From Halobacteriovorax marinus SJ (GTDB taxonomy: Bacteria; Bdellovibrionota; Bacteriovoracia; Bacteriovoracales; Bacteriovoracaceae), in NCBI RefSeq assembly GCF_000210915.2, contig NC_016620.1:1488001-1552000 (forward strand): DNA of 64,000 nucleotides, in the 5' to 3' direction. Position numbers and translations under genes: made by a program. Below the pieces are notes generated by a model. The model was not told where the DNA came from. It did not search any database and saw nothing but the letters and a program-made list of their open reading frames with translations. Shown piece after piece: positions 1 to 64,000 of the stretch; positions within the stretch are counted from its first letter, which is position 1, and every line of letters starts with the position of its first letter.

Positions 1-2010
1 GTTCTTGTTACAGTTTGTTCTGCTCACGAAGTAAAAGATGGGCAAGATTTCTTCCCACTACTTGTTGAGTACACTGAGAAGTTTTACTCTGCAGGTAAGT
101 TTGTAGGTGGATTCTTAAAGAGAGAAGGTCGTCCTTCAACTTCTGAAACATTAAACGCAAGACTAATTGATAGACCTCTTAGACCTCTATTCCCAGAAGG
201 GTATATGTTTGACACTGTTGTTTCATGTAACGTTCTTTCATACTCTGATGAAGGTGATGCTGAAGTTCTAGCAGGTTTAGGTGCTTCTGCTGCATTAACT
301 ATTTCTGATATTCCATTCAATGGTCCAATCGGTACATGTAAAGTTGGTAGAGTAGATGGAAAGCTTGTTCTTAACCCATCTCACTCTCAGTGGGCAGAGT
401 CTGATCTTGAGATCGCTGTAGCTGCTTCCGCTGATGCCATTCTTATGGTTGAAGGTGAAGCGAAGGTCGTTCCTGAGAAAGAAGTTCTTGAAGCGATTTA
501 CTTTGGTCACGACAATATCAAAGAATACGTTAAGCTCATGGAGCAAATGAGAAGTGAAATTGGTAGACCAAAGAGAGAGTTTGTCTCAGCGGCAGCTAAT
601 GAAACAATGATGAGTAAAATGAGAAGTGACTTCGCTAGTGGAGCGAGAAACTGTATTTCTATCGATGATAAAATGGATAGACAAAGAGCTGTTAAGGCAC
701 TTGAGAAAGAAGTTAAGAATGCAATGAGCGAAGCGCCTGAGGCCTTCGGACTTACTGCTGATGATAGCTTTGGAAAAGAAGCATACAAAGGTGTAGATGA
801 GCTTCTCTATGAAATGATGAGAGGAGATATTCTAAACGAAGAAAAGCGTATTGCTGGAAGAGGAATGACTGAAGTTAGAGAGATCGAAACTGAAGCAAAC
901 CTACTTGAGCACGTACACGGTTCTTCACTTTTCACTAGAGGTGAAACTCAGGTTATGGCCGCTGTAACAATCGGTGGTAAGCACGGTGAGAAGATGGAAG
1001 ATTCTATCAGAGGAACTGAGTTCCAAAAATTCTACTTACACTATAATTTCCCTCCATTCTCTGTTGGTGAGGCGAGAGGTGTAAGAGGTGTAGGACGTCG
1101 TGAACTTGGTCACGGTAACCTTGCTGAAAGAGCTGTTAAGGCAGTTATGCCATCTGAAGAAGAATTTGCTTATACAACAAGAGTCGTATGTGAAGTTATG
1201 GAGTCTAATGGTTCTTCTTCAATGGGATCTGTTTGTTCTGCTTCAATGGCACTAATGGATGCTGGTGTTCCTATTTCTAATCCAGTTGCAGGTATTGCGA
1301 TGGGGCTAATTACTGACGGTGAGAGATTTAAAGTTCTAACTGATATCCTTGGTGACGAAGATCACCTTGGTGATATGGACTTTAAAGTTGCAGGTACAGT
1401 TGACGGTATCACTGCAATTCAAATGGATATTAAGATTACAGGTCTTACTCGTGAGATCGTTGAAAAATCTATTGAGCAAGCTAGAGAAGGTAGACTTCAT
1501 ATTCTAGGTGAGATGGCGAAGACAATCTCAACTAAGAGAGCTGAGTTCAAAGATGGTGTACCAAGAATTGTTACTGTTCAAATCCCAGTTGATAAGATCG
1601 GTGCTCTTATTGGTCCAGGTGGTAAGAATATTAAGAAACTTCAAGAAGACTTTGATGTTACTGTGGAAATTACAGAAGAAGGACTTGTTAAAGTTCTTGG
1701 AACTGACACTGATATCCTCAATAACTGTGTAGCTTCAATCGATCTTCAAATCAATGGTCCAGAAGTAGGATCTATTTACGAAGCTGTTGTTGTTACAATC
1801 AAAGAGTACGGTGCATTCGTAGATATTATCCCTGGTGTTTCTGGTCTTGTTCACGTTTCTGAGCTTTCTGATGAAAGAGTTAAAGACGTAAGCGAGTACC
1901 TAAGTGAAGGTGATAAGGTTTCAGTAAAAGTTGTTGAAGTTGATAGAATGGGAAGACTCAAGCTATCTGCCAAAGCTGTGAAGCCAGTAGAGAAGAAAGC
2001 TGATAAATAA
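1..2010 (+). CDS. pnp: Polyribonucleotide nucleotidyltransferase (PNPase), 5' end cut by window
   Basis: Exoribonuclease that degrades RNA 3'-to-5' by phosphorolysis, a core part of mRNA decay. The reading frame is open from base 1 with no start, so the gene begins upstream; comparison with the E. coli protein suggests that about 35-40 N-terminal residues are missing. The visible part runs through both RNase PH-like domains (RLIDRPLRPLFPEG, SALFTRGETQ-like HGSSLFTRGETQ, DILGDEDHLGDMDFK), then a KH domain (IGALIGPGGKNIKKL) and an S1 domain near the C-terminus (EYGAFVDIIPGVSGLVHVSE). These are the full family architecture and order. A strong intrinsic terminator follows directly, so pnp ends its transcript. 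Upstream neighbour (usually rpsO) lies outside the window. Confidence 0.97.
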   Translation, partial: VLVTVCSAHEVKDGQDFFPLLVEYTEKFYSAGKFVGGFLKREGRPSTSETLNARLIDRPLRPLFPEGYMFDTVVSCNVLSYSDEGDAEVLAGLGASAALTISDIPFNGPIGTCKVGRVDGKLVLNPSHSQWAESDLEIAVAASADAILMVEGEAKVVPEKEVLEAIYFGHDNIKEYVKLMEQMRSEIGRPKREFVSAAANETMMSKMRSDFASGARNCISIDDKMDRQRAVKALEKEVKNAMSEAPEAFGLTADDSFGKEAYKGVDELLYEMMRGDILNEEKRIAGRGMTEVREIETEANLLEHVHGSSLFTRGETQVMAAVTIGGKHGEKMEDSIRGTEFQKFYLHYNFPPFSVGEARGVRGVGRRELGHGNLAERAVKAVMPSEEEFAYTTRVVCEVMESNGSSSMGSVCSASMALMDAGVPISNPVAGIAMGLITDGERFKVLTDILGDEDHLGDMDFKVAGTVDGITAIQMDIKITGLTREIVEKSIEQAREGRLHILGEMAKTISTKRAEFKDGVPRIVTVQIPVDKIGALIGPGGKNIKKLQEDFDVTVEITEEGLVKVLGTDTDILNNCVASIDLQINGPEVGSIYEAVVVTIKEYGAFVDIIPGVSGLVHVSELSDERVKDVSEYLSEGDKVSVKVVEVDRMGRLKLSAKAVKPVEKKADK

Positions 2011-2034
2011 GAATAAATTATTTATGCATAACTA

Positions 2035-2060
2035 GGGGACGTAACTTACGTCCCCTTTTT
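2035..2060 (+). terminator. Intrinsic terminator after pnp
   Basis: A perfect inverted repeat GGGGACGTA / TACGTCCCC with a three-base loop is followed at once by TTTTT. It lies 25 bases after the pnp stop codon and just before the dut ribosome binding site, so dut probably needs read-through or its own start nearby. Confidence 0.93.
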
Positions 2061-2073
2061 ATTGGAGAGAGAT

Positions 2074-2538
2074 ATGGTTCAGAAAATTGAGCTTAAAGTT
2101 AAGAAGCTAGAACACTTTGATAGCGAGCTTCCCCTTCCTAGCTATGAGACAGCGGGTGCTGCAGGCGCAGATCTAAGGGCATCAATGCCAAATAAAGAGA
2201 CTTTAGTGATTCCTGCCGGTAAGAGGGTTCTTGTCCCAACTGGGCTTAGCTACGAGATTCCAGAAGGTTATGAAGTTCAAGTTCGTCCTAGATCGGGAAT
2301 GAGTCTTAAGACAAATTTATTGATTGTAAACAGTCCAGGGACGATTGACTGTGACTACCGTGGAGAGATAAAGATAATCATTGGAAATTTCGGTGATGAT
2401 GAGGCCCATATTGAGCATGGGGATAGAATTGCTCAGATGGTGATTGCTCCGGTAACTCAAGCTACAATAGTAGAAACAACATCTTTATCAGAAACTGAAA
2501 GGGGCCAAGGCGGGTTTGGCTCAACAGGTAAGAAATAA
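2074..2538 (+). CDS. dut: Deoxyuridine 5'-triphosphate nucleotidohydrolase (dUTPase)
   Basis: Hydrolyses dUTP to dUMP and pyrophosphate, keeping uracil out of DNA and supplying dUMP for thymidylate. All five trimeric dUTPase motifs are visible in order: AGADLRA (motif 1), RPRSGMSL (2), GTIDCDYRGEIKI (3), GDRIAQMVIAP (4) and the glycine-rich RGQGGFGSTG C-terminal arm (5). Length of 154 residues is normal. An in-frame TTG lies 12 bases upstream, but GGAGAG at 2064-2069 places the ribosome on the ATG at 2074, so that start is chosen. The following small gene starts 15 bases downstream and is probably co-transcribed. Confidence 0.96.
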   Translation: MVQKIELKVKKLEHFDSELPLPSYETAGAAGADLRASMPNKETLVIPAGKRVLVPTGLSYEIPEGYEVQVRPRSGMSLKTNLLIVNSPGTIDCDYRGEIKIIIGNFGDDEAHIEHGDRIAQMVIAPVTQATIVETTSLSETERGQGGFGSTGKK

Positions 2539-2553
2539 TTCAGGGAGTGAAAA

Positions 2554-2838
2554 ATGGATTTGTCTGTTAATTATAATAAGGCTACAAGTAAGAGCGAAGC
2601 TTATGAGCTTGCGAAAGCACAGATCACGCCAGAGTATGTAGATAAGTTTAATGTAAAAGCTGATATCTCATATAATGAAGCTGCTCATTCGATGGAAGCT
2701 ACGGGAAAAGGATTTACTCTTTCTCTGAAGTTTGAAGATGATAGGTGTGATGTCTCATTGAAGCTTTCAATGTTATTAAAACCTCTTAAGAAGAAAATCT
2801 TAGGAACAATTGAAAAGAAGTTAGAAAAAAACGTTTAG
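2554..2838 (+). CDS. Small protein resembling the polyhydroxyalkanoate-system (PHA_gran_rgn) family
   Basis: A 94-residue cytosolic protein without signal peptide or membrane segment. The layout, with an N-terminal helix rich in A/K/E, a middle stretch FTLSLKFEDDRCDVSLKL and a C-terminal LLKPLKKKILGTIEKKL helix, resembles the small proteins annotated as 'putative polyhydroxyalkanoic acid system protein', whose function is unknown. The start has GGGAG upstream with normal spacing. It sits between dut and the ferredoxin gene with gaps of 15 and 8 bases, so the three likely form one operon. No other PHA gene is visible nearby, so the family name should not be read as proof of PHA metabolism. Confidence 0.55.
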   Translation: MDLSVNYNKATSKSEAYELAKAQITPEYVDKFNVKADISYNEAAHSMEATGKGFTLSLKFEDDRCDVSLKLSMLLKPLKKKILGTIEKKLEKNV

Positions 2839-2846
2839 AGGATATT

Positions 2847-3617
2847 ATGTACACTGCGACGCTAATGCCATCAGGTGAGAAAATTGTAATTAATGAGAAG
2901 AAGTCTCTCCTAGAGAATCTTAAAGATAATGGGCATTATATTAAGTCGTCTTGTGGTGGACACGCTACTTGTACAGATTGCATAGTTAAGATTGTTACAG
3001 GGGAAGATAATGTAAATCCACCTGAGTTTAATGAACTGCAATTAATGGGAAATGTCTTTCATATTACAAAAGAGAGACTTTCTTGCCAGACATTTGTAAC
3101 AGGTGACATCACTGTTGATATTTCTGCTCACGATAAGGCAGAGGATGAAAGAAGGCTTAAGAATAAGACTGCGGCCTTCTCTAATGCTAAGAAGAATGGT
3201 CCTCGTGTTAGAAAGAGAGAGGAAGTTGAAGAAATTCTAAAAGAGCGTCAAGATCGTTATGAGCAAAAGCAAGAAGACGGTCAAAAATGGTATAAGCACT
3301 GGGAGAAAGACTCAGAGCAGAGATCAAAGAGATATGGCGGTGGAAAGAGACCTCGCGAATTTAGAACTGATCACATTGACCACGAAAGAGACGCTAAAGA
3401 GAGAGAGCAAAAGAAACTTGAAAGAGAAAGAAGAGAGAAGCTAGCAAAAGTATCTCCAAGGTCTTTCAACGATTCTCTAAAAGATAAGTCTAATAAAGAA
3501 AACTTCTCTTCTAGACCAGCTAAAAAATCTAAAGAAGAAATCGCTGAGATGACTTCAACAGAGAGACCGCTTAAGTCTAATCCAGATAGAAAGAGCTTTA
3601 GAAAGAAGAAAGATTAA
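2847..3617 (+). CDS. [2Fe-2S] ferredoxin-type protein with long charged C-terminal tail
   Basis: Residues about 1-95 form a plant-type [2Fe-2S] ferredoxin domain: Cys36, Cys42 and Cys45 in CGGHATCTDC, and Cys80 in RLSCQ, the spacing needed for the cluster. It therefore should carry electrons. Beyond residue 100 the remaining ~155 residues are an unusual low-complexity stretch dominated by K, R, E and D, with RKREEVEEIL, many RE/KE pairs and almost no hydrophobic core, so probably disordered or a nucleic-acid/protein-binding extension. Typical ferredoxins of this class end near residue 100. The 3' end overlaps the facing SGNH gene by 20 bases. Redox partner is not evident from the neighbours. 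Confidence 0.8.
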   Translation: MYTATLMPSGEKIVINEKKSLLENLKDNGHYIKSSCGGHATCTDCIVKIVTGEDNVNPPEFNELQLMGNVFHITKERLSCQTFVTGDITVDISAHDKAEDERRLKNKTAAFSNAKKNGPRVRKREEVEEILKERQDRYEQKQEDGQKWYKHWEKDSEQRSKRYGGGKRPREFRTDHIDHERDAKEREQKKLERERREKLAKVSPRSFNDSLKDKSNKENFSSRPAKKSKEEIAEMTSTERPLKSNPDRKSFRKKKD

Positions 3618-4605
3618 GACTCTTTATTTTATCGGCTAAAAAGTCAGTATAGACTTCATTTAAAAGAGCATTGGGATGTCCATCACTTGGAATCTGATAA
3701 TGCTCTTTATTTTTCTCACTATCTTCGATAGTACCATTGTGCCAAAAGACAATATTATAATATTTCAATTTATCGATGAGATAGCTTCTATCTTCATTTC
3801 GCTTTAGGGCCATAAACGGGGCCATTTCTGTGACAAAGAATTTCCCCTCAGGAAATTGCTCAAGAAAGAGTGACTTTAAATAATTTATCTTACTAGCAAA
3901 GTTTTCAATTTCTTTTCTTCTATTATAAATCTCAAAGACTGAGGAGAGTTTATCGTGAAGAAAGTCTAATTTATACTTTTTAAAAAATTGAACTCTTTGG
4001 TACTTATCTTCTTCTGAGAGGGGATGTGAAAGCTTCCATTGACCACTTTTATAAGTATAAACTGGTCTATGTGCTGGAGCCCATCTTAGATAACTTGATG
4101 AGAGAGACTCACGGTTGAGGTGATCATTGAAAATTGTTAGAATCAGAATCGGCCTCTTTGTTTTAACTTTCTTTTGGAAGTTAAAATGCTCCCATAGAAA
4201 AATCTGCTCAGTAATTGATGTTCCTGGTAAACCAAAGTTCAAGACTTGGTGATCTTTAAATTTCTTTGAGATTTTAAAAGAAAATATTTCTTCTAAATTT
4301 AGTCCATGGCCGTAGGTAAAAGAACCTCCTGCAAAAATGATAGAGGCCTTTCTCTTTAAAATATCATTGCTAGAAATTTTTCTAAAACCATATTCATCGT
4401 GCTCATAAGAGACTTCCTTTGTTTCACCACCATGGATAGTGAAACTCTGTTTAAGGGTCTTTATTGTTGAGTTTGAATGTCTATATTTTTGATGTTCTTT
4501 AAAATGATCTAACTCTCTAGGAGGCTGTTGAATCGTTTCTTGGGCAGAATTGGCCAAGCTAATAGTAGAAATTAAGAAAAAAGTCAGTAGTCTAAAGAAG
4601 CTCAT
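3598..4605 (-). CDS. Secreted SGNH/GDSL-type hydrolase-like protein
   Basis: 335 residues with an N-terminal signal peptide (MSFFRLLTFFLISTISLANS, cleavage near residue 20). SGNH hydrolase blocks are visible: GGSFTYG with candidate nucleophile Ser95, NFGLPGTS (block II Gly), IFND (block III Asn) and DGHPN with Asp308 and His310 near the C-terminus. Family members are esterases or acyl/acetyl hydrolases acting on lipids or polysaccharides; the substrate here cannot be told. The ATG overlaps the stop codon of the upstream small ORF as TAATG, so translation is probably coupled. The 3' end overlaps the facing ferredoxin gene by 20 bases. Confidence 0.75.
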   Translation of the reverse strand: MSFFRLLTFFLISTISLANSAQETIQQPPRELDHFKEHQKYRHSNSTIKTLKQSFTIHGGETKEVSYEHDEYGFRKISSNDILKRKASIIFAGGSFTYGHGLNLEEIFSFKISKKFKDHQVLNFGLPGTSITEQIFLWEHFNFQKKVKTKRPILILTIFNDHLNRESLSSSYLRWAPAHRPVYTYKSGQWKLSHPLSEEDKYQRVQFFKKYKLDFLHDKLSSVFEIYNRRKEIENFASKINYLKSLFLEQFPEGKFFVTEMAPFMALKRNEDRSYLIDKLKYYNIVFWHNGTIEDSEKNKEHYQIPSDGHPNALLNEVYTDFLADKIKSLNLSSF

Positions 4606-4715
4606 TACTTTCCAATGGAGTACATAAAGGGCGACTCCGTTGAGGGGTCAGAGAGTAGAGCGATTATCCCTAGAATAAGGAGTAGGCTAAATAAAAATAT
4701 AAGGGCCTTTTTCAT
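4605..4715 (-). CDS. Small 36-residue single-pass membrane peptide, coupled to SGNH gene
   Basis: A short reading frame of 36 codons starting MKKALIFLFSLLLILGIIAL, i.e. a two-lysine start and one hydrophobic helix, then a short polar tail DPSTESPFMYSIGK. Its TAA overlaps the ATG of the SGNH hydrolase gene (TAATG at 4603-4607 on the reverse strand), the same arrangement used by several larger gene pairs in this window. I see no good Shine-Dalgarno motif in front of its own ATG, which lowers confidence. If real it could be a leader peptide for coupled translation or a membrane partner of the hydrolase. Confidence 0.5.
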   Translation of the reverse strand: MKKALIFLFSLLLILGIIALLSDPSTESPFMYSIGK

Positions 4716-4847
4716 ATAATAAGGTTAGCGTCATCGAATCATGGTGTAAATAGCTGTTTTAACGCACTTTTTTTGCTATTTTTTTATCTTTGCCAATTGC
4801 CAAACCAACTCTTTTCACTTATCTTTATTACCTCACCAACAATAAAT

Positions 4848-4932
4848 GCCCGGGTGGTGAAATTGGTAGACACGCACGCTTGAGGGGCGTGTGGCGCAAG
4901 CCGTGCTGGTTCAAGTCCAGTCCCGGGCACCA
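4848..4932 (+). tRNA. tRNA-Leu(GAG)
   Basis: Complete class II tRNA of 85 bases. The acceptor stem GCCCGGG (4848-4854) pairs with CCCGGGC (4922-4928), discriminator A and encoded CCA at 4930-4932. The anticodon stem CACGC/GCGTG encloses loop TTGAGGG with anticodon GAG at 4882-4884 (reads CUC/CUU). A variable arm and a TGGTTCAAGTCCAG T-arm are present. It stands alone, between a divergent SGNH gene and a secreted repeat protein. Confidence 0.95.
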
Positions 4933-5140
4933 TTTAAAACTTCACTCAAAATTCACTCGATAGCTTCTTCTACTTCTATAGAAAAGTAACAGGTATCTCT
5001 TGTCTCAATAAGGATTTGGGGAGAGGTAAAGCATAAACTTTGCAATTATTTCATAGTGATTAGCTCGTTCTTGCGCTGCGTTATTTCTCATGTTAGTTAC
5101 TCTTTGCAATTTAAATACATAATTAAACAAGGGATAATCT

Positions 5141-5767
5141 ATGAAATTAGCACTTTTGACTTTTGCACTATTTACGTTAGGTTCACAAGCATTTGCTTGT
5201 ATTGATATTAATGATAACAAGATTTGCAGAGGTGATACTGTGTACCCTGATTCATGGGATCATTCTCGTGGTGGTGTAGTAAAAGCTATAAACCCTCACA
5301 CTCAAAAGATGACAGTAAAGTCTAATAATACTGGTGACACTTTTCGCTTTAGAGCAAATGAGGTTTCTCTTGCATTAGGTTGTCTTGAGAATGTTTGTGT
5401 AGGTGACAAAATTTACCCTGATTCATGGGATCACTCTCGTGGTGGTGTAGTAAAAGCTATAAATCCTCACACTAAAAAGATGACAGTAAAATCTAATAAC
5501 ACTGGTGACACTTTTCGTTTTTTTGAAGAGGAAGTCTCTATTGGTAGAGGGTGTATAGAGGGGATATGTGTAGAAGATACCGTTCTTCCTGACTCTTGGA
5601 ATCATACTCGTGGAGGTGTAGTAAAAGCTGTTAATCCTTATACAAAAAAAATAACAGTTAAATCTAATAACACTGGTAACACTTTTCGTTTTACTGCATA
5701 TGTTCTTGCTGTCTTAGATGAATGTCTTGATTATGATAACTCTCAAAGATATAACTACGAATTTTAA
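5141..5767 (+). CDS. Secreted protein with three near-identical 57-residue repeats
   Basis: 208 residues with a signal peptide (MKLALLTFALFTLGSQAFA). The mature chain is almost wholly three tandem 57-residue units, each with a GDxVxPDSWDHSRGGVVKA core followed by INPHTKKMTVKSNNTG and DTFRF, and a Cys pair in the linker (CLENVCVG, CIEGICVE). The glycine/valine spacing recalls small SH3-like beta-barrel repeats, but I cannot assign a family. The core is far better conserved than the 3' part of each unit. AAGGGAT upstream of the ATG serves as ribosome binding site. A hairpin and a bidirectional terminator follow. Function unknown; export and Cys pairs suggest an extracytoplasmic binding role. 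Confidence 0.8.
   Translation: MKLALLTFALFTLGSQAFACIDINDNKICRGDTVYPDSWDHSRGGVVKAINPHTQKMTVKSNNTGDTFRFRANEVSLALGCLENVCVGDKIYPDSWDHSRGGVVKAINPHTKKMTVKSNNTGDTFRFFEEEVSIGRGCIEGICVEDTVLPDSWNHTRGGVVKAVNPYTKKITVKSNNTGNTFRFTAYVLAVLDECLDYDNSQRYNYEF
5231..5743 (+). repeat. Three tandem 171-base direct repeats inside the secreted protein gene
   Basis: Units begin at 5231, 5402 and 5573, exactly 171 bases (57 codons) apart. The first ~115 bases of units 1 and 2 are nearly identical; unit 3 is more diverged (e.g. SWNHTRGG in place of SWDHSRGG). The phase is kept in frame, pointing to unequal exchange or slippage within a coding sequence. Confidence 0.93.
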
Positions 5768-5792
5768 AAAATAATTTACTGTATATTACGAT

Positions 5793-5819
5793 GTCCTGAC
5801 TAATTGTAATAGTTAGGAC
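5793..5819. repeat. Hairpin downstream of repeat-protein gene
   Basis: GTCCTGACTA (5793-5802) pairs with TAGTTAGGAC (5810-5819), a ten-pair stem with one G-U and a seven-base loop. No T-run follows, so alone it is not a classic terminator; it lies directly in front of one and may act as an RNA 3'-end stabiliser. Confidence 0.6.
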
Positions 5820-5830
5820 AAATATAAAAT

Positions 5831-5853
5831 GCCACCTCTACGGGTGGCTTTTT
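5831..5853. terminator. Bidirectional intrinsic terminator
   Basis: Stem GCCACC (5831-5836) / GGTGGC (5843-5848) with a six-base loop, followed on the forward strand by TTTTT. On the reverse strand the same stem is followed by ATTTTAT. It sits between two convergent genes and can serve both. Confidence 0.85.
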
Positions 5854-5872
5854 ATATTGAAATAGTTTTGAA

Positions 5873-6394
5873 TTAAAACTCTACTTCATCTAAGTCAATT
5901 GCACTATCACATCTATTTGGATCATTTATATCAAAGATAGGTCTTGAAGGACTTGGAGCAGGCTTGCAAATATTATTGCTACATTCACCGTTTACGAAAC
6001 CTGAAAAACATCTTAAGGCACAACTCTTTTGGCCTTGAGCATCCTGACCAGTTGAAATAATAAAGCACTTTGTTACTCTTTGCTTTGCGCAGAAGCTATC
6101 ATCTTTACAGCTTTCTCCAATTGGCTTTGAACAAAATAGTTTAGTGGCAGGGTTATGTACTTTACATTGACCTTGAGTCGAATCACAGCACGAACTTGAG
6201 CATTCTGAGTCCTGAGTACAGCTCTCTCCCTCTGATAATCCAAATTTATTACACTCTAGAACTGCCTTAGAAATACTGAGCATATTAATTTTTAAGGCCT
6301 CATTTTCAGCACATTCAAAAGTGGATCTATCTAATCCATTTGCATGAGAGGAGTAGAAGCTTAATAAGAAGATAAACGACATCATTAATTTCAT
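5873..6394 (-). CDS. Secreted cysteine-rich protein of unknown function
   Basis: 173 residues with a signal peptide (MKLMMSFIFLLSFYSSHANG). The mature chain is rich in cysteine, with a clustered pattern CTQDSECSSSCCDSTQGQC followed by GESCKDDSFC and a further set of Cys to the C-terminus, suggesting a small disulfide-bonded fold; the C-xn-SCCD arrangement superficially recalls animal dickkopf/colipase-type knots, without evidence of homology. The last segment is acidic and rich in P and D. Unknown function; convergent with the repeat protein and sharing its bidirectional terminator. Confidence 0.7.
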   Translation of the reverse strand: MKLMMSFIFLLSFYSSHANGLDRSTFECAENEALKINMLSISKAVLECNKFGLSEGESCTQDSECSSSCCDSTQGQCKVHNPATKLFCSKPIGESCKDDSFCAKQRVTKCFIISTGQDAQGQKSCALRCFSGFVNGECSNNICKPAPSPSRPIFDINDPNRCDSAIDLDEVEF

Positions 6395-6641
6395 GATTAT
6401 TCTCCATTAGATACTTTAGTAATGTATTTATTTTTATCTTAAATAGCTTTTATTAATAGCCGGTAAAATTACGCTTCTCTAGCAGTGTCGTCTGGTATCT
6501 AGATCGAAATTCAGTTACTTATAGGGCCAAATTTACACTTTTGAGCGCTCATTTACTTTAAGTAAATTGACTAAAAATCATACATACTGAGTAAGGCTTA
6601 CAAGCGAATTGTTTATTTTTACGAGTGTGGTTAAATGGGGC

Positions 6642-7421
6642 ATGTTTTTATCAAAAAATTGGCCAAATATACTCGCTATTTTACTGGTTCTCATTACACT
6701 TGAGCCCACACAGGCAAGTGCTAAGAGAAGCTGTATGCCCAGTGCTAGAGAGCTTTCCTATAGACCAGAGATTGGACGTATAAGAGATAATCTAAATAAT
6801 CAAGATTCATCATGTACTGTATTTATGATTTCTAATTCCTGTGCTGTGAGCGCTGGACACTGCAAAGAGCACTTTCAATTTGCTGAATTTAATATTCCAG
6901 CTTCCTTTGGAGAAGAAATCTCAAACTCTGCACCTGAGGATATTTTCGAAGTCGATAAAGCGAGCATTCAGTCTCATTATGGAGACTTTGGGAATGATTA
7001 TGCAGTCTTTAAGCTTAAGCCAAATAAGGTGACGGGTGAGCTTGCCGGTCAAAAATATGGTTACCTTAGCACTTCGTTTATCATCCCTAAGATTACTTCC
7101 AAAATTCACATCATCGGTTATGGGCTCTCTTTTCAAGATGAGTTCTCATACTTGTCTCAAAAAAAATCTGAGGGTGAAGTTATTGGAACGAATTATAGGC
7201 GAGGGCTACCGTTTATCCCAAACCTTAGCTCTGTAAGTTATGATGCAACTACTTCAGGCGGAGACTCTGGTTCTCCTATTATTTTAGAGAGTACTGGGGA
7301 AGTCATTGGTATACATACTCGAGGTATGTGCTTCAATGGTGGGCGCCACAACGGTGGAACCTTGTTTAAGGATCATAAGAGACTTAGTAAGGCCATTGAT
7401 AGCTGTCTTAATTCTAAATAA
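6642..7421 (+). CDS. Secreted trypsin-like serine protease
   Basis: A chymotrypsin-fold (S1) protease. The ATG at 6642 is preferred because it gives a clean signal peptide (MFLSKNWPN then a hydrophobic run ending TQASA), though the frame stays open to a TTG at 6609. From this start the catalytic triad is His73 (AVSAGHC), Asp119 (GNDYAV) and Ser209 (GGDSGSP), all intact. Cys pairs flank the active site, and the family C-terminal motif GEVIGIHTRG is present. The 259-residue length and lack of a long propeptide fit simple exported trypsin-like enzymes common in predatory bacteria. Substrate unknown. Confidence 0.88.
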   Translation: MFLSKNWPNILAILLVLITLEPTQASAKRSCMPSARELSYRPEIGRIRDNLNNQDSSCTVFMISNSCAVSAGHCKEHFQFAEFNIPASFGEEISNSAPEDIFEVDKASIQSHYGDFGNDYAVFKLKPNKVTGELAGQKYGYLSTSFIIPKITSKIHIIGYGLSFQDEFSYLSQKKSEGEVIGTNYRRGLPFIPNLSSVSYDATTSGGDSGSPIILESTGEVIGIHTRGMCFNGGRHNGGTLFKDHKRLSKAIDSCLNSK

Positions 7422-7496
7422 TTCACTTATATATTTGCAGTTTGAGGGATCTCTTAATAGAATTTATTTTATCTATTTATTTCTAGAGAGGATAAA

Positions 7497-8084
7497 GTGA
7501 AATTTCTAATTACATTCTTCATATTACTAGCTTCTACTTTTGCGCAGGACTTTACGATTCAAAGATATAAAGGCGAGGTCTTCGTAAATAGTACTCTTGT
7601 AAGTTCTGCAAACGAAAAGACTATAGAAATAAAAATAGGTGACACTTTAGTTGCTAAAGGTAAGAAGTCCTTTCTTCAAGTAAAGTCTAATAAAGGAAGT
7701 ACATTCCTGGTTCGAGATGGGGAATTAGTATTACAGAAATTTAATTCAAAGCTAACAGTGGTTAAACTTCTTAAGGGGAAGTTCTTTCATTTTCTTGATA
7801 CGAAGAAAAATAAGAGAAGCTTTATTGTAAAGACTGAAACTGCTTCTCTTGGAATTCGCGGAACAAAGTATATGGTTGAGGCCAGTGATGAGAAAACTTA
7901 TCTCTGTGTTTGTGAAGGGAAGGTTGCAATTAAGAGTAATCAGACTAAAAAGCTCTACCTTACTAACGCTGGTGAAGATATCGATATTCTCTCAACTATG
8001 GCCGACTTTAAGGTTAAGAAAGCCTCTCTAACAATGATTGATATGACCGCGAAAGAATTCTCAGATATGGGGCATCCCTTATAA
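7497..8084 (+). CDS. Exported FecR-domain protein
   Basis: 195 residues, GTG start with AGAGAGGA at 7483-7490. A signal peptide (KFLITFFILLASTFAQ) precedes a FecR domain: the RYKGEVFVN opening, IGDTLVAKGKKSF, and the signature TASLGIRGTKYMVEASDEK with a following CEGKVAI strand. In FecR proteins this beta-rich domain follows a transmembrane helix and regulates an ECF sigma factor. Here the whole protein is exported and no FecI-like sigma gene is nearby, so it more likely acts as a stand-alone periplasmic beta-roll protein. It follows the protease gene by 75 bases and may share its transcript. Confidence 0.8.
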   Translation: MKFLITFFILLASTFAQDFTIQRYKGEVFVNSTLVSSANEKTIEIKIGDTLVAKGKKSFLQVKSNKGSTFLVRDGELVLQKFNSKLTVVKLLKGKFFHFLDTKKNKRSFIVKTETASLGIRGTKYMVEASDEKTYLCVCEGKVAIKSNQTKKLYLTNAGEDIDILSTMADFKVKKASLTMIDMTAKEFSDMGHPL

Positions 8085-8205
8085 GATTCTACCTTTGGTT
8101 AGCTGATTGATTTTCTCAAATACTTTCTCATAACTTTTTAATTTTAAAGTAAAATTCTTTATTAACTTGTCGATAAGAACCTAAAGAAAACATTAAGAGG
8201 AAGAA

Positions 8206-11200
8206 GTGAAGAAGGCTCCAATTCCAGAAAATGACAAATTAAGAATAGATGCTCTAAAGCGTTTTCAGATTTTAGATACGGAAGCTGAAAAAGAGTTTGA
8301 TGATATCGTCATGATAGCGGCAAATCTATGCCAAACTAAGATAGCACTCATAAGTTTAATTGATTTAGAGAGACAGTGGTTTAAAGCAAATTATGGACTA
8401 GCAGCAAAGGAAACTCCAAGGGATGTTTCTTATTGTGGTCACGCTATTATGTCAGACGAGCCTCTTATTGTAGAGGATGCAAGTTTAGATGAAAGATTTT
8501 GTGATAATCCTCTCTTAACTGGAGAGCCCCATGTTCGCTTCTATGTAGGAATACCTCTTGTAACTGAAGATGGTTTTAGGCTTGGTACTTTATGTGTCAT
8601 AGATCATGAGCCAAAGAAAATAACTGAAGAACAACTAACCGCCCTTAAGGCCCTTGCCCGAAATGTTATGGCGCTCCTAATCCAAAGAGTGAAAAATCTT
8701 GAGCTAGTTAAGACAAAAGAACAACTGCAAGAAGTTGAAAGAATGGCTTCCGCTGGTGGTTGGGAATTATATATTGAAACTAATGAAGTTAAGTGGACAG
8801 ATGAAGTTTATAGAATTTATGGAATTGAACTAGGGACGCCAACGAGTAAGATTGATGGCCTTAAAAATTATACGACTGAATCAAGGGAGAAATTAGAAGT
8901 TCTTCTAAGTAAGTGTATAGAAGATAGATTGCCCTTCGATGGAACTTTTGAATTTGTAGATAATAATGGTGAGAAGAAATGGGTTCGCTCTGTAGGAAGG
9001 GCCGTCGTGGAGAGTGATCGCGTGGTTAAACTCGTAGGGACCTTTCAAGACGTCACTCAGTACATAAATAATGAAGTTAAACTAGTTGAAGTTAATAAGT
9101 ACCTAGACCTAAGTTTGGATAGTGCCAACTTAGGAATATGGGATTGGAATTTAGAGACAAACTCTGTGTTATATGACTCTCGTTGGGCAAGAATGTTGGG
9201 TTATGAATTGAATGAAATTGAACCTTCTATAGAGTCTTGGGAGTCTAGAGTTCATCCAGAGGACCTTGAGGCTGCACAAAATGATATACGTAGGTATTTA
9301 GAGGGTAAGACTGAAAAATATAGAAATATTCACCGGATGAGAAATAAGCAAGGTGAATGGGTATATATACTAGATCAAGGAGTTGTCTCTCTTCGTGATG
9401 AAAGTGGAAGGCCTCTACGCTTTACAGGAACACATTCAGATATAACATCTCTAAAAAAGAAAGAAGTTATAGAGACAGCTATTGAAGATTTAAGAGAGAG
9501 ATATATTACATTTAATGATGATCATCAAAGCTTCTATGAGTATTGCTTAAAAACTCTTCTCGAAGCTTGTGACTGTTCTAAGGGGATTTTAGGTTATTAT
9601 CCTATCAGTGCAGCTGATGAGCGATATGTTTATAGTGTGGGACTCTCGGACTTTACTTCTAATCAAGAAATGATGGAAGAGATGCTAGGGAAGATCATTG
9701 CACATGGAGATCACTATCTAAGTGATTACTCTACAGAAAATGAGATATTGATCCCAGGTGCAGAGGACTTTATTGCTTTTACGATTCATAGAGATGAGCT
9801 TAGATCACTCTATATATTAATAGCTTCAGATGAGAAGAAGTTCGATCTAGATTACTACGAATATCTCTATCCTCTTATCCAGGCAATTACAGAGATGATC
9901 GCCTATTTGAAATTAGAAGAATATAAGAATGATAAAGATTATGAAAGGAAAATCATTTTAGAAAGTACTGGAGTTGCTCTTTGGTCATATTACCCTGTAG
10001 AGAGAAGATTAGAGCTTGATGATAGTATGTATAATCTTTGGGGTTACTCCAAAGGTGACTATGAGAATGATATTGTAGCATGGGAGAGTACCATGCATCC
10101 TGAGGATAAAGATAAGGCCTTGCAGGAATTTATAGAGATGATCAAATATAAGGATCATTATGAAACGAGCTTTAGAATTATTACAAAATCAGGAACTCTT
10201 AAGTTTATTAAAGCAAAAGCTGATGTTGTAAGAGATATGAATGGCAAAGCCATTAAAGTCTTAGGAGTCAATTGGGACTCTACTAATGATGTCATAATTC
10301 AAAAAGAATTAGTAATAGCAAAAGAAATGGCCGAGGCATCTGAAGAAGCAAAGTCGGAATTCCTTGCCAATATGTCTCACGAAATTAGAACTCCTATGAA
10401 TGGTATTCTAGGAATGATTTCTCTTTTATCAGAGTCAGACTTAACCAAAGAACAAATGGATATGCTTGAGACGATTCAATCATCAGGTGATATTCTTATG
10501 ACAATCTTAAATGATATTTTAGATATTAGTAAGCTGGATGCTGGTAAGTATGAGCTTGATATCAGAGATTTTGATATTAGAAATTGTATAGAGAATACAA
10601 CTTTTCTCTTTTCTACTCTAGCTTCAGAAAAAGGGATAAACCTTACAAGTACAATCAGCTCTGTTGTGCCGCTCTTTTTAAAAGGTGATGTGACAAGAAT
10701 AAGACAAATCCTTGTAAATTTTCTCTCTAATGCAATAAAGTTCACTGAACGTGGGGAAGTGAAGATAGAGGTTGGCGCTATCAAAAAGAGCGACAGAGAT
10801 GTCTCTCTTGTTATTAGTGTTATTGACACAGGAATAGGTATCCATAGTGATGCACAGGAAAATATTTTTGAGGCGTTCTCTCAAGCCGATTCTTCTACGA
10901 CGAGAGTTTATGGTGGAACTGGTCTAGGGCTCTCTATTTGTTCTAAACTCATTGAGATCATGGACGGAGAAGTGAAGCTTGAAAGTGAACCGGGGAAGGG
11001 GACTAATATAACTTTTTCACTTCCTTTAGAAATAGGTGTTGAAAGTGATGATATAAGAGTTGAAGATGAACTCTTAAAGAATCAAGATGATGATAAGTTC
11101 TCTGAGCTAAATCCTCATACTATTCTTTTAGTCGAAGATAATAAGGTTAATCAAAAGATTGCTTCTGCACTACTAGCAAAACTTGGCTATTTGTGTGACA

Positions 11201-11475
11201 TTGCTGAGAATGGTCAGGAAGGTGTAGAGATGGCCTGCTCAAAAGACTATAGTATCGTCTTCATGGATATGCAGATGCCGGTAATGGATGGATTAAAGGC
11301 CACGGAGGAGATTATAAAGTCTCTAGGTGATAAGGCTCCGCCAATTGTTGCGATGACTGCCAATGTTTTGGACGATGATAGAATCAAGTGCTTTGAAGTA
11401 GGGATGGTCGATTATATCTCTAAGCCTGTAAAAAAAGAGGATATCAAAAAAGTCCTAATTTCACGATATAGATAA
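8206..11475 (+). CDS. Hybrid sensor histidine kinase (GAF-PAS-PAS-GAF-like-PAS-HisKA-HATPase-REC)
   Basis: 1089 residues, GTG start with AAGAGG upstream. Domains in order: N-terminal GAF (~20-165, with ISLIDLERQWFKANYGL and DVSYCGHAI), two PAS_3-type domains (~185-285 and ~300-415, HPEDLEAAQ), a less clear GAF-like segment (~430-565), a third PAS (~580-700, MHPEDKDKA), HisKA with His725 in FLANMSHEIRTPMN, an HATPase with N842, DTGIGI (874-879) and GTGLGLS (904-910), and a C-terminal receiver with Asp1021 (FMDMQMP). No transmembrane segment is seen, so a cytosolic sensor is likely. Phosphorelay goes to its own receiver; no partner Hpt or regulator is adjacent. Signal unknown. Confidence 0.93.
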   Translation: MKKAPIPENDKLRIDALKRFQILDTEAEKEFDDIVMIAANLCQTKIALISLIDLERQWFKANYGLAAKETPRDVSYCGHAIMSDEPLIVEDASLDERFCDNPLLTGEPHVRFYVGIPLVTEDGFRLGTLCVIDHEPKKITEEQLTALKALARNVMALLIQRVKNLELVKTKEQLQEVERMASAGGWELYIETNEVKWTDEVYRIYGIELGTPTSKIDGLKNYTTESREKLEVLLSKCIEDRLPFDGTFEFVDNNGEKKWVRSVGRAVVESDRVVKLVGTFQDVTQYINNEVKLVEVNKYLDLSLDSANLGIWDWNLETNSVLYDSRWARMLGYELNEIEPSIESWESRVHPEDLEAAQNDIRRYLEGKTEKYRNIHRMRNKQGEWVYILDQGVVSLRDESGRPLRFTGTHSDITSLKKKEVIETAIEDLRERYITFNDDHQSFYEYCLKTLLEACDCSKGILGYYPISAADERYVYSVGLSDFTSNQEMMEEMLGKIIAHGDHYLSDYSTENEILIPGAEDFIAFTIHRDELRSLYILIASDEKKFDLDYYEYLYPLIQAITEMIAYLKLEEYKNDKDYERKIILESTGVALWSYYPVERRLELDDSMYNLWGYSKGDYENDIVAWESTMHPEDKDKALQEFIEMIKYKDHYETSFRIITKSGTLKFIKAKADVVRDMNGKAIKVLGVNWDSTNDVIIQKELVIAKEMAEASEEAKSEFLANMSHEIRTPMNGILGMISLLSESDLTKEQMDMLETIQSSGDILMTILNDILDISKLDAGKYELDIRDFDIRNCIENTTFLFSTLASEKGINLTSTISSVVPLFLKGDVTRIRQILVNFLSNAIKFTERGEVKIEVGAIKKSDRDVSLVISVIDTGIGIHSDAQENIFEAFSQADSSTTRVYGGTGLGLSICSKLIEIMDGEVKLESEPGKGTNITFSLPLEIGVESDDIRVEDELLKNQDDDKFSELNPHTILLVEDNKVNQKIASALLAKLGYLCDIAENGQEGVEMACSKDYSIVFMDMQMPVMDGLKATEEIIKSLGDKAPPIVAMTANVLDDDRIKCFEVGMVDYISKPVKKEDIKKVLISRYR

Positions 11476-11563
11476 AATCTATCGCCTTATTGTTTTTAAG
11501 TATTAGAGATGATGAGCGTATAGTGCTAAATTACTCCTATCGATAAACCTTAAAGGAGTATAT

Positions 11564-12130
11564 ATGCAGACTTTAATTAATTCAAAAATTCAAGAATTTA
11601 GTGTTCAAGCTTACCACAACGATGACTTTAAAACAGTTACTAATAAAGACTTAGAAGGTAAGTGGTCAATTCTATTTTTCTACCCAGCTGACTTTACATT
11701 TGTTTGTCCAACTGAGCTTGGAGATATGGCAGATAAGTATGCTGAGTTCCAAAAAATGGGTGTAGAAGTTTACTCAGTTTCTACTGATACTCATTTTACT
11801 CACAAAGCGTGGCACGACACTTCTGATACAATTAAGAAAATCAACTACCCAATGCTAGCTGACCCTACAGGTCTTCTAACAAGAGCATTTGGTGTTCATA
11901 TTGAAGAGGAAGGTCTAGCTTATAGAGGAACGTTCCTAATTAACCCTGCTGGTGAGATTAAACTTGCTGAAGTTAATGATAATGGAATCGGAAGAAACGC
12001 TGATGAGTTAATGAGAAAAGTTCAAGCTGCTCAGTTTATTGCTGAGCACCCTGATGAAGTTTGTCCTGCTAAGTGGAAGCAAGGTGGAGAAACTCTAAAA
12101 CCAGGTCTAGATCTTGTAGGTAAAATCTAG
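11564..12130 (+). CDS. ahpC: Alkyl hydroperoxide reductase subunit C (2-Cys peroxiredoxin)
   Basis: Reduces hydrogen peroxide and organic hydroperoxides in the cytosol. Peroxidatic Cys48 lies in DFTFVCPTE and resolving Cys167 in DEVCPAKW, the typical 2-Cys pair; 188 residues is the normal length. The AhpF reductase is encoded directly downstream. AAAGGAG precedes the ATG. Synonymous choices (e.g. repeated GTT, CTA, ACT, few rare codons) look like those of pnp, consistent with high expression. A TATAGT at 11519-11524 is a possible -10, without a convincing -35. Confidence 0.97.
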   Translation: MQTLINSKIQEFSVQAYHNDDFKTVTNKDLEGKWSILFFYPADFTFVCPTELGDMADKYAEFQKMGVEVYSVSTDTHFTHKAWHDTSDTIKKINYPMLADPTGLLTRAFGVHIEEEGLAYRGTFLINPAGEIKLAEVNDNGIGRNADELMRKVQAAQFIAEHPDEVCPAKWKQGGETLKPGLDLVGKI

Positions 12131-12146
12131 AGATCAAAATTACTTA

Positions 12147-12170
12147 GGGCCACAAAAGTGGCCCTTTTTT
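12147..12170 (+). terminator. Intrinsic terminator between ahpC and ahpF
   Basis: GGGCCAC (12147-12153), loop AAAA, GTGGCCC (12158-12164), then TTTTTT. Placed 16 bases after the ahpC stop and 26 bases before the ahpF start, it probably lets only part of the transcription reach ahpF, giving more AhpC than AhpF. Confidence 0.92.
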
Positions 12171-12196
12171 AAGCATTTAATAATGAGGATAATACT

Positions 12197-13741
12197 ATGT
12201 TGGATTCACAGATATTAGATCAGCTAAAAGGCGTCTATCAAAATTTAGAAAATCAGATTGAGCTCGTTTATAACAATAGCGAACATGCTAAACAGGCAGA
12301 GCTTGTTGAGATGCTAAACTCTCTAGCGCAGACCTCTGATAAAATATCTGTAAGTGCAAGTAGTGAGAGCGCAAATGCTCCATCATTCTCTATAAAGTAT
12401 AACGGAGAGTTTAATGGTGTTTCATTTGTAGGTATTCCAGGTGGACATGAATTTACTTCACTTGTTTTAGCTATTTTAAATTCAGATTTAAAAGGTAAGC
12501 TTCCAGATGAAGGAATCATTCGAAGAATTAAGAGTATTAAGGGTGATGTGAAGCTTAGAACTTATATTTCTCTCTCTTGTGAGAATTGCCCCGAAGTGGT
12601 TCAATCGCTCAATCTTATTTCAATTTTAAATTCAAATATTTCTCATGAAATGGTTGATGGTGAATTTGAACAAGAAGAGATTGAAAGACTTAAGATTCAG
12701 GGGGTTCCTAGTGTTATGGTAGGGGACGAGCTCTTTAGTTCTGGTAAGACAAACCTTGCGGCCCTTTTAACAAAATTAGAAGAGAAATTTGGTTCAGTTG
12801 ATTTAAGCGATGAAGATAGAGAGCTTGGAACTTTTGATGTTGTAGTCGTTGGAGCAGGGCCTGCGGGTGCTTCGGCCGCCATTTACTCTGCCCGTAAAGG
12901 TCTTAAGACAGTTGTCATTGCAGAGAAAGTTGGAGGACAGGTAAGTGATACTAAAGGTATCGAAAACCTAATCTCTGTGCCATATACAGAAGGCCCAGAG
13001 TTATCTTCTAAACTCCTTGGACACATGAATGAATACGATATAAGCATTCTTGAACATAGACTTGTCAAAAAAGTTGAAAACTCTAGCTTAAAAGAGCTGA
13101 CTTTAAGTAGTGGCGAAACGTTAAAGACAAAATCTCTCATTATTGCAACTGGTGCTAAGTGGAGAGAACTTGGGATTGAGGGTGAAAAAGAATATACCGG
13201 TAGAGGAGTGGCCTATTGTCCTCACTGTGATGGCCCATACTATAAAGGAAAGGATGTTGCCGTAATTGGAGGAGGAAACTCTGGAGTGGAAGCGGCGATT
13301 GATCTCGCAGGTATAGTTAAGTCTGTAACGCTCTATGAATTTCTTACTGAGCTAAAGGCCGACGAGGTTCTAGTGAAGAAATTGGAGTCACTAGACAATG
13401 TAAATATAATAAAGAATGCGAGAACATCAAAGGTCATTGGTGACGGAGATAAAGTTGTTGCTCTTGAGTATGAGAACCGTGAAGATGGAAGTTTACACGA
13501 GCAAAAGCTTGATGGTGTCTTTGTTCAGATTGGGTTGAGTCCAAATAGTTCATTCATAAAAGATGTTGTGAATACAAATAAGTTTGGTGAAATTGAAATC
13601 GATACAAAGTGTAGAACAAATATTGCTGGAATCTATGCTGCCGGCGATGTGACAACAGTTCCTTATAAGCAGATAATCATTTCAATGGGCGAAGGGGCGA
13701 AGGCAGCTCTGGCCGCCTTTGAAGATAATATGACTTCTTAA
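12197..13741 (+). CDS. ahpF: Alkyl hydroperoxide reductase subunit F
   Basis: NAD(P)H-dependent flavoprotein disulfide reductase that recharges AhpC. The 514-residue chain has the N-terminal tandem thioredoxin-like domain with Cys128/Cys131 (LSCENC), an FAD-binding VVVGAGPAGASAAIYSA, the redox pair Cys341/Cys344 (YCPHCDG), a nucleotide-binding VIGGGNSGVEAAIDLA and the FAD-closing GIYAAGDVTTVPYKQ. Size and order match E. coli AhpF. Its 3' end overlaps the facing HExxH gene by four bases. Confidence 0.97.
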   Translation: MLDSQILDQLKGVYQNLENQIELVYNNSEHAKQAELVEMLNSLAQTSDKISVSASSESANAPSFSIKYNGEFNGVSFVGIPGGHEFTSLVLAILNSDLKGKLPDEGIIRRIKSIKGDVKLRTYISLSCENCPEVVQSLNLISILNSNISHEMVDGEFEQEEIERLKIQGVPSVMVGDELFSSGKTNLAALLTKLEEKFGSVDLSDEDRELGTFDVVVVGAGPAGASAAIYSARKGLKTVVIAEKVGGQVSDTKGIENLISVPYTEGPELSSKLLGHMNEYDISILEHRLVKKVENSSLKELTLSSGETLKTKSLIIATGAKWRELGIEGEKEYTGRGVAYCPHCDGPYYKGKDVAVIGGGNSGVEAAIDLAGIVKSVTLYEFLTELKADEVLVKKLESLDNVNIIKNARTSKVIGDGDKVVALEYENREDGSLHEQKLDGVFVQIGLSPNSSFIKDVVNTNKFGEIEIDTKCRTNIAGIYAAGDVTTVPYKQIIISMGEGAKAALAAFEDNMTS

Positions 13742-14781
13742 AAAGAATTTAATAAGAAATCTAAGTCGTCTAAGAAGAGAATCTCTTTTCTTAGGCGCAA
13801 ATATGTTATGTAGAATAAGTCCGGCGATGAAGCTGAAAAGTTTCTATATCTAAAGAGAGAATTTTCTCTTCCATCTTTTAAATAAGCAGCGATCGCTTGA
13901 AAAGTCCTAGAGCTGAAGGCATGCTCTTCTACATTTGAATGTGCGATGGCCATTAATTCCTGCATAGACTGTTTTCCTCTTCTAAAATCATAACTTTGAA
14001 GAGTGTCATTAAGCTTTATTAGTGTCGGTGATAGATAATAGACCACACCCATTTGCTTAGCACTTGGATGCATTACAATTGTATCTTCATCACGAATAAT
14101 ATGTCTTCCCATATAACGAGTATAGAGGCCTCTAAGTATACTTCTCTTTAGAGCAATATTTCTAAATTCAAATCTCTTGGTAAGAATAAGTGCAGCAAGA
14201 TTTTCTGCAAATGACTCTGCCATATGAATATGGTGACCATCTGTAGCAAAGCTATCAGGTATATACTTTTCATCTAGGCAGTGTGAAAGTTCATGATAGA
14301 GAGAGAAAAGTTTTAATTCTTTAAGTGTAAGTAGCTCAGTTACTCGCTCCACTGTGTCCTTAGGATAGGGATTGAGTGAGTCATGAATTCCTAGAATTCT
14401 CTCTACTTCTTCACTATGATTTGTCTTCGCTCCAGAGGGAAAGACGGCACAGAACTTATAGTCTTTTGAGCGCTTTTCTTTAAAAGGAAGTGCACTGGCC
14501 GAGTTGTTTAAAACAGTGTGATAGTCGAGAATACTTTCTGCTTCAAAGTGATCTATCGTAATATTGAAAGTCTCTTTCATATAAAGAGTAATACTCTTTA
14601 TATTTTGATTCTTATCTTCAACTAAAAGACTTCTAATCTTATCTTTATTAAAAATAATAATTGGATATTTTTGATATTGATTGAATTCAGTATTGAGTTT
14701 TTCAATTTCACTTGTCGTATCAAAGGCAAGTGTAGTACTCGATAGAGCAATTAGAATGAGAAGAGCTTTAATATATCTCAT
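13738..14781 (-). CDS. Secreted HExxH-motif protein, putative zinc metallopeptidase
   Basis: 347 residues with a signal peptide (MRYIKALLILIALSSTTLAF). A gluzincin-like site is visible: H163-E164-L-S-H167 (LYHELSHCLDE) followed 22-26 residues later by AESFAENLAAL with Glu189 and Glu193 as candidate third ligand. I do not recognise the family otherwise, so catalytic activity is inferred. The ATG overlaps the stop of the upstream 110-residue gene as TAATG, so the two are likely translated together. Convergent four-base overlap with ahpF. Confidence 0.65.
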   Translation of the reverse strand: MRYIKALLILIALSSTTLAFDTTSEIEKLNTEFNQYQKYPIIIFNKDKIRSLLVEDKNQNIKSITLYMKETFNITIDHFEAESILDYHTVLNNSASALPFKEKRSKDYKFCAVFPSGAKTNHSEEVERILGIHDSLNPYPKDTVERVTELLTLKELKLFSLYHELSHCLDEKYIPDSFATDGHHIHMAESFAENLAALILTKRFEFRNIALKRSILRGLYTRYMGRHIIRDEDTIVMHPSAKQMGVVYYLSPTLIKLNDTLQSYDFRRGKQSMQELMAIAHSNVEEHAFSSRTFQAIAAYLKDGRENSLFRYRNFSASSPDLFYITYLRLRKEILFLDDLDFLLNSF

Positions 14782-15113
14782 TATCTATTGACCTTCTTTG
14801 GAAGAAAGTCTTCTATCTCATCGATTAGGTATTTCATTCTTTGGGTTGTATCTTCTAGCTTCTTTAGTTGTTGATGAATCAGTAAAATTCTCTCCAGTTG
14901 TCCGAGCTTTTTTTGTACTGGAGCAGACTCTTCGATTAATTCATCTTCATCATAGATTTCATCTTGAGATGGAATATGTGCAAACTCATTTAAGAGCGCC
15001 TCGAGTGGGTCGTTATTTATTAATTCTTGTTCACTTGATGTCTCAACAGGAAAATTTTTAGCCGCAGGGAACATAACCAGATTGTCTGCTGAGTTTTGAA
15101 TGCTTTCTTTCAT
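14781..15113 (-). CDS. Hypothetical acidic protein with C-terminal coiled coil
   Basis: 110 residues, no signal peptide. The N-terminal half is acidic and probably disordered (SQDEIYDEDELIEESAP); residues ~68-105 form a heptad-like helix (LERILLIHQQLKKLEDT, then MKYLIDEIEDFL). No family recognised. Stop codon overlaps the start of the secreted HExxH gene (TAATG). Cytosolic, role unknown. Confidence 0.65.
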   Translation of the reverse strand: MKESIQNSADNLVMFPAAKNFPVETSSEQELINNDPLEALLNEFAHIPSQDEIYDEDELIEESAPVQKKLGQLERILLIHQQLKKLEDTTQRMKYLIDEIEDFLPKKVNR

Positions 15114-15427
15114 TTCACTTCCAATTTTAATTCAATTTATATCTTTGCTAATTTAGTGCCAAAAAAATCCATGTAAAAACAGTGATTTACGTAAGAGTTA
15201 TTCATTTGCATTGTCTAAAGTTTTGAGATTGTTTGAATTTTAGTCATTGCGAGATCACTCTTTTTTCCATTCTAGAGGAAATGGAAAAACGGATAAAGAT
15301 AAGTGAATTAATTACAAAAGCTAGTGCATAAATATTGGACACTTACTGAGGCGGAACTTTCTTCCCTGTGGTTTTTGAACTTGGCGCTTGAGAAGATTAG
15401 AGAGCGTGTAAAGCGCAGGAGTAAAAG
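15114..15427. other. Non-coding stretch with two inverted repeats
   Basis: No convincing gene on either strand. It holds a perfect ten-base inverted repeat TTTTTCCATT (15262-15271) / AATGGAAAAA (15280-15289) around an eight-base loop, and a GCGCTT (15384-15389) / AAGCGC (15411-15416) stem directly before the AGGAG site of the next gene. The second could influence translation of that gene; the first could be an operator or RNA hairpin. I could not match the stretch to a known RNA family. Confidence 0.45.
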
Positions 15428-15643
15428 ATGAGTGATAAACCAGCATGTCTTAAATGCGTCCATTACAAAGCTTCTTGGGACCCCAAGAACCCGCGTGCTT
15501 GCAAGCTCTATGGTTTTAGCTCTAAATTTCTTCCGTCTCAAGTTGTAAAAAGAGAGACCGGAACTGAGTGTCAGGGCTTTAAAATGAAGGATCACTTCAA
15601 GAAGTCTAAACCTCTAGATTTAAATGATGAATCTCTTTGGTAG
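15428..15643 (+). CDS. Small four-cysteine, probably zinc-binding protein
   Basis: 71 residues with CLKCVHY near the N-terminus, a central Cys in RACKLYGF and a fourth in TECQGF. The pattern C-x2-C ... P..CKLYGFSSK..P...V ... G.EC.GF looks like a conserved small protein family seen in many Proteobacteria, with no established function that I know. AGGAG at 15417-15421 gives a good ribosome binding site. It stands alone after a 314-base gap and ahead of the hook gene. Confidence 0.75.
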   Translation: MSDKPACLKCVHYKASWDPKNPRACKLYGFSSKFLPSQVVKRETGTECQGFKMKDHFKKSKPLDLNDESLW

Positions 15644-15753
15644 CTATCAGTAAATACATTCCTTGACTCGTTTAGTTAAACATTTTTACCAGCTACTTTT
15701 TACCTTGAATTCTTAGTAAAATTATTTAGAACTCCTCACCAAGGATTACCCTA

Positions 15754-16998
15754 ATGAGCTTATTTCAAAATTTAAATATTACAGCAAATACTTCCAAGCA
15801 ACTTGGTCGAAAGCTAGAGATGGTTGGCGACAATATTAACAATGCTGGAACGAATGGTTTCAAAGGAAGTCGTGCAGAGTTTTCTGAAATGCTCAACACT
15901 GCTTCAATGGGTGCTGACGGAGGAGATCAAGTTGGTGCGGGTGCAATTATAGATGCTTCAAAGAGAGATCTCTCGCAAGGGACTTTAGCGCATTCAAATT
16001 CTGCTACAGATCTCGCTATTGATGGTACAGGTCTCTTTGCTGTAAATACTCCTTTTGGGCAGGCCTATACAAGAGATGGTTCATTTCGTTTTGATAAGGA
16101 CGGCTACTTAGTGACAAGTGATGGGCATAAAGTACTTGGGTATAACGGTGAAGAAGGACAGGAGTCTAATACTGTTTCGCCTCTTCAACTTTCAAATGGA
16201 AGTATGAACGCCAGTGCAACTTCTAATGTGTCTATGACTATGAACTTAGACGCCAGGGAAGATATAAAAGTTTTTGATATTCAAAACCCTAGAGAGACAA
16301 GTAGCTTTGAGAGATCAATTACGGTTCTTGATTCTAAAGGAGAACAACAATCCTTAACAATGTACTTTACTAAAACGGCTCAAGGAGTTTGGTCATACAA
16401 TGCTGTAGGTAAAGGTGAGGATTTAGACCCTGCTGTTGAGGGAGATGTTTTACTGGGAACAGGTACTGCGAGCTTTGATAATAAAGGTGTTCTCGTAAAT
16501 GATTCTGGTCTTAGTGCTAATGTAACGTTTAAAGAAAATGATGAACAGGCCATAAATTTTTCTCTTACAGATAAGGGAGTTGCGACAACTCAATTTGGAA
16601 CAGACACAAGCGTTAGCTCTAATACAAGAAATGGTAATGAAGCCGGTTCAGTGGTTGGTCTAGGTTTTGATAAAGGCGGATCACTTACTCTGCGCTATGA
16701 TAATGGAAAGAGTGTTCAATTAGGAAAGATTGCTGTTGCAAAGTTTACTAATGAGCAAGGTTTAAGAAGAGTAGGACAGAATCTCTTTGTGGGTAATCAA
16801 ACTTCTGGGCAAGTATCTCTAGGAAAGAGTGGTGAGCAGGGGCGCGGAGATATTCGTACAAACGCTATAGAACAATCAAATGTAGATATCACTAATAATT
16901 TTGTAGATATGATGAAGACGCAAAAAAGTTTTTCAGCAAACTCAGAGGCCATGAGTGCAATTGATGGCCTCCTTAAAAATGTGATTGCTCTTAGATAG
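15754..16998 (+). CDS. flgE: Flagellar hook protein (FlgE-type)
   Basis: Flagellar rod/hook family protein: the N-terminal signature DNINNAGTNGFKGSRAEF, a FlgE/F/G core with YTRDGSFRFDKDGYLV and SDGHKVLGYNG, and a C-terminal helix with NVDITNNFVDMMKTQKSF that pairs with the N-terminus in the assembled tube. At 414 residues it matches FlgE better than the shorter FlgF/FlgG (about 250-260), though a paralogue cannot be excluded. It is not inside a flagellar cluster here. AAGGA precedes the ATG. The 3' end overlaps the facing regulator gene by eight bases. Confidence 0.88.
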   Translation: MSLFQNLNITANTSKQLGRKLEMVGDNINNAGTNGFKGSRAEFSEMLNTASMGADGGDQVGAGAIIDASKRDLSQGTLAHSNSATDLAIDGTGLFAVNTPFGQAYTRDGSFRFDKDGYLVTSDGHKVLGYNGEEGQESNTVSPLQLSNGSMNASATSNVSMTMNLDAREDIKVFDIQNPRETSSFERSITVLDSKGEQQSLTMYFTKTAQGVWSYNAVGKGEDLDPAVEGDVLLGTGTASFDNKGVLVNDSGLSANVTFKENDEQAINFSLTDKGVATTQFGTDTSVSSNTRNGNEAGSVVGLGFDKGGSLTLRYDNGKSVQLGKIAVAKFTNEQGLRRVGQNLFVGNQTSGQVSLGKSGEQGRGDIRTNAIEQSNVDITNNFVDMMKTQKSFSANSEAMSAIDGLLKNVIALR

Positions 16999-17581
16999 AA
17001 TGACTCGTAAGTCTTTGTTCGAGTTTAGGCTTCTCCCCCTTTAGATCTAATTCCGAGTCAGGAGTGAGCGTACTCGTAAGGGCGGAGAGTCTAGTCAAAA
17101 TATCATCTGGGATATCTTGTGGATAGAATCTCTTCATCAAGTCCATAACAAATTGCGAGTTAATCAAATTACTATAATCTATGAAAAAGAGATCACTTAC
17201 TTTCTGTGATCTAATAAATGATTCAAACTCAGCTTTGCCAAATTTTTCACAAATAATTTTAATGATAGGAGCAATTTCTCGCACACTAGTATTCGCTTCA
17301 TTGAGATATTTCTTTGGGAGCTTAAAAGGGTTGCCAGTTGTTTGTAGTCTAGGCCTACCCTTTCTCTCAATAACACCGCTCCAAACAGAGTCGGCCGGGA
17401 TATCCAGTAATTTACTTAGTAAAAACCAGTGTTTAGCCGAAACAGAGCATTGATACGATTCAATTTTAGATAGCGTTCCTTGAGTGATTCCCGTTTTCTT
17501 TGAGACTTCAGATTGTGTAAGTCCACTCTTTTTACGGGCGCTAAGAATTATTCTTGATAGTCCATATTCATCTACTTTCAT
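16991..17581 (-). CDS. XRE-family helix-turn-helix transcriptional regulator
   Basis: DNA-binding regulator with an N-terminal Cro/C1-type helix-turn-helix: SARKKSGLTQSEVSKKTGIT, then QGTLSKIESYQ, from about residue 10 to 60 when translation starts at the ATG at 17581. The frame stays open to a GTG at 17638, but AGAGAG just before 17581 and the position of the HTH favour the shorter 196-residue form. The C-terminal ~130 residues are of unknown type and may sense a signal or dimerise. It is divergent from sufE-hemB with overlapping promoters and a nine-base inverted repeat between them, so it may regulate itself and that operon. Confidence 0.82.
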   Translation of the reverse strand: MKVDEYGLSRIILSARKKSGLTQSEVSKKTGITQGTLSKIESYQCSVSAKHWFLLSKLLDIPADSVWSGVIERKGRPRLQTTGNPFKLPKKYLNEANTSVREIAPIIKIICEKFGKAEFESFIRSQKVSDLFFIDYSNLINSQFVMDLMKRFYPQDIPDDILTRLSALTSTLTPDSELDLKGEKPKLEQRLTSHSI

Positions 17582-17594
17582 AAGCTCTCTAATG

Positions 17595-17625
17595 TTGTAT
17601 AGTACTTTTGTCCTATGAGTATAAT
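17595..17625 (+). promoter_or_regulatory. Putative promoter for sufE-hemB
   Basis: TATAAT at 17620-17625 matches the -10 consensus fully; TTGTAT at 17595-17600 is a weak -35 at a long 19-base spacing. A start about 7 bases on would fall at the left arm of the inverted repeat at 17631. Confidence 0.45.
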
Positions 17626-17648
17626 AGAACAATTTCACATATGTACAA
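17621..17648 (-). promoter_or_regulatory. Putative promoter for the XRE regulator gene
   Basis: On the reverse strand TTGTAC (17643-17648) is followed after 16 bases by TATTAT (17621-17626). Its -10 overlaps the forward-strand -10, so the two divergent promoters would compete. Confidence 0.4.
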
Positions 17649-17674
17649 TGCTATTTAGACATTTTTGTGAAATT
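17631..17674. promoter_or_regulatory. Nine-base inverted repeat, candidate operator
   Basis: AATTTCACA (17631-17639) and TGTGAAATT (17666-17674) are perfect inverted copies separated by 26 bases. They lie between the divergent XRE gene and sufE, next to both predicted -10 elements, a natural place for an operator of the XRE protein. Confidence 0.5.
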
Positions 17675-17713
17675 TTGTTAAAAATCTTACATTTATTTAC
17701 ACCGAGGAATGAT

Positions 17714-18148
17714 ATGAGTGCCATTGGCGATAGAGTAGACTCACTAGTTGAGCAATTTGAGAAATTTTCAAATTGGGAAGATAAGTATAAGGCCATTATT
17801 GGTCTTGGAAAGGAATTAGAGGCCTTACCAGAGGAATATAGATTAGAAGAGAATAAGGTAAAGGGCTGTCAAAGCCAAGTTTGGCTCTACGGTGAACTTA
17901 AAGATGGTAAGGTTTATTTTCACGCAGATAGTGACGCTGCTATTGTTAAAGGAATTATTGCCCTTCTTCTAAAGGTTTACTCTAACGCTACACCTGATGA
18001 GATTCTTGTGACGAAGCCAGACTTCTTAGAGACAATTGGTCTTCGCCAGCATCTTTCTATGAGTAGAGCTAATGGACTTAGTTCAATGGTAAAGCAAATC
18101 TCTGTTTACGCACTAGCGTTTAAAACAAAACTTAGCATGGGACTATAA
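17714..18148 (+). CDS. sufE: SufE-family cysteine desulfuration protein
   Basis: Sulfur-transfer protein that accepts persulfide from a cysteine desulfurase (SufS/CsdA) for Fe-S cluster assembly. The family signature around the acceptor cysteine is present, NKVKGCQSQVWL with Cys52, and the C-terminal half shows GLRQHLSMSRANGL. Start at 17714 is chosen because GAGGA lies just upstream and gives the usual ~144 residues; the open frame to 17615 would add an unrelated tail. hemB begins three bases after its stop, so they form one operon. Could equally be the paralogue CsdE. Confidence 0.88.
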   Translation: MSAIGDRVDSLVEQFEKFSNWEDKYKAIIGLGKELEALPEEYRLEENKVKGCQSQVWLYGELKDGKVYFHADSDAAIVKGIIALLLKVYSNATPDEILVTKPDFLETIGLRQHLSMSRANGLSSMVKQISVYALAFKTKLSMGL

Positions 18149-18150
18149 AG

Positions 18151-19134
18151 ATGATGACCTATAGACCTAGAAGAAATAGAAATTCAAAATCTATTAGAAA
18201 CCTTATCCGTGAAAATGCTCTAACGAGTAATGACCTCATTGCTCCACTCTTTGTTATAGAAGGGGAGAATCAGTCTGTGGCCATTGACTCTATGCCTGGT
18301 CAATATAGATTGAGTATTGATTTACTAGTTAAGGAAGTTGAAGAACTTTGGGAATTAGGTGTTCCATGTGTATCACTCTTTCCTGCTTTAGATGATTCTA
18401 AAAAAGATAAGTACGCAACAGAGTCTTATAATGACGATGGACTTTTTCAAAGGGCCATTAGGGCGGTAAAGAAAGCTTGTCCAGAAATACTCGTGATGAG
18501 TGATGTGGCCATGGACCCGTATTCTAGTGATGGTCATGATGGAGTTGTCTCCGATGATGGAGAAATTTTAAACGATGAGACACTAGAAATTTTGGCAAAG
18601 ATGTCCCTCTCTCAGGCCAAGGCCGGAAGTGATATTATTGGCCCTTCTGATATGATGGATGGAAGAATTGGTTATATTAGAGACGCACTTGATGAAGCAG
18701 GATTCACTAATACAATTATTATGTCTTACACTGCTAAGTATGCCTCTGCATTCTATGGCCCATTTAGAGACGCTCTAGATTCAGCGCCTAAATCGGGAGA
18801 TAAGAAGACTTATCAAATGGACTTTGCCAATAAGAGAGAGGCCATAAGAGAAACAATTTTAGATGAGCAAGAGGGAGCAGATATTCTCATGGTAAAGCCA
18901 GGGATTAGTTACCTCGATATTATTAGCGATATGAGATCTAATACAACTCTTCCTATTGCTGCTTATAACGTTAGTGGAGAATACGCCATGGTAAAGGCGG
19001 CAGATGAAAAGGGTTGGATTGACGGTGAAGCTGTAATGATGGAGATGTTAACTTCATTCAAAAGAGCGGGCTGTGATATGATCCTTACTTATTTTGCGAA
19101 AGAAGCTGCGACTCTTCTGAGAGCGAATAGATAG
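18151..19134 (+). CDS. hemB: Delta-aminolevulinic acid dehydratase (porphobilinogen synthase)
   Basis: Condenses two 5-aminolevulinate molecules to porphobilinogen in heme synthesis. Both active-site lysines are visible, Lys196 in SYTAKYAS and Lys249 in ILMVKPG. The metal site reads DVAMDPYSSDGHDG (118-131), lacking the three cysteines of zinc-dependent enzymes such as E. coli HemB, so this is the magnesium-type enzyme. 327 residues is normal. The gene follows sufE by two bases. Its stop codon lies inside a perfect hairpin shared with the facing protease gene. Confidence 0.96.
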   Translation: MMTYRPRRNRNSKSIRNLIRENALTSNDLIAPLFVIEGENQSVAIDSMPGQYRLSIDLLVKEVEELWELGVPCVSLFPALDDSKKDKYATESYNDDGLFQRAIRAVKKACPEILVMSDVAMDPYSSDGHDGVVSDDGEILNDETLEILAKMSLSQAKAGSDIIGPSDMMDGRIGYIRDALDEAGFTNTIIMSYTAKYASAFYGPFRDALDSAPKSGDKKTYQMDFANKREAIRETILDEQEGADILMVKPGISYLDIISDMRSNTTLPIAAYNVSGEYAMVKAADEKGWIDGEAVMMEMLTSFKRAGCDMILTYFAKEAATLLRANR

Positions 19135-19153
19135 TCCTTTGGGACTATCTATT
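19126..19153. terminator. Perfect 12-bp hairpin containing both convergent stop codons
   Basis: AATAGATAGTCC (19126-19137), loop TTTG, GGACTATCTATT (19142-19153). The TAG of hemB (19132-19134) and the TAG of the facing protease gene (19145-19147, reverse strand) are in opposite arms. No T-run follows in either direction, so it is terminator-like rather than a textbook intrinsic terminator. Confidence 0.75.
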
Positions 19154-20089
19154 ATGTCTTTCATATGACTTTTGAATTTCCTGCTCTAAATTATCAACTT
19201 TTAAAATTCTAAAAACTTTCTCATCAGACTCTTTAGATTTATTCTTATAGTGAATTGACCTTAGACAATCTTCACCTGTGTAATAAAAGTCTTTCTTACC
19301 CTGAATAAGAATTCCTTCAACATCTCCAGTCTCCTCATTAAAAACTGGTGAGCCACTATTTCCAATATAGGTATCAGTATTAGTGACAAAGTAATTCTTT
19401 CTCTTTTTGAGAGACGTTATAGGATGAATTAAATCCGCAAATTTAAAGCCACTGACTTTTGCACCGTCAGCAATTTTTAAAGGAAGACCAACCGGATGTC
19501 CAATGACGATTAGAGGAGTGTTACGCTTCACTTTTCCATCTCGTCTAAGCTTAAGAGGCTCTCGGTTTGTGACTTCTCTATCTAATTGAATAAGAGCATA
19601 GTCCTTAACATTCACTGTATTAGTATTAAGTTTTCTATCGATAAGCTTTTTACACGAATAGGCATTGTCTTTATTAATTGCTTGTGTTCCTTTCGTATAG
19701 TCAAAGATCCAAGTATTTTGCTTACATTGAGTCTCATCGTTAATACAGTGACCCGCTGTAAGAAGAAGATCCGGCCCTACTAAAAAGGCAGTACAAGTTG
19801 GAAGAGGAATTTGATCACTAAAGCGCTCTTCTTTGCACACATTATAGTAGAGCTGCATAGAGAGTTTCTTAAAGTTTAAAACTTCTGAATTGTCTTGGGA
19901 TTGAGTTAACTTCTTATTCCATACCATACCAGCTACGGAGCTGGCCGCTGAGCTAAATCTTTGATCAGAGAATTCCTCACTCTCAACACGATTATCGATT
20001 CCGTATACGACCTTAGGTGCATCTGCAAATGAAGAAGAAATAGTGATGTAAATAAATAATATTACTGAAAAACAGCGCTTAAATGTCAT
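19145..20089 (-). CDS. Secreted trypsin-like serine protease
   Basis: 314 residues with a signal peptide (MTFKRCFSVILFIYITISSS). The chymotrypsin-fold triad is intact: His114 (LLLTAGHC), Asp163 (VKDYALIQL) and Ser245 (IGNSGSPVF). A ~70-residue segment between the signal peptide and the catalytic domain may be a propeptide. The GNSGSP form and V8/Glu-specific-like layout resemble exported bacterial trypsin-like peptidases. It is distinct in sequence from the protease at 6642. Expected site is periplasm or outside the cell; substrate unknown. Confidence 0.87.
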   Translation of the reverse strand: MTFKRCFSVILFIYITISSSFADAPKVVYGIDNRVESEEFSDQRFSSAASSVAGMVWNKKLTQSQDNSEVLNFKKLSMQLYYNVCKEERFSDQIPLPTCTAFLVGPDLLLTAGHCINDETQCKQNTWIFDYTKGTQAINKDNAYSCKKLIDRKLNTNTVNVKDYALIQLDREVTNREPLKLRRDGKVKRNTPLIVIGHPVGLPLKIADGAKVSGFKFADLIHPITSLKKRKNYFVTNTDTYIGNSGSPVFNEETGDVEGILIQGKKDFYYTGEDCLRSIHYKNKSKESDEKVFRILKVDNLEQEIQKSYERHNR

Positions 20090-20221
20090 TGATCCTCCGA
20101 AGCCAGAATTGTAGATGAAGTCAAAATTCCAAACAATGCTATGTGTAATGTTTTCTTCGAGAGAACTTATTGACTAAGAGCTAAGTCTTGATTTTTACTT
20201 ATACATTCACGGAGTTTGCAA

Positions 20222-20938
20222 ATGATATTTTCAAAGAAAATTACAGTACGTCCATTATTTGAAAAAGAGTCCTCAACTTACACTTATCTTATTTACGATA
20301 ACGAGACTTTGGACGCGATCATCATTGACCCTGTAAAGGAAACATTGCAAAGAGATGTGAACCTCATAACTGAGTTAGGCCTAAAGCTGCAGTGGATTTT
20401 AGAAACTCATATTCACGCAGACCATATAACTAGTGCCTTTGATCTTCACACTAAATTTGGAGCAACAATTGGGTTAAGTAATCACGCCATTGTTGATTGT
20501 GTTCAAGCAAAGTGCTTGAATGACGGTGAAGAAATTCAAGTGAGCAACGATCTAGCTTTTAAGTTCATTGAAACTCCAGGTCATACTAATTGTTCAGCTT
20601 GTATTCTTATTGATAACTTTCTCTTTAGTGGGGATACACTTTTAATTAGAGGGTGTGGCAGAACTGATTTTCAACAAGGCTCTAATGAATCCCTCTTTAA
20701 AAGTGTAAGAGAAAAGCTCTTTACTTTAGGTGATGAGACAATAGTTCTACCGGGTCATAATTATAAGGGAGAGTTCTTTTCAACTATAGGTGAGGAGAAG
20801 AGTTTCAACCCTAGACTAAAGATGGATAATAGTTTTGAGCAATTCGCAGAAATTATGGATAACCTCAAGCTTGCTGCGCCAAAGAAGATTGATATCGCAC
20901 TAGCTGGTAATAAGTACTGTGGAAGGGAGCAAGTCTAA
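20222..20938 (+). CDS. MBL-fold hydrolase, persulfide dioxygenase (ETHE1)-like
   Basis: Metallo-beta-lactamase-fold protein with THIHADHIT (His63, His65, Asp67, His68), His121 (TPGHTN), Asp138 (FSGDTL) and His179 (LPGHNY). The segment GCGRTDFQQG is characteristic of ETHE1-type sulfur (glutathione persulfide) dioxygenases, which bind a single iron and oxidise persulfide to sulfite. Start at ATG 20222 is preferred over the TTG at 20216, given CGGAG at normal distance. The next gene starts by TAATG overlap. Proximity to sufE (sulfur transfer) is suggestive but they are not in one operon. A hydroxyacylglutathione hydrolase role is less likely. Confidence 0.82.
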   Translation: MIFSKKITVRPLFEKESSTYTYLIYDNETLDAIIIDPVKETLQRDVNLITELGLKLQWILETHIHADHITSAFDLHTKFGATIGLSNHAIVDCVQAKCLNDGEEIQVSNDLAFKFIETPGHTNCSACILIDNFLFSGDTLLIRGCGRTDFQQGSNESLFKSVREKLFTLGDETIVLPGHNYKGEFFSTIGEEKSFNPRLKMDNSFEQFAEIMDNLKLAAPKKIDIALAGNKYCGREQV

Positions 20939-21462
20939 TGAAATTACTTCTTCCTCTTCTATTGCTCATGCTTGGTCAAAATCTATGGGCCAAAGAATAT
21001 ATAATCAAAGATAAGAAAACTTCTTTAAAGGTTAATGTTAAAACTCCAAATGAGTTTGAAGCCAAAGAAAAATTTCTAAATACTCCACTTTTGATTTGGA
21101 GTAAGGAGCTTAAGCACCATGGACCAAGTGTTGCTCTCTTTCCTTTAAATAAACTTCCTAAGCATGCTCTTTCTAAGGGCGCGCAAAAGAGTAACTTTGA
21201 CTCCTTTCAAAAAAACAATAGAGAGAATCTTGGAACTCTTAAGGCGAGTGAGCTAAACTTCTCAGCTCCAAAGTTGGAAAAGGATAGAGTTATCTACTCT
21301 TATAATTATATTCTACCTGGAAATATAAAAGTCTACGCTCTAGATATTTTAAAAGAATGTAAGAGTGGTGGGCTCAAGATTAAAAGCGTTATTAGAAGTA
21401 AGGACCATAAGAAGTACGGATCCATAATCAATGAATTGATTAATGGTATTAGTTGTAAATAG
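20938..21462 (+). CDS. Exported protein of unknown function
   Basis: 174 residues with a signal peptide (MKLLLPLLLLMLGQNLWA). The mature part is basic and has no motif I recognise; two cysteines close to the C-terminus (KECKSG and the terminal SCK) could form a disulfide. Start overlaps the stop of the MBL gene (TAATG at 20936-20940), so it is translated with it. Ends in a short hairpin with the facing small ORF. Confidence 0.65.
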   Translation: MKLLLPLLLLMLGQNLWAKEYIIKDKKTSLKVNVKTPNEFEAKEKFLNTPLLIWSKELKHHGPSVALFPLNKLPKHALSKGAQKSNFDSFQKNNRENLGTLKASELNFSAPKLEKDRVIYSYNYILPGNIKVYALDILKECKSGGLKIKSVIRSKDHKKYGSIINELINGISCK

Positions 21463-21476
21463 ACTTTTTCAGTCTA
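21460..21476. terminator. Short hairpin containing both convergent stop codons
   Basis: TAGACT (21460-21465), loop TTTTC, AGTCTA (21471-21476). The forward gene's TAG (21460-21462) and the reverse small ORF's TAG (21474-21476) form the base of the same six-pair stem. Confidence 0.55.
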
Positions 21477-21590
21477 CTTTCTGGCCTTAACTTTTACAGG
21501 GACGCGACTTTTTTCTAGGTCTCTTTGTCTCTTTAGTTCAATGGCCATGGCCGATCCAAAAATAATTCCTGCGATAATAACGATTTCCAT
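21474..21590 (-). CDS. Small 38-residue membrane protein
   Basis: A 38-codon frame with an ideal ribosome binding site (AGGAGG four bases before the ATG). The peptide starts MEIVIIAGIIFGSAMAIELK, one hydrophobic helix, followed by a strongly basic tail (RQRDLEKSRVPVKVKARK). That topology fits an inner-membrane small protein with a cytosolic basic tail. The stop codon shares a hairpin with the facing exported-protein gene. No family recognised; it is the best-supported short ORF in the window. Confidence 0.72.
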   Translation of the reverse strand: MEIVIIAGIIFGSAMAIELKRQRDLEKSRVPVKVKARK

Positions 21591-21840
21591 GGGGCCTCCT
21601 CTTAGTTCGCTATTCTATTATAGCGTATATTCAAACTTTTCGACAGCTGGCCTCGATTTGTTAACGAAATAGATTAAAAATGAAAGTATTTGAAAGTTTT
21701 TGCCAATAAAATATGGCGAATTTCACCTTTTTTGGCCCTAGGGTAGAATTTATTTTTATTGATTTCTTTCTCTTTGCACCTTTTGAGATTTAAAAAATAT
21801 TGCTATTATTGATAAATATCTAATTTTTCAAAGGCAAAGA

Positions 21841-23265
21841 ATGAGTTTTAATCTTCCTCTAAATCCTGAGCAGAAGGCCCTGGAGATCAATTTAAACGAT
21901 AAAATTTATGGAACTATTGCAGAGATTGGTGCAGGTCAAGAAGTCGCAAGATACTTCTTTAGGGCCGGTGGTGCTGCTGGAACCATTGCAAAGACGATCT
22001 CTGCCTATGACATGATTGTCTCGGATACGATTTATGGAAAGGAAAAGAGTGGGCGCTATGTCTGCGAAGATAGATTACATAAAATGCTTGATCGCGAATA
22101 TGATCAGCTAGAAGCCAGACTTAGAGAGACGAGAGGAAAGGATACGCAATTCTTTGCTTTTGCTGACACTGTCGCTGCGAAGAGCTTTAAGAGTACTGGT
22201 GATGGTCATGGTTGGCTTGGTGTTAAGTTTCAGCACAAGAAGGGAGCCAAACCAAGTGAATGTATTATTCACGTAAGACTTAAAGATAAAGAGAATCTTC
22301 AACAACAAGAGGTCTTAGGAATCATTGGTGTTAACCTTATTTACGCTTGTTTTAATCATGCCTGCGATTCTATTTCTTTTGCGAACTCTCTTGAGGAGAG
22401 ATTAACTAGTGAGCGAATTGAAATTGATATGATTAGAGTTTGTGGTGACGCTTTTAAGAATGTGGACAATAGAGTCCTCTCTCTTGAATTTGTTAAGAGA
22501 AATTTCTGTAAGGCCATAATGTTTGATTCAGATGGATCTGCTGTACAAGCAACAGATGCTCTCTATAAGAAGAACGTTCTCGTCTGTCGTGGGAGCTTTA
22601 GACCGCCTACTTATGTGAATATGGATATGCTCGATACAGGGCTTAGAAAATTTGAAACTGACCTTGAAGCTGAAGAGCAGAAAAATATTATGGTACTTCC
22701 TGAGATCAGTATGTCTAAGCTTAAAGAAAGAGGTGAGGTGGATAACGCTGACTTCCTCGCACGAGTAGATATTCTTGCGGCCCTAGGACACAAAGTTCTC
22801 ATCACGAGTTTTGAAAACTTCTTTGAGTTAAATACATATCTTGAAACATATTCCAGAAAGAATGTTTCATTTGTTCTAGGTGTATATAATCTTGAAGAGA
22901 TTTTTGATCTTCAAAAATATGAGAGTTACTCTTTTGGCCCACTGGCCGGAATAGGCGCGCTCTTTGGTAAGAAAACTAAGCTCTATGTCTATCCTGGGCA
23001 TGACGAAGAGAACCCAGCTGAGATGATTACAATTGAAAAAATTAAAGTTGATAAGAAATTAACTTTCTTATTAATGTATCTTATGGAAAATGGGCTTCTC
23101 GTTGATATCGAAGACTACAACGAAAATTACAGTACGATTTGGTCAAGAACCGTACTTAGTATGATTCAAGATGGAGTTGACGGTTGGGAAGAGATGGTTC
23201 CTCCTCTTGTCTCTAAGACTGTGAAGAAGAAGTGTCTCTTTGGCGCAACTAAGTGTGATATTTAA
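21841..23265 (+). CDS. Conserved cytosolic protein of unknown function (474 residues)
   Basis: No signal peptide or membrane segment. The opening IYGTIAEIGAGQEVARYFF followed by AAGTIAKTISAYDMIVSD and YGKEKSGRYVCEDRL is a strongly conserved block that I recognise from a widespread bacterial family usually given unreliable labels (such as TonB-dependent receptor or nicotinate-nucleotide adenylyltransferase); the sequence shows neither beta-barrel nor nucleotidyltransferase motifs. A C-terminal ETYSRKNVSFVLGVYNL region and KKTKLYVYPG are also well formed. Function unknown. The single-domain response regulator 76 bases downstream may be co-transcribed. Confidence 0.75.
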   Translation: MSFNLPLNPEQKALEINLNDKIYGTIAEIGAGQEVARYFFRAGGAAGTIAKTISAYDMIVSDTIYGKEKSGRYVCEDRLHKMLDREYDQLEARLRETRGKDTQFFAFADTVAAKSFKSTGDGHGWLGVKFQHKKGAKPSECIIHVRLKDKENLQQQEVLGIIGVNLIYACFNHACDSISFANSLEERLTSERIEIDMIRVCGDAFKNVDNRVLSLEFVKRNFCKAIMFDSDGSAVQATDALYKKNVLVCRGSFRPPTYVNMDMLDTGLRKFETDLEAEEQKNIMVLPEISMSKLKERGEVDNADFLARVDILAALGHKVLITSFENFFELNTYLETYSRKNVSFVLGVYNLEEIFDLQKYESYSFGPLAGIGALFGKKTKLYVYPGHDEENPAEMITIEKIKVDKKLTFLLMYLMENGLLVDIEDYNENYSTIWSRTVLSMIQDGVDGWEEMVPPLVSKTVKKKCLFGATKCDI

Positions 23266-23341
23266 ATCTTGAAGAGATCTTAAGTTAGGCCTGTGAATTT
23301 TATTTCCGAATAATTACTAAAATAATTGATGGGAATAATTT

Positions 23342-23746
23342 ATGGAAAAGAATCAGCTCGATTGTCTTATTATTGATGATGACCCAGGTATCTGTAGGGT
23401 TCTAAAATCTTATTGTGAAAATCTAGGTGTCTTTAGGCATATCATCATTGCTGGTGATGGAGTGCTTGGCTGTAATAAATTAAGAAATCAAAAATTTGGA
23501 CTTATTCTTCTCGATGTCAATATGCCAAAGAAGAGTGGTCTCGATGTCATTAATGAGCTTGGTACAGATCAGCTCAACCGAATAGAAGATGTAATTATAG
23601 TCTCGGGTGAGTTAGATAAAGATAAAATCACATCTATCCTTGGTAGTGGTGTTAAGAACTTCATTATTAAGCCCTTTAAAGAAGAGCAATTTCAAGAGAA
23701 AGTTCTTCCAATTATTAAGAAGAACTTCTCAAAGAATTCAAAGTGA
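23342..23746 (+). CDS. Single-domain response regulator
   Basis: 134 residues consisting of one receiver domain and nothing else. Acidic pair in LIIDDDPG, phospho-acceptor Asp in LILLDVNMPKKSG (about residue 59), Ser/Thr switch in IIVSGE, and Lys in IIKPFK are all present. Such CheY-like proteins act through protein contacts instead of DNA binding. No cognate kinase adjoins it. The 3' end overlaps the facing mscS gene by nine bases. Confidence 0.9.
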   Translation: MEKNQLDCLIIDDDPGICRVLKSYCENLGVFRHIIIAGDGVLGCNKLRNQKFGLILLDVNMPKKSGLDVINELGTDQLNRIEDVIIVSGELDKDKITSILGSGVKNFIIKPFKEEQFQEKVLPIIKKNFSKNSK

Positions 23747-25450
23747 AATTTCATCACTTGTGATTTTTCCACTCCTATGGTGTTTTGTGCTAATAGGAGT
23801 CTCAGTTATTCCCTTTGCCAATTCCTTACCATAGACTAGCGCCTCAAAGTCACAATTCTCCTTGGCCTTCTGTTCTTCATTAAAGAGATGAAGAGTCTGT
23901 GTTGGGAAGGCGAAGTCAATTCCAAGCTCTCTACCAAGTCTTAGAATATCAATGAGTAATCTATGTCTCTCTTGAAGCTCCGCACTCCAATCTGGTACAC
24001 GCCAAAAGAGATAGACTAGAATCTCTAGACTAGAATCACCCATTCCGTTGAAGTAGACGTGAAAGTAATCCTTCCTAGTCCACTTGTGAGAGAGAATAAT
24101 TTGTCTAATTCCCTCACAGAAAGCTTCAATTTTTTCAACTGGAGTATCGTATTGAGCACCCAATTTCGTTGTATATCTTCTGTAGGTTCTCTTTCCTAAA
24201 TTATCTACAGTCGCATTTGTAAGTGATCCGTTTGGGAGGGTGATAATTGAGTCATAAAAAGTTTTAATTCGCGTAGATCTAAGTCCAACTTCAATAACGG
24301 TTCCCTCAGTCTTTGAATCAACAACGATCCAATCTCCAATACTAAAAGGTCTATCAATTAGAACTGTGAGCGAGCCAAAGAGGTTAGAGATCGTATCCTT
24401 TGCTGCTAGAGCAAAAGCAATACCACCGATCCCTAGACCGGCCAAGATATTCTTCATATCTAGAGTTAGTGAGTCCCCAATAAAGATGATTCCAAAACAA
24501 TACACAAGAAACTTGGCAGATTTTCTAATGAGCGGAATGAGCACATCATCAAATTTATTCTCTGACTCCAACGCCTTCTTTTCTAGGTACTGACAAATGA
24601 CATCAATGATCTGTGTAATAGTAAAGACACTTGCAATTGTGAAAGCAATATAGCCAATTCGAAGTAATGGTCCAAGTATCGTGTCCGGAAGCTCTAGAAA
24701 CTCTAGTCCAAATATCCAGAAAATGGAAAAGAAGAAAAATCCCTGTGGAGAGAAGAAGCCCTCTCTCTTTTGTGTAAAGTGTATATTTTGGCTTTCAAAG
24801 ATTGACTTGATTCTTGCTATGATTATAAGTCGAATAAGCTTCTCTAAGATATGCCCAAAGAAGACTAAGGCAAAGAGGGCGATCCACTGGCCATTGAGAA
24901 TAAGAAATGATCTCTGAGAAGTCCAACTTGGAAAGAATGATTTAAACTTCTCCTTCCATGACTTGAGTTCAATAACACCCTTGGCGACATTATTTGAGCG
25001 TACACTCTTTTCAAAGTCTTCGATACTAGAGAGAGTCTGAGGTGTGAATCTCCACATCTTATCACTATCTCTTGCAATAGATATCTCTAGGAATATTTCA
25101 TTTCCATGATCAATAATTCTCTCTTTCTTGTAGATCCAAAGATTTGAATCTTTCATTTTATCTGGAATCTTCGCTATATTTATATACTCCAGACGGTCTA
25201 ATGTATTGATCAGTCTCTTGGCCGCTAACTTAGCTGTCGAAACTCTAGAGGTCTGATCTAGCTGACTTGTGTTTAGGGCCTTTATGGCCAGATTAAGACC
25301 TTCTTGATCACCTTTTTTAAAACCTTTCATAGTTTTTAAAAAGTAATTCATCGTAGATCTTGGTGACTCTAAAGTTGGTGCAGGATAGTTAGAGGCAAGC
25401 AAGTTAAATTGAGTAAAAAGACAGAGTATAAGAATAATTTTTTTCAACAT
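23738..25450 (-). CDS. MscS-family mechanosensitive ion channel
   Basis: 570 residues: signal peptide (MLKKIILILCLFTQFNLLAS), a ~170-residue periplasmic domain, several membrane helices between about 185 and 340, then the MscS core. The pore helix and beta domain are clear: LGIGGIAFALAAKDTISNLF, then GSLTVLIDRPFSIGDWI and TRIKTFYDSIITLPNGSL. The C-terminal alpha/beta cytosolic domain follows. The long exported N-terminal domain makes it a large-type MscS relative. Role: release of solutes on hypo-osmotic shock. It has no close operon partner. Confidence 0.92.
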   Translation of the reverse strand: MLKKIILILCLFTQFNLLASNYPAPTLESPRSTMNYFLKTMKGFKKGDQEGLNLAIKALNTSQLDQTSRVSTAKLAAKRLINTLDRLEYINIAKIPDKMKDSNLWIYKKERIIDHGNEIFLEISIARDSDKMWRFTPQTLSSIEDFEKSVRSNNVAKGVIELKSWKEKFKSFFPSWTSQRSFLILNGQWIALFALVFFGHILEKLIRLIIIARIKSIFESQNIHFTQKREGFFSPQGFFFFSIFWIFGLEFLELPDTILGPLLRIGYIAFTIASVFTITQIIDVICQYLEKKALESENKFDDVLIPLIRKSAKFLVYCFGIIFIGDSLTLDMKNILAGLGIGGIAFALAAKDTISNLFGSLTVLIDRPFSIGDWIVVDSKTEGTVIEVGLRSTRIKTFYDSIITLPNGSLTNATVDNLGKRTYRRYTTKLGAQYDTPVEKIEAFCEGIRQIILSHKWTRKDYFHVYFNGMGDSSLEILVYLFWRVPDWSAELQERHRLLIDILRLGRELGIDFAFPTQTLHLFNEEQKAKENCDFEALVYGKELAKGITETPISTKHHRSGKITSDEISL

Positions 25451-25590
25451 TTATAAACCTTAAGCATTAGAATTTATCTTATTTTAAGGGGGAAAAAGGG
25501 CATTGAAAACAAAAAATCTAGGGCCACCCTTGACGAATCTCATATCGATATCATCTTTATTAGGAGAAATAATGGAACGAAGGAGTTTCT

Positions 25591-27966
25591 ATGAATAAAT
25601 TTGATTCGATTATTACAGGCTCTCTAGATATCGCTCAGTCTGAGGCCTTAAAGAGAAAGAACTCAACTTTGAGTGCAGTTCACTTATTGTGGGGACTTCT
25701 CACAAACCCTCAAACATTTTCTAAAAAGGCCCTGGCGGCTCATAAGAAAGAAGTTTTAAAGCTCTTAGAGGCCCTTCCTACGGTTTCTAATGCAATTTCT
25801 GTAGAGCAATTAAGACCAGACGCGAGTCTGAGTGAGTGGCTAACATTTGCTTCTAGCGATGTCGTGCAAAGAGGTGGCGAAAGTGTAGGAGAGAGAGACT
25901 TGTTAAAGTACTTACCAAAGATTTTTCCACAACTAGATATTGATTATAACGAATTTGCAAATGAAGAAAGTGAAAGCGAAGTCCCGAGTTTTTTAATAAA
26001 TTTAAATGAACTAGCTGAGCAGGGGAAGCTCGATCCCGTTATAGGGAGAACAAAAGAAATTCGCGCAGTGATGGAGATTCTTGGTAGAAGATCCAAGAAC
26101 AACCCTATTCTTGTGGGTCCTGCCGGTGTGGGAAAGACCGCCATTGTTGAGGGACTGGCCGAGTCTATTGTTAAAGGAAATGTTCCCGATGTCCTTGAAG
26201 GAAAGACTGTTTACTCCCTAGAGATGGGCTCTCTTATGGCCGGAACAAAGTTTAGAGGTGAATTTGAAGAGAGGCTTCAAGGACTTATAAAGTTTTTAAA
26301 AGAAAAAGCGGGAGAGTGTATTCTCTTTATCGACGAGATTCATCAATTAGTTGGTGCAGGTAAGACTGACGGTGCAATGGATGCTGCCAATCTTCTTAAG
26401 CCGGCACTTGCTAGAGGTGAACTCAATTGTATTGGTGCGACTACTGATGAAGAGTATCAGAAGTATATTTTAGGTGACTCAGCACTGGATAGAAGATTCA
26501 GATCAGTCCCAGTCTTAGAACCTAGTACAGAAGATGCTGTAGAGATACTTATGGGAGTAAGAGATAAGCTAGAGGCCCATCATGGAATAAAAATTTCTGA
26601 TGAGGCAGTATATAACTCTGTCTTTCTCTCTGATCAATATATTAAAGATAAGAATCTTCCAGACAAGGCGATAGACTTAATAGATGAGTCAGCATCTGCA
26701 CTCAAGTTATCAGCTGAGGCGATGCCATCTAAGCTTGTAGATTTGGAATCACTAATTCGCTCTAAAAAGATTTATTCAAAGATAGAAAAGAATAGTGCTA
26801 AAGAAAAAGAACTAGAGAGAGAAATTGCTGAATTAGAAAAAGATTTTAGTGAGCAAAAAAATCTATGGGAAAAAGAAGTTTTCTCTATGAAGCAAGTCTC
26901 CACATTAAAAAGTGATTTGGAGAGGTATAAATTTGAACTTGAGCAGGCCGAAAGAAAACAAGATTATGAGAAGGCCTCTGAATTAAAGTATTCACTTATT
27001 CCAGAGACAGAAGCAGAGCTAGAAAAGTGCGCTCATGAATGGGTATTAGGGGCAAAGGATATTGCCAACGTAATCTCCAGACAAAAAGGGATTCCTGTTG
27101 AGAAGATTCTAAAGTCTAAGCAAGAAAATATCTTAAAAATAGAAGATTATCTAAGATCAAAAGTCTATGGACAAGAAGAGGCCCTACACGAAATAAGCGA
27201 AACACTCATCGCTTCCCATGCTGGACTTAGTGATCCGAGTAGACCTCTTGGCTCATTTCTCTTTGTGGGCCCATCTGGTGTAGGGAAAACTGAAACAGCT
27301 AAGTCAGTCTGTGAATACCTTTTTAACGGGCCAGATAATCTTATACGTTTAGATATGTCTGAGTTCTCAGAAAAGCATTCTATCGCAAAACTCATTGGCT
27401 CGCCTCCTGGTTATATTGGACACGATGAAGGTGGTGTTTTAACTGAAGCAGTGAGAAAGAAGCCTTATTCGGTTATTCTCTTTGATGAAATCGAAAAAGC
27501 TCATCACGACTTCTCTGATATCTTACTTCAGATTCTAGATGATGGAAGGCTAACTGATAGCAAGGGAAGAACAGTTGATTTTAAAAATACAATTATAATG
27601 TTAACGACAAACTCAAAGAATCTTGAACTGGATTTCAAGCCTGAAGTTTTAGGACGTATTGATGCTAGACTCAACTTTAACGAATTAAGTGAAGATGTTA
27701 TGCATGAACTTGTCTCTAAGCAAGTCAGACTATTGAACGATAGATTAACTGAGAAGGAACTAACAGTTGAGCTTGGCGATCAGCTTATCGATCATATTTC
27801 TAAACTAGGCTATGATCCTCGCTATGGTGCTCGACCACTTCAGTCTGTCTTTAATCGAATTGTAGTTCGACCTCTCTCTAAACAGATACTTAAGGGCGAG
27901 CTTGGAAGAGATAGAATTGTTCTAAATTGGTCAGATGCTTCTGGAGGAGAGCTCACTTTCAACTAA
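25591..27966 (+). CDS. clpB: ClpB-like AAA+ chaperone with shortened second AAA domain
   Basis: 791 residues with a Clp N domain (~1-120), AAA1 with Walker A GPAGVGKT (176-183) and Walker B ILFIDE (245-250), a coiled-coil M domain (~390-510) ending [20 protein letters not shown] as in ClpB, and AAA2 with GPSGVGKT and [11 protein letters not shown]. The M domain argues for the disaggregase ClpB over ClpA/ClpC. Odd: between the AAA2 sensor Asn (LTTNSKN) and [10 protein letters not shown] only about seven residues remain where E. coli ClpB has near thirty; in ClpA/ClpC this segment holds the ClpP-binding loop. ClpB is usually ~860 residues. May be a second, divergent ClpB. Confidence 0.82.
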
Positions 27967-28021
27967 TCTTTACAGGCAGACAGAATTTGCTAAAATAAAT
28001 AAAAAACAAATGAGGTGAATT

Positions 28022-28372
28022 TTGTCTGCTGATATTATCGAATTAAAAGCTGGTGAATATTTAATTAGAGAGGGAGAGGAGAGTGCTCAAATGTACTATC
28101 TTCAAAGTGGCTCTCTAGCCGTTTACAAAGTCCGTGGTGGAGCAGAGAATCAGATTGGCACAATCTATTCTGGTGAGCTTGTTGGCGAGATGTCTTTCTT
28201 AGATAAGGAACCTAGGAGTGCTTCAGTAAGGGCCATCAGTGAGGTAAAACTCTTAGTTATTCCTGTTGATAAATTCGAGAAGTATTTTAATGAACAACCA
28301 TCTTGGTATAAAGCGCTTATCAATACGCTTCTAGAGCGACTAAGAAAAGCGAATGCTAGAATTAGAGTTTAA
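28022..28372 (+). CDS. Cyclic nucleotide-binding-domain protein
   Basis: 116 residues comprising one cNMP-binding beta-roll: LKAGEYLIREGEESAQMYYL, GSLAVYKV, TIYSGELVGEMSFLDKEPRS and ASVRAISEVKLLVI. The PBC segment GELVGEMSFLDKEPRSASV keeps Gly-Glu and Arg-Ser-Ala, as needed to hold cAMP/cGMP. No HTH follows, so it is a stand-alone sensor, not a Crp regulator. TTG start with GAGGTG upstream at 28012-28017. It follows clpB by 55 bases and ends with a four-base overlap to the LRR gene. Confidence 0.85.
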   Translation: MSADIIELKAGEYLIREGEESAQMYYLQSGSLAVYKVRGGAENQIGTIYSGELVGEMSFLDKEPRSASVRAISEVKLLVIPVDKFEKYFNEQPSWYKALINTLLERLRKANARIRV

Positions 28373-28944
28373 TTAAACCAAATCTTATAATTTAAAAAGA
28401 GCTCATTCTTTGTCTCTTCGCTAAAGAGATTATTTTCTAATGAAAGGTGGTTGAGTTTTTTTAGCTGGGCCAACTCTCTTGGAATTGACGTTAGCTTATT
28501 CTTATCTAGATTTATTCTTTTCAAATTCTTAAGTTCACCTATGCCATTTTCAATATTATTGATCTCGTTGCCACTAGCAAATAACTCGCTAAGTTTCTTC
28601 AGATCATATGTCCAATTTGGAAGTGAAGTCATTTTATTATTACTAAGATCAAGAAGTTCTAAATTTTCAAAGTGAATACTCTTACAATCTAATGATGCAA
28701 TTTTGGAATTCTTAATCTTGAGAATTTTTAAGTGAGGCATTTTATAAATAAACCCTGGAAGCTGTACAAGTTCAGGGATATTTATAGAGAGAGTTTCTAA
28801 GTGAAGTGCTGACTCTAAGAAATCGGGAAGCTCTGCCATAGAGCCTCCTATAATTTCTAGTCCTGAGTACTTTGAGAGATCACTAATTTCATCTAGAGGA
28901 AAACGATTTTGATTCTTTCTCAACTTAATGAGTTTTACTGCCAT
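28369..28944 (-). CDS. Leucine-rich repeat protein
   Basis: 191 residues, no signal peptide. Several LRR units of the LxxLxLxxNxL type can be read, including FENLELLDLSNNKMTSLP, LKNLKRINLDKNKLTSIP and LKKLNHLSLENNLF, from about residue 85 to the end. The first third has weaker repeats. LRR folds serve protein binding; partner unknown. Its ATG overlaps the stop of the upstream 1116-residue gene (TAATG at 28942-28946, reverse strand), so both are probably made together. Confidence 0.82.
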   Translation of the reverse strand: MAVKLIKLRKNQNRFPLDEISDLSKYSGLEIIGGSMAELPDFLESALHLETLSINIPELVQLPGFIYKMPHLKILKIKNSKIASLDCKSIHFENLELLDLSNNKMTSLPNWTYDLKKLSELFASGNEINNIENGIGELKNLKRINLDKNKLTSIPRELAQLKKLNHLSLENNLFSEETKNELFLNYKIWFN

Positions 28945-31900
28945 TAGAATTCCTCTTTCTTCTTTTTCTTTAACAGTACTGGCATGGCACTCATCTTATA
29001 TCTCTCAGATAAAATCTTAAAGATACTAGTCTTTGTATTGAGATTAATTCCATCAGTGTCTCTATAGATCTGTCCATCTGCACCAACATAGGTCTGTGAG
29101 CTTCCCATTGTTGATCCAGTGCTACTTCCACCATTAGAGTTTCTTCTTCTATCTCTCATCTTATTTAACTCTGATAAGTCAATGTCAGCTTCAGAAACTT
29201 CATCACCATCAAGTCCAGAAAGATCTAGATCATTAACATTGAAGGCATCTTTCTTCTTACTTGCTTTGGCCTTTCCTGAATTTGCTAACACTCCTTTTTG
29301 TTCACCAGAACTTGCGCTTGCAGAGCTAACACTTTTTGAATCTGCTGAGTCACCATCTTTTGTTTCTTTGTCGTTAATGGCCTTATCGTTAGCATTTCTT
29401 GCAAACCTGGATGATCTAGAGTTTAAAGAATCAGAATCTAGACTATCACCAGGGGAAGAATCTGAAGACGAGTTCTTTTTCTTTGTGATTTTTGCACCGT
29501 TTTGAGAATTGCCACTCTTTGTTCCATTTTTTCCACTGACTTCTTTTGGAATATTAATTTTAAAGCCACTTAGCTTTTTATTAATGCTTGATAGGGCCTC
29601 TGAGTTATCACCCATTTTTCCAAAAGATGTCTTTCCTTTAGATGGATCTCCCTTTGCAAAGAAGTTTGCTCCATCGATGAGAAATTGCGAATTACTTGAG
29701 AGGTCTCCCGCCTCAAAAGAACCAAAATTTGGCATATTGAAACTGGTACAAGTATTAGCTGATTTACAAGCACAAGACTCGTCAATAGAAATCTCTCCAT
29801 CGCCCGATCCAGACATACACACATTTGGATTTCTCTTAATCTCCATCGCTGCATCTGAGATACCTGTGCTCACGTCCATAGCTATACGGGCCTGCTTAAG
29901 TAATTCTGCATATTGATTATTAATGGCCTGAATACTTGCTAGACCCATGCTATTCATTTCAATATTCTTAGTTAGCATATCAACGACTGATTTTAAGTAC
30001 GCGGCTCTAGTTTCAGGTAGAGGGAAACCAGTTTGCTCGATGAGCTTTCCATAGACTTCTGGAGAATTCTTTTGCATATATTCTCTAAATCCTAGCATCA
30101 TCGGTTGATTAGGGTAGAGATGTTCAATAGTAACAGGGTTCTTTCTAAGGTCTACTTTTAAAGAAGCATTATAAGTTTGAAGTCTCCATGCTCCTACTTT
30201 CATATTTAGATATTGAGCAAAACTTCCCGACTGGTCGTGAAGTCCAATACCACTTTCTAAATTTACAGCAAATGCTTGTGGAAACATAACTCCTGTTAAT
30301 TTATCACCAATATTTTCAGATTGATCTTTCAAGTAAAGTCCAACGCGCTTTAAAAGTCCTAGCATTTCAACTTTCTTAGGGATCCTTTCGTCATAGGCAA
30401 GTGAACTCTTGGCCCCTTGTAGATTTCTAATCCACTCGATAGTCTGTGCAATCTTAGTTTCTGACTCTAGGGCTTCGTGAGTAACCTGTGCCGTCACTTG
30501 TTGCATAATTCTCGATTTAGGGTAGATAAGTGGAATTGTCGAAGGTCTATTGAGCATTTCAAAGTTTGCGTCTTCACCTGGATAATTACACATCATATGT
30601 GTATGAATTCTTGCTTCCTGTAATTCTTTCTTCCACTTCGCAATATCTTGATTCGCCTTTGCTAAGTCCTTTCTATACATGGCAAGAAGGGCGATGGCCG
30701 CTGCAAGTGCTCCGGCCCTACAACCACAACAGCCAGGACATGTACTATTGATTGCGACTAAGATAGCGATAATAGCAATATAAATTGTAATTGAGTTTTG
30801 TGCTTTCTTCTTTTCGGCAATGGCCTTATCAAGCTGGGCCTGTGCTGCTGCCACTAGGGTAGACTTTGTAGAGACTTCCATTAAGGCCGCTGCATGAGCC
30901 GCCATAAAGAGTTTGAGAGCGTCTTGTTGAGAGCTTACCTTTGTCTCTGTGAACTCAGCAAGCTTTCTATAAAGTGCCGCCATTCTCTCGATTGAAGCGT
31001 ATTGTTCATCTTCATCGTCAGAGGCCACGTTATCATTTTCAAAGAGACCATCTCTTCCGTCATCTGTTTTACAATTTGCTGTGGCATTTTCAACTTTTAA
31101 GTTTTGAAATTGAGGATATCTCTTCTGATCGCTTGGTAGTTTTTGGTCGGCAGCAATCTCTTCTATAGACACACACTTTAAAATACATTCCTTGGCCACC
31201 TTAGTGTATTCACTCGTCGTATTTAAATGGTTGGCAATATAGGTTGCAGTCGCGGCCTTAAAAAGAGGGTAGGACTTAGACTTCACTCTTGAGAAGTCGA
31301 CACACTTTAAATTAGTCATACCGGCCGAGGCCATTGAAAGAATCTCTAAGTTAGAAATTGTATTTCTACCTTTTTGAGTTGATTCATCAGGAGATGCCTT
31401 TGCTCTTTCAAAAATAAGAAAGTCAGCGTTGTGTGATGACTCTCTTTGAACTTCAGCAATTCTCTCTTCTGCAATTCTAAGATTCTCTGCGGCCATATCT
31501 TCTTGACTTTGAATCTTTGAAATTAAATCTCTATATTGTTTCTCTTGAATGCCTGCTTGAACCCTAGCAACTCCAACGGCTTTATCAGCATCTTTAACAG
31601 AGTTCTTACCATCCGTTAGCGCATTCTTTCTAATCTCTGCTTTGAGTCTATACTTTCTTGTTTGTAATTGTTGTAAAACAGCGTTCTCTTTAAAGTGTTG
31701 AGCGCGCAACATACTAAGCTTTGCACGGTCACTAGAGTTTAGAAATGAGTCATCATATCTGTTTTGAAGACTTCTAATTTGATCTTGAATTCTATCTACG
31801 ACAGCTTGTTGTGCTGCAATCTTTCCATCAATTTCACTTCTCTCTTTTTCAAGAGCATTCTGCTTATCAATATTATTGGATTGTCCTGGCTCTTGAAGAC

Positions 31901-32294
31901 CGATCCCACCTGTCGCTGTATTAAGGGCTTCACTACCACTATTTAATGATCCTTCTTTGGCATCAATTCCGGTGAAGCTTTGATCGAGCTCACTAAAGCC
32001 TTGTTGAGTAAGGCTATTTCTATACTCTCTTTGGGCCTCTCTATTATCCTCAGCTCCTTGATAACCAGTTTCACACTTTGAAAGATTTCCATTAGTGAGG
32101 TTCGTGGCATCATTTCTTTGATGAGCATCGTAGTTGGCCTTGGCCTGTGACTCTTGTTGTGAATCAACAGTGGCACTAGAGACGTTTGACTGTGCGTAGA
32201 TACTTCCAATGTCGTAGAAGAATAAACTCCAGCACATAAGCATAGTGAGTAGGTCTTTGATGAGTATAAATTTATTTGCCTTTTTCATAAGCAT
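28944..32294 (-). CDS. Large exported coiled-coil protein of unknown function
   Basis: 1116 residues. The N-terminus has a signal-like hydrophobic run (MLMKKANKFILIKDLLTMLM ... IYAQ); a start two codons later is possible. Residues ~130-310 are helical and coiled-coil-like. Near residue 490-530 two hydrophobic stretches flank an unusual CPGCCGC motif, which suggests a membrane hairpin with clustered cysteines. The C-terminal ~250 residues are low-complexity, rich in S, D, K and N, with SSSDSSPGDSLDSDSLNSRS. I recognise no family. Such large exported proteins are typical of predatory Bdellovibrionota. The LRR gene follows by TAATG. Confidence 0.7.
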   Translation of the reverse strand: MLMKKANKFILIKDLLTMLMCWSLFFYDIGSIYAQSNVSSATVDSQQESQAKANYDAHQRNDATNLTNGNLSKCETGYQGAEDNREAQREYRNSLTQQGFSELDQSFTGIDAKEGSLNSGSEALNTATGGIGLQEPGQSNNIDKQNALEKERSEIDGKIAAQQAVVDRIQDQIRSLQNRYDDSFLNSSDRAKLSMLRAQHFKENAVLQQLQTRKYRLKAEIRKNALTDGKNSVKDADKAVGVARVQAGIQEKQYRDLISKIQSQEDMAAENLRIAEERIAEVQRESSHNADFLIFERAKASPDESTQKGRNTISNLEILSMASAGMTNLKCVDFSRVKSKSYPLFKAATATYIANHLNTTSEYTKVAKECILKCVSIEEIAADQKLPSDQKRYPQFQNLKVENATANCKTDDGRDGLFENDNVASDDEDEQYASIERMAALYRKLAEFTETKVSSQQDALKLFMAAHAAALMEVSTKSTLVAAAQAQLDKAIAEKKKAQNSITIYIAIIAILVAINSTCPGCCGCRAGALAAAIALLAMYRKDLAKANQDIAKWKKELQEARIHTHMMCNYPGEDANFEMLNRPSTIPLIYPKSRIMQQVTAQVTHEALESETKIAQTIEWIRNLQGAKSSLAYDERIPKKVEMLGLLKRVGLYLKDQSENIGDKLTGVMFPQAFAVNLESGIGLHDQSGSFAQYLNMKVGAWRLQTYNASLKVDLRKNPVTIEHLYPNQPMMLGFREYMQKNSPEVYGKLIEQTGFPLPETRAAYLKSVVDMLTKNIEMNSMGLASIQAINNQYAELLKQARIAMDVSTGISDAAMEIKRNPNVCMSGSGDGEISIDESCACKSANTCTSFNMPNFGSFEAGDLSSNSQFLIDGANFFAKGDPSKGKTSFGKMGDNSEALSSINKKLSGFKINIPKEVSGKNGTKSGNSQNGAKITKKKNSSSDSSPGDSLDSDSLNSRSSRFARNANDKAINDKETKDGDSADSKSVSSASASSGEQKGVLANSGKAKASKKKDAFNVNDLDLSGLDGDEVSEADIDLSELNKMRDRRRNSNGGSSTGSTMGSSQTYVGADGQIYRDTDGINLNTKTSIFKILSERYKMSAMPVLLKKKKKEEF

Positions 32295-32570
32295 TTCCAG
32301 AAATAGTGTTTATATAGACTATTTTACGAATTTTCCTAAATATATCCAATGGGAAATATCGGATAATTGGGAACTTAGGAGATTATTCTATATGATTTTG
32401 GTCATTTATCACCTGAAAATACATTTAGTGCCCTCCTAGCATTGGTAAAAATGCGAGCCTCTATTAATTGGCAGCACTTTCTAGGGGTTCTCACCATTAA
32501 TTATATTATTTTTGTTTTTTTCAATATGGATATAAACTATGAGAAGTTGATTCTTAATTTTGGAGTATTT

Positions 32571-32969
32571 ATGAAAGTTATTTTCGTTCTTTTGTTTTCA
32601 TTTACGGCCTATGGTGTTGACTGTGGGAATGAGATTGAAAAGCTCTGTGCAGGTGCTAAGAGTGACTTTGCAAAATGTGTAAAAGAAAATGTTTCTAAAC
32701 TGCCAGCTCAGTGTCGCTCAGAGGTATCGAGCTTTAGTAATATGGCCAATGATCTTGGTTCAAATTGTATGGGCGATTTAATGAAGTTCTGTCCTATTGA
32801 TATGAATGAGATGCAGAATAATTTAGAAACTGCTTCATTGAAACAAGCTGAGTGTTTGAAAAAGAATAAGAGTAAATTCTCTGCTAAATGTAATGAGCTA
32901 TTGAATAAGCTATCTAAGGCATTAGGTGGAGATATTGATGGTGGTTCGAACGCTAAGAAAATTCGCTAA
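32571..32969 (+). CDS. Secreted small cysteine-rich protein, GLG1-repeat-like
   Basis: Starting at ATG 32571 (TGGAG upstream at 32561-32565), the 132-residue protein has a signal peptide (MKVIFVLLFSFTAYG). The open frame to 32442 would place 43 extra residues before the signal peptide and is not used. The mature part holds two Cys-rich units with C-x7-C...C spacing (KLCAGAKSDFAKCV, LPAQCRSEV; NCMGDLMKFC, QAECLKKNKSKFSAKC), like Golgi-apparatus-protein-1 type cysteine-rich repeats found in some bacterial exported proteins. Function unknown. Its stop lies in a hairpin shared with panD. Confidence 0.72.
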   Translation: MKVIFVLLFSFTAYGVDCGNEIEKLCAGAKSDFAKCVKENVSKLPAQCRSEVSSFSNMANDLGSNCMGDLMKFCPIDMNEMQNNLETASLKQAECLKKNKSKFSAKCNELLNKLSKALGGDIDGGSNAKKIR

Positions 32970-32993
32970 TCTCAATTTTTAGAGATAGCGAAT
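32961..32993. terminator. Hairpin containing both convergent stop codons
   Basis: ATTCGCTA (32961-32968) pairs with TAGCGAAT (32986-32993) and TCTC (32970-32973) with GAGA (32982-32985), with one bulged A and an eight-base loop that contains TTTTT. The forward TAA (32967-32969) and the panD TAA (32979-32981, reverse) both lie within it. Confidence 0.65.
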
Positions 32994-33320
32994 AAATTTA
33001 TTCTCTTTGTCGACTAGGATACACTTTGGTTCAATTGGCTTTTCACTGAATTGAAAACCGATGATGATTACTTCTTCACCTTTTTTAATAAGGTGTGCTG
33101 CTGCACCGTTGATGCAGATTTCACCACTGCCACGACTTCCTTCAATCACATATGTTTCTAGACGAGCACCAGATGTGTTAGAGACAATGAGGACTTTCTG
33201 GCCAGGCCAAAGGTCAATTTTATCCAATAGATCAGGGTCGATAGTGACACTACCAACATAAGAAATATCGGCTTCAGTAATGATGGCCTTATGAATTTTA
33301 GACTGCAGCAATTCGCGCAT
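32979..33320 (-). CDS. panD: Aspartate 1-decarboxylase (proenzyme)
   Basis: Pyruvoyl enzyme making beta-alanine from aspartate for pantothenate/CoA. MRELLQSKIHKA opens the protein, and the self-cleavage site YVGS with Gly23-Ser24 is intact; Ser24 becomes the pyruvoyl group. NGAAAHLIKKGEEVIIIGF follows. The ATG at 33320 is preferred to that at 33344 because GGAG lies five bases ahead of it and the N-terminus then matches the family (113 residues). No other pantothenate gene is adjacent; serB upstream is separated by a terminator. Confidence 0.95.
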   Translation of the reverse strand: MRELLQSKIHKAIITEADISYVGSVTIDPDLLDKIDLWPGQKVLIVSNTSGARLETYVIEGSRGSGEICINGAAAHLIKKGEEVIIIGFQFSEKPIEPKCILVDKENKFIRYL

Positions 33321-33408
33321 TTCATCTCCAAAAATAAATTTCAAAAGAAATCCAAGTGAGTTTTAATACTTTTGGTCCAATCTTCCAAGAATTTTCTAAG
33401 AAATAGTG

Positions 33409-33443
33409 AAAAAATTCAAGGCCTTTTCTAATTTAAGGCCTTG
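33409..33443 (-). terminator. Intrinsic terminator downstream of serB
   Basis: On the reverse strand CAAGGCCTT / AAGGCCTTG (arms 33435-33443 and 33417-33425) with a nine-base loop is followed by AATTTTTT. It closes the pgsA-serB transcript before panD. Confidence 0.88.
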
Positions 33444-33458
33444 AAATTATTTATAGCT

Positions 33459-34655
33459 TTAAAGTAATTCACTTGAGTCAGTGATGCCCAAAAAGTAGAG
33501 AATACTTGTCATTGGACCGTGGCTCATATGCTGTTCAGCTTCTTTTTTTACTACCTCTTTGGCGTGAAAGGCAATTCCAAGACCTGCTGTGGCCAGCATT
33601 GGGAGATCATTAGCACCGTCACCAATGGCAACTACCTGCTCAAGAGATATGCTCTCTTGTTGAGCGATGAGCTTAACTAAGAGGGCCTTTTGTTCGGCAT
33701 TTATAATCGTACCAACAACATTTCCAGTTAATTTACCATTTACGATTTCTAGCTCATTTGCAAAAGCATAATCGAGTCCTAGCTTTTCTTTAAGAGCGTT
33801 GGCAAAGAATGTAAATCCACCTGAGATAACCGCAACCTTATAACCAAGAGTCTTGATAGTGTGGATAAAATCTTCAACCCCTGGAGTCAGTGGAAGAGAG
33901 TCTAGAATATCTTTCATCTTTGAAGCCTCTAGACCTTTTAGCTTAGAGACTCTCTTAATTAGACTCTCATCAAAATCAATTTCACCATTCATGGCCTCTT
34001 CAGTGATTTTTCTAATTTCATCACCTACACCGCAAGCATCGGCCAACTCGTCGATGACCTCAGTTTGAATAAGAGTAGAGTCCATATCAAAAACAATTAA
34101 GCGCTTACTTCTTCTAAAAATATCGTCTTTTAAAAATGCCACATCTACTTGGTGACCATTAGATGTTTTTAGAAGTTCGGCCTTGACCTCCTGCCAATTC
34201 ATTCCTATTGGAACTTGAGTTGAGATCTCTAGAGACTTAAACTCATTTGGTGAGACCTTATCGATTCTCTTTATATTGATTCCATGTTTAGAAAGTATTG
34301 TTGAGATATCACAGACAAAGGCCGCGCTCAGAGGTTCAACACTAACGCAATTTAAAATAAACTTTTCCGTTTTCTGTGACTTTGCCTTAGGCTCCACCAC
34401 TTTATAGTCTAGTGTTAAGTTGAGGTTATTGGCAGCAAAGAGTAGGTCTTTGAGTACGTGATCTTGTTCTGTATTTTCATTTGCGATATTAATCACAAAG
34501 CTTAGAGAGAGAAGTCCGTGAGTTACTGACTGACCCATATCTAAGAGTGAGTTATTTGTTTTTTTAATAATACTCATTAACTCTGAGGTGATCCCTGGAT
34601 GATCGGGGCCAGAGACTTTGATGAGAACATCTTTTCCGTTCAATTCTTTTGGCAT
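33459..34655 (-). CDS. serB: Phosphoserine phosphatase with N-terminal ACT-type domains
   Basis: Last step of serine synthesis: phosphoserine to serine. The HAD core shows VFDMDSTLIQTEVIDELA with Asp190 and Asp192, an SGGFTFFA motif II, and AIGDGANDLPML motif IV. Residues ~1-165 hold two ACT-like regulatory folds (VSGPDHPGITSELM; SVEPLSAAFVCDISTIL), a known SerB variant, making it 398 residues compared with ~320 in E. coli. The ATG overlaps the pgsA stop (TAATG), so the two genes are cotranslated. Terminator follows. Confidence 0.95.
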   Translation of the reverse strand: MPKELNGKDVLIKVSGPDHPGITSELMSIIKKTNNSLLDMGQSVTHGLLSLSFVINIANENTEQDHVLKDLLFAANNLNLTLDYKVVEPKAKSQKTEKFILNCVSVEPLSAAFVCDISTILSKHGINIKRIDKVSPNEFKSLEISTQVPIGMNWQEVKAELLKTSNGHQVDVAFLKDDIFRRSKRLIVFDMDSTLIQTEVIDELADACGVGDEIRKITEEAMNGEIDFDESLIKRVSKLKGLEASKMKDILDSLPLTPGVEDFIHTIKTLGYKVAVISGGFTFFANALKEKLGLDYAFANELEIVNGKLTGNVVGTIINAEQKALLVKLIAQQESISLEQVVAIGDGANDLPMLATAGLGIAFHAKEVVKKEAEQHMSHGPMTSILYFLGITDSSELL

Positions 34656-35338
34656 TACTTTGTTTCTCCTGGCGCTGGAAATGCTTCGGCTTGCTCACCC
34701 TTTGATTTTTCTTTAATTCTTTGGGCCTTGGCTTCATTTCGAGCGCTCTTTAATTTCTTCATAGTATTAAATGAATAAAAACAAGCTGAGTAAAGTGATA
34801 AAAGTGCGGCAATATAGATAAATGCTGTACCTAGTGCCGGAAAAGGTATTCCAAAAGGATGGTCAAATGCAAAGAGCATAGGAATGGATACCATCTGTAG
34901 TGCAGTTTTCCACTTACCAGAATTATCGACTGGAACTTTAAATCCTTTTTCCATGGCCAGTAGCCTGAGTGCTGTAATGTATATTTCTCTAAGCACTAGA
35001 ATAATAACTAAGAGAGCGGGGATTCTTCCAAGCGCTTGTAGGAGAATAAGTGAGCTCACTACGAGAAATTTGTCAGCGATTGGATCTAGAAAAGAACCAA
35101 AGACTGTGACAATACCTCTTTTTCTAGCAATATAGCCGTCAAAGAAATCCGTGATGGATGCCGCAACAAAAGTCCACGCAGCCAAATATCCCAAGTGATA
35201 GTGATAGGGCTCAAATGTTTTGAAGTCCGAAAGAATCAGTAGTATCGATGTGACGATAATGGGAATTAAAAGCACGCGGAATATAGTCAAGCGGTTTGGT
35301 AGGTTATCTATATCCCATTCATTATTATGTGAAGTCAT
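34655..35338 (-). CDS. pgsA: CDP-diacylglycerol-glycerol-3-phosphate 3-phosphatidyltransferase
   Basis: Inner-membrane enzyme of phosphatidylglycerol synthesis. The CDP-alcohol phosphotransferase motif is present as DFFDGYIARKRG followed by FGSFLDPIADK (D-x2-D-G-x2-A-R-x8-G-x3-D-x3-D). Several membrane helices are visible. NRLTIFRVLLIPI at the N-terminus is typical. The ATG at 35338 is preferred to 35347 because AAGGA then lies at usable distance. C-terminal ~30 residues are a charged cytosolic tail (KSARNEAKAQRIKEKSKGEQ). Coupled to serB by TAATG. Confidence 0.95.
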   Translation of the reverse strand: MTSHNNEWDIDNLPNRLTIFRVLLIPIIVTSILLILSDFKTFEPYHYHLGYLAAWTFVAASITDFFDGYIARKRGIVTVFGSFLDPIADKFLVVSSLILLQALGRIPALLVIILVLREIYITALRLLAMEKGFKVPVDNSGKWKTALQMVSIPMLFAFDHPFGIPFPALGTAFIYIAALLSLYSACFYSFNTMKKLKSARNEAKAQRIKEKSKGEQAEAFPAPGETK

Positions 35339-35515
35339 TAGCGACATCCTTAATCTTTATGTTTCTTTGATTATGCTACGGCAAGAGGAATAATAAAACC
35401 CGAAAACCTATTTTTTTTGAATCATTTCCCTTAATTAGAGCTAGGGGTGATGTTTTCCACCTTATATAAAAACTTAGTGCGCGGTAAAATTGAGCAAGAA
35501 TATGAAGGAGACGTC

Positions 35516-36238
35516 ATGGAACGACATTTAAACCTAATAAAGACTGATTTTGAACAAACTGAGAAGAGAATATTTCCCAGGTTTCCATTTAATTACCTCA
35601 CTTTCAAAAACTCGGGAAGCGATGCGCTGGTTTTTGAAATTAAAGATATTTCTTTTACAGGTATGCAATTATGCCTAAAAGACGGCGGACACTCATTTAC
35701 AAATGATTCTGATATTTCTGGAACACTTCACTGGCAAAAAGCTTCTCTAGACGCAACTGGTACAGTTAAGTGGGTAAGTGGAAAGAGAATTGGGGTTGAG
35801 TTCTCCCATAGCGATGAGTTCGAGGCCAAGGTAAAGAACTTTCTCTCTATTGAGAATATGATAGATAGCCTAAGACCAATTCATGAATTTTCCGCAGGAA
35901 TTGAAGTTCCTGCAAACTTAAAATTTTGGCTCAGAGCCGACGGTCCATTTGAAGTCTTTGTATGGAGACACAATGACGGTGAACTTTCTCGCTTTCAATT
36001 TCTCATGATGGAGAGATTTGTTGAGTGGGAAGATGGTGTTGGTGTTAAAACTGGTCGCATTATTAGTAAGAGAGACCTAGACACACCTCTATTAACTGAG
36101 GATGAACTTGTCTTTAGCGTAGATGAGGGTGTAAACACTGACGCGATTTCATTTGCTCAAGATATTTTAGAAAATATTGGACCTGAGTTTCTTCCAGAAG
36201 AGGCCAAGGAATTTTTAAAATTAAAATTGAATTCTTAA
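35516..36238 (+). CDS. PilZ-domain (c-di-GMP-binding) protein
   Basis: 240 residues from the ATG at 35516, chosen because AAGGAG lies five bases upstream; the open frame to 35447 is not needed. The PilZ signature is complete: R18-x3-R22 (KRIFPRF) and D44-x-S-x2-G49 (IKDISFTGM), followed by a beta barrel (GTVKWVSGKRIGVEFS). So it should bind cyclic di-GMP. The C-terminal ~120 residues (GIEVPANLKFWLRADGPFEV) are of unknown type. Stand-alone gene with its own terminator; downstream targets (motility, polysaccharide) are not evident. Confidence 0.9.
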   Translation: MERHLNLIKTDFEQTEKRIFPRFPFNYLTFKNSGSDALVFEIKDISFTGMQLCLKDGGHSFTNDSDISGTLHWQKASLDATGTVKWVSGKRIGVEFSHSDEFEAKVKNFLSIENMIDSLRPIHEFSAGIEVPANLKFWLRADGPFEVFVWRHNDGELSRFQFLMMERFVEWEDGVGVKTGRIISKRDLDTPLLTEDELVFSVDEGVNTDAISFAQDILENIGPEFLPEEAKEFLKLKLNS

Positions 36239-36245
36239 AATATAG

Positions 36246-36267
36246 GCCTTCTTCGGAAGGCTTTTTT
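36246..36267 (+). terminator. Intrinsic terminator after PilZ gene
   Basis: GCCTTC (36246-36251), a TTCG tetraloop closed by C-G, GAAGGC (36256-36261), then TTTTTT. A strong classic terminator. Confidence 0.95.
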
Positions 36268-36392
36268 CGCATAGCTCCCACTAAAATGATCATTTTCTTT
36301 TCGCAATTGCTTTTCAGTTAATATCATTGCCCCTATAATTCTAATAATATCTATTATTTAAACTAATATTTTTATTAGAGGAGCTCATAGTA

Positions 36393-37346
36393 ATGAATAG
36401 AAACTTGGCACTTGAATTTGTAAGAGTAACAGAAATGGCCGCAATCGCTTCAGCGAGATGGATGGGTCGTGGTGATGAGAAGGCCGCCGATCAAGCAGCC
36501 GTCGATGCTATGAGACAGATGTTGGACTCTGTAGAGTGTCAAGCGACAGTTGTTATTGGTGAAGGTGAAAGAGATGAAGCTCCTATGCTCTATATCGGTG
36601 AAAAAGTTGGTTCTGGAAATGGACCCGAGCTTGAGATTGCACTGGATCCTCTAGAGGGAACAACAGTATGTGCTCACGGTGGTTATAACTCAATTTCTGT
36701 GATGGCCATTGCTGAAAAAGGAAACCTTCTTCACGCACCAGATACTTATATGAAGAAAATTGCAGTTGGTCGCGAAGGTAAGGGCGTTGTTGATATCAAT
36801 GAATCAGCAACTGAAAACTTAAAGCGTCTTGCAGAGGCAAAGAAATGTCGCCTACAAGATTTAACAGCAGTTATTCTTGATAGAGAGAGACACTATGATC
36901 TCATTGAAGAAGTGAGAACAACAGGTGCTCGTATTCAGCTTATCGGAGACGGTGACGTTGCCGCTTCTATTGCTTGTTGTAATCCAAATTCAGGAAATGA
37001 TATTCTCTTTGGAACTGGTGGAGCTCCTGAGGGTGTTATTTCTGCTGCCGCTCTTAGATGTATGGGCGGAGACTTCCAAGGAATTTTACAACCGAGAAAT
37101 GAAGAAGAAATTTCTAGGGCCAAGGCCATGGGAATTGATGATATAAATAAAGTATTCTCAATTGAAGAATTAGCAAGTGGACATGTTATGTTCTGTGCTA
37201 CTGGTGTGACTACTGGAAACTTCCTAGATGGTGTACAATTTACTCCATGGGGAGCAAGAACTCATTCTATCGTAATGAGAAGTAAGTCGGGAACAATTAG
37301 ACATATCTCGGCAGAGCACCACTTTGATACAAAACCACGCTATTAA
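36393..37346 (+). CDS. glpX: Fructose-1,6-bisphosphatase, class II (GlpX type)
   Basis: Gluconeogenic hydrolysis of fructose-1,6-bisphosphate. Motifs of the GlpX family: IGEGERDEAPML, LDPLEGTTVCAHG (the DPLEGT metal/phosphate site) and DILFGTGGAPEGV. 317 residues is typical. AGAGGAG lies ten bases ahead of the ATG. First gene of a tight set with the SRPBCC protein, the 108-residue protein and the YggS protein (gaps of 3-13 bases). Confidence 0.95.
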   Translation: MNRNLALEFVRVTEMAAIASARWMGRGDEKAADQAAVDAMRQMLDSVECQATVVIGEGERDEAPMLYIGEKVGSGNGPELEIALDPLEGTTVCAHGGYNSISVMAIAEKGNLLHAPDTYMKKIAVGREGKGVVDINESATENLKRLAEAKKCRLQDLTAVILDRERHYDLIEEVRTTGARIQLIGDGDVAASIACCNPNSGNDILFGTGGAPEGVISAAALRCMGGDFQGILQPRNEEEISRAKAMGIDDINKVFSIEELASGHVMFCATGVTTGNFLDGVQFTPWGARTHSIVMRSKSGTIRHISAEHHFDTKPRY

Positions 37347-37359
37347 TAAAGGATGATCA

Positions 37360-37785
37360 ATGGCAAGTGTAAGTAGAACTGAAACTTTTGATGTAGAAAT
37401 TGAAAAACTCTATGACGTTATTGTTGACTATAATTCATACCCTGAATTTGTCGATGGTGTAAGTAGCATCAATGTTCTAGAACAAAGCGAAGATAATGCA
37501 AGAGTTGAGTACGGCCTTAACTTAATAAAGAAATTTAAATATACTCTTAGTCTTTCTCATAAGAGACCTACGTCTGTTTCTTGGGAATTTGAGAGTGGTG
37601 ACCTTTTCAAAAAGAATAATGGTTCTTGGGAGCTAGTTGATCTTGGAAACGGTCAAACAGAAGTGACATACTCTTTAGATGTTGATGTAAAAGGTTTTGT
37701 TCCAAAGTCTATAATAAGCAAACTTACTGATAGCTCTCTTCCGGCCATGATGAAATCATACCGTGAACGTGCAGCAGCTAGATAG
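37360..37785 (+). CDS. SRPBCC/COQ10-type START-domain protein (RatA-like)
   Basis: 141 residues matching the polyketide cyclase/COQ10 branch of the SRPBCC fold: FDVEIEKLYDVIVDYNSYPEF near the N-terminus, VEYGLNL, and the C-terminal helix SSLPAMMKSYRERA. Bacterial members include RatA and ubiquinone-binding homologues; the hydrophobic cavity binds a lipid-like ligand. The exact role is not settled by sequence. In the glpX operon, 13 bases after glpX. Confidence 0.82.
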   Translation: MASVSRTETFDVEIEKLYDVIVDYNSYPEFVDGVSSINVLEQSEDNARVEYGLNLIKKFKYTLSLSHKRPTSVSWEFESGDLFKKNNGSWELVDLGNGQTEVTYSLDVDVKGFVPKSIISKLTDSSLPAMMKSYRERAAAR

Positions 37786-37793
37786 GGGTTAGT

Positions 37794-38120
37794 ATGACGA
37801 ATAAGAATGAGAAAGAATCTCCCCTTGGAGATGTGATTAAGAAAGTCGTCTCCATAGGTGTGGGCGCGGCTTTTATGACTGAAGATACTGTGAAAAATCT
37901 CTTGGGGGACCTGCCTCTTCCTAAGGATATTGTCTCTGGTCTTGTTCAAAATGCAAAATCAGCTAAAGAAGATTTCTCAAATTCTGTTCGTGAAGAAATT
38001 GCTCAACATCTCAGTAAAGTAGATCCAAAGAAATTAGTTTCAGAAGTCCTCGATGGTTATGATATCGAAGTTAATGCCAAATTCTCTTTTAAGAAAAAGG
38101 TCAAAGAAGATAACGAGTAG
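37794..38120 (+). CDS. Hypothetical helical protein
   Basis: 108 residues, no signal peptide. Starts with a charged stretch, then an Ala/Val/Gly-rich helix (KKVVSIGVGAAFMTEDTVKN) and amphipathic helices to a lysine-rich end (FSFKKKVKEDNE). The layout (GVGAAFMTEDTV...DLPLPKDIVSGLVQNA) resembles small proteins with phasin-like helical character, but I cannot assign a family. Located between the START-domain gene and the YggS gene with gaps of 8 and 3 bases, so it belongs to that operon. Confidence 0.75.
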   Translation: MTNKNEKESPLGDVIKKVVSIGVGAAFMTEDTVKNLLGDLPLPKDIVSGLVQNAKSAKEDFSNSVREEIAQHLSKVDPKKLVSEVLDGYDIEVNAKFSFKKKVKEDNE

Positions 38121-38123
38121 GAC

Positions 38124-38837
38124 ATGACTAGAGAAGAGCTCTTAGAAAAGCGCTTTAAAGAATTTAATTCTAAGTTACAAGAGAAGACGAATAAAACTCA
38201 ATTCATTGCAGTTACAAAGTATAGTCCGGTTGATGATATCTTCATATCCTATGACCTTGGTCATAGGGACTTTGGTGAAAATAGAGTTCTAGACCTCCAG
38301 GAAAAGGCCTTAGAGTTTGAAAAGAAAGGCCTCGATGATGTTCATTGGCACTTTATTGGTCACCTCCAATCTAATAAGATTAATCGTCTACTGAAAATTC
38401 CAAATTTAAAATATATTCATTCAATTGATTCACTCTCTCTCTTAGAGCAAATACTTGCTAAAGAGGATCAATACCGTGGAGAGAGATTAGGTCTCTTTCT
38501 ACAAGTCAATACATCTGCTGAAGAACAAAAGCAGGGCTTTAGTACCTACGATAGTTTGGCCGGAGCAGTTAATCACTTTCTTGATGAACACGGAAAGCGA
38601 ATCTATCTCAAAGGCCTTATGACAATGGGGAAAATTCGAACCTCTGATATTGAAGGAGAGGCGAGAGAGTGCTTTAAAAAACTTCACCGCTTTAAAGAGC
38701 GCCTTGCCGATGATTTTGGAATGACTGATCTCTGTCTTTCAATGGGAATGAGTGGTGATTATGAAGTTGCCATTGAAGAGGGAAGTGATTTTATTCGCGT
38801 AGGCTCGGCCCTATATAAGAGTGAGGACCATTCTTGA
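38124..38837 (+). CDS. YggS/PROSC-family pyridoxal phosphate homeostasis protein
   Basis: PLP-binding TIM-barrel protein that buffers pyridoxal phosphate. Lys32 (IAVTKYSP) is the expected Schiff-base lysine. Other family marks: FGENRVLDLQEK, WHFIGHLQSNKI, HSIDSLSLL, LQVNTSAEEQKQGF, LMTMGK, LSMGMSGDYEVAIEEGSDFI and VGSALY. 237 residues is normal. Last gene of the glpX operon; the adjacent 220-base gap has no gene. Confidence 0.95.
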   Translation: MTREELLEKRFKEFNSKLQEKTNKTQFIAVTKYSPVDDIFISYDLGHRDFGENRVLDLQEKALEFEKKGLDDVHWHFIGHLQSNKINRLLKIPNLKYIHSIDSLSLLEQILAKEDQYRGERLGLFLQVNTSAEEQKQGFSTYDSLAGAVNHFLDEHGKRIYLKGLMTMGKIRTSDIEGEARECFKKLHRFKERLADDFGMTDLCLSMGMSGDYEVAIEEGSDFIRVGSALYKSEDHS

Positions 38838-39058
38838 TTCGCTACTTTGAAGTGTGCCTTTGACATATCCATTGAATAGATAATTCTATCCTCTGTATCT
38901 AAAAATTGAAACTGTCTCTTCTAAGTTCTTAGAATTATTGATTTCTTTTCCCTGTAATATCTAACTACTTGGTTTTATGGGTTTGACATGGGTAGCTATC
39001 TCTAGTTAAAACCTAGGAATAAAATTACTTTAACAAAGCTGCCCATTTGGAGGAAGAC

Positions 39059-40006
39059 ATGAATGCAACAACTGAGAGAAAGGTTCCAGAGTTAAGTTTA
39101 CTAAGTTATGTGAATGGAACAAATGCTGATCAAGTGAAATTTGTGGACGATATCATGTACGGACTCAAAGACTATGGTTTCATCGTTTTAAAAGATCACA
39201 CTGTAGATCAAAAGAAAGTTGATATGGCCTATGAATACCTCAGTGAATTCTATGCACTTCCATTAAGTGTTAAAGAGAAGTATGCAGGCAATAATGGTGG
39301 TCAACGCGGGTATACTCCTTTCAAAGTTGAGCACGCAAAGAATAATGATAATCCAGACTTAAAAGAATTTTGGCACGTGGGAAGAGAGCTAGCTGCTACT
39401 TCTCAATATAAAGGAGTTTATCCTGAGAATGTTTGGCCAACAGAGGTTCCTGAGTTTAAAGAAACATTTCTTCAACTCTATAACTCTATGGATACGACTT
39501 CAGGGATCCTTCTTGAGGCCATTGGTAGGGGTTTAGATGTTCCTTCTAGTTTCTTTGCTGAAATGATTAATGATGGAAACTCTATTCTTAGGGCCATTCA
39601 CTACCCACCAACAAAAGGTGAAGACACGAAGAATTCAATCAGAGCAGCTGCTCACGAAGATATAAATCTTATCACTATGCTAGTGGGTGCAACTGAATCT
39701 GGTCTTGAGCTTCTTGACCACGATGGTACATGGCTAGCTGTTGATTCTAAGCCTGGAGAAATTGTAGTTGATACTGGTGATATGATGAGTAGACTTACAA
39801 ATGATGTGCTTCCGGCCACTACTCATAGAGTTGTAAATCCGACAAATGACGGTTCTAGAAGATTCTCGATGCCATTCTTTGTTCATCCTCATTCTAAGGC
39901 GAATCTATCTTGTCTACCAAGTTGTGTCGGTGAGGGAGCTAAGTATGAAGATATAACTGCTGGAGATTTTCTGGTTCAAAGACTTAAGGAAATTGGTCTC
40001 TACTAA
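39059..40006 (+). CDS. 2-oxoglutarate/Fe(II)-dependent oxygenase (isopenicillin N synthase-like family)
   Basis: 315 residues from ATG 39059, preceded by GGAGGA; the TTG at 39047 is rejected because that ribosome site would lie within it. The fold matches the IPNS/plant-type dioxygenase family: N-terminal DIOX_N-like segment (YGFIVLKDHTVD, GQRGYTPFKVEHAK), iron ligands His199 and Asp201 (AAHEDINLITML) and His256 (TTHRVVNP), and R268-F-S270 for 2-oxoglutarate. Substrate unknown; bacterial members hydroxylate, desaturate or cyclise small molecules. It has its own hairpin terminator and lies 137 bases before the diiron oxygenase operon, on the same strand. Confidence 0.88.
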   Translation: MNATTERKVPELSLLSYVNGTNADQVKFVDDIMYGLKDYGFIVLKDHTVDQKKVDMAYEYLSEFYALPLSVKEKYAGNNGGQRGYTPFKVEHAKNNDNPDLKEFWHVGRELAATSQYKGVYPENVWPTEVPEFKETFLQLYNSMDTTSGILLEAIGRGLDVPSSFFAEMINDGNSILRAIHYPPTKGEDTKNSIRAAAHEDINLITMLVGATESGLELLDHDGTWLAVDSKPGEIVVDTGDMMSRLTNDVLPATTHRVVNPTNDGSRRFSMPFFVHPHSKANLSCLPSCVGEGAKYEDITAGDFLVQRLKEIGLY

Positions 40007-40019
40007 TTCCTATAGAATT

Positions 40020-40041
40020 CCAAGCGCTTATGGGCGCTTGG
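40020..40041 (+). terminator. Hairpin after the 2OG-oxygenase gene
   Basis: CCAAGCGC (40020-40027) / GCGCTTGG (40034-40041), extendable outward by further pairs, with a six-base loop. No clear T-run follows, so termination is likely but not certain. Confidence 0.6.
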
Positions 40042-40143
40042 AGTTGTCAAAATCTTATACACCCCTCTATAACTAATTCCTATCTACTGTAATAAAATTC
40101 ATTTGCTTCTAATATTAAGAGAAATAAATATTAGAGGTATATT

Positions 40144-41148
40144 GTGAAGATCGACATCTACGATGAGCAAAGACTTGCTCGTCAGCTTGAAATTCAAAAG
40201 AAGAAGTCATGGGATATCGAAAAAGATATCAACTGGGACCAAGGAATTGATTTAAGCAAATCTTTTCTTCCTCTAAGTAATATTGATTCGCTCTTTACTG
40301 GAGCAAGTAAGCCTCAGCTAAGGGCCATTTCACAGCTCATGGGACTCATTGTTGCTTCAACGATTTCTCAGTTAGAGGACGTTGCCTATAGATTAAAGGT
40401 TCCTGTATGGGAGAGTTTTCTAAGAAAGCATCCTGTGAACCCTGAACTCTACCAACTTGGTGAGCAATTCTTTGAAGAGGAAAAGAAGCACTCAAGGGCC
40501 TTTAACCAATATATTGACCTCTTTGCTAAAGAAGTAAATATTGATCCTATAGACTTAAAGAGAATTCTTCCACGCGCTCACAATACGAGCATTGAAAAAA
40601 TATATACATTAAATTCTAAAATCGGTGGTATGGCCATGTGGTGGTTAATTGCTGCTGTAGAAGAAGAGTCTATACTCTTTTATCATCTTTTAAACGAGGT
40701 TAAAGATCATGTTGATCCTCTCTATTACAATTTACATCGTTGCCATTTTGAGGAAGAAGTAAGACATAAGAGTTATGCTCATATGATGCTTGAAGTTTAT
40801 AATGAATTTTCAAGTACTCCTAGTTCATATGTCTTTAAGAAAGTAGACTTCATTTTGGCCGAAGTTCTAAATATGACGTGGACATTTTCTCAGCTTCTCA
40901 AGGTTAAAGAGTTTAAGAAATTTCGTCATCACCATGAATTCTTCAATACACTTGAGAGTAGTCTCGATTTATTAAAAGGGAAGTCTCAGTTAGATATCTT
41001 AGGCGCTCTCTTTACATCTACTCCATATATTACACATACGATTCATCTCTCTGAGCATGGACATATTAATGCTCTTTTAAATAGATATAGTACAACTCGC
41101 TTACCTATGCCTAAGTCAAAACTAGGGGAGATTAAGTGTACTGTGTAG
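40144..41148 (+). CDS. Diiron oxygenase-like protein (AurF-type ligand set)
   Basis: 334 residues, GTG start after AGAGGT. A ferritin-like four-helix diiron site is readable: Glu78 (QLEDVAY), Glu113-x2-His116 (EEEKKH), Glu173/174 (VEEESI), and His201-x3-Glu205-x2-His208 (HFEEEVRH). This seven-ligand set with three histidines and its spacing matches the AurF-type N-oxygenase family as I know it, so an oxygenase is more likely than ferritin. Substrate unknown: AurF oxidises arylamines, but here the neighbours (hydrolase and two desaturases, overlapping or abutting downstream) suggest a fatty-acyl or lipid-derived substrate. First gene of a four-gene operon. Confidence 0.72.
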   Translation: MKIDIYDEQRLARQLEIQKKKSWDIEKDINWDQGIDLSKSFLPLSNIDSLFTGASKPQLRAISQLMGLIVASTISQLEDVAYRLKVPVWESFLRKHPVNPELYQLGEQFFEEEKKHSRAFNQYIDLFAKEVNIDPIDLKRILPRAHNTSIEKIYTLNSKIGGMAMWWLIAAVEEESILFYHLLNEVKDHVDPLYYNLHRCHFEEEVRHKSYAHMMLEVYNEFSSTPSSYVFKKVDFILAEVLNMTWTFSQLLKVKEFKKFRHHHEFFNTLESSLDLLKGKSQLDILGALFTSTPYITHTIHLSEHGHINALLNRYSTTRLPMPKSKLGEIKCTV

Positions 41149-41978
41149 ACTCTAGATTTAGAAATGGACTCGAGATTTTCTTTATAAATGAAGTCAAAGA
41201 CTTTGATAGAGATATTATCGTTATGCTTCACGGCTTTCCTGACGATGCATTTAGTTTTGAAGGGCAAATAGAGTCTCTTAAAGAGCGCTTTAATATCATA
41301 GCTCCCTTTATGCACGGAGTTCTAAATGATTCTGAGTTGAATAAGAATAGGATTTGCCCAAGAGAGTTGATTCACGACATTCTTCATCTCTTAAAAGAAG
41401 TTAATCCAAACGGTGAAAAGAGAGTTTATCTAATGGGTCATGACTTAGGCTGTTTTCTCAGTACGGCCATTGCTCAAATCTCTTCTCATCAAATCAAGGG
41501 GATCGTACATATTAATGGACTAGGTCTGCAACAATTCTATAGTCGTAAATATAATCTCAATCAATGGATTAAGTCATATTATGTTCTGCTTACTCAAGTA
41601 AATATTTTTCGCTTCTTTGTTACAAAAGTTTTTCCTGATTTCTTTTTAAATTTAATTTATAAACTCTCATATATTGAAAAAGATCATGATCTCTATCAAA
41701 GAGATAGAAGAGTCTTCAATTCTATTTATATTTATAAATATCTCTTTAGAAAGACCTTTTCTCTTATCGGTGCTCCGACGATGAAAGTGTCTGTTCCAAC
41801 TTTATTTCTCTGGGGGAATCGAGATAACTTCTTAGAGATTCCAAGTTTAGTTGAAGTCGAAAAATTCTATGATAAAGCGCAAGTGAGAGTTCTTCCAGGT
41901 GGTCACTGGGTACACCTAAGCGCTCAGGATAAAGTTAATAGGATACTAGAGAATTGGTCGGGGTTTTGTCATGAATAA
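41136..41978 (+). CDS. Alpha/beta hydrolase with Asp nucleophile (epoxide hydrolase/dehalogenase-like)
   Basis: 280 residues, GTG start with AGGGGAG at 41124-41130, overlapping the diiron gene by 13 bases. The fold shows the oxyanion HGFPDDAFSF, the nucleophile elbow GHDLG with Asp103 where esterases have Ser, an acid in LWGNRDNF and His257 (GGHWVHL). An Asp nucleophile is the mark of epoxide hydrolases and haloalkane dehalogenases. Sitting behind an oxygenase, an epoxide hydrolase on an oxygenated lipid is plausible. Overlaps the first desaturase by eight bases. Confidence 0.8.
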   Translation: MYCVDSRFRNGLEIFFINEVKDFDRDIIVMLHGFPDDAFSFEGQIESLKERFNIIAPFMHGVLNDSELNKNRICPRELIHDILHLLKEVNPNGEKRVYLMGHDLGCFLSTAIAQISSHQIKGIVHINGLGLQQFYSRKYNLNQWIKSYYVLLTQVNIFRFFVTKVFPDFFLNLIYKLSYIEKDHDLYQRDRRVFNSIYIYKYLFRKTFSLIGAPTMKVSVPTLFLWGNRDNFLEIPSLVEVEKFYDKAQVRVLPGGHWVHLSAQDKVNRILENWSGFCHE

Positions 41979-42858
41979 GTTTCTAAACGATAAATTCTAT
42001 CTACTAAGATATTCAATTATTCATTGTCTTATCTTCTTTCTATTGTCTTTCGTACTCTTTAATTTCAGAGAAATTGATTTAGATCTAAGTTGGAGACCGA
42101 TACATATACTTTATATTCTCACTGGGCTATCTCTATGTGGATTGCCTGCAGGTCTTTTACACAATTGTGCTCATCGCAATGTAGGTCCTAGATGGTTTAA
42201 TGATTTAGTAGGAGAGTTCTTAGGTAGTGTAATGCTGTACGGATATAGAGGATTTTCTCTTGGACACATGTTTCATCATAAGTATCCGGATAATCCTAAG
42301 TATGATCCACATCCACCTCGTGGCTATAGCTTCCTACGCTTTGTTGTCTCTCCAATTGAGGCAACTCTAATTATAATTGAGCGCGCTTTCTACGAGCAAT
42401 TTGGCGACAATACAAAGAATAGATCATTAATTAAATATTCTAGATTTTTCTTTAATTTATCGATTGTATTAAAACTAGTGTTCTGGTTTCTCTTTCTTGG
42501 TGCTAGTGCCTTTATTTACTTCTATATGGTCTTATATATGGCAAATATCTTTGTTTTTGCCCATATTAACTATGCTACCCATATTGAAAATGAAGACGGT
42601 AGTTCAGAAATTATAAATTTAGATAATAACCTCTACTATAAAGTGGTTAATAAGATATCTCTGGGTGGTTACTATCATAAGAATCATCACTTGAGACCGA
42701 GGATCTTTAACCCTTCTAAAGTCGTTATTAAAAAAGAGGTGCCGCTTATTTCATATACACCAGAATATGACTTAAGAACTCCAAAGCGTGGAAAATTATT
42801 TTCTCTCAGTTGGATTAATGGATTAGAAGAATTAACTCAGAAATTAAAATTGGATTAA
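41971..42858 (+). CDS. Membrane fatty acid desaturase/hydroxylase family protein (1)
   Basis: 295 residues with about four to five membrane helices and all three histidine boxes: HNCAH, HMFHH (followed by KYPDNPKYDPH) and HKNHH (YYHKNHH). These bind the diiron centre of membrane desaturases and related hydroxylases. Length is at the short end for acyl-lipid desaturases, nearer to beta-carotene hydroxylase-like members. Overlaps the hydrolase gene by eight bases. Close paralogue of the next gene (HMLHHIHADDEENDPH versus HMFHHKYPDNPKYDPH). Confidence 0.85.
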   Translation: MNKFLNDKFYLLRYSIIHCLIFFLLSFVLFNFREIDLDLSWRPIHILYILTGLSLCGLPAGLLHNCAHRNVGPRWFNDLVGEFLGSVMLYGYRGFSLGHMFHHKYPDNPKYDPHPPRGYSFLRFVVSPIEATLIIIERAFYEQFGDNTKNRSLIKYSRFFFNLSIVLKLVFWFLFLGASAFIYFYMVLYMANIFVFAHINYATHIENEDGSSEIINLDNNLYYKVVNKISLGGYYHKNHHLRPRIFNPSKVVIKKEVPLISYTPEYDLRTPKRGKLFSLSWINGLEELTQKLKLD

Positions 42859-42861
42859 AAG

Positions 42862-43668
42862 ATGAATAAGTATCGCAAGGATCGAAATTACTTTTTAAGT
42901 TACTTCAATATTAATATTGTGGTCTTCTTAACTTTGAACTTATTGCTTCTCTTTGCAAAGAAGAGTTTCTTCGATTTTAATTTCTCACTCGAGTTATTAC
43001 TTCTCATTCCAGTAGGATGTGTCTTTGGCCTTGTGGTTGCCACAGCTTTTCACAATGCTAGTCATGGCAATATTAAACCAAAAACTCTCAATACTATTGT
43101 CGGAGAGTTCTGTGGCGCTTTCGCACTAGATGGTATGAGAAACTTTAGAGTGGGCCATATGCTACATCATATCCATGCTGACGATGAAGAGAATGATCCT
43201 CATCCTCCCCATGGTCTAAGTTTTCTAGAGTTTATTAAGACTTCTAAAGATAGAACTATTCAAGTGCTTATCAGAGAGTATTATAAGCATCATGGGCAAA
43301 CTCGTGAATCAGAGAGAAATATTGAATTGCAGCTATTGTCTTATAAAATAGGATTCTTGTTAAAAGTTACTTTTTGGTTTCTCTTATTTGGACCCGCTCT
43401 CTTCTTACTCTTTTATATTCCTGCTTTTGCCAGTTATTTCTTTGGATTTGCACATCTAAATTATATTTCTCACGGGATGAATGAAGACGGTGAGTCTGAA
43501 GTTTTAAATCATGATGGTGGGATATTTTATTCTGTAATGAATTTTCTAACAAGTGGTGGTTACTACCATAAGAACCATCATAAATATCCAAAGCTCTACA
43601 ATCCTTCGAGGTTGGATAAATTAGAATCTCACTCCAATAGCAAATTTAGAGTTTACAATCCCAGTTGA
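42862..43668 (+). CDS. Membrane fatty acid desaturase/hydroxylase family protein (2)
   Basis: 268 residues, tandem paralogue of the preceding gene, three bases after its stop. Histidine boxes HNASH, HMLHH and HKNHH (YYHKNHHKYP) are intact, with the same spacing. Membrane helices are comparable. Two similar enzymes in one operon could act at two positions of one substrate or as a heteromeric pair. The last 48 bases overlap the facing outer-membrane protein gene, adding about 15 residues after the conserved core. Confidence 0.85.
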   Translation: MNKYRKDRNYFLSYFNINIVVFLTLNLLLLFAKKSFFDFNFSLELLLLIPVGCVFGLVVATAFHNASHGNIKPKTLNTIVGEFCGAFALDGMRNFRVGHMLHHIHADDEENDPHPPHGLSFLEFIKTSKDRTIQVLIREYYKHHGQTRESERNIELQLLSYKIGFLLKVTFWFLLFGPALFLLFYIPAFASYFFGFAHLNYISHGMNEDGESEVLNHDGGIFYSVMNFLTSGGYYHKNHHKYPKLYNPSRLDKLESHSNSKFRVYNPS

Positions 43669-44523
43669 TTGCTCATCTCCAGTTGTAAAAGTTTCTTTGG
43701 CAACGATATTTTCAATTTGTAGCTCTGCTATAAATGAATATGATGATTTCTCAGGAGAGGTCTCATAACCTAATCTAAAGTAGGGAAGCAGTGTTGCTGA
43801 GCCAGTCTTAGTGCTGTCAGCGACCTCAGTTGAAGACTTTCCAATTCCTGCACCAAGTCCAGCATAAATATGACTTCTAGAATCTCTTAACTGATTGAAG
43901 TGGTATGTGATATCGGCAATAAGAAAGTTTCTAGTAGAAGGGATTGATCTATCGGGATTCGTTCCCTTTGCTGTATCGCTATCAAATCTTACACCACCAC
44001 CAATTTCTAAGTGACGATTCATTCTCTTTGAATATGTTGCTTCAAAGTGTAGAGTTGTTCTTGAGTCCAGCGATTCCGCAGCAACTTCTGATGTTGACTG
44101 AGATAGAGAGACTCCCCATGAAGCCCTAAGAGAGATATAATTTCCAACGATATTTCTTAGATAACTCTCTTCTTGCTTTTGTTCTACCTCTCTTAACTTG
44201 GTTAGAGCGACTTCACTCCATATTCTTTCCAGAGAAGAAGTGTAAGTGACAACTTCTTCAGGGTTAAAAGGGACAGTGGCCTCTTTATCGAGCAGTGTCC
44301 AGAGTGAGTAAAAACGAGTTACTTCAGTTGCTCTAGCAGTAAATGAAATATCAGTTGTTGAGAAAAGGGATATCTGACCTTTAGAAATACCAAAGTCTCT
44401 CCCTTTTCTAATTACAAATGTCTTCTTGGAGTTTGAAATTGATTGGATAATAACTAAGTTATCACTCGCTTGTACAAATACAGGCGCAATTAGAAGAGAA
44501 AGTATAATTATCAATTTATTCAT
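43621..44523 (-). CDS. Putative outer-membrane beta-barrel protein
   Basis: 300 residues with a signal peptide (MNKLIIILSLLIAPVFVQAS). After ~100 residues, including a helical linker (WSEVALTKLREVEQKQEE), alternating hydrophobic strands dominate (ISLRASWGVSLSQS, FLIADITYHF, IYAGLGAGIG, PYFRLGYETS) and the chain ends VNSKFAIGVRF with terminal Phe, the usual outer-membrane assembly signal. No family recognised. It faces desaturase 2 and overlaps it by 48 bases, the longest overlap in the window. Confidence 0.7.
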   Translation of the reverse strand: MNKLIIILSLLIAPVFVQASDNLVIIQSISNSKKTFVIRKGRDFGISKGQISLFSTTDISFTARATEVTRFYSLWTLLDKEATVPFNPEEVVTYTSSLERIWSEVALTKLREVEQKQEESYLRNIVGNYISLRASWGVSLSQSTSEVAAESLDSRTTLHFEATYSKRMNRHLEIGGGVRFDSDTAKGTNPDRSIPSTRNFLIADITYHFNQLRDSRSHIYAGLGAGIGKSSTEVADSTKTGSATLLPYFRLGYETSPEKSSYSFIAELQIENIVAKETFTTGDEQSTGIVNSKFAIGVRF

Positions 44524-44776
44524 TATATTTATTTTAAGCCCCTAAATTAATTTGATCAAATAGGTAATGGATACCACTGCCATATTTATTTGGCATAATA
44601 TTAGCAAAAACTGGTGTGTTTTTATCGGTTAATTCCTCCTATGTAACTAATATTAAAGAGATGTAGTTAGATAATTTAATTTAGGCCTTTAACTCCTTCA
44701 AAATTAGAATTAGCTAAGATTTTCTTAAAGATTGACCTCGAAGTTTCGATAAGTTGAGTAGAGTAATGGGAATAAT

Positions 44777-47700
44777 ATGAGGAATATTTGGTTTAAAAAT
44801 TTATTAGCACTTCTAGTGATGGGACTAGTAGCTTCTTGTGTAGGTGAGAAGAAGGGGCAGAACCCTAAGTGTGCTACTGGTACAGCTTTTAATAAATTAA
44901 GCCAGACTTGTGTTGCCTTTGGTAAGGTTCCAACATCTACACTTAATACTGTTACTCTTACTGAGGATCAGGCACCAAAAACTTTCACTCTTCAATATAC
45001 TGATGATAATAATGACGAAGCAGTCATGTGTGAAGTTTTTGATAATGAATCTGATATTGAAATCAGATCGCCGCTATTTTCATCTGTAACTCCAGATGTA
45101 ATTGCAATTATGAATCAATTAAATCTCTGTGCTACAGGAATTGATCCTGTCACATATGCTGCTCAAAGTGCAACGGCACTAGCGCTGTATTCATCTGCAC
45201 AAAATGCAAGAGATGGAATCTTATCAACAGACACAACAGTTGGTATGTTAGCTGCACTTGATACTTTCAATACAAACGTTAGGAACTTGGCCAATTACTG
45301 TGTGGCCATTTCTAATATTCCAATTGTTGTCTTCTACGGTCAGTCTGCTAATAACTCTATGGATGAGCTTCTAGTGAAGAGGTCTTGGGTTGAGAGAAGA
45401 TGTTACTGTGTAGGCGGTGAGTGTAGTGCTGAAGTATCTGCTCTAAAAGATAAGTTTGGTTCTTACGGAATTTCATATAATATTTCAGATACACCTGATG
45501 GAACTTCTGTTACTAAGCAAGTAACTATTGAAGTTGAAAGTGTTAATGATCGTCCAATTGCTCAAGATGACCACTTTACAGGTACAGAGAGTGTAACAAC
45601 AAGTACTTTGCCAATCGCATTTACTATTCCAATCGGTAGAGATGTTGAAAGTGATGGTTCATTCTCTCTTACTTATAGTATCGTTCAAGCTCCTCTTAAT
45701 GGAATAATTACAAGTTGTGCTCTGGCCAATGATGGTTCTTCAGCAAATGATAGAACTTGTTTCTATATACCAAGTGATCCAGATGCTAATGTGGCCAGTC
45801 CACTAACTGATAAATTTGCATCTCTCTCTATTCCAAGTACGAATGCTTTAAACAATATTGTCTTTACAGCGAATGCCGCTGGAAGTGTAGGAGAGGGAAT
45901 CTCAGTTATTATGGAGAGTGCAACTCTTTTAAATACTGCGAATAATGTTGAAATTGAAGTTGATCCAGTCGGTAAGGTTATTACAATCTATATTGATGAC
46001 GATGTCACTCAAATTGACTCGGTTATCTCTGCCGTGAATTCACATTATATTTCTTCTTCTTTAATAACTGCCTCTAAAACAGGTGGTGCAAATGATGTGC
46101 TCTCAACAATGAGCTCTGCCGCTTCTTTAAGTGGTAGTTCAACTCCTTTTGATAGTTTCACTTATAGAGTGAGTGATGGTGAAAGCACGAGTGAGTCTGT
46201 GGGGACAATTTCTGTCGATGTTGAATCGGCCGACGATCCACCTATTGCTCAGACAACTCCATCTGCATCTCTAATTTTTACTGAAGATACTCCGCAGACA
46301 GTGAGGCTGACAATTGCAGACTCTGAAAATGATACAGCAACTAGTTGTACTGTAACACCTGCAAATGCAAACCTATTGATAAGTAACGCATGTACTTGTC
46401 CAGTGGGGCAGATGTATTGTGATGTTGAGTTTACTCCTGCTGAAGATTTTAGTGGAGCTGCTCTATTTACATGGAGTATCTCAAATAATGGTGTAGCTGG
46501 AGTTCAGTCTACTCCAAATAAAATTGAAACAATTACTGTTAACTCTGTAAATGATGCTCCATTCGCTAAGAATATTGCAATTGATCTAGGAACCGAATCA
46601 AATACAGCATTTCCTACTACATATACATTTAATCTCTCTGATGCTGGAGACGCTCTTGGTGTAGATATTGATGGAAATCCTCTGAGCTATGAATTGACGA
46701 GTGCTCTTGGTGGAGCAACTTTAACGGGCTGTATCTCTGGAACAATTCTTCTCCCTGGAGCAAATTGTCAATATACTCCAGTAGATGGAAATGTGAATGG
46801 AGTCTCTTCAAAAGCAAGTGTCACTTATGTTGTCGGAGCGGGAAGTATTCTTTTTGAATCTGTAGCCGATGGTCAAAATATGAATAGTACTCAAGTTATT
46901 ATTCAAGATTCTCCTTTATCAGATGTTTTAGGAACATTTGTAAAGGTAAGTAGTACTTCTCCAACAAATGTCGATGTGAATATCTATATTGATCTAGGAA
47001 CATCAACTCTTGCTGATATCCAAGCTGCTATTGCCGCAGACCCATATGCTAGTGAACTCATTACTACGCCGACAGTTATTTCAGCTGCTACAATTGCAAC
47101 TGCAGGTTCTGTTACTCTTACAGGTGCAGCAAATGCAGTTGATATTTTAGAATTTACTGCAACAGACCCAAGTGGTGCGGTTGCTTACGGATCAATTCAT
47201 CTAAACCTTTTGACACAAGATGATTCTCCTGTCGTTTGCCCTTTCTCTGATTTTGTAGATGCTCCAGAGTGTGGTTTAGCCGGATGTTTAGGAACTGCAA
47301 CACCTATTGGAAATGTAACACCAAAAAGTATTGGTGTTCTTTATTACGATAAAGGAGCAGCGGTCTGTTATAGAAGTAATGGTATCTCATCAGCAAATGA
47401 TTGGGAGATCGTTACTGACTATACTAGTATAATTGAAAAGAAAATTGTTAATCAAAACGGTTCTTTTGAAATTGATAATATTAGAATTGATGAGGGTGGT
47501 GCTGATACTGTTGAAGATGCAGATACTATCTCTATTACAAATATTACAATTGCTGATGGAGGTCTAGGTCTTATTCCACGAAAGGCCTCTAATATCCAAG
47601 TATTCTATGACAATAACCCTGTGACTATTACTCCCGCTGTTCCAGGAGTAGGTGTTCCAATGACTGGTACTCTCGGTGATGGCGGTGCAAGCTCAGATGA

Positions 47701-50212
47701 TCTTGCTGTTAAAGTTAAAATTATTCCAAGTGATGGTGTAACGGGAACTGCTGTTGTAACGATCACTTTTTCAGATGGTACAAATAATGTTGATCTCGCG
47801 ATTCCTGTTGAGATCACAGATGTGGCCGTTCAGCATAAGGGCTGGGCCAATATCATAGCAATGGGTCCTAAAGTAGATAAGAATGGTAACGTTAAAGACT
47901 CTAGCTATGTTTGTAACTTTAGTGAAACCAAGTGTAACGATGGAGAGTCTTGCTCTGGAGTAAGTGTTCCATCAGGTAGTGTCGTTGCTGACGAAGTGAA
48001 TGCTATTTACTATGAACAACCTTCAGTAAGTAAGCCAGAAGGGCAGTGTTACTATGCAACGGCTACAGGAAGCTCAAATTGGGTTGCCTTTAATTCATAT
48101 TGTAATATGACAGCGAGTTTCTATGACTCTGCTTGTACTAATGCGACTTGTATGGATAGTGCGCCTCCGGCCAACGAGCCTGAGAATCTAAATACATTCT
48201 TTACTGATCTTCAATATGACAGCGTTAATAATATAGCGCAGACGACTTGTTATAGATCAATTGGTAGAGCTCTACCTAGTGGGGCTGCTCTAACTCCTGC
48301 TCAAATTGCCAACTCATGGCAAGAATATAAAGGAACAGGATCAGTTGAATTAAGATGGAATACAATGCTTCTAACGGGGAGTGGAACAATTAGTGGTTTC
48401 AATGTCTTTAGAAGATTACCTCTTGAAGACTTTGATTATAAGAGACCAATTAATAAGAATTTGATCTCTGCCTTTACTAACGAATATATCGACAATTCGG
48501 CCAACTCTAACTTTGGTCCAATTCCAAATACAGTTTACTTCTATGAAGTCGTTCCTGTTGTATCAACTGGAACGCCTGCTCAGAATGTTCAGATTAGATC
48601 TTCAGATTTTGAAAAAATTGTTTTAAGAGTTCTAGTTCCGGGACAAAATAAAGTTCTAGTGCCAAGAGATATCGTTAATATTACTCAATGTGATAAGCTA
48701 TTAGACTCATCAGGTTCTGGAAGTAACTATGAGTATGATTCAAGCTTAAAGACATTTACATGTCCTTATGAAGGTCCAGGTGATACTGGGGCAGCAACAG
48801 GATCAACTATTTATGACTTTGGTAGAGACTTAATCGTCGATAGATTTGAGGCAGGTTGCCCTTATACAAAGAGTAATGAGAGCATTGAATCTTGTCCTAC
48901 AGGTTTATCAAATGTTGCAACAAGTGGAAGTTGTATTGGGACTGTTGATCCTACTGTTGCTGATGGTGGGGGACCAATCTCTTTTACTACTCCTGCTGAT
49001 CAAGTTTACTACAATAGAGATAGTGGAAAGTGCTTCCAATATGATGGAGCAACATGGAATGAGTTTAATACTCTCTCTCCAGCAAGACTTGCAACATTAG
49101 CAGATCGCTATGAAAATGCAGAACTTCCACCAATAGTCTATACCACTCAAGGTTCAGCAAATAACTTCTGTGCAGAGACTCAAACTGAGGCAACTTTGGG
49201 GGTTTGTGTTGTGGGAGGTACTTTTTCAATTGATGGAGCAACTGGAAGATGTAGTGATTCTACAGGTGGTGCTTACGAGAATTATAATAATATCTCAGGA
49301 AGATTACCATCTAGAAAAGAGCAGGTGGCCTACTCAGATTGGGATTTAACAAAGATATCTGACTCTGTAGCAAGCACGAGAGAAGGTGGGCTTTCACTTA
49401 ATTCAAATTCAAAGTGTAATACAAGCTCGGCCAACGGTCTTGAATCATTTTATACAGATTCTGTGACGCCAATTTCTAATACACTTTATACTTTACCTGG
49501 AACACTCTCAAGTTCAATTCGCTCACTGATGACTGGTTCAGAACAAACAGCACTTTGCTCGTCTAAGTACGGAGTTCAAGATTCTATTGGAAATGTGAAT
49601 GAGTGGTCGAGTGATAGAATGTTCTGTGATTCATTTATGTGTAGTGGTCTAGCTTCTACTGTTGTTCCTGGTGGAGCTGCAGACCCTGACTATATAGGAA
49701 ATGGAGATGATGATTTCTTCCCAGCTGATGGAAGTAATGCAAACTTTATTCGCTATGTCTTCAATGGAGATACAGGACCATGTATAGATAGTAATTCAGA
49801 TGGTACGTGTGATGGTTACCTTTCTTCTTGGATTTTTGATCAGAAGTCAAATGGAGCTTCACGTTTCTTTACTCCAATGGGATTACCTGCGGTCACAACT
49901 TATATAGCTGATCATGGTGGAGACTTTGTCTCTAACTTCTTTGAACAGATTGGTATCTCAAGTGGTATCACTTCTACAAAGCTTCATGATGATACAATTG
50001 TTGTAAATCAAGAGCGACTTGATCAAACTAATAATCCAACCAATGTAAACGGTCTGGCCGGTATGACAACAGGTGGAAGTTACCTCACTAGTAATGGAGC
50101 GGGAACTTATCACTTGGAATTAATTGCAGTTGATGACCCAGCGTATAATAATAGGGTAGATCTAGGTTTTAGATGTGTATTCCCTGTTGATAATACTCAA
50201 TATATTGAATAA
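44777..50212 (+). CDS. Giant surface lipoprotein with cadherin-like repeats and FGE/sulfatase-modifying-like C-terminal domain
   Basis: 1811 residues. The signal peptide ends in a lipobox (GLVASC, Cys21). The body carries several cadherin/VCBS-like units marked by VESVNDRPIAQDD, EDTPQTVRLTIAD and SVNDAPFAKN, plus Cys-rich insertions (e.g. CNFSETKCNDGESCSG). From about residue 1360 a formylglycine-generating-enzyme-like (sulfatase-modifying factor, C-type-lectin-like) domain can be read: VDRFEAGCP, GRLPSRKEQVAYSDWD, SIGNVNEWSSDRM and GFRCVFP. In secreted bacterial proteins this fold usually binds ligands instead of oxidising cysteine. Likely displayed on the outer membrane for adhesion. The orphan ParA gene follows 94 bases downstream. 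Confidence 0.78.
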   Translation: MRNIWFKNLLALLVMGLVASCVGEKKGQNPKCATGTAFNKLSQTCVAFGKVPTSTLNTVTLTEDQAPKTFTLQYTDDNNDEAVMCEVFDNESDIEIRSPLFSSVTPDVIAIMNQLNLCATGIDPVTYAAQSATALALYSSAQNARDGILSTDTTVGMLAALDTFNTNVRNLANYCVAISNIPIVVFYGQSANNSMDELLVKRSWVERRCYCVGGECSAEVSALKDKFGSYGISYNISDTPDGTSVTKQVTIEVESVNDRPIAQDDHFTGTESVTTSTLPIAFTIPIGRDVESDGSFSLTYSIVQAPLNGIITSCALANDGSSANDRTCFYIPSDPDANVASPLTDKFASLSIPSTNALNNIVFTANAAGSVGEGISVIMESATLLNTANNVEIEVDPVGKVITIYIDDDVTQIDSVISAVNSHYISSSLITASKTGGANDVLSTMSSAASLSGSSTPFDSFTYRVSDGESTSESVGTISVDVESADDPPIAQTTPSASLIFTEDTPQTVRLTIADSENDTATSCTVTPANANLLISNACTCPVGQMYCDVEFTPAEDFSGAALFTWSISNNGVAGVQSTPNKIETITVNSVNDAPFAKNIAIDLGTESNTAFPTTYTFNLSDAGDALGVDIDGNPLSYELTSALGGATLTGCISGTILLPGANCQYTPVDGNVNGVSSKASVTYVVGAGSILFESVADGQNMNSTQVIIQDSPLSDVLGTFVKVSSTSPTNVDVNIYIDLGTSTLADIQAAIAADPYASELITTPTVISAATIATAGSVTLTGAANAVDILEFTATDPSGAVAYGSIHLNLLTQDDSPVVCPFSDFVDAPECGLAGCLGTATPIGNVTPKSIGVLYYDKGAAVCYRSNGISSANDWEIVTDYTSIIEKKIVNQNGSFEIDNIRIDEGGADTVEDADTISITNITIADGGLGLIPRKASNIQVFYDNNPVTITPAVPGVGVPMTGTLGDGGASSDDLAVKVKIIPSDGVTGTAVVTITFSDGTNNVDLAIPVEITDVAVQHKGWANIIAMGPKVDKNGNVKDSSYVCNFSETKCNDGESCSGVSVPSGSVVADEVNAIYYEQPSVSKPEGQCYYATATGSSNWVAFNSYCNMTASFYDSACTNATCMDSAPPANEPENLNTFFTDLQYDSVNNIAQTTCYRSIGRALPSGAALTPAQIANSWQEYKGTGSVELRWNTMLLTGSGTISGFNVFRRLPLEDFDYKRPINKNLISAFTNEYIDNSANSNFGPIPNTVYFYEVVPVVSTGTPAQNVQIRSSDFEKIVLRVLVPGQNKVLVPRDIVNITQCDKLLDSSGSGSNYEYDSSLKTFTCPYEGPGDTGAATGSTIYDFGRDLIVDRFEAGCPYTKSNESIESCPTGLSNVATSGSCIGTVDPTVADGGGPISFTTPADQVYYNRDSGKCFQYDGATWNEFNTLSPARLATLADRYENAELPPIVYTTQGSANNFCAETQTEATLGVCVVGGTFSIDGATGRCSDSTGGAYENYNNISGRLPSRKEQVAYSDWDLTKISDSVASTREGGLSLNSNSKCNTSSANGLESFYTDSVTPISNTLYTLPGTLSSSIRSLMTGSEQTALCSSKYGVQDSIGNVNEWSSDRMFCDSFMCSGLASTVVPGGAADPDYIGNGDDDFFPADGSNANFIRYVFNGDTGPCIDSNSDGTCDGYLSSWIFDQKSNGASRFFTPMGLPAVTTYIADHGGDFVSNFFEQIGISSGITSTKLHDDTIVVNQERLDQTNNPTNVNGLAGMTTGGSYLTSNGAGTYHLELIAVDDPAYNNRVDLGFRCVFPVDNTQYIE

Positions 50213-50306
50213 ATAGCGCTGGTGCCCATATCTTTTCCCGCTTTTGTTTCTAGTAATGAAAACTAACTTAATGTAGAATTTCTCTGTATTAGACTTGGAG
50301 GAATTC

Positions 50307-51179
50307 ATGGGAATCTTTTTTAATAAGAATAAAGAAAAAAGACCTACTGGAAAAGGCAAGGTAATTAGTTTTCTAAACCAAAAAGGTGGTGTTGGAAAAA
50401 CTACTATGGCCTTTAATACTGCTCACGCCCTATCTATGAACGGTGCAAAAGTTCTTTGCATAGATATGGACCCACAGGCGAACTTAAGCTATCTGTTTGG
50501 TATTGAGAATTCTACTGAAGATGGACGCTCAATCTTTCAATTATTAATCAATAGTATTAGAGAATTATCGCCTCTACATAGAGCGGCCCTTTGGACTGAC
50601 TGTATTTGTAAGGAAGGTAAAATTGATATCCTACCTGCTGGACAAGATCTATCAGGATTTGAACTTACTGTGGCCGGTATCTCAGGACCAAGACAATTGA
50701 TTCTTAAGAAGTTTATTGAGATGAATGCTCTTAAGACTGTTTATGATTATATTGTCATTGATGGACCACCAACTCTTGGACTTCTCGTTGTTAATATTCT
50801 CTGTGCTAGTGATGGCGCTCTTGTGCCATTTAGACCAGATGAGTTTTCATATAAGGGCCTAACACACTTTTATAAAGTCTTAGAAGATATCAATGATATG
50901 GAAATTTCTAATACTCCTGATGTTCTAGCTCATATTCCCAACCTGATGGATAGTCGCAGGAAGCAAGAGAGCGAAGATTTAGATATGATTGCAGAGCACT
51001 TAGGTGAGGACGCTGTTGTAGTTGAGCCATTTATGAATAAGGCCCAATTAGTGAAGGGCCAATCTCAGAAGAAATCTGTCTTTGAGTTCAACTCTAAAGA
51101 GTTTCTTCCTCTTCAGAATCAATTCTCTGAAATTGCAAAAATTATTACTGATTGGAAAGAGCAGGGTCAATATGAGTAA
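50307..51179 (+). CDS. ParA/Soj-family ATPase (orphan)
   Basis: 290 residues from ATG 50307 (GGAGGA upstream; the TTG at 50295 is rejected). Deviant Walker A NQKGGVGKTTM with the signature lysine, Walker A' IDMDPQANLSYLFG, and Walker B VIDGPPTLGLLV are present, with a ParA-type MLP fold throughout. No ParB gene or parS-like site is visible, so it is likely to position something other than the chromosome, such as a protein complex. Overlaps the next small gene by eight bases, suggesting a partner. Confidence 0.88.
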   Translation: MGIFFNKNKEKRPTGKGKVISFLNQKGGVGKTTMAFNTAHALSMNGAKVLCIDMDPQANLSYLFGIENSTEDGRSIFQLLINSIRELSPLHRAALWTDCICKEGKIDILPAGQDLSGFELTVAGISGPRQLILKKFIEMNALKTVYDYIVIDGPPTLGLLVVNILCASDGALVPFRPDEFSYKGLTHFYKVLEDINDMEISNTPDVLAHIPNLMDSRRKQESEDLDMIAEHLGEDAVVVEPFMNKAQLVKGQSQKKSVFEFNSKEFLPLQNQFSEIAKIITDWKEQGQYE

Positions 51180-51429
51180 GTCAAAGAATCCTTTATACCA
51201 TGTTTCAAATGATGGTAAAGACGTTGAAAGTGTAAGTGGGGTCGTAGAGCTAATGATTAAGAAATTAGGTCTAGATCCTATGGTTGAGTTCTTAGTGAGT
51301 CTACTAGAGATGATGCAAGAACAAGTCAAGAGCTATGCTATGTTTGTCGCGATTAAAGAACTCATTGATGAATTACTAGAGAAGATATTTAAAGTCATGG
51401 AGAAGGTGACTCCTCTTTTAAACTTTTAA
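51172..51429 (+). CDS. Small helical partner gene of ParA
   Basis: 85 residues starting at the ATG at 51172, which lies inside the last codons of parA (ATGAGTAA overlap). The first 20 residues are polar and the rest is a run of amphipathic helices (VVELMIKKLGLD, FLVSLLEMMQEQVKSY, IKELIDELLEKIFKVMEK). No family recognised. Its tight coupling and size suggest an adaptor or activator of the ParA-like ATPase, in the way other orphan ParAs have small partners. Followed directly (no gap) by the convergent DUF4105-like gene. Confidence 0.7.
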   Translation: MSKSKNPLYHVSNDGKDVESVSGVVELMIKKLGLDPMVEFLVSLLEMMQEQVKSYAMFVAIKELIDELLEKIFKVMEKVTPLLNF

Positions 51430-53109
51430 TTATTCTCCAAAATCGCTCTCTAAATATTTCAGTGCCTTTAGATGATTGAGAACCTCTGGCCTACTTTTAA
51501 GGCCAGAGTAAATGAAGGTGTTATTTCCAGTTCTATCTATAAGTTTTTTTACTTTCTTTATTTCTTTCTTATTCCAATACTTCTTAAGTAAGTTCTTTAC
51601 TTCACTTCCACACTCTTTATTCGTGCAAAGAGTATAGAGTTTATTCTCACTTAACTTAATATTGTAAATCTGATTATAATCTGGGGCTTCTAAGCCTGTA
51701 ATCTCTCTTCTAACCATCTCTATATAAGAAGCTGGAAGCTTACTAGCGTATAGGTCATAGAAGAGAAATTTATCTTCGTTGGATATATACTTTGAAATGA
51801 TACTCCACTGATGTTCAGGGAAGCGGTAGTCTAAGAACTCCTTTGCTGAAAAGCCAAGTATTCTTGCAATTTTATTTCTTAATTTCTGGGCCCCATCTAT
51901 GACAAATGATGGATAGGGAACAAGTAGTGAGCGACTCATCCACTTGTGTAACTTCACAGGGACCCTGCCCTGTATTCCTCTCGTTCTCTTATGAGGAAAG
52001 TTTGATTTCTTTAGAAACTTTATAACTGCTCCGGCGCAATTATTTGAAAAGAAAGTATACTTGCCTAGACCTTCAGAAGCAGCACTCTTCACTCTAAGAT
52101 TCTTTACCAGTAAGGAGATTTCTACTTTTTTGAGAATATCTAGCTTTTCTAGATGCTCTTTTGTAAGAGCGTAGAAACCTGATTCCTGCAAGTTTCTATC
52201 GACAATTCTAAAGAGCTTAATCTCGCTGTGACCAAAGTGTGATATAGCTTCTTTAGTTGCGACATTAATATCGTGATTCATTATGCTTAAAATGCTTTCA
52301 TTTTTCTTTATCTTCCACAGTTCTCCAAAGAGATTTAAAAATACTTCATCTTCTTTCAAATAAAGCTCGTCATAACTTCTTTGGTAGGCCTGTAAGTAGA
52401 GTGCTTTATCTCTTTGAGTATCATCAAGATAGGGAAGATCCCCTTTTTGAACAATTCCAAAAGATCTAGTCATATCAATTTGGTTTTCAGTGTCAAAGAA
52501 CTTAAGTTCAAAGATCTCAAAACCATCTTCCCCAAAGAGTTCCCTTCCTTTTAGCTGTGCTTCTTTTCTGGCATTACTTAAAGATTCTAGATAAATTTCT
52601 TTTCTAGAGGAGAGTAGCTCTTCCCACCAAAGATCTAGAGTCACTATAAGGGAGTCTATCATTTCACTACTTGCTGGAATAATATAGCGCTCAAGTGGAC
52701 GAGATTGATCTTTCACATATTGCTTTACAAAGAGTCTTAGAGATTTTACTTCAGGGTAGACACCATATTTTCCAACAACCCCTGCTAGATTGCTTGCCTT
52801 GGGTCCATCTACGTCTGCAACAAAGCTAATCGTTATATCATTTCCGGGGTCGTTATCGTTATCTACAAATCTAAAGAGTGAGTGACCAAATTTTGATTCA
52901 ACTCTCTCGTCACTTGCCTCTGCGCTAATAAGCTCGAGCCCAATTATTTCATTTCTTTTAACTCTATTCTTTAGTCGTTTTATATACTTCTTTGAATTAG
53001 TGTAGAGTTCACTTTTTTGAAGATGCCATTGTAGAAATTCAACTGAGTCCAGCTCTTGAGCTTGAATATTAAAGAGAAGACAGAGAAGAATAAGAGTTTT
53101 TACAATCAT
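51430..53109 (-). CDS. Exported DUF4105-like (Lnb N-terminal periplasmic) protein
   Basis: 559 residues with a signal peptide (MIVKTLILLCLLFNIQAQ). The block SKFGHSLFRFVDNDND, then ITISFVADVD and, near residue 355, FFSNNCAGAVIKFLKKSNFP resembles the DUF4105 family, where a His and an NC pair are the conserved polar residues. Some members of that group are lipoprotein or amidase related, but no activity is established from sequence. A C-terminal helical segment follows. Convergent and abutting the small ParA-partner gene. Alternative: unrelated hydrolase-like protein. Confidence 0.6.
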   Translation of the reverse strand: MIVKTLILLCLLFNIQAQELDSVEFLQWHLQKSELYTNSKKYIKRLKNRVKRNEIIGLELISAEASDERVESKFGHSLFRFVDNDNDPGNDITISFVADVDGPKASNLAGVVGKYGVYPEVKSLRLFVKQYVKDQSRPLERYIIPASSEMIDSLIVTLDLWWEELLSSRKEIYLESLSNARKEAQLKGRELFGEDGFEIFELKFFDTENQIDMTRSFGIVQKGDLPYLDDTQRDKALYLQAYQRSYDELYLKEDEVFLNLFGELWKIKKNESILSIMNHDINVATKEAISHFGHSEIKLFRIVDRNLQESGFYALTKEHLEKLDILKKVEISLLVKNLRVKSAASEGLGKYTFFSNNCAGAVIKFLKKSNFPHKRTRGIQGRVPVKLHKWMSRSLLVPYPSFVIDGAQKLRNKIARILGFSAKEFLDYRFPEHQWSIISKYISNEDKFLFYDLYASKLPASYIEMVRREITGLEAPDYNQIYNIKLSENKLYTLCTNKECGSEVKNLLKKYWNKKEIKKVKKLIDRTGNNTFIYSGLKSRPEVLNHLKALKYLESDFGE

Positions 53110-53265
53110 AGAGAGTTCTTATCAATTACTCTTAACCTTGCAAATGTAATATGAGTAATTTACACGGTATAAGGTATCTATAATCAGGTATTTAGAGTCA
53201 AAAATGCTCCCTTTACCATTTGTTAAAATAAAGTATAGTTAAAATAAATATATTTAAGGACTCCT

Positions 53266-54213
53266 ATGTTGAAATTAATCTTTTCACTTTTCTTTCTCTT
53301 CTCACTCTCGGCCGAAGAGCTATCTCAAGTTCAAGCTGAACATAGCTTCTCAAATACATCTGATGGATTGAAACTTAAAGAGTATGATTTAGAATATCGA
53401 ACTCATCGCCGAGATCTTTTTTGGCTTTACGAAGATGAAGCGTCGAAGGCACATGATTTCTTTTTAAGAGTTAAGAAAGTTGATGGAGAGCATCTTGGAG
53501 AGATAGATGGTACAAGATTTATTTTAGGCTATGGACGAAAGTGGAATGAATCCCATAATTCAGAAATTAGTTTTGGAATGCACACTCTATCGTATAAGAA
53601 TAACTCTTCAAAAACTCCCTATTTTAATTTTCTTCAGCAGTATAGAGCAAAGCTCTATACATTAGAATATTCAATGACTCATGATTTCTATTATCTAATT
53701 GGAGGAGTTCCTGGCCCTTATGAAGAAAAACTCAAGAGTTTAAAGAATTCAATTCGCCTTGTCGCAACACCGCGAGACTTTCTAAGAGTACCAGTTGAAA
53801 TAGAATATACTAAAATCAGTGGAGATAATTCTAGAAATAGACAGTCGGCATCTATATTATTTGGAGATTCATATCCTATTTGGATTTGGTTAGGGTATAG
53901 GATAGAGCGACTAAGTTTTGATCGACTAGATTCTGGCTATTGGTCTCCAGATAAGTTTTTGGCCCATGGTCCACATTTAGAGTGGGCGCAAACATTCTTT
54001 TCAAATTACACATTTAAGTTAAGTTATCTTTATAACTTTATTAAAGAAAATGATTTTGCTTCAGGGAATTCCTACTACTTATCTTCAACTTTTGAATATG
54101 GAAATAGAAACTCTCTTCTTCTTGGATTTAATGTCTATCGAAATAAGTCGATGCAAGAGTCTAGTGAGTGGTGGAGCGAAGGCGGAAGAGTCTATTTAAA
54201 GTATTCATTTTAA
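53266..54213 (+). CDS. Putative outer-membrane beta-barrel protein
   Basis: 315 residues with a signal peptide (MLKLIFSLFFLFSLSAEE). Short alternating strands dominate (TRFILGYGRKW, ISFGMHTLSYKN, YTLEYSMTHDFYYLIGG, IWLGYRIERL, YTFKLSYLYNFI) and the chain ends RVYLKYSF, with a terminal Phe typical of outer-membrane proteins. The family is not recognised. It overlaps the facing polysaccharide deacetylase gene by nine bases. As a candidate export pore it would fit the exopolysaccharide locus, by analogy with PgaA, but PgaA is much larger and has TPR repeats, which are not seen here. Confidence 0.62.
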   Translation: MLKLIFSLFFLFSLSAEELSQVQAEHSFSNTSDGLKLKEYDLEYRTHRRDLFWLYEDEASKAHDFFLRVKKVDGEHLGEIDGTRFILGYGRKWNESHNSEISFGMHTLSYKNNSSKTPYFNFLQQYRAKLYTLEYSMTHDFYYLIGGVPGPYEEKLKSLKNSIRLVATPRDFLRVPVEIEYTKISGDNSRNRQSASILFGDSYPIWIWLGYRIERLSFDRLDSGYWSPDKFLAHGPHLEWAQTFFSNYTFKLSYLYNFIKENDFASGNSYYLSSTFEYGNRNSLLLGFNVYRNKSMQESSEWWSEGGRVYLKYSF

Positions 54214-55359
54214 ATATTTCTTCCACACTTCATCTATACTCATTATATCTATATTAGACTCTTTAATGATCTTGAGTAGCTCTTTAAAGTTTTCAGTAGA
54301 GTAGTCGATTTCGTCTTTCGGTTGATCTTTAATATGATGAAACATAAGTATTAGCCACTGCTTACTTTTCTTCGTCTTATCAATAATCTCTTTAAGTTCT
54401 TCTGGTGTTGTTGTATTGAGAACATTAAATGCCCTTAGCTTGTGATAGTCGCCAGGAGGAATAGTTTCGATACCTCCAGAAGCCAATCTCGCAGTAGCAA
54501 AGCTCTTTCTAACGATATCTTCAACATTTTTATTAATTTTCCCAAGAGGGTAGGCCAGGTGAAAGTCGTCTTTCTTGTATTCATTTCTTTTAAAATATTT
54601 TTCAAGTCTCTCTATTTCTTCACTAAGCTGTTTAGAGGAAAAGAATGTGAAGGGAATTTCGTGATGAGATTCTACTTGCCAATATTTCTTTGAGAGCATT
54701 TTTAACTCACTCTCTTTTAAGAAATCTTTTGTATTAAGAGAATCAGGCATAATATATGTTGTAATAGGAAACTTATAATTGCTGAGTTCTCTGTCTGCTA
54801 AGAGGTTATCCTTTGCTCCATCGTCAAAGGTAATTGTTAAGATGCCACGGTCAATTTTCTTTGTCTTTTTCAAAGGCCACAGAGTAAGTCTCGTATTGGT
54901 TGTTTTTGCGGAGAAGTATATAGTCATATAGTTAAGCGACTTAGCACCCTTTCCTTTCTCTTTTAAATTTGCTCCTGAAATACTAAGTCTTGTAGGATTA
55001 GAAGACTGGAGGAGGTTGAATTCATAATCAGTAAAAAGAGGGATAACATAATATAGGTAGTTTTCTGAGACTTTAGACTCAGAAAATCTTATTTCGATTC
55101 CATTGACAGCTCTTAAGTCATCTACCATCAAATCTAAAACGATATTATCGTGATCAATTTTAAAGTCGTGTGAAGAGATGTCTACAGATAGGAAACTTGG
55201 ATTTTTCTCGTCTTTAGAAAAGAGGTGAATATTATTCTTGTCGACTTGAAGATTGGCTGAGCCCCAAAGCGCTTCAACTTTATCCCTATTAAAGCTGGAA
55301 TAAGTGTTTAAATTAAATAGTAGGGAACTAATAATTATTAAAAAAACTTTGGACTTCAT
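54205..55359 (-). CDS. Polysaccharide deacetylase (CE4/NodB-type)
   Basis: 384 residues from the ATG at 55359, which gives a signal peptide (MKSKVFLIIISSLLFNLNTY). The frame extends to 55398 but that would overlap the upstream gene further. At ~175-180 the metal motif ITFDDGAKDN is present, later ESHHEI and AYPLGKINKN, as in NodB-type deacetylases that remove N-acetyl groups from GlcNAc polymers. The first ~150 residues are beta-rich and may bind carbohydrate. Overlaps the upstream glycosidase-like gene by 32 bases. Comparable to the deacetylase half of PgaB. Confidence 0.85.
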   Translation of the reverse strand: MKSKVFLIIISSLLFNLNTYSSFNRDKVEALWGSANLQVDKNNIHLFSKDEKNPSFLSVDISSHDFKIDHDNIVLDLMVDDLRAVNGIEIRFSESKVSENYLYYVIPLFTDYEFNLLQSSNPTRLSISGANLKEKGKGAKSLNYMTIYFSAKTTNTRLTLWPLKKTKKIDRGILTITFDDGAKDNLLADRELSNYKFPITTYIMPDSLNTKDFLKESELKMLSKKYWQVESHHEIPFTFFSSKQLSEEIERLEKYFKRNEYKKDDFHLAYPLGKINKNVEDIVRKSFATARLASGGIETIPPGDYHKLRAFNVLNTTTPEELKEIIDKTKKSKQWLILMFHHIKDQPKDEIDYSTENFKELLKIIKESNIDIMSIDEVWKKYLK

Positions 55360-56374
55360 ACCAGGCCTTTCTCTTCCATAAATTGTAATCGGTTTCATTT
55401 GGGTTATATGTATTCATTTCATATTTATTCGCTGCAAGCTTTCTCCAAAGATAGATTCCTCGCACCGTTTTATCACTTTTTAGTGCTAGTAGAGTATATC
55501 TATAGGCCATTGCCTGTCTAAGTTCTGGCCCAGGTGTCATATTTCTCCACTCATAGGGCTCGAGCGTTCCTTTCTTTGAACCTGGATAACCAATTTCATT
55601 GATAATAAGTGGTTTTTTAAACTTCTTTGCGTGTTGGATATACTTTTTAAGCATTCTCTCTTGATAAGTATAGATTTCCTTTTTCTTAATTGTATTTGGA
55701 ATTGGAAAATACATATCGAGTCCAAGTTCATCTACATATTTCCAAATTGGAGTTTCAAAGAATTCATTTACATTGTTTACGGCTTCCCAATTCGCCCCAT
55801 AAGAGACTCTACCTTTGAACTTCTCTCTTACTTTAGAAATAATTTCTCTCCAATATAGTTCATAACTAGAATTGCTTAGTTGGCAATACTCAGCTCCGAT
55901 AATAAAGTTCTCAACTTTATATTCTTCTAGAAGCTCTGCAAATACGCTCAGTTGATTTTGAATATTTTCAAAAGCGAGCTCTTTATCCTCTGGGTCCCAG
56001 TAACATCTCCACTTCTTATTCTCAACGTCAATATAGTGGCGAAGAGAGACTCTAAATCCTCTTTGCTTGGCCATTTCTATGGCCATTTTAATTGAATTTA
56101 ATGAGGGCGTATAATTTGAACTACAGTCAACATTACTGGAGTAAAGAGTTTTTGTCTGGCACGAATAGAGAAAACTAGCTGTATTTAAATTTAAAAGTTT
56201 CAGCTCTTCTAGATAGGTCTCTATATTACCTCTAGTATAGCTATATCTTCCATAGCCAGTAAAAACTAAAGAACTCAAGTTCTCTTCTTTTTCAATGCGC
56301 TTATAAGAAATCTTATGAGCACAAGAGTAGAGAGAAATAATAACGAAAATAATACCCACAGATTTAGTAAACAT
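55328..56374 (-). CDS. Glycoside-hydrolase-like TIM-barrel lipoprotein
   Basis: 348 residues with lipobox (SLYSC, Cys17), so anchored in a membrane. The barrel shows putative catalytic glutamates in FIIGAEYCQL (about residue 158) and PLIINEIGYPG (about 260), and DELGLDMYFPI between them. The pattern resembles GH113-like or related clan A glycosidases, and in context it can be compared with the glycosidase half of PgaB. Genes at 56429-60615 run the other way from a shared 42-55-base upstream gap, so the two arms are probably co-regulated. Confidence 0.72.
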   Translation of the reverse strand: MFTKSVGIIFVIISLYSCAHKISYKRIEKEENLSSLVFTGYGRYSYTRGNIETYLEELKLLNLNTASFLYSCQTKTLYSSNVDCSSNYTPSLNSIKMAIEMAKQRGFRVSLRHYIDVENKKWRCYWDPEDKELAFENIQNQLSVFAELLEEYKVENFIIGAEYCQLSNSSYELYWREIISKVREKFKGRVSYGANWEAVNNVNEFFETPIWKYVDELGLDMYFPIPNTIKKKEIYTYQERMLKKYIQHAKKFKKPLIINEIGYPGSKKGTLEPYEWRNMTPGPELRQAMAYRYTLLALKSDKTVRGIYLWRKLAANKYEMNTYNPNETDYNLWKRKAWYEVQSFFNNY

Positions 56375-56428
56375 TTTTATACTATACTATAATTACAATA
56401 AAAATCCTTTCAAAAAATGGAGTTCATT

Positions 56429-57334
56429 TTGTCTTCAACCGAGCTAAACGAACAAGTAGCTTTAAAAAAGAAAGTTGTTGTTATTGATGATGAAGCAGTG
56501 ACACGTAAGTTAGTAGAGAAAGCGCTTAGCGAGCGTTTTGAAGTCTATATTGTTGATAATATATTTGAATCGATTCGAGTATGTGAACTACATATGCCAG
56601 ATGTGATTCTGTTAGACTTACTTATGCCAAGTGTAGACGGTTTTGAGATTTTAAACCTCTTAAAGCACCATGCAATACTTTGCGATATACCAGTAATTTG
56701 TATGAGTTCTACTGAAGCGAGGGAAGATAGAATTCGAATAAGAGAACTAGGTGCCATTGGGTTTATTAAAAAGCCTGTAAGTATAAAAACCTTGGCCAGT
56801 GATATTGATCAATCTCTAGATTCAGTTACAAATATAATAACTTCGAAGAAGAATAATATAGAGTTTATCATTGGCTTTAACGTTCAAGAAAAAGATAAAT
56901 TCATTTTAAAGAAAATTCAAAGAATTCCTGAAGGTGAAACTGTCGTCTTTCTCTCATGGAGTAAGGGAGAGTACTTTTACGAAAGTAATGAGAGTTTGAA
57001 GAAATATATTGATGACGAAAGACTTATATTCTTAGAAATTAAGCCAACACTCATTACAAAATTTCCTTACCTTCAAGACTTAACTCCTCTTTTAGAAGAT
57101 GTACTCTCATTCTTAGGTGAAAAAAGTCGAGAAACTCACCTTGTTTTTGATGAGCCTAGTGTTCTTTTAAATTTTCAAAATACAGAGAAAACGACCTCTC
57201 AGGCATTGAAATTTGCTCAGTCCTTAATTTCAAATTTTAAGAAGATTTCGTATATCGATATTCGTCCAAAGAAAGAGGATGAGCAGAGCTTTCTTAATAA
57301 AATAGGTAAGATTTTAGTAGGTAATAGAGGGTAA
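56429..57334 (+). CDS. Response regulator with receiver domain and unusual C-terminal domain
   Basis: 301 residues. The TTG at 56429 is preferred since GGAG lies six bases before it; the ATG at 56417 has no ribosome site. The receiver (~15-130) is complete: VVVIDDEAV, VILLDLLMPSVDGF, CMSST and GFIKKPVS. The C-terminal ~165 residues are not an HTH, GGDEF or kinase domain. They have a strand-helix layout (EGETVVFLSWSKGEYF ... ETHLVFDEPSVLL ... FKKISYIDIRP) that resembles a degenerate RecA/KaiC or DUF835-like fold; this is an inference. First gene of the polysaccharide operon, so probably its switch. TAATG coupling to the synthase gene. Confidence 0.8.
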   Translation: MSSTELNEQVALKKKVVVIDDEAVTRKLVEKALSERFEVYIVDNIFESIRVCELHMPDVILLDLLMPSVDGFEILNLLKHHAILCDIPVICMSSTEAREDRIRIRELGAIGFIKKPVSIKTLASDIDQSLDSVTNIITSKKNNIEFIIGFNVQEKDKFILKKIQRIPEGETVVFLSWSKGEYFYESNESLKKYIDDERLIFLEIKPTLITKFPYLQDLTPLLEDVLSFLGEKSRETHLVFDEPSVLLNFQNTEKTTSQALKFAQSLISNFKKISYIDIRPKKEDEQSFLNKIGKILVGNRG

Positions 57335-58635
57335 TGAAAAAAAGTTTTACTAGTGCTATTACAATTGTAACCATTACTATAATTTGTAGTTTATTAGTTA
57401 TTATTTTCTATTTAAATATTCCCGATAATTGGCAATTTGATAACCCTTATGCAAATTTTGTTGCAAAGCTAATGCTCTATTATCTTCTATTTATTTTTGT
57501 GAGAACATTTCTCTTACTTATTCTCTCGTTTCTAGAGGTTATCTTCTATAAGAAGAGTCGAGATATAGTAAAGTATCCTCTGGTTACACTTATTATCCCT
57601 GCTTACAATGAAGAGAAGGTACTTAAAAAGGCAATTGAATCTGTCTTAGAGATTGATTATCCAAACCTTGAAGTTTTAGTTGTTGATGATGGTTCTACTG
57701 ACGATACATTCTTTGTTGCAAAGGAAATGGAGAAGCACTCCCAGGTAAGAGTTATTCATCAGTCAAATGCAGGTAAGTCTAAGGCCCTCAATTACGGGAT
57801 TTCGGAGGCCCTAGGGGATTACTTCGTTTGTATGGACGCAGATAGTGTGCTTAGTAAGAATTTACTGATTGAAGCAATTCCATATTTTGAAAGAGACGAG
57901 AACCTAGCAGCTGTTGCTGGTGCTGTTCAAGTTGGAAATGCTAAAAACCTTCTAACAATTTTCCAAAAACTAGAATATATTATTGGGCTTAATTTTCATA
58001 AGAAAGCGCAATCTTTTTTAAATATGGTTACCATCGTTCCTGGTCCAATTGGAGTTTTTGATCGAAGCAAAGTATATGCTATTGGTGGCTATAGCTCTGA
58101 TACATTTGCTGAAGATAGTGACTTAAGTATGCGCCTTTTAATGGAAGGATATAATATTAAGTATTGTGATAAGATTACCGCGACTACCGAGGCTCCCGAT
58201 GAGATTAATGCCCTCATTACTCAGCGCTATAGATGGTCCAGAGGAATGGTTCAGGCCATCTTTAAGGGGATGAATCTCTTGTGGGATAATTTCTCTGTAA
58301 GGGGAGCTCTAGTTATCACCTATATGTTCTTTGAAACTATTCTTATTCCATTAATTAATTTCTCTTTTATTATGCTGACTTTGGAGTTTGCACTTCTCTA
58401 TAATATTGTCGATTTAATGGGGCCCTACTTTGTAGGTTTAACACTCTTGGATGTCGCTCTTTGCTTTTATAGTATTATTATGGAGAGGCAGGTTTTCTCT
58501 TTACTCATTTTAAGTTTTCTTAATCGATTGACCTATGGTCTCCTCTTGGAAGTTATTAGGTTCTTTTCAATATTTGATGAATTATTAAAAATCCCAATGA
58601 AATGGGGTGTGCTTGAAAGAAAAGGAATGAATTAG
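57334..58635 (+). CDS. Family 2 glycosyltransferase, PgaC-like processive polysaccharide synthase
   Basis: 433 residues, one N-terminal and several C-terminal membrane helices around a GT-2 domain: VTLIIPAYNEEK, VVDDGSTDDT, CMDADS, AEDSDLSMRL and the processive-type QRYRWSRGM. This layout and length match PgaC/IcaA-type poly-N-acetylglucosamine synthases (about 440), though a hyaluronan- or cellulose-like product cannot be excluded. Its ATG overlaps the response regulator stop (TAATG at 57332-57336). The membrane protein gene starts right after its stop. Confidence 0.88.
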   Translation: MKKSFTSAITIVTITIICSLLVIIFYLNIPDNWQFDNPYANFVAKLMLYYLLFIFVRTFLLLILSFLEVIFYKKSRDIVKYPLVTLIIPAYNEEKVLKKAIESVLEIDYPNLEVLVVDDGSTDDTFFVAKEMEKHSQVRVIHQSNAGKSKALNYGISEALGDYFVCMDADSVLSKNLLIEAIPYFERDENLAAVAGAVQVGNAKNLLTIFQKLEYIIGLNFHKKAQSFLNMVTIVPGPIGVFDRSKVYAIGGYSSDTFAEDSDLSMRLLMEGYNIKYCDKITATTEAPDEINALITQRYRWSRGMVQAIFKGMNLLWDNFSVRGALVITYMFFETILIPLINFSFIMLTLEFALLYNIVDLMGPYFVGLTLLDVALCFYSIIMERQVFSLLILSFLNRLTYGLLLEVIRFFSIFDELLKIPMKWGVLERKGMN

Positions 58636-60615
58636 ATGAATTTAAAAAATATTTTTAATATTCTTTTATTATCAATTTCACTTACAACTATTATTGTAAC
58701 TCTTGTTACGTACATAATATTTAAACTTAGGCTTGGAGCTTCGAAAAAGAGTTTTTTAAAGAACCCTCTAGAGGGAGCATTTTTTAGAAGGTTCTCTCCT
58801 CTTATTCAAGCTGATTATCTAGAAAAGAAAGCACTACAAGAACAAAGTGAAGGTAAGGGAGTTTCATTTAAGGTTAAGTTCGTTTCATTGTCATTCTTTC
58901 TATTTGCTGTCATATCAGGACTCATCTTATTTGAAGATTATTTCAAGTATAGAGAACAACTTGCTCAAAGAGTGACTAGTGCTAGTAAACTTAGAGAGCT
59001 AGTGAAGCGAGGGCATTTAAAAACTTATGACTACGTTCCAAGAGAGGAGAAAGTTGTCCTAAGAAAACGCCCTTCTACTAATACTCAAAGACAGATAGAT
59101 TATTTCCAGAAAAGTTTAGGCGAAAAAAAGTTTTGTCTAATCTCTACTTATAGAGCGAAGAATTACGATTCATCATATCATCTAAATGCCATTAAGCAGT
59201 GGAGAGAGTTCTTTAAGAGAAATAAACTTAGTTATAGAGTCTATTCACGTGTAAATACACCTCTTGGGTGCATATCTATTTATCCTCATATTCAATCTTT
59301 AAGTAATTCACAAAGAGAAGAGTTGCTTAAGAGTCAAAATCCTATACTCATTACTGGTGGGCTTGGACGATTAGATGGACTTGGGGGTGAGAGTAAGGAT
59401 AATATTTTAGCTCAGCTATTAAGTACTACAATTCTCGCAGATGAAAGCAGAAACCCAACACTCATAGCTTCTGAGAAGGAGTACTTATGGGATATTGAGG
59501 GAGGAAGTTTTGTAGAGTGGCTACCTTTGGATAAGAGGTATTCTCATATTGGTGAAGATGGTGGCAGTTTGTTAACTTCTTCTTATAATGGAGAAGTTTT
59601 TTCTAGAGAATCCCATAGCTTTAGAAGGGAGTGGAAATCTAAGAATAGAGTATGGAGCTCACTTGATCCAATTAATGACTTTCATTCTGATATTGTTTTT
59701 TTGACAATATTTTCAAAACTAGTTCAGACACCAATTGCTAAAATAAAAACATTTCCTTTTGAGCAAAGAGCTGTTTCCTTCGTTTATAGACAGCTATCTA
59801 CTACTGACCAATTAGATGAGGTGAAGAAGAGTCTTAAAGCATTTAATGGGAGTTGGACGCTATTCACTAGAGATGACCGCTATCCTGCAGCGGAGATACA
59901 CTCTGAAGATCACACTGGCTATGAAGTAGGAATGCTTATTTTAGAAGATGATATTCTTGATGAAGTTGATACAAGGCTTACTTTTAATAGAGTCGAGGAG
60001 ATGCGCTTATTCTTGGAAGAGTTGAGTTTCTCTGCTGTTGGTGGAATGGCCACTCATAATGATTATTTTTCAAATACTTTATTAGTTGTAAGTGATCAAA
60101 ATAGATTGTCTTATATATATGGTAAGAATAAGTTTATTTCATATTCTCCTTTTTATCTTGAAAATCTTAGTTATTCACTTATTCCTCGAATGTTTAAAAC
60201 AGTAGGAAAACTTCTTCAAGATAAGTCTATTTCTAACGAGAGTGAGATGGTGAATACACTTCAAAAGAATATTGACCATGCTCAGGACTTAGGAGTGGCC
60301 GCCATTGTTGATTTCTCCTCTACTGATATTGAAAACCTACTCTTTTCTAAATCTTTGAAGAAGTTAATTACTCAAAATAATATTAAGGCCTTAAAGTTAA
60401 TGGATCTCATTAAGTATAGAAATGAGCAAGAGAACTTAAAAGTAGCTATCAATTCTAGTGTAGAGGAAATCACCATCACTAATACACTTAGCAAATCTGT
60501 TAAAGATATTGTGCTTCTTCTAGAAATTGGTGGAAAGAGAGAGAAAGTCTTTATTAAAGAGATTGCTGCTGGAGCAGACCTTAAATTAGATAAGGGAACT
60601 TATCTAGAGCGATAA
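58636..60615 (+). CDS. Membrane protein with possible amidotransferase-like and degenerate deacetylase-like regions
   Basis: 659 residues. Two N-terminal membrane helices (~5-30 and ~85-105) bracket a short charged loop, then a long extracytoplasmic region. It has a segment ISIYPHIQSLSNSQREELLK then ILITGGLGRLDGLGG that resembles a class I amidotransferase-like fold, and a later stretch (NGSWTLFTRDDRYPAAEIHS through GMATHNDYF) that looks like a NodB deacetylase fold without the metal-binding TFDDG and H-x-x-x-H residues. Both readings are low-confidence. Immediately follows the synthase, overlaps the facing small gene by 16 bases. Likely handles the polymer in the periplasm. Confidence 0.6.
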   Translation: MNLKNIFNILLLSISLTTIIVTLVTYIIFKLRLGASKKSFLKNPLEGAFFRRFSPLIQADYLEKKALQEQSEGKGVSFKVKFVSLSFFLFAVISGLILFEDYFKYREQLAQRVTSASKLRELVKRGHLKTYDYVPREEKVVLRKRPSTNTQRQIDYFQKSLGEKKFCLISTYRAKNYDSSYHLNAIKQWREFFKRNKLSYRVYSRVNTPLGCISIYPHIQSLSNSQREELLKSQNPILITGGLGRLDGLGGESKDNILAQLLSTTILADESRNPTLIASEKEYLWDIEGGSFVEWLPLDKRYSHIGEDGGSLLTSSYNGEVFSRESHSFRREWKSKNRVWSSLDPINDFHSDIVFLTIFSKLVQTPIAKIKTFPFEQRAVSFVYRQLSTTDQLDEVKKSLKAFNGSWTLFTRDDRYPAAEIHSEDHTGYEVGMLILEDDILDEVDTRLTFNRVEEMRLFLEELSFSAVGGMATHNDYFSNTLLVVSDQNRLSYIYGKNKFISYSPFYLENLSYSLIPRMFKTVGKLLQDKSISNESEMVNTLQKNIDHAQDLGVAAIVDFSSTDIENLLFSKSLKKLITQNNIKALKLMDLIKYRNEQENLKVAINSSVEEITITNTLSKSVKDIVLLLEIGGKREKVFIKEIAAGADLKLDKGTYLER

Positions 60616-60902
60616 CGAATTGTCTGTCTTGTAGAGTTCTCGTCATTAAAAAGTTCTTCGAGTTCTTTATCCTCATCTTGGTCTTGGAGCTCATTTTTCT
60701 GTAGTGCGCTACTAGTAAGGTCGATAGAATCCTCAATAATTTCTTTTTTCTTTTTGACCTGGGGCTTTTGCTCTAGGTTCCAATCTTCAAGGTTTACAGA
60801 GTTTGAGAGCTCCTTGAGCTGCTCTAACTCATCTGAAAGTGAGAATTGAGCATAAATATTTACACTTAATAAGAAAATTAGGATTGTTCTCTTGCCTAGC
60901 AT
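60600..60902 (-). CDS. Small exported acidic protein
   Basis: 100 residues with a signal peptide (MLGKRTILIFLLSVNIYAQ). The mature chain is acidic and rich in D, E and L (LSDELEQLKELSNSV, QDQDEDKELEELFND), probably helical or disordered. No family recognised. The 3' end overlaps the membrane protein gene by 16 bases. Confidence 0.65.
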   Translation of the reverse strand: MLGKRTILIFLLSVNIYAQFSLSDELEQLKELSNSVNLEDWNLEQKPQVKKKKEIIEDSIDLTSSALQKNELQDQDEDKELEELFNDENSTRQTIRYRSR

Positions 60903-60977
60903 TGATTCCTCAGATAAAACTCAAACTCGGTTAAATACTTATATTTATTATGACAAAAGTGAAGGACTCTCGCAACT

Positions 60978-62024
60978 ATGAGTAGCGCAGATTTAACATT
61001 GAGCAATTACGACTTCGATCTTCCAAAAGAGTTGGTGGCCAGCAGACCTATTGCTGGAAGACATAACTCTAAACTACTGGTTTATAAAGTGAAGTCTGGA
61101 GAGATTATTCACGAGCACTTCTATAATCTTGCCAATTACCTTCCGGAGGACTCTTTACTAGTTCTCAATCAAAGTAAAGTCTTCCCTTGTAGACTCATTG
61201 GGAAAAAGCCTACGGGCGGAAAGTGTGAGGTCTTCTTGCTCGAGAGTTACCCAAATTCAAATGGAGAGTATAAGTCTCTCATTAAAACCAGCTCGAAGAA
61301 GAGTGTTGGGGATGAGTTCTTTTTTGAAGATGAACTTGTCGCAAAAATTGAAAGAATTGATGAAGGTAATTTCTATATTAGTTTTAATAGGGAGAACCTC
61401 GCAGAGTACCTAAATGAATATGCTAAAATTCCCATTCCTCCTTATATTAGAAATGGTGAAAGTGATGAGTTAGATAAGTCAGATTATCAAACTGTATTCG
61501 CTAAAAATATTGGTAGTGTAGCTGCTCCTACGGCCGGTCTTCATTTTACTGAAGATGTTTTTAAGAGTCTTCAAGAGAAAAATATTGAGAGGGCCTATGT
61601 CACTTTACACGTAGGGCTTGGAACATTTGCTCCAGTTAAAACAGATAATCTACAAGATCATAAAATGCATTCAGAGAATTATTTTATAGATACAGAGAAT
61701 AAAGAGAAAATTCTCTCTAAAAAAGAGATCTTCGCTGTGGGAACGACATCTCTTAGAGTTTTAGAGAGTTCTCACAACGGAGAGAACTTCGATATAGAGG
61801 CCAACGAGATAAAGGAGACTGATATCTTTCTTCATCCAGGAGTAGATGTCCACTCTATAAATGGTCTCATTACGAATTTTCATTTGCCAAAGTCTACGCT
61901 TCTTATGCTCGTTAGCTCTCTGATTGGCAGAGAGAAGACCTTAGAGCTATATAAAGAGGCCATTGCAAATGAGTACCGCTTCTTCTCCTATGGAGATTCA
62001 ATGCTAATTTTGAGGGACCAATGA
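60978..62024 (+). CDS. queA: S-adenosylmethionine:tRNA ribosyltransferase-isomerase
   Basis: Adds the cyclopentenediol-precursor epoxide from SAM to preQ1-tRNA in queuosine synthesis. Family marks: LSNYDFDLPKELVASRPI at the N-terminus, SVAAPTAGLHFTE, LHVGLGTFAPV, and NFHLPKSTLLMLVS. 348 residues is normal. Its stop overlaps the tgt start by four bases (ATGA). Queuosine operon queA-tgt leads into yajC-tatA-secD. Confidence 0.97.
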   Translation: MSSADLTLSNYDFDLPKELVASRPIAGRHNSKLLVYKVKSGEIIHEHFYNLANYLPEDSLLVLNQSKVFPCRLIGKKPTGGKCEVFLLESYPNSNGEYKSLIKTSSKKSVGDEFFFEDELVAKIERIDEGNFYISFNRENLAEYLNEYAKIPIPPYIRNGESDELDKSDYQTVFAKNIGSVAAPTAGLHFTEDVFKSLQEKNIERAYVTLHVGLGTFAPVKTDNLQDHKMHSENYFIDTENKEKILSKKEIFAVGTTSLRVLESSHNGENFDIEANEIKETDIFLHPGVDVHSINGLITNFHLPKSTLLMLVSSLIGREKTLELYKEAIANEYRFFSYGDSMLILRDQ

Positions 62025-63139
62025 CGACGATGTATAAGAATGTAGCTTACGATGGAAAGGCCCGCGCTGGGGTTGTCACTACTGCTCACGGAGAGATTGA
62101 AACTCCTATCTTTATGCCAGTAGGAACAAGGGCATCTGTAAAGTGTATGTGGCAACATGAATTAGAAGAAGTTGGGGCCCAGATTATCCTTGGCAATACT
62201 TATCATCTCTACTTAAGACCAGGACATGAACTGATTGAAAAAGTTGGAGGCGGTCTACATGGTTTTATGAATTGGAAAAAACCTATCCTCACAGATAGTG
62301 GGGGATATCAAGTTTTCTCTCTCTCTTCGATGAATAAATTGAGTGAAGAGGGGGTTCGCTTTCAGTCTCATATTGATGGCTCATACCATATGATCTCTCC
62401 TGAAAAATCTATGGAAATTCAACGCGCACTTGGTAGTGATATCGTTATGAATTTTGATGAGTGTCCAGCGCTTCCTGCAACAAAGGAAAGGCTTAGAGAG
62501 AGTATGGAACTCACTCTAAGATGGGCCAAGAGATGCCGTGACTACGAGCTTAAAGAACACCAAAACCTCTTTGGTATCATTCAGGGTGGCCTACACTTCG
62601 ACTTAAGAACAGAGTGTATGGAGAGACTTACTGAGATGAACTTTGAAGGTTACGCTCTAGGAGGGCTTAGCGTAGGGGAGAAGAATGAGGAAATGGTAGA
62701 GTTTTGCTCTGACTTTGTTCACACAATGCCTAAGGATAAACCTCGCTACCTAATGGGTGTTGGGAAGCCTTTAGATATTTTAACTGGAATTAAGAACGGT
62801 TTAGATATGTTTGACTGCGTACTGCCTACTCGAAATGCGCGCAATGGACAATTTCTCACTCACCATGGACCTCTCAATATAAAGAAGGAAAGGTTTAAAG
62901 AAGATACATTGCCACCTGATCCAGATTGTTCATGTAAGGTCTGTAGCAATTATTCCAGATCGTATATTAGACATCTCTATAATACTGGTGAATATTTAGC
63001 TGGTCAGCTTATAAGTTATCATAATTTGCACTTCTTTTTAGATATGACAAAGCAGGCGAGGGCCCATATTATAGCGGGAACGTTTGACGAATATTATAAG
63101 ACATTTTATAACAATTACACTTCAAATCAATGGACATAG
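62021..63139 (+). CDS. tgt: tRNA-guanine transglycosylase (queuine/preQ1)
   Basis: Exchanges guanine-34 for preQ1 in tRNAs Asp, Asn, His and Tyr. Motifs: LTDSGGYQVFSL, GGLSVGEKNEEM, FDCVLPTRNARNGQ (with the catalytic Asp) and the zinc site DCSCKVCSNYSRSYIRH (Cys-x-Cys-x2-Cys...His). 372 residues matches the bacterial enzyme. Overlaps queA by four bases; yajC follows 27 bases later. Confidence 0.97.
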   Translation: MTTMYKNVAYDGKARAGVVTTAHGEIETPIFMPVGTRASVKCMWQHELEEVGAQIILGNTYHLYLRPGHELIEKVGGGLHGFMNWKKPILTDSGGYQVFSLSSMNKLSEEGVRFQSHIDGSYHMISPEKSMEIQRALGSDIVMNFDECPALPATKERLRESMELTLRWAKRCRDYELKEHQNLFGIIQGGLHFDLRTECMERLTEMNFEGYALGGLSVGEKNEEMVEFCSDFVHTMPKDKPRYLMGVGKPLDILTGIKNGLDMFDCVLPTRNARNGQFLTHHGPLNIKKERFKEDTLPPDPDCSCKVCSNYSRSYIRHLYNTGEYLAGQLISYHNLHFFLDMTKQARAHIIAGTFDEYYKTFYNNYTSNQWT

Positions 63140-63166
63140 ATAGTCCAAGGCAATAAGGATACACGC

Positions 63167-63514
63167 ATGTTAGATTTTTTAATGACTCCAGTTATGGCAC
63201 AAGAAGCGGCTGCAGCAGCAGGTCAACCAAATGCACTCAGCTCATTTCTTCCAATGATTGCTGTTTTCGCAATTTTCTACTTCCTAATGATTAGACCTCA
63301 AGCTAAGAAGGCGAAAGAAGAGCAAGCAATGCTAAGTCAGCTTGGAAAAGGTGAAGAGATTTTCACAAAGTCTGGACTCTTTGGAACAATTACTGGGATT
63401 ACTGATAAAGTTATCACACTAGAAATTGCTGAAGGAACTAAAGTTAAAGTTCTTAGAAGCCATATTGGTGGTAAAGCTGATTCTATCTTCAAGAAAACAG
63501 AAGAGAAGAAGTAA
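63167..63514 (+). CDS. yajC: Sec translocase accessory subunit YajC
   Basis: 115 residues with one membrane helix (LPMIAVFAIFYFLMIRPQ) and the family signature FYFLMIRPQAKKAKEEQ, followed by a short cytosolic beta domain (GEEIFTKSGLFGTITGITDK). An Ala/Gly-rich N-terminus precedes the helix. YajC joins SecDF in the Sec complex. AAGGAT is in front of the ATG. Position between tgt and tatA, with secD after, matches the conserved Sec cluster. Confidence 0.95.
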   Translation: MLDFLMTPVMAQEAAAAAGQPNALSSFLPMIAVFAIFYFLMIRPQAKKAKEEQAMLSQLGKGEEIFTKSGLFGTITGITDKVITLEIAEGTKVKVLRSHIGGKADSIFKKTEEKK

Positions 63515-63523
63515 GAGGGTGCT

Positions 63524-63790
63524 ATGTTTGGAATCGGTGGAGCTGAATTACTAATAATTTTTGTTTTTGCACTTCTCTTTATAGGTCCAAAGAAGTTACC
63601 TGAGCTTGCAAGAGGCTTAGGTAAAGGGATTAGAGAGTTTCAAAAGGCAAAAGATGATCTTCTTGATCAAGTAAATGCTCCTGCCGAGACTAAAGATAAC
63701 ACTCAGAACTTGGCATCATCTGACGCGCCAAGTGAAACCATCACTACGTCTGAGGACAATAAAAAATCTTCAGACGATTCTAACGCTTAG
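63524..63790 (+). CDS. tatA: Twin-arginine translocase subunit TatA/B
   Basis: 88 residues: short N-terminal membrane helix (AELLIIFVFALLFIGPKKLP) with the FGxxELLxI and IGPKKLPELARGLG motif, an amphipathic helix (REFQKAKDDLLDQ) and an unstructured polar tail. The Phe-Gly at residues 2-3 and short tail fit TatA, though the TatB-like spacing cannot be excluded; tatC is not in the window. It follows yajC by nine bases and ends with a hairpin before secD. Confidence 0.93.
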   Translation: MFGIGGAELLIIFVFALLFIGPKKLPELARGLGKGIREFQKAKDDLLDQVNAPAETKDNTQNLASSDAPSETITTSEDNKKSSDDSNA

Positions 63791-63817
63791 CCACCAATTC
63801 AATTATTTTGGTGGTTT
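63791..63817 (+). terminator. Weak hairpin terminator after tatA
   Basis: CCACCAA (63791-63797) / TTGGTGG (63808-63814) with a ten-base loop and only TTT after it. It may partly stop transcription from the yajC-tatA side. Confidence 0.5.
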
Positions 63818-63830
63818 GCCACTTCAATCA

Positions 63831-63860
63831 TTGCTTTTTTACAAAGTTATCCTCTATACT
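63831..63860 (+). promoter_or_regulatory. Putative promoter for secD
   Basis: TTGCTT (63831-63836), 18 bases, TATACT (63855-63860, five of six matches to the -10). It sits after the tatA hairpin and about 70 bases before the secD start. Confidence 0.4.
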
Positions 63861-63928
63861 TTTAAGTGTTTAAAATCGTATGCTTAATATAGGCGTTCTC
63901 GCCTACCAAATCCTATGAGGAGTATTGA

Positions 63929-64000
63929 ATGAAAAGAAGCTGGTGGTATCGCTTTATTTTCCTAATTATTGTCACTATTACGTCTGTGGTAATCATTTTA
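63929..64000 (+). CDS. secD: SecD protein-export subunit, 5' end only
   Basis: The first 24 codons only, cut by the window end. MKRSWWYRFIFLIIVTITSV is a typical SecD N-terminus with the first membrane helix, and the gene order yajC-secD supports the call. GAGGAG at 63917-63922 is the ribosome site. SecD with SecF uses the proton gradient to complete protein release on the periplasmic side. Confidence 0.82.
   Translation, partial: MKRSWWYRFIFLIIVTITSVVIIL

Follow-up and report, generated by a model that had tools for sequence, protein, structure and literature searches.

A probable lineage-specific exopolysaccharide module in Halobacteriovorax marinus with Pga-like, Pel-like and mannanase-related parts

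Among the described systems closest to the present locus, PgaABCD (PNAG) relies on PgaB, whose hydrolase domain founded family GH153 and probably uses Asp474 as catalytic acid, without a second catalytic residue of the GH20 or GH18 type (PMC5933820), while PNAG deacetylases have NodB2 topology with an N-terminal catalytic-His motif (PMC10967932). In PelA (CE21) of the Pel system, a hydrolase domain is followed by a mixed alpha/beta domain, a deacetylase domain and a beta-rich domain (PMC12022489). A C. difficile cluster of GT2, GH113, CE4 and WecB genes was predicted to produce a partly deacetylated ManNAc polymer (PMC7710045). A Deinococcus plasmid (L122) encodes a GH18-CE4-GT2 fusion synthase. 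BA3943 is a CE4 pseudoenzyme that is not known to be anchored in a membrane as a component of a synthase operon.

The locus under study lies in a window, the whole 64,000-nucleotide stretch analysed, taken from the larger contig (bases 1488001-1552000) of the two that make up the 3.44-Mb genome (100% complete) of H. marinus SJ. Like PgaABCD, it combines a PgaC-like GT2, a putative two-TM synthase partner, a CE4-type enzyme, a TIM-barrel hydrolase and an outer-membrane barrel; unlike PgaABCD, the hydrolase is GH113 rather than GH153, the CE4 protein is NodB1 rather than NodB2, the barrel is devoid of TPR, and the regulator is a response regulator (RR), with no PilZ or c-di-GMP domain among the Pfam hits of the locus. 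Residues 165-659 of a 659-residue membrane protein (MEM659) are predicted to carry flavodoxin-like, deacetylase and beta-rich domains in the PelA order, but MEM659 has no hydrolase domain, is predicted to be anchored by two TM helices and has lost its catalytic residues in the window. As in the C. difficile cluster, GH113 and CE4 genes stand beside a GT2 gene; in contrast, the window genome contains no 2-epimerase, MEM, RR and barrel genes are additional, and the synthase subtype is likely to differ. The Deinococcus fusion has the same three activities, and the window GT2 scores higher in BLAST with it than with E. coli PgaC (214 vs 138 bits), but it is a single polypeptide with a GH18 domain, and MEM, RR and barrel are not annotated in its stretch. 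A description of the locus was not found among the titles and abstract openings of the freely accessible papers searched.

The genes of the locus are genuine and conserved, and they most likely make up a lineage-specific module for an exopolysaccharide, a mosaic whose parts are combined in another way than in the textbook PNAG machine. Our preferred reading, with a probability of about 0.6, is a lineage-specific synthase-dependent exopolysaccharide system of GT2, MEM, RR and barrel, accompanied by CE4 and GH113, with a GlcNAc polymer as the likeliest product. The RR-GT2-MEM core with the adjoining barrel, the linkage of GH113 to GT2, the synthase motifs, PgaC/IcaA as the best NCBIfam model, the fold and motif loss of MEM, the RR output domain with its intact receiver, the neighbouring kinases and the absence of a PF02350 epimerase from the window genome count in its favour.

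Table 1. Genes and regions of the putative exopolysaccharide locus (window positions).
Feature	Position	Strand	Remarks
BARREL, 315-aa outer-membrane beta-barrel	53266..54213	+	signal peptide; no TPR
CE4, secreted deacetylase-like protein	54205..55359	-	PF01522, NodB1 order, N-terminal beta domain
GH113-family TIM-barrel lipoprotein	55328..56374	-	PF22612; lipobox read by eye
Divergent intergenic region, 42 bp	56375..56416		between GH113-CE4 and RR-GT2-MEM arms
RR, response regulator	56417..57334	+	CheY-type receiver (17-138) and predicted alpha/beta output domain (140-305), no HTH
GT2, processive membrane synthase	57334..58635	+	VDDGS, MDADS, AEDSD, QRYRWSRG
MEM659, 659-aa membrane protein	58636..60615	+	predicted two-TM stem, flavodoxin/ThuA-like, CE4-fold, beta C-terminus
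Degenerate CE4-fold domain of MEM659 (residues 370-600)	59743..60435	+	motif table

A sequence-only reading had proposed an exopolysaccharide locus here, and all of its open reading frames were recovered in an ORF check of the window (Table 1), including the 659-residue membrane protein in one operon with RR and GT2. RR and GT2 overlap by one base and MEM659 begins at the base directly after GT2; the barrel gene is convergent with CE4. Although the longest CE4 frame begins at 55398, both the signal peptide and a comparison with relatives favour a start at 55359, which gives an overlap of 32 bases with GH113. The whole cluster is found in unchanged order in two same-genus genomes, with identities of 82-84% for GT2, 67-69% for RR, 58-60% for GH113, 56-58% for CE4, 55% for the barrel and 42-46% for MEM, indicating that the genes are under selection and are not chance frames. 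A promoter and terminator scan of the locus gave nothing above chance, with 26 promoter-like matches in the region against 27.9 expected, and an Rfam search of the window returned one tRNA and nothing else. Two flanking genes were also observed. A 100-aa frame (60600-60902, minus strand) overlaps the 3' end of MEM659 and is 48-50% identical within the genus; its conservation is confined to the genus, and it probably does not belong to the system. A 559-aa Lnb_N-domain protein (51430-53109) is divergent from the barrel gene and occupies the same place in the two congeners with 61-62% identity.

MEM matches were present in 13 of 129 genomes of the order and GH113 matches in 11. Across the phylum, 36 of 368 genomes passed E 0.001 with the MEM profile, of which 15 were retained as true members (13 nearly whole-model matches, G027 cut at a contig end and G032 with a 127-aa remnant), while the other 21, whose matches span just some 60-160 positions and lie for the most part within the deacetylase domain region, were dropped. 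RR adjoins GT2, and GT2 is followed by MEM, in all 15 of these genomes, with RR and GT2 divergent in G193 and separated by an extra short receiver gene in G327. The barrel adjoins the core in 11/15; in G020, G124 and G196 the contig ends too soon, and in G032 no barrel is seen at this place. The linkage of these genes is a conserved one. Type A, consisting of the core module with GH113 and CE4, is found in four of the 15 (the window genome, G044, G045 and G027), while in the stretches read the remaining 11 had neither GH113 nor the window's type of CE4 beside the operon. The MAG G027 carries an in-frame TAA in its GH113 frame (L029 2549-3697), giving two ORFs, as a result of either decay or assembly error. 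In type C (G031, G032, G033, G073 and G227), a barrel and GH113 are combined with a GT2 that is more distant (34-40% identity), a short protein with two TM helices and a pair of CE4 genes; in G227, one CE4 gene is split into two frames. Between the two CE4 genes of type C loci lies a 347-395-aa protein (L033 12624-13799, L032 4871-6058, L035 12403-13581, L036 5292-6335) with an ESGF...GQ stretch that looks lytic transglycosylase/SLT-like by eye; the L033 copy (391 aa) has no Pfam match. A MEM-profile scan of wider species genomes, which relied on two short conserved patterns and so may miss distant members, found 11 loci, all in MAGs labelled Bacteriovoracaceae, Halobacteriovoraceae, Oligoflexia, Deltaproteobacteria or Proteobacteria.

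The synthase matches the Pfam GT2 family (121 bits) and contains the motifs listed in Table 1, in agreement with an exopolysaccharide locus. Its proposed likeness to PgaC holds in part: TIGR03937 (PgaC/IcaA) is the best NCBIfam model, but the score of 187 bits is far below the cut-off of 422.3. In the synthase tree, PgaC and IcaA group with 100/100 support while the window GT2 clade, on long branches, is unplaced, and the motif QRYRWSRGMVQ is nearer to that of BcsA than to PgaC's QRLRWAQGGAEV; both observations count against the preferred reading. The 315-aa barrel with its signal peptide corresponds to the beta-barrel gene predicted at 53266. It has a YWSPxxF..GPR motif, and its relatives gave weak Pfam matches to OMP_b-brl (3/16), BCSC_C (2/16, best 0.0012) and PgaA_barrel (1/16). 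No PDB hit was returned for the barrel, nor an accepted Pfam family for it or for MEM659, and hhalign with E. coli PgaA gave a probability of 3.8%, although the aligned part is the right C-terminal region. The barrel is likely to be a PgaA/BcsC-type export porin without the periplasmic arm.

The receiver of RR is well supported by Pfam (PF00072, 72.9 bits in the window and present in 11/11 relatives), by the invariance of Asp24, Asp67 and Lys119 and by an AF2 model (pLDDT 83.5) in which the receiver fold reaches a Z of about 20 in VIA. The output domain is predicted to be alpha/beta without an HTH, in keeping with the earlier description of a non-HTH regulator; it has no good Pfam family match, and a PDB profile search gave a best E of 0.11. 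With the whole protein, Foldseek placed PleD on top at an rmsd of about 15, and the VIA list was filled by the receiver. A likeness of the output domain to the RecA-like N-terminal domain of BcsE, considered as a lead, gave an hhalign probability of 0.2-0.5%. A profile of this domain hit 5 of 144 phylum genomes, with all five hits at the operon and only beside this synthase. In G123 and G327, genes for hybrid histidine kinases that carry additional receivers directly adjoin the operon.

The AlphaFold AF2 model of MEM659 (pLDDT 76.8, pTM 0.72) predicts a two-TM stem (1-124), a flavodoxin/ThuA-like domain (162-366), a CE4-fold domain (370-600) and a beta C-terminus. In VIA-align, residues 164-366 match GH42 domain B (Z 17.1), residues 369-600 match polysaccharide deacetylase 3rxz (Z 17.0), and residues 165-659 match PelA 9cgy (Z 14.1) over 375 residues with 10% identity and an rmsd of 11.8, so the domains match while their packing differs. 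Foldseek ranked human NDST1 first and BA3943, in which the CE4 fold has likewise lost catalysis, second. Given the order of domains in PelA, the modelled MEM659 looks like PelA minus the hydrolase, placed on a membrane stem: the flavodoxin-like domain precedes the deacetylase domain as in PelA, and the catalytic and metal residues are lost in the window protein. In the window and two congeners, the CE4-fold domain is without the D-x-E-D, HTxxH, RPP and HT motifs. Of 14 proteins compared, 8 retain these motifs and 6 have lost them (window, G045, G044, G109, G196 and G327), in a table of 15 rows that includes the paralogue G076b and has one row cut before the CE4-fold domain; PF01522 matches 6 of 11 MEM members, not including that of the window. 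Within type A, identities are 35-48% in the CE4-fold region, 44-53% in the flavodoxin-like region and 61-68% in the stem, suggesting that the degenerate CE4-fold is a kept, faster-changing domain rather than debris. A dead MEM domain co-occurs with a separate CE4 gene in the three type A genomes in which the domain could be read and in G327, while the contig of G196 is too short to judge. A strict rule of this kind is broken by G109, whose dead domain has no second CE4 gene within 18 kb, and this counts against the preferred reading. So does the stem, since it resembles PgaD by topology only, with no PgaD Pfam match returned for MEM.

The separate CE4-type gene suggested earlier was accepted by the HMM search, with PF01522 at 29.6 bits (cut-off 23.1) and present in 12/12 relatives, of which the other eleven are 26-58% identical to the window protein. 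Its metal site departs from the canonical Asp-His-His triad, as the second His of H-x-x-x-H is Pro in all 12; deacetylation is therefore not assured, and the lack of a canonical metal triad in both NodB-fold proteins, CE4 and MEM659, counts against the preferred reading. In PMC10967932, the non-metal enzyme 3CL6 is associated with loss of this second His (with both Asp), and 2VYO, which is probably inactive, with loss of both metal His. TFDD (both Asp), His232, His267, Glu298 and His341 are invariant among the twelve CE4 relatives, and His267, an extra His adjoining AYPLG, may be a candidate substitute for the missing ligand, judging from the alignment. A genome-wide PF01522 search gave a single match at C1:983223-983564 (L001), unlinked to the locus; it did not return the window's own CE4, and tallies of that kind are hence lower bounds.

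In the proposed mechanism, GT2 would polymerise and extrude a hexose or hexosamine polymer, with the two-helix stem of MEM659 as a putative PgaD-like synthase partner and its periplasmic flavodoxin-like and dead CE4-fold domains as a possible PelA-like polymer-handling scaffold. N-deacetylation may have passed to the separate CE4 protein, provided that its altered metal site is functional, while GH113 would trim the chain and the TPR-less barrel would serve export. Phosphorylation of RR may switch the synthase through protein contact and not through transcription, as suggested by an output domain that lacks an HTH and keeps a fixed place beside GT2. The product, the least certain step, would be a beta-linked polymer of partly deacetylated GlcNAc with UDP-GlcNAc as its precursor; a GlcNAc-based polymer is put first, with modest confidence, because of the CE4-fold proteins and the ranking of the GT2 models. 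A bolder version appears rather unlikely to us, namely a new class of exopolysaccharide secretion in Bdellovibrionota in which the phosphorylated RR gates the synthase directly, the PelA-like arm has repeatedly become a pseudo-deacetylase, catalysis has moved to a CE4 with a rebuilt metal site and GH113 has been recruited to a non-mannan polymer.

The TIM-barrel lipoprotein belongs to GH113 (PF22612, 112.2 bits vs a cut-off of 27), its PDB relatives are the endo-beta-1,4-mannanases 7dvz, 5ylh and 4cd6 (E 1.3e-12 with the single sequence and 2.2e-28 with the profile), and Glu162 and Glu260, invariant in 9/9 aligned members, are the candidate catalytic pair, so that the two glutamates expected by the sequence-only reading were indeed found. 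In the portions of the literature covered, the characterised GH113 enzymes named are all mannanases, making a GlcNAc polymer an odd substrate, which counts against the GlcNAc reading. Alternatively, GDP-mannose could be the precursor and a beta-1,4-mannan or glucomannan the product, with GH113 as an ordinary mannanase and CE4 removing O-acetyl groups. This is unlikely, though in line with the description of GH113 as an endo-mannanase family (PMC7710045 and PMC9032380), with the mannanase PDB neighbours and with a ManC-like protein in the window genome (TIGR01479 291 bits, below the cut-off of 373; PF22640 48 bits). The best GT2 score, that with the PgaC/IcaA model, and the intact CE4 domain in 8/14 MEM relatives speak against it; intact CE4 domains are usual for N-acetylated polymers.

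The lineage of the window consists of predatory bacteria. GH113 and CE4 might therefore be secreted enzymes directed against prey glycans and mere neighbours of the exopolysaccharide operon; both have export signals (read by eye), and Bdellovibrio CE4 proteins reportedly act on the prey wall. We consider this improbable, since GH113 is linked to GT2 in both type A and type C, with different GT2 clades. Among the 11 genomes in which GH113 matches at E 1e-80 or better, 9 have it next to a GT2; the other two, G022 and G069, have no GT2 beside GH113 within their contigs.

Poly-ManNAc with partial deacetylation, the product suggested for the C. difficile cluster, has in its favour the same gene trio in that prediction (PMC7710045) and another G020 cluster (L038) with GH113-like, GT2, WecB-type epimerase and DUF2334 genes. 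It is nevertheless very improbable here and was set aside: the PF02350 UDP-GlcNAc 2-epimerase is absent from the complete window genome, which argues against UDP-ManNAc and makes the published idea not transferable. The same search was positive in 72 of 125 genomes, negative in G044, G031 and G073 as well, and found an unlinked copy in G045. The L038 cluster itself (G020:C179; GH113-like protein at 62 bits) resembles, to judge by its gene content, a system of the poly-ManNAc type within the same taxonomic order.

That CE4 and the TIM barrel are two halves of a split PgaB acting on PNAG, the central claim of the sequence-only reading, is hardly tenable and was rejected, for although like activities reside in separate secreted proteins beside a PgaC-like synthase, the barrel's best matches are mannanases of an unrelated glycan and not GH153, hhalign of the GH113 alignment with E. 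coli PgaB gave no profile similarity (0.4%), the PgaB GH153 domain PF14883 was found in none of 125 genomes of the order (E. coli control positive), and CE4 has TFDDG(177) followed by LMFHH(338), the NodB1 order, while E. coli PgaB has SWHN before TFDDG(112), the NodB2 order. The comparison thus established the GH113 relationship and not the PgaB hydrolase likeness; between CE4 and PgaB, the hhalign match was weak and limited to a few positions around AYP(Y/L)G (probability 36%).

Polysaccharide systems that depend on a synthase have a mosaic make-up, and under the preferred exopolysaccharide reading, a synthase like that of Pga, a modification arm like that of Pel and a trimming enzyme related to mannanases would be joined here, with a two-component receiver at the place that c-di-GMP takes in other systems. 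Four points are new: the combination in MEM of a two-TM stem with a PelA-like flavodoxin-like/CE4-fold region, as modelled; an RR output domain found only beside this synthase; a separate CE4 whose second metal His is missing in 12/12 relatives; and the absence of a UDP-GlcNAc 2-epimerase from the complete genome, by which the poly-ManNAc proposal does not extend to this locus. The series from intact to dead deacetylases within one operon family offers a way to ask about non-catalytic roles of such domains, and the system may underlie a surface glycan or attachment in predatory bacteria, a subject on which little was found in the titles and abstract openings searched.

Two further gene groups were observed in related genomes. 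A PIG-L deacetylase and a glucosamine-isomerase-like gene lie beside the type B operon in G076 and G078 (L042 7357-8677 and L043 12251-13577), with the PIG-L protein of L042 scoring 76.9 bits and the L043 copies read by eye. At L102 (G076:C5), a paralogous second GT2 (39%) is accompanied by two proteins, one of 652 aa with PF01522 (58 bits) and one of 218 aa that matches no family.
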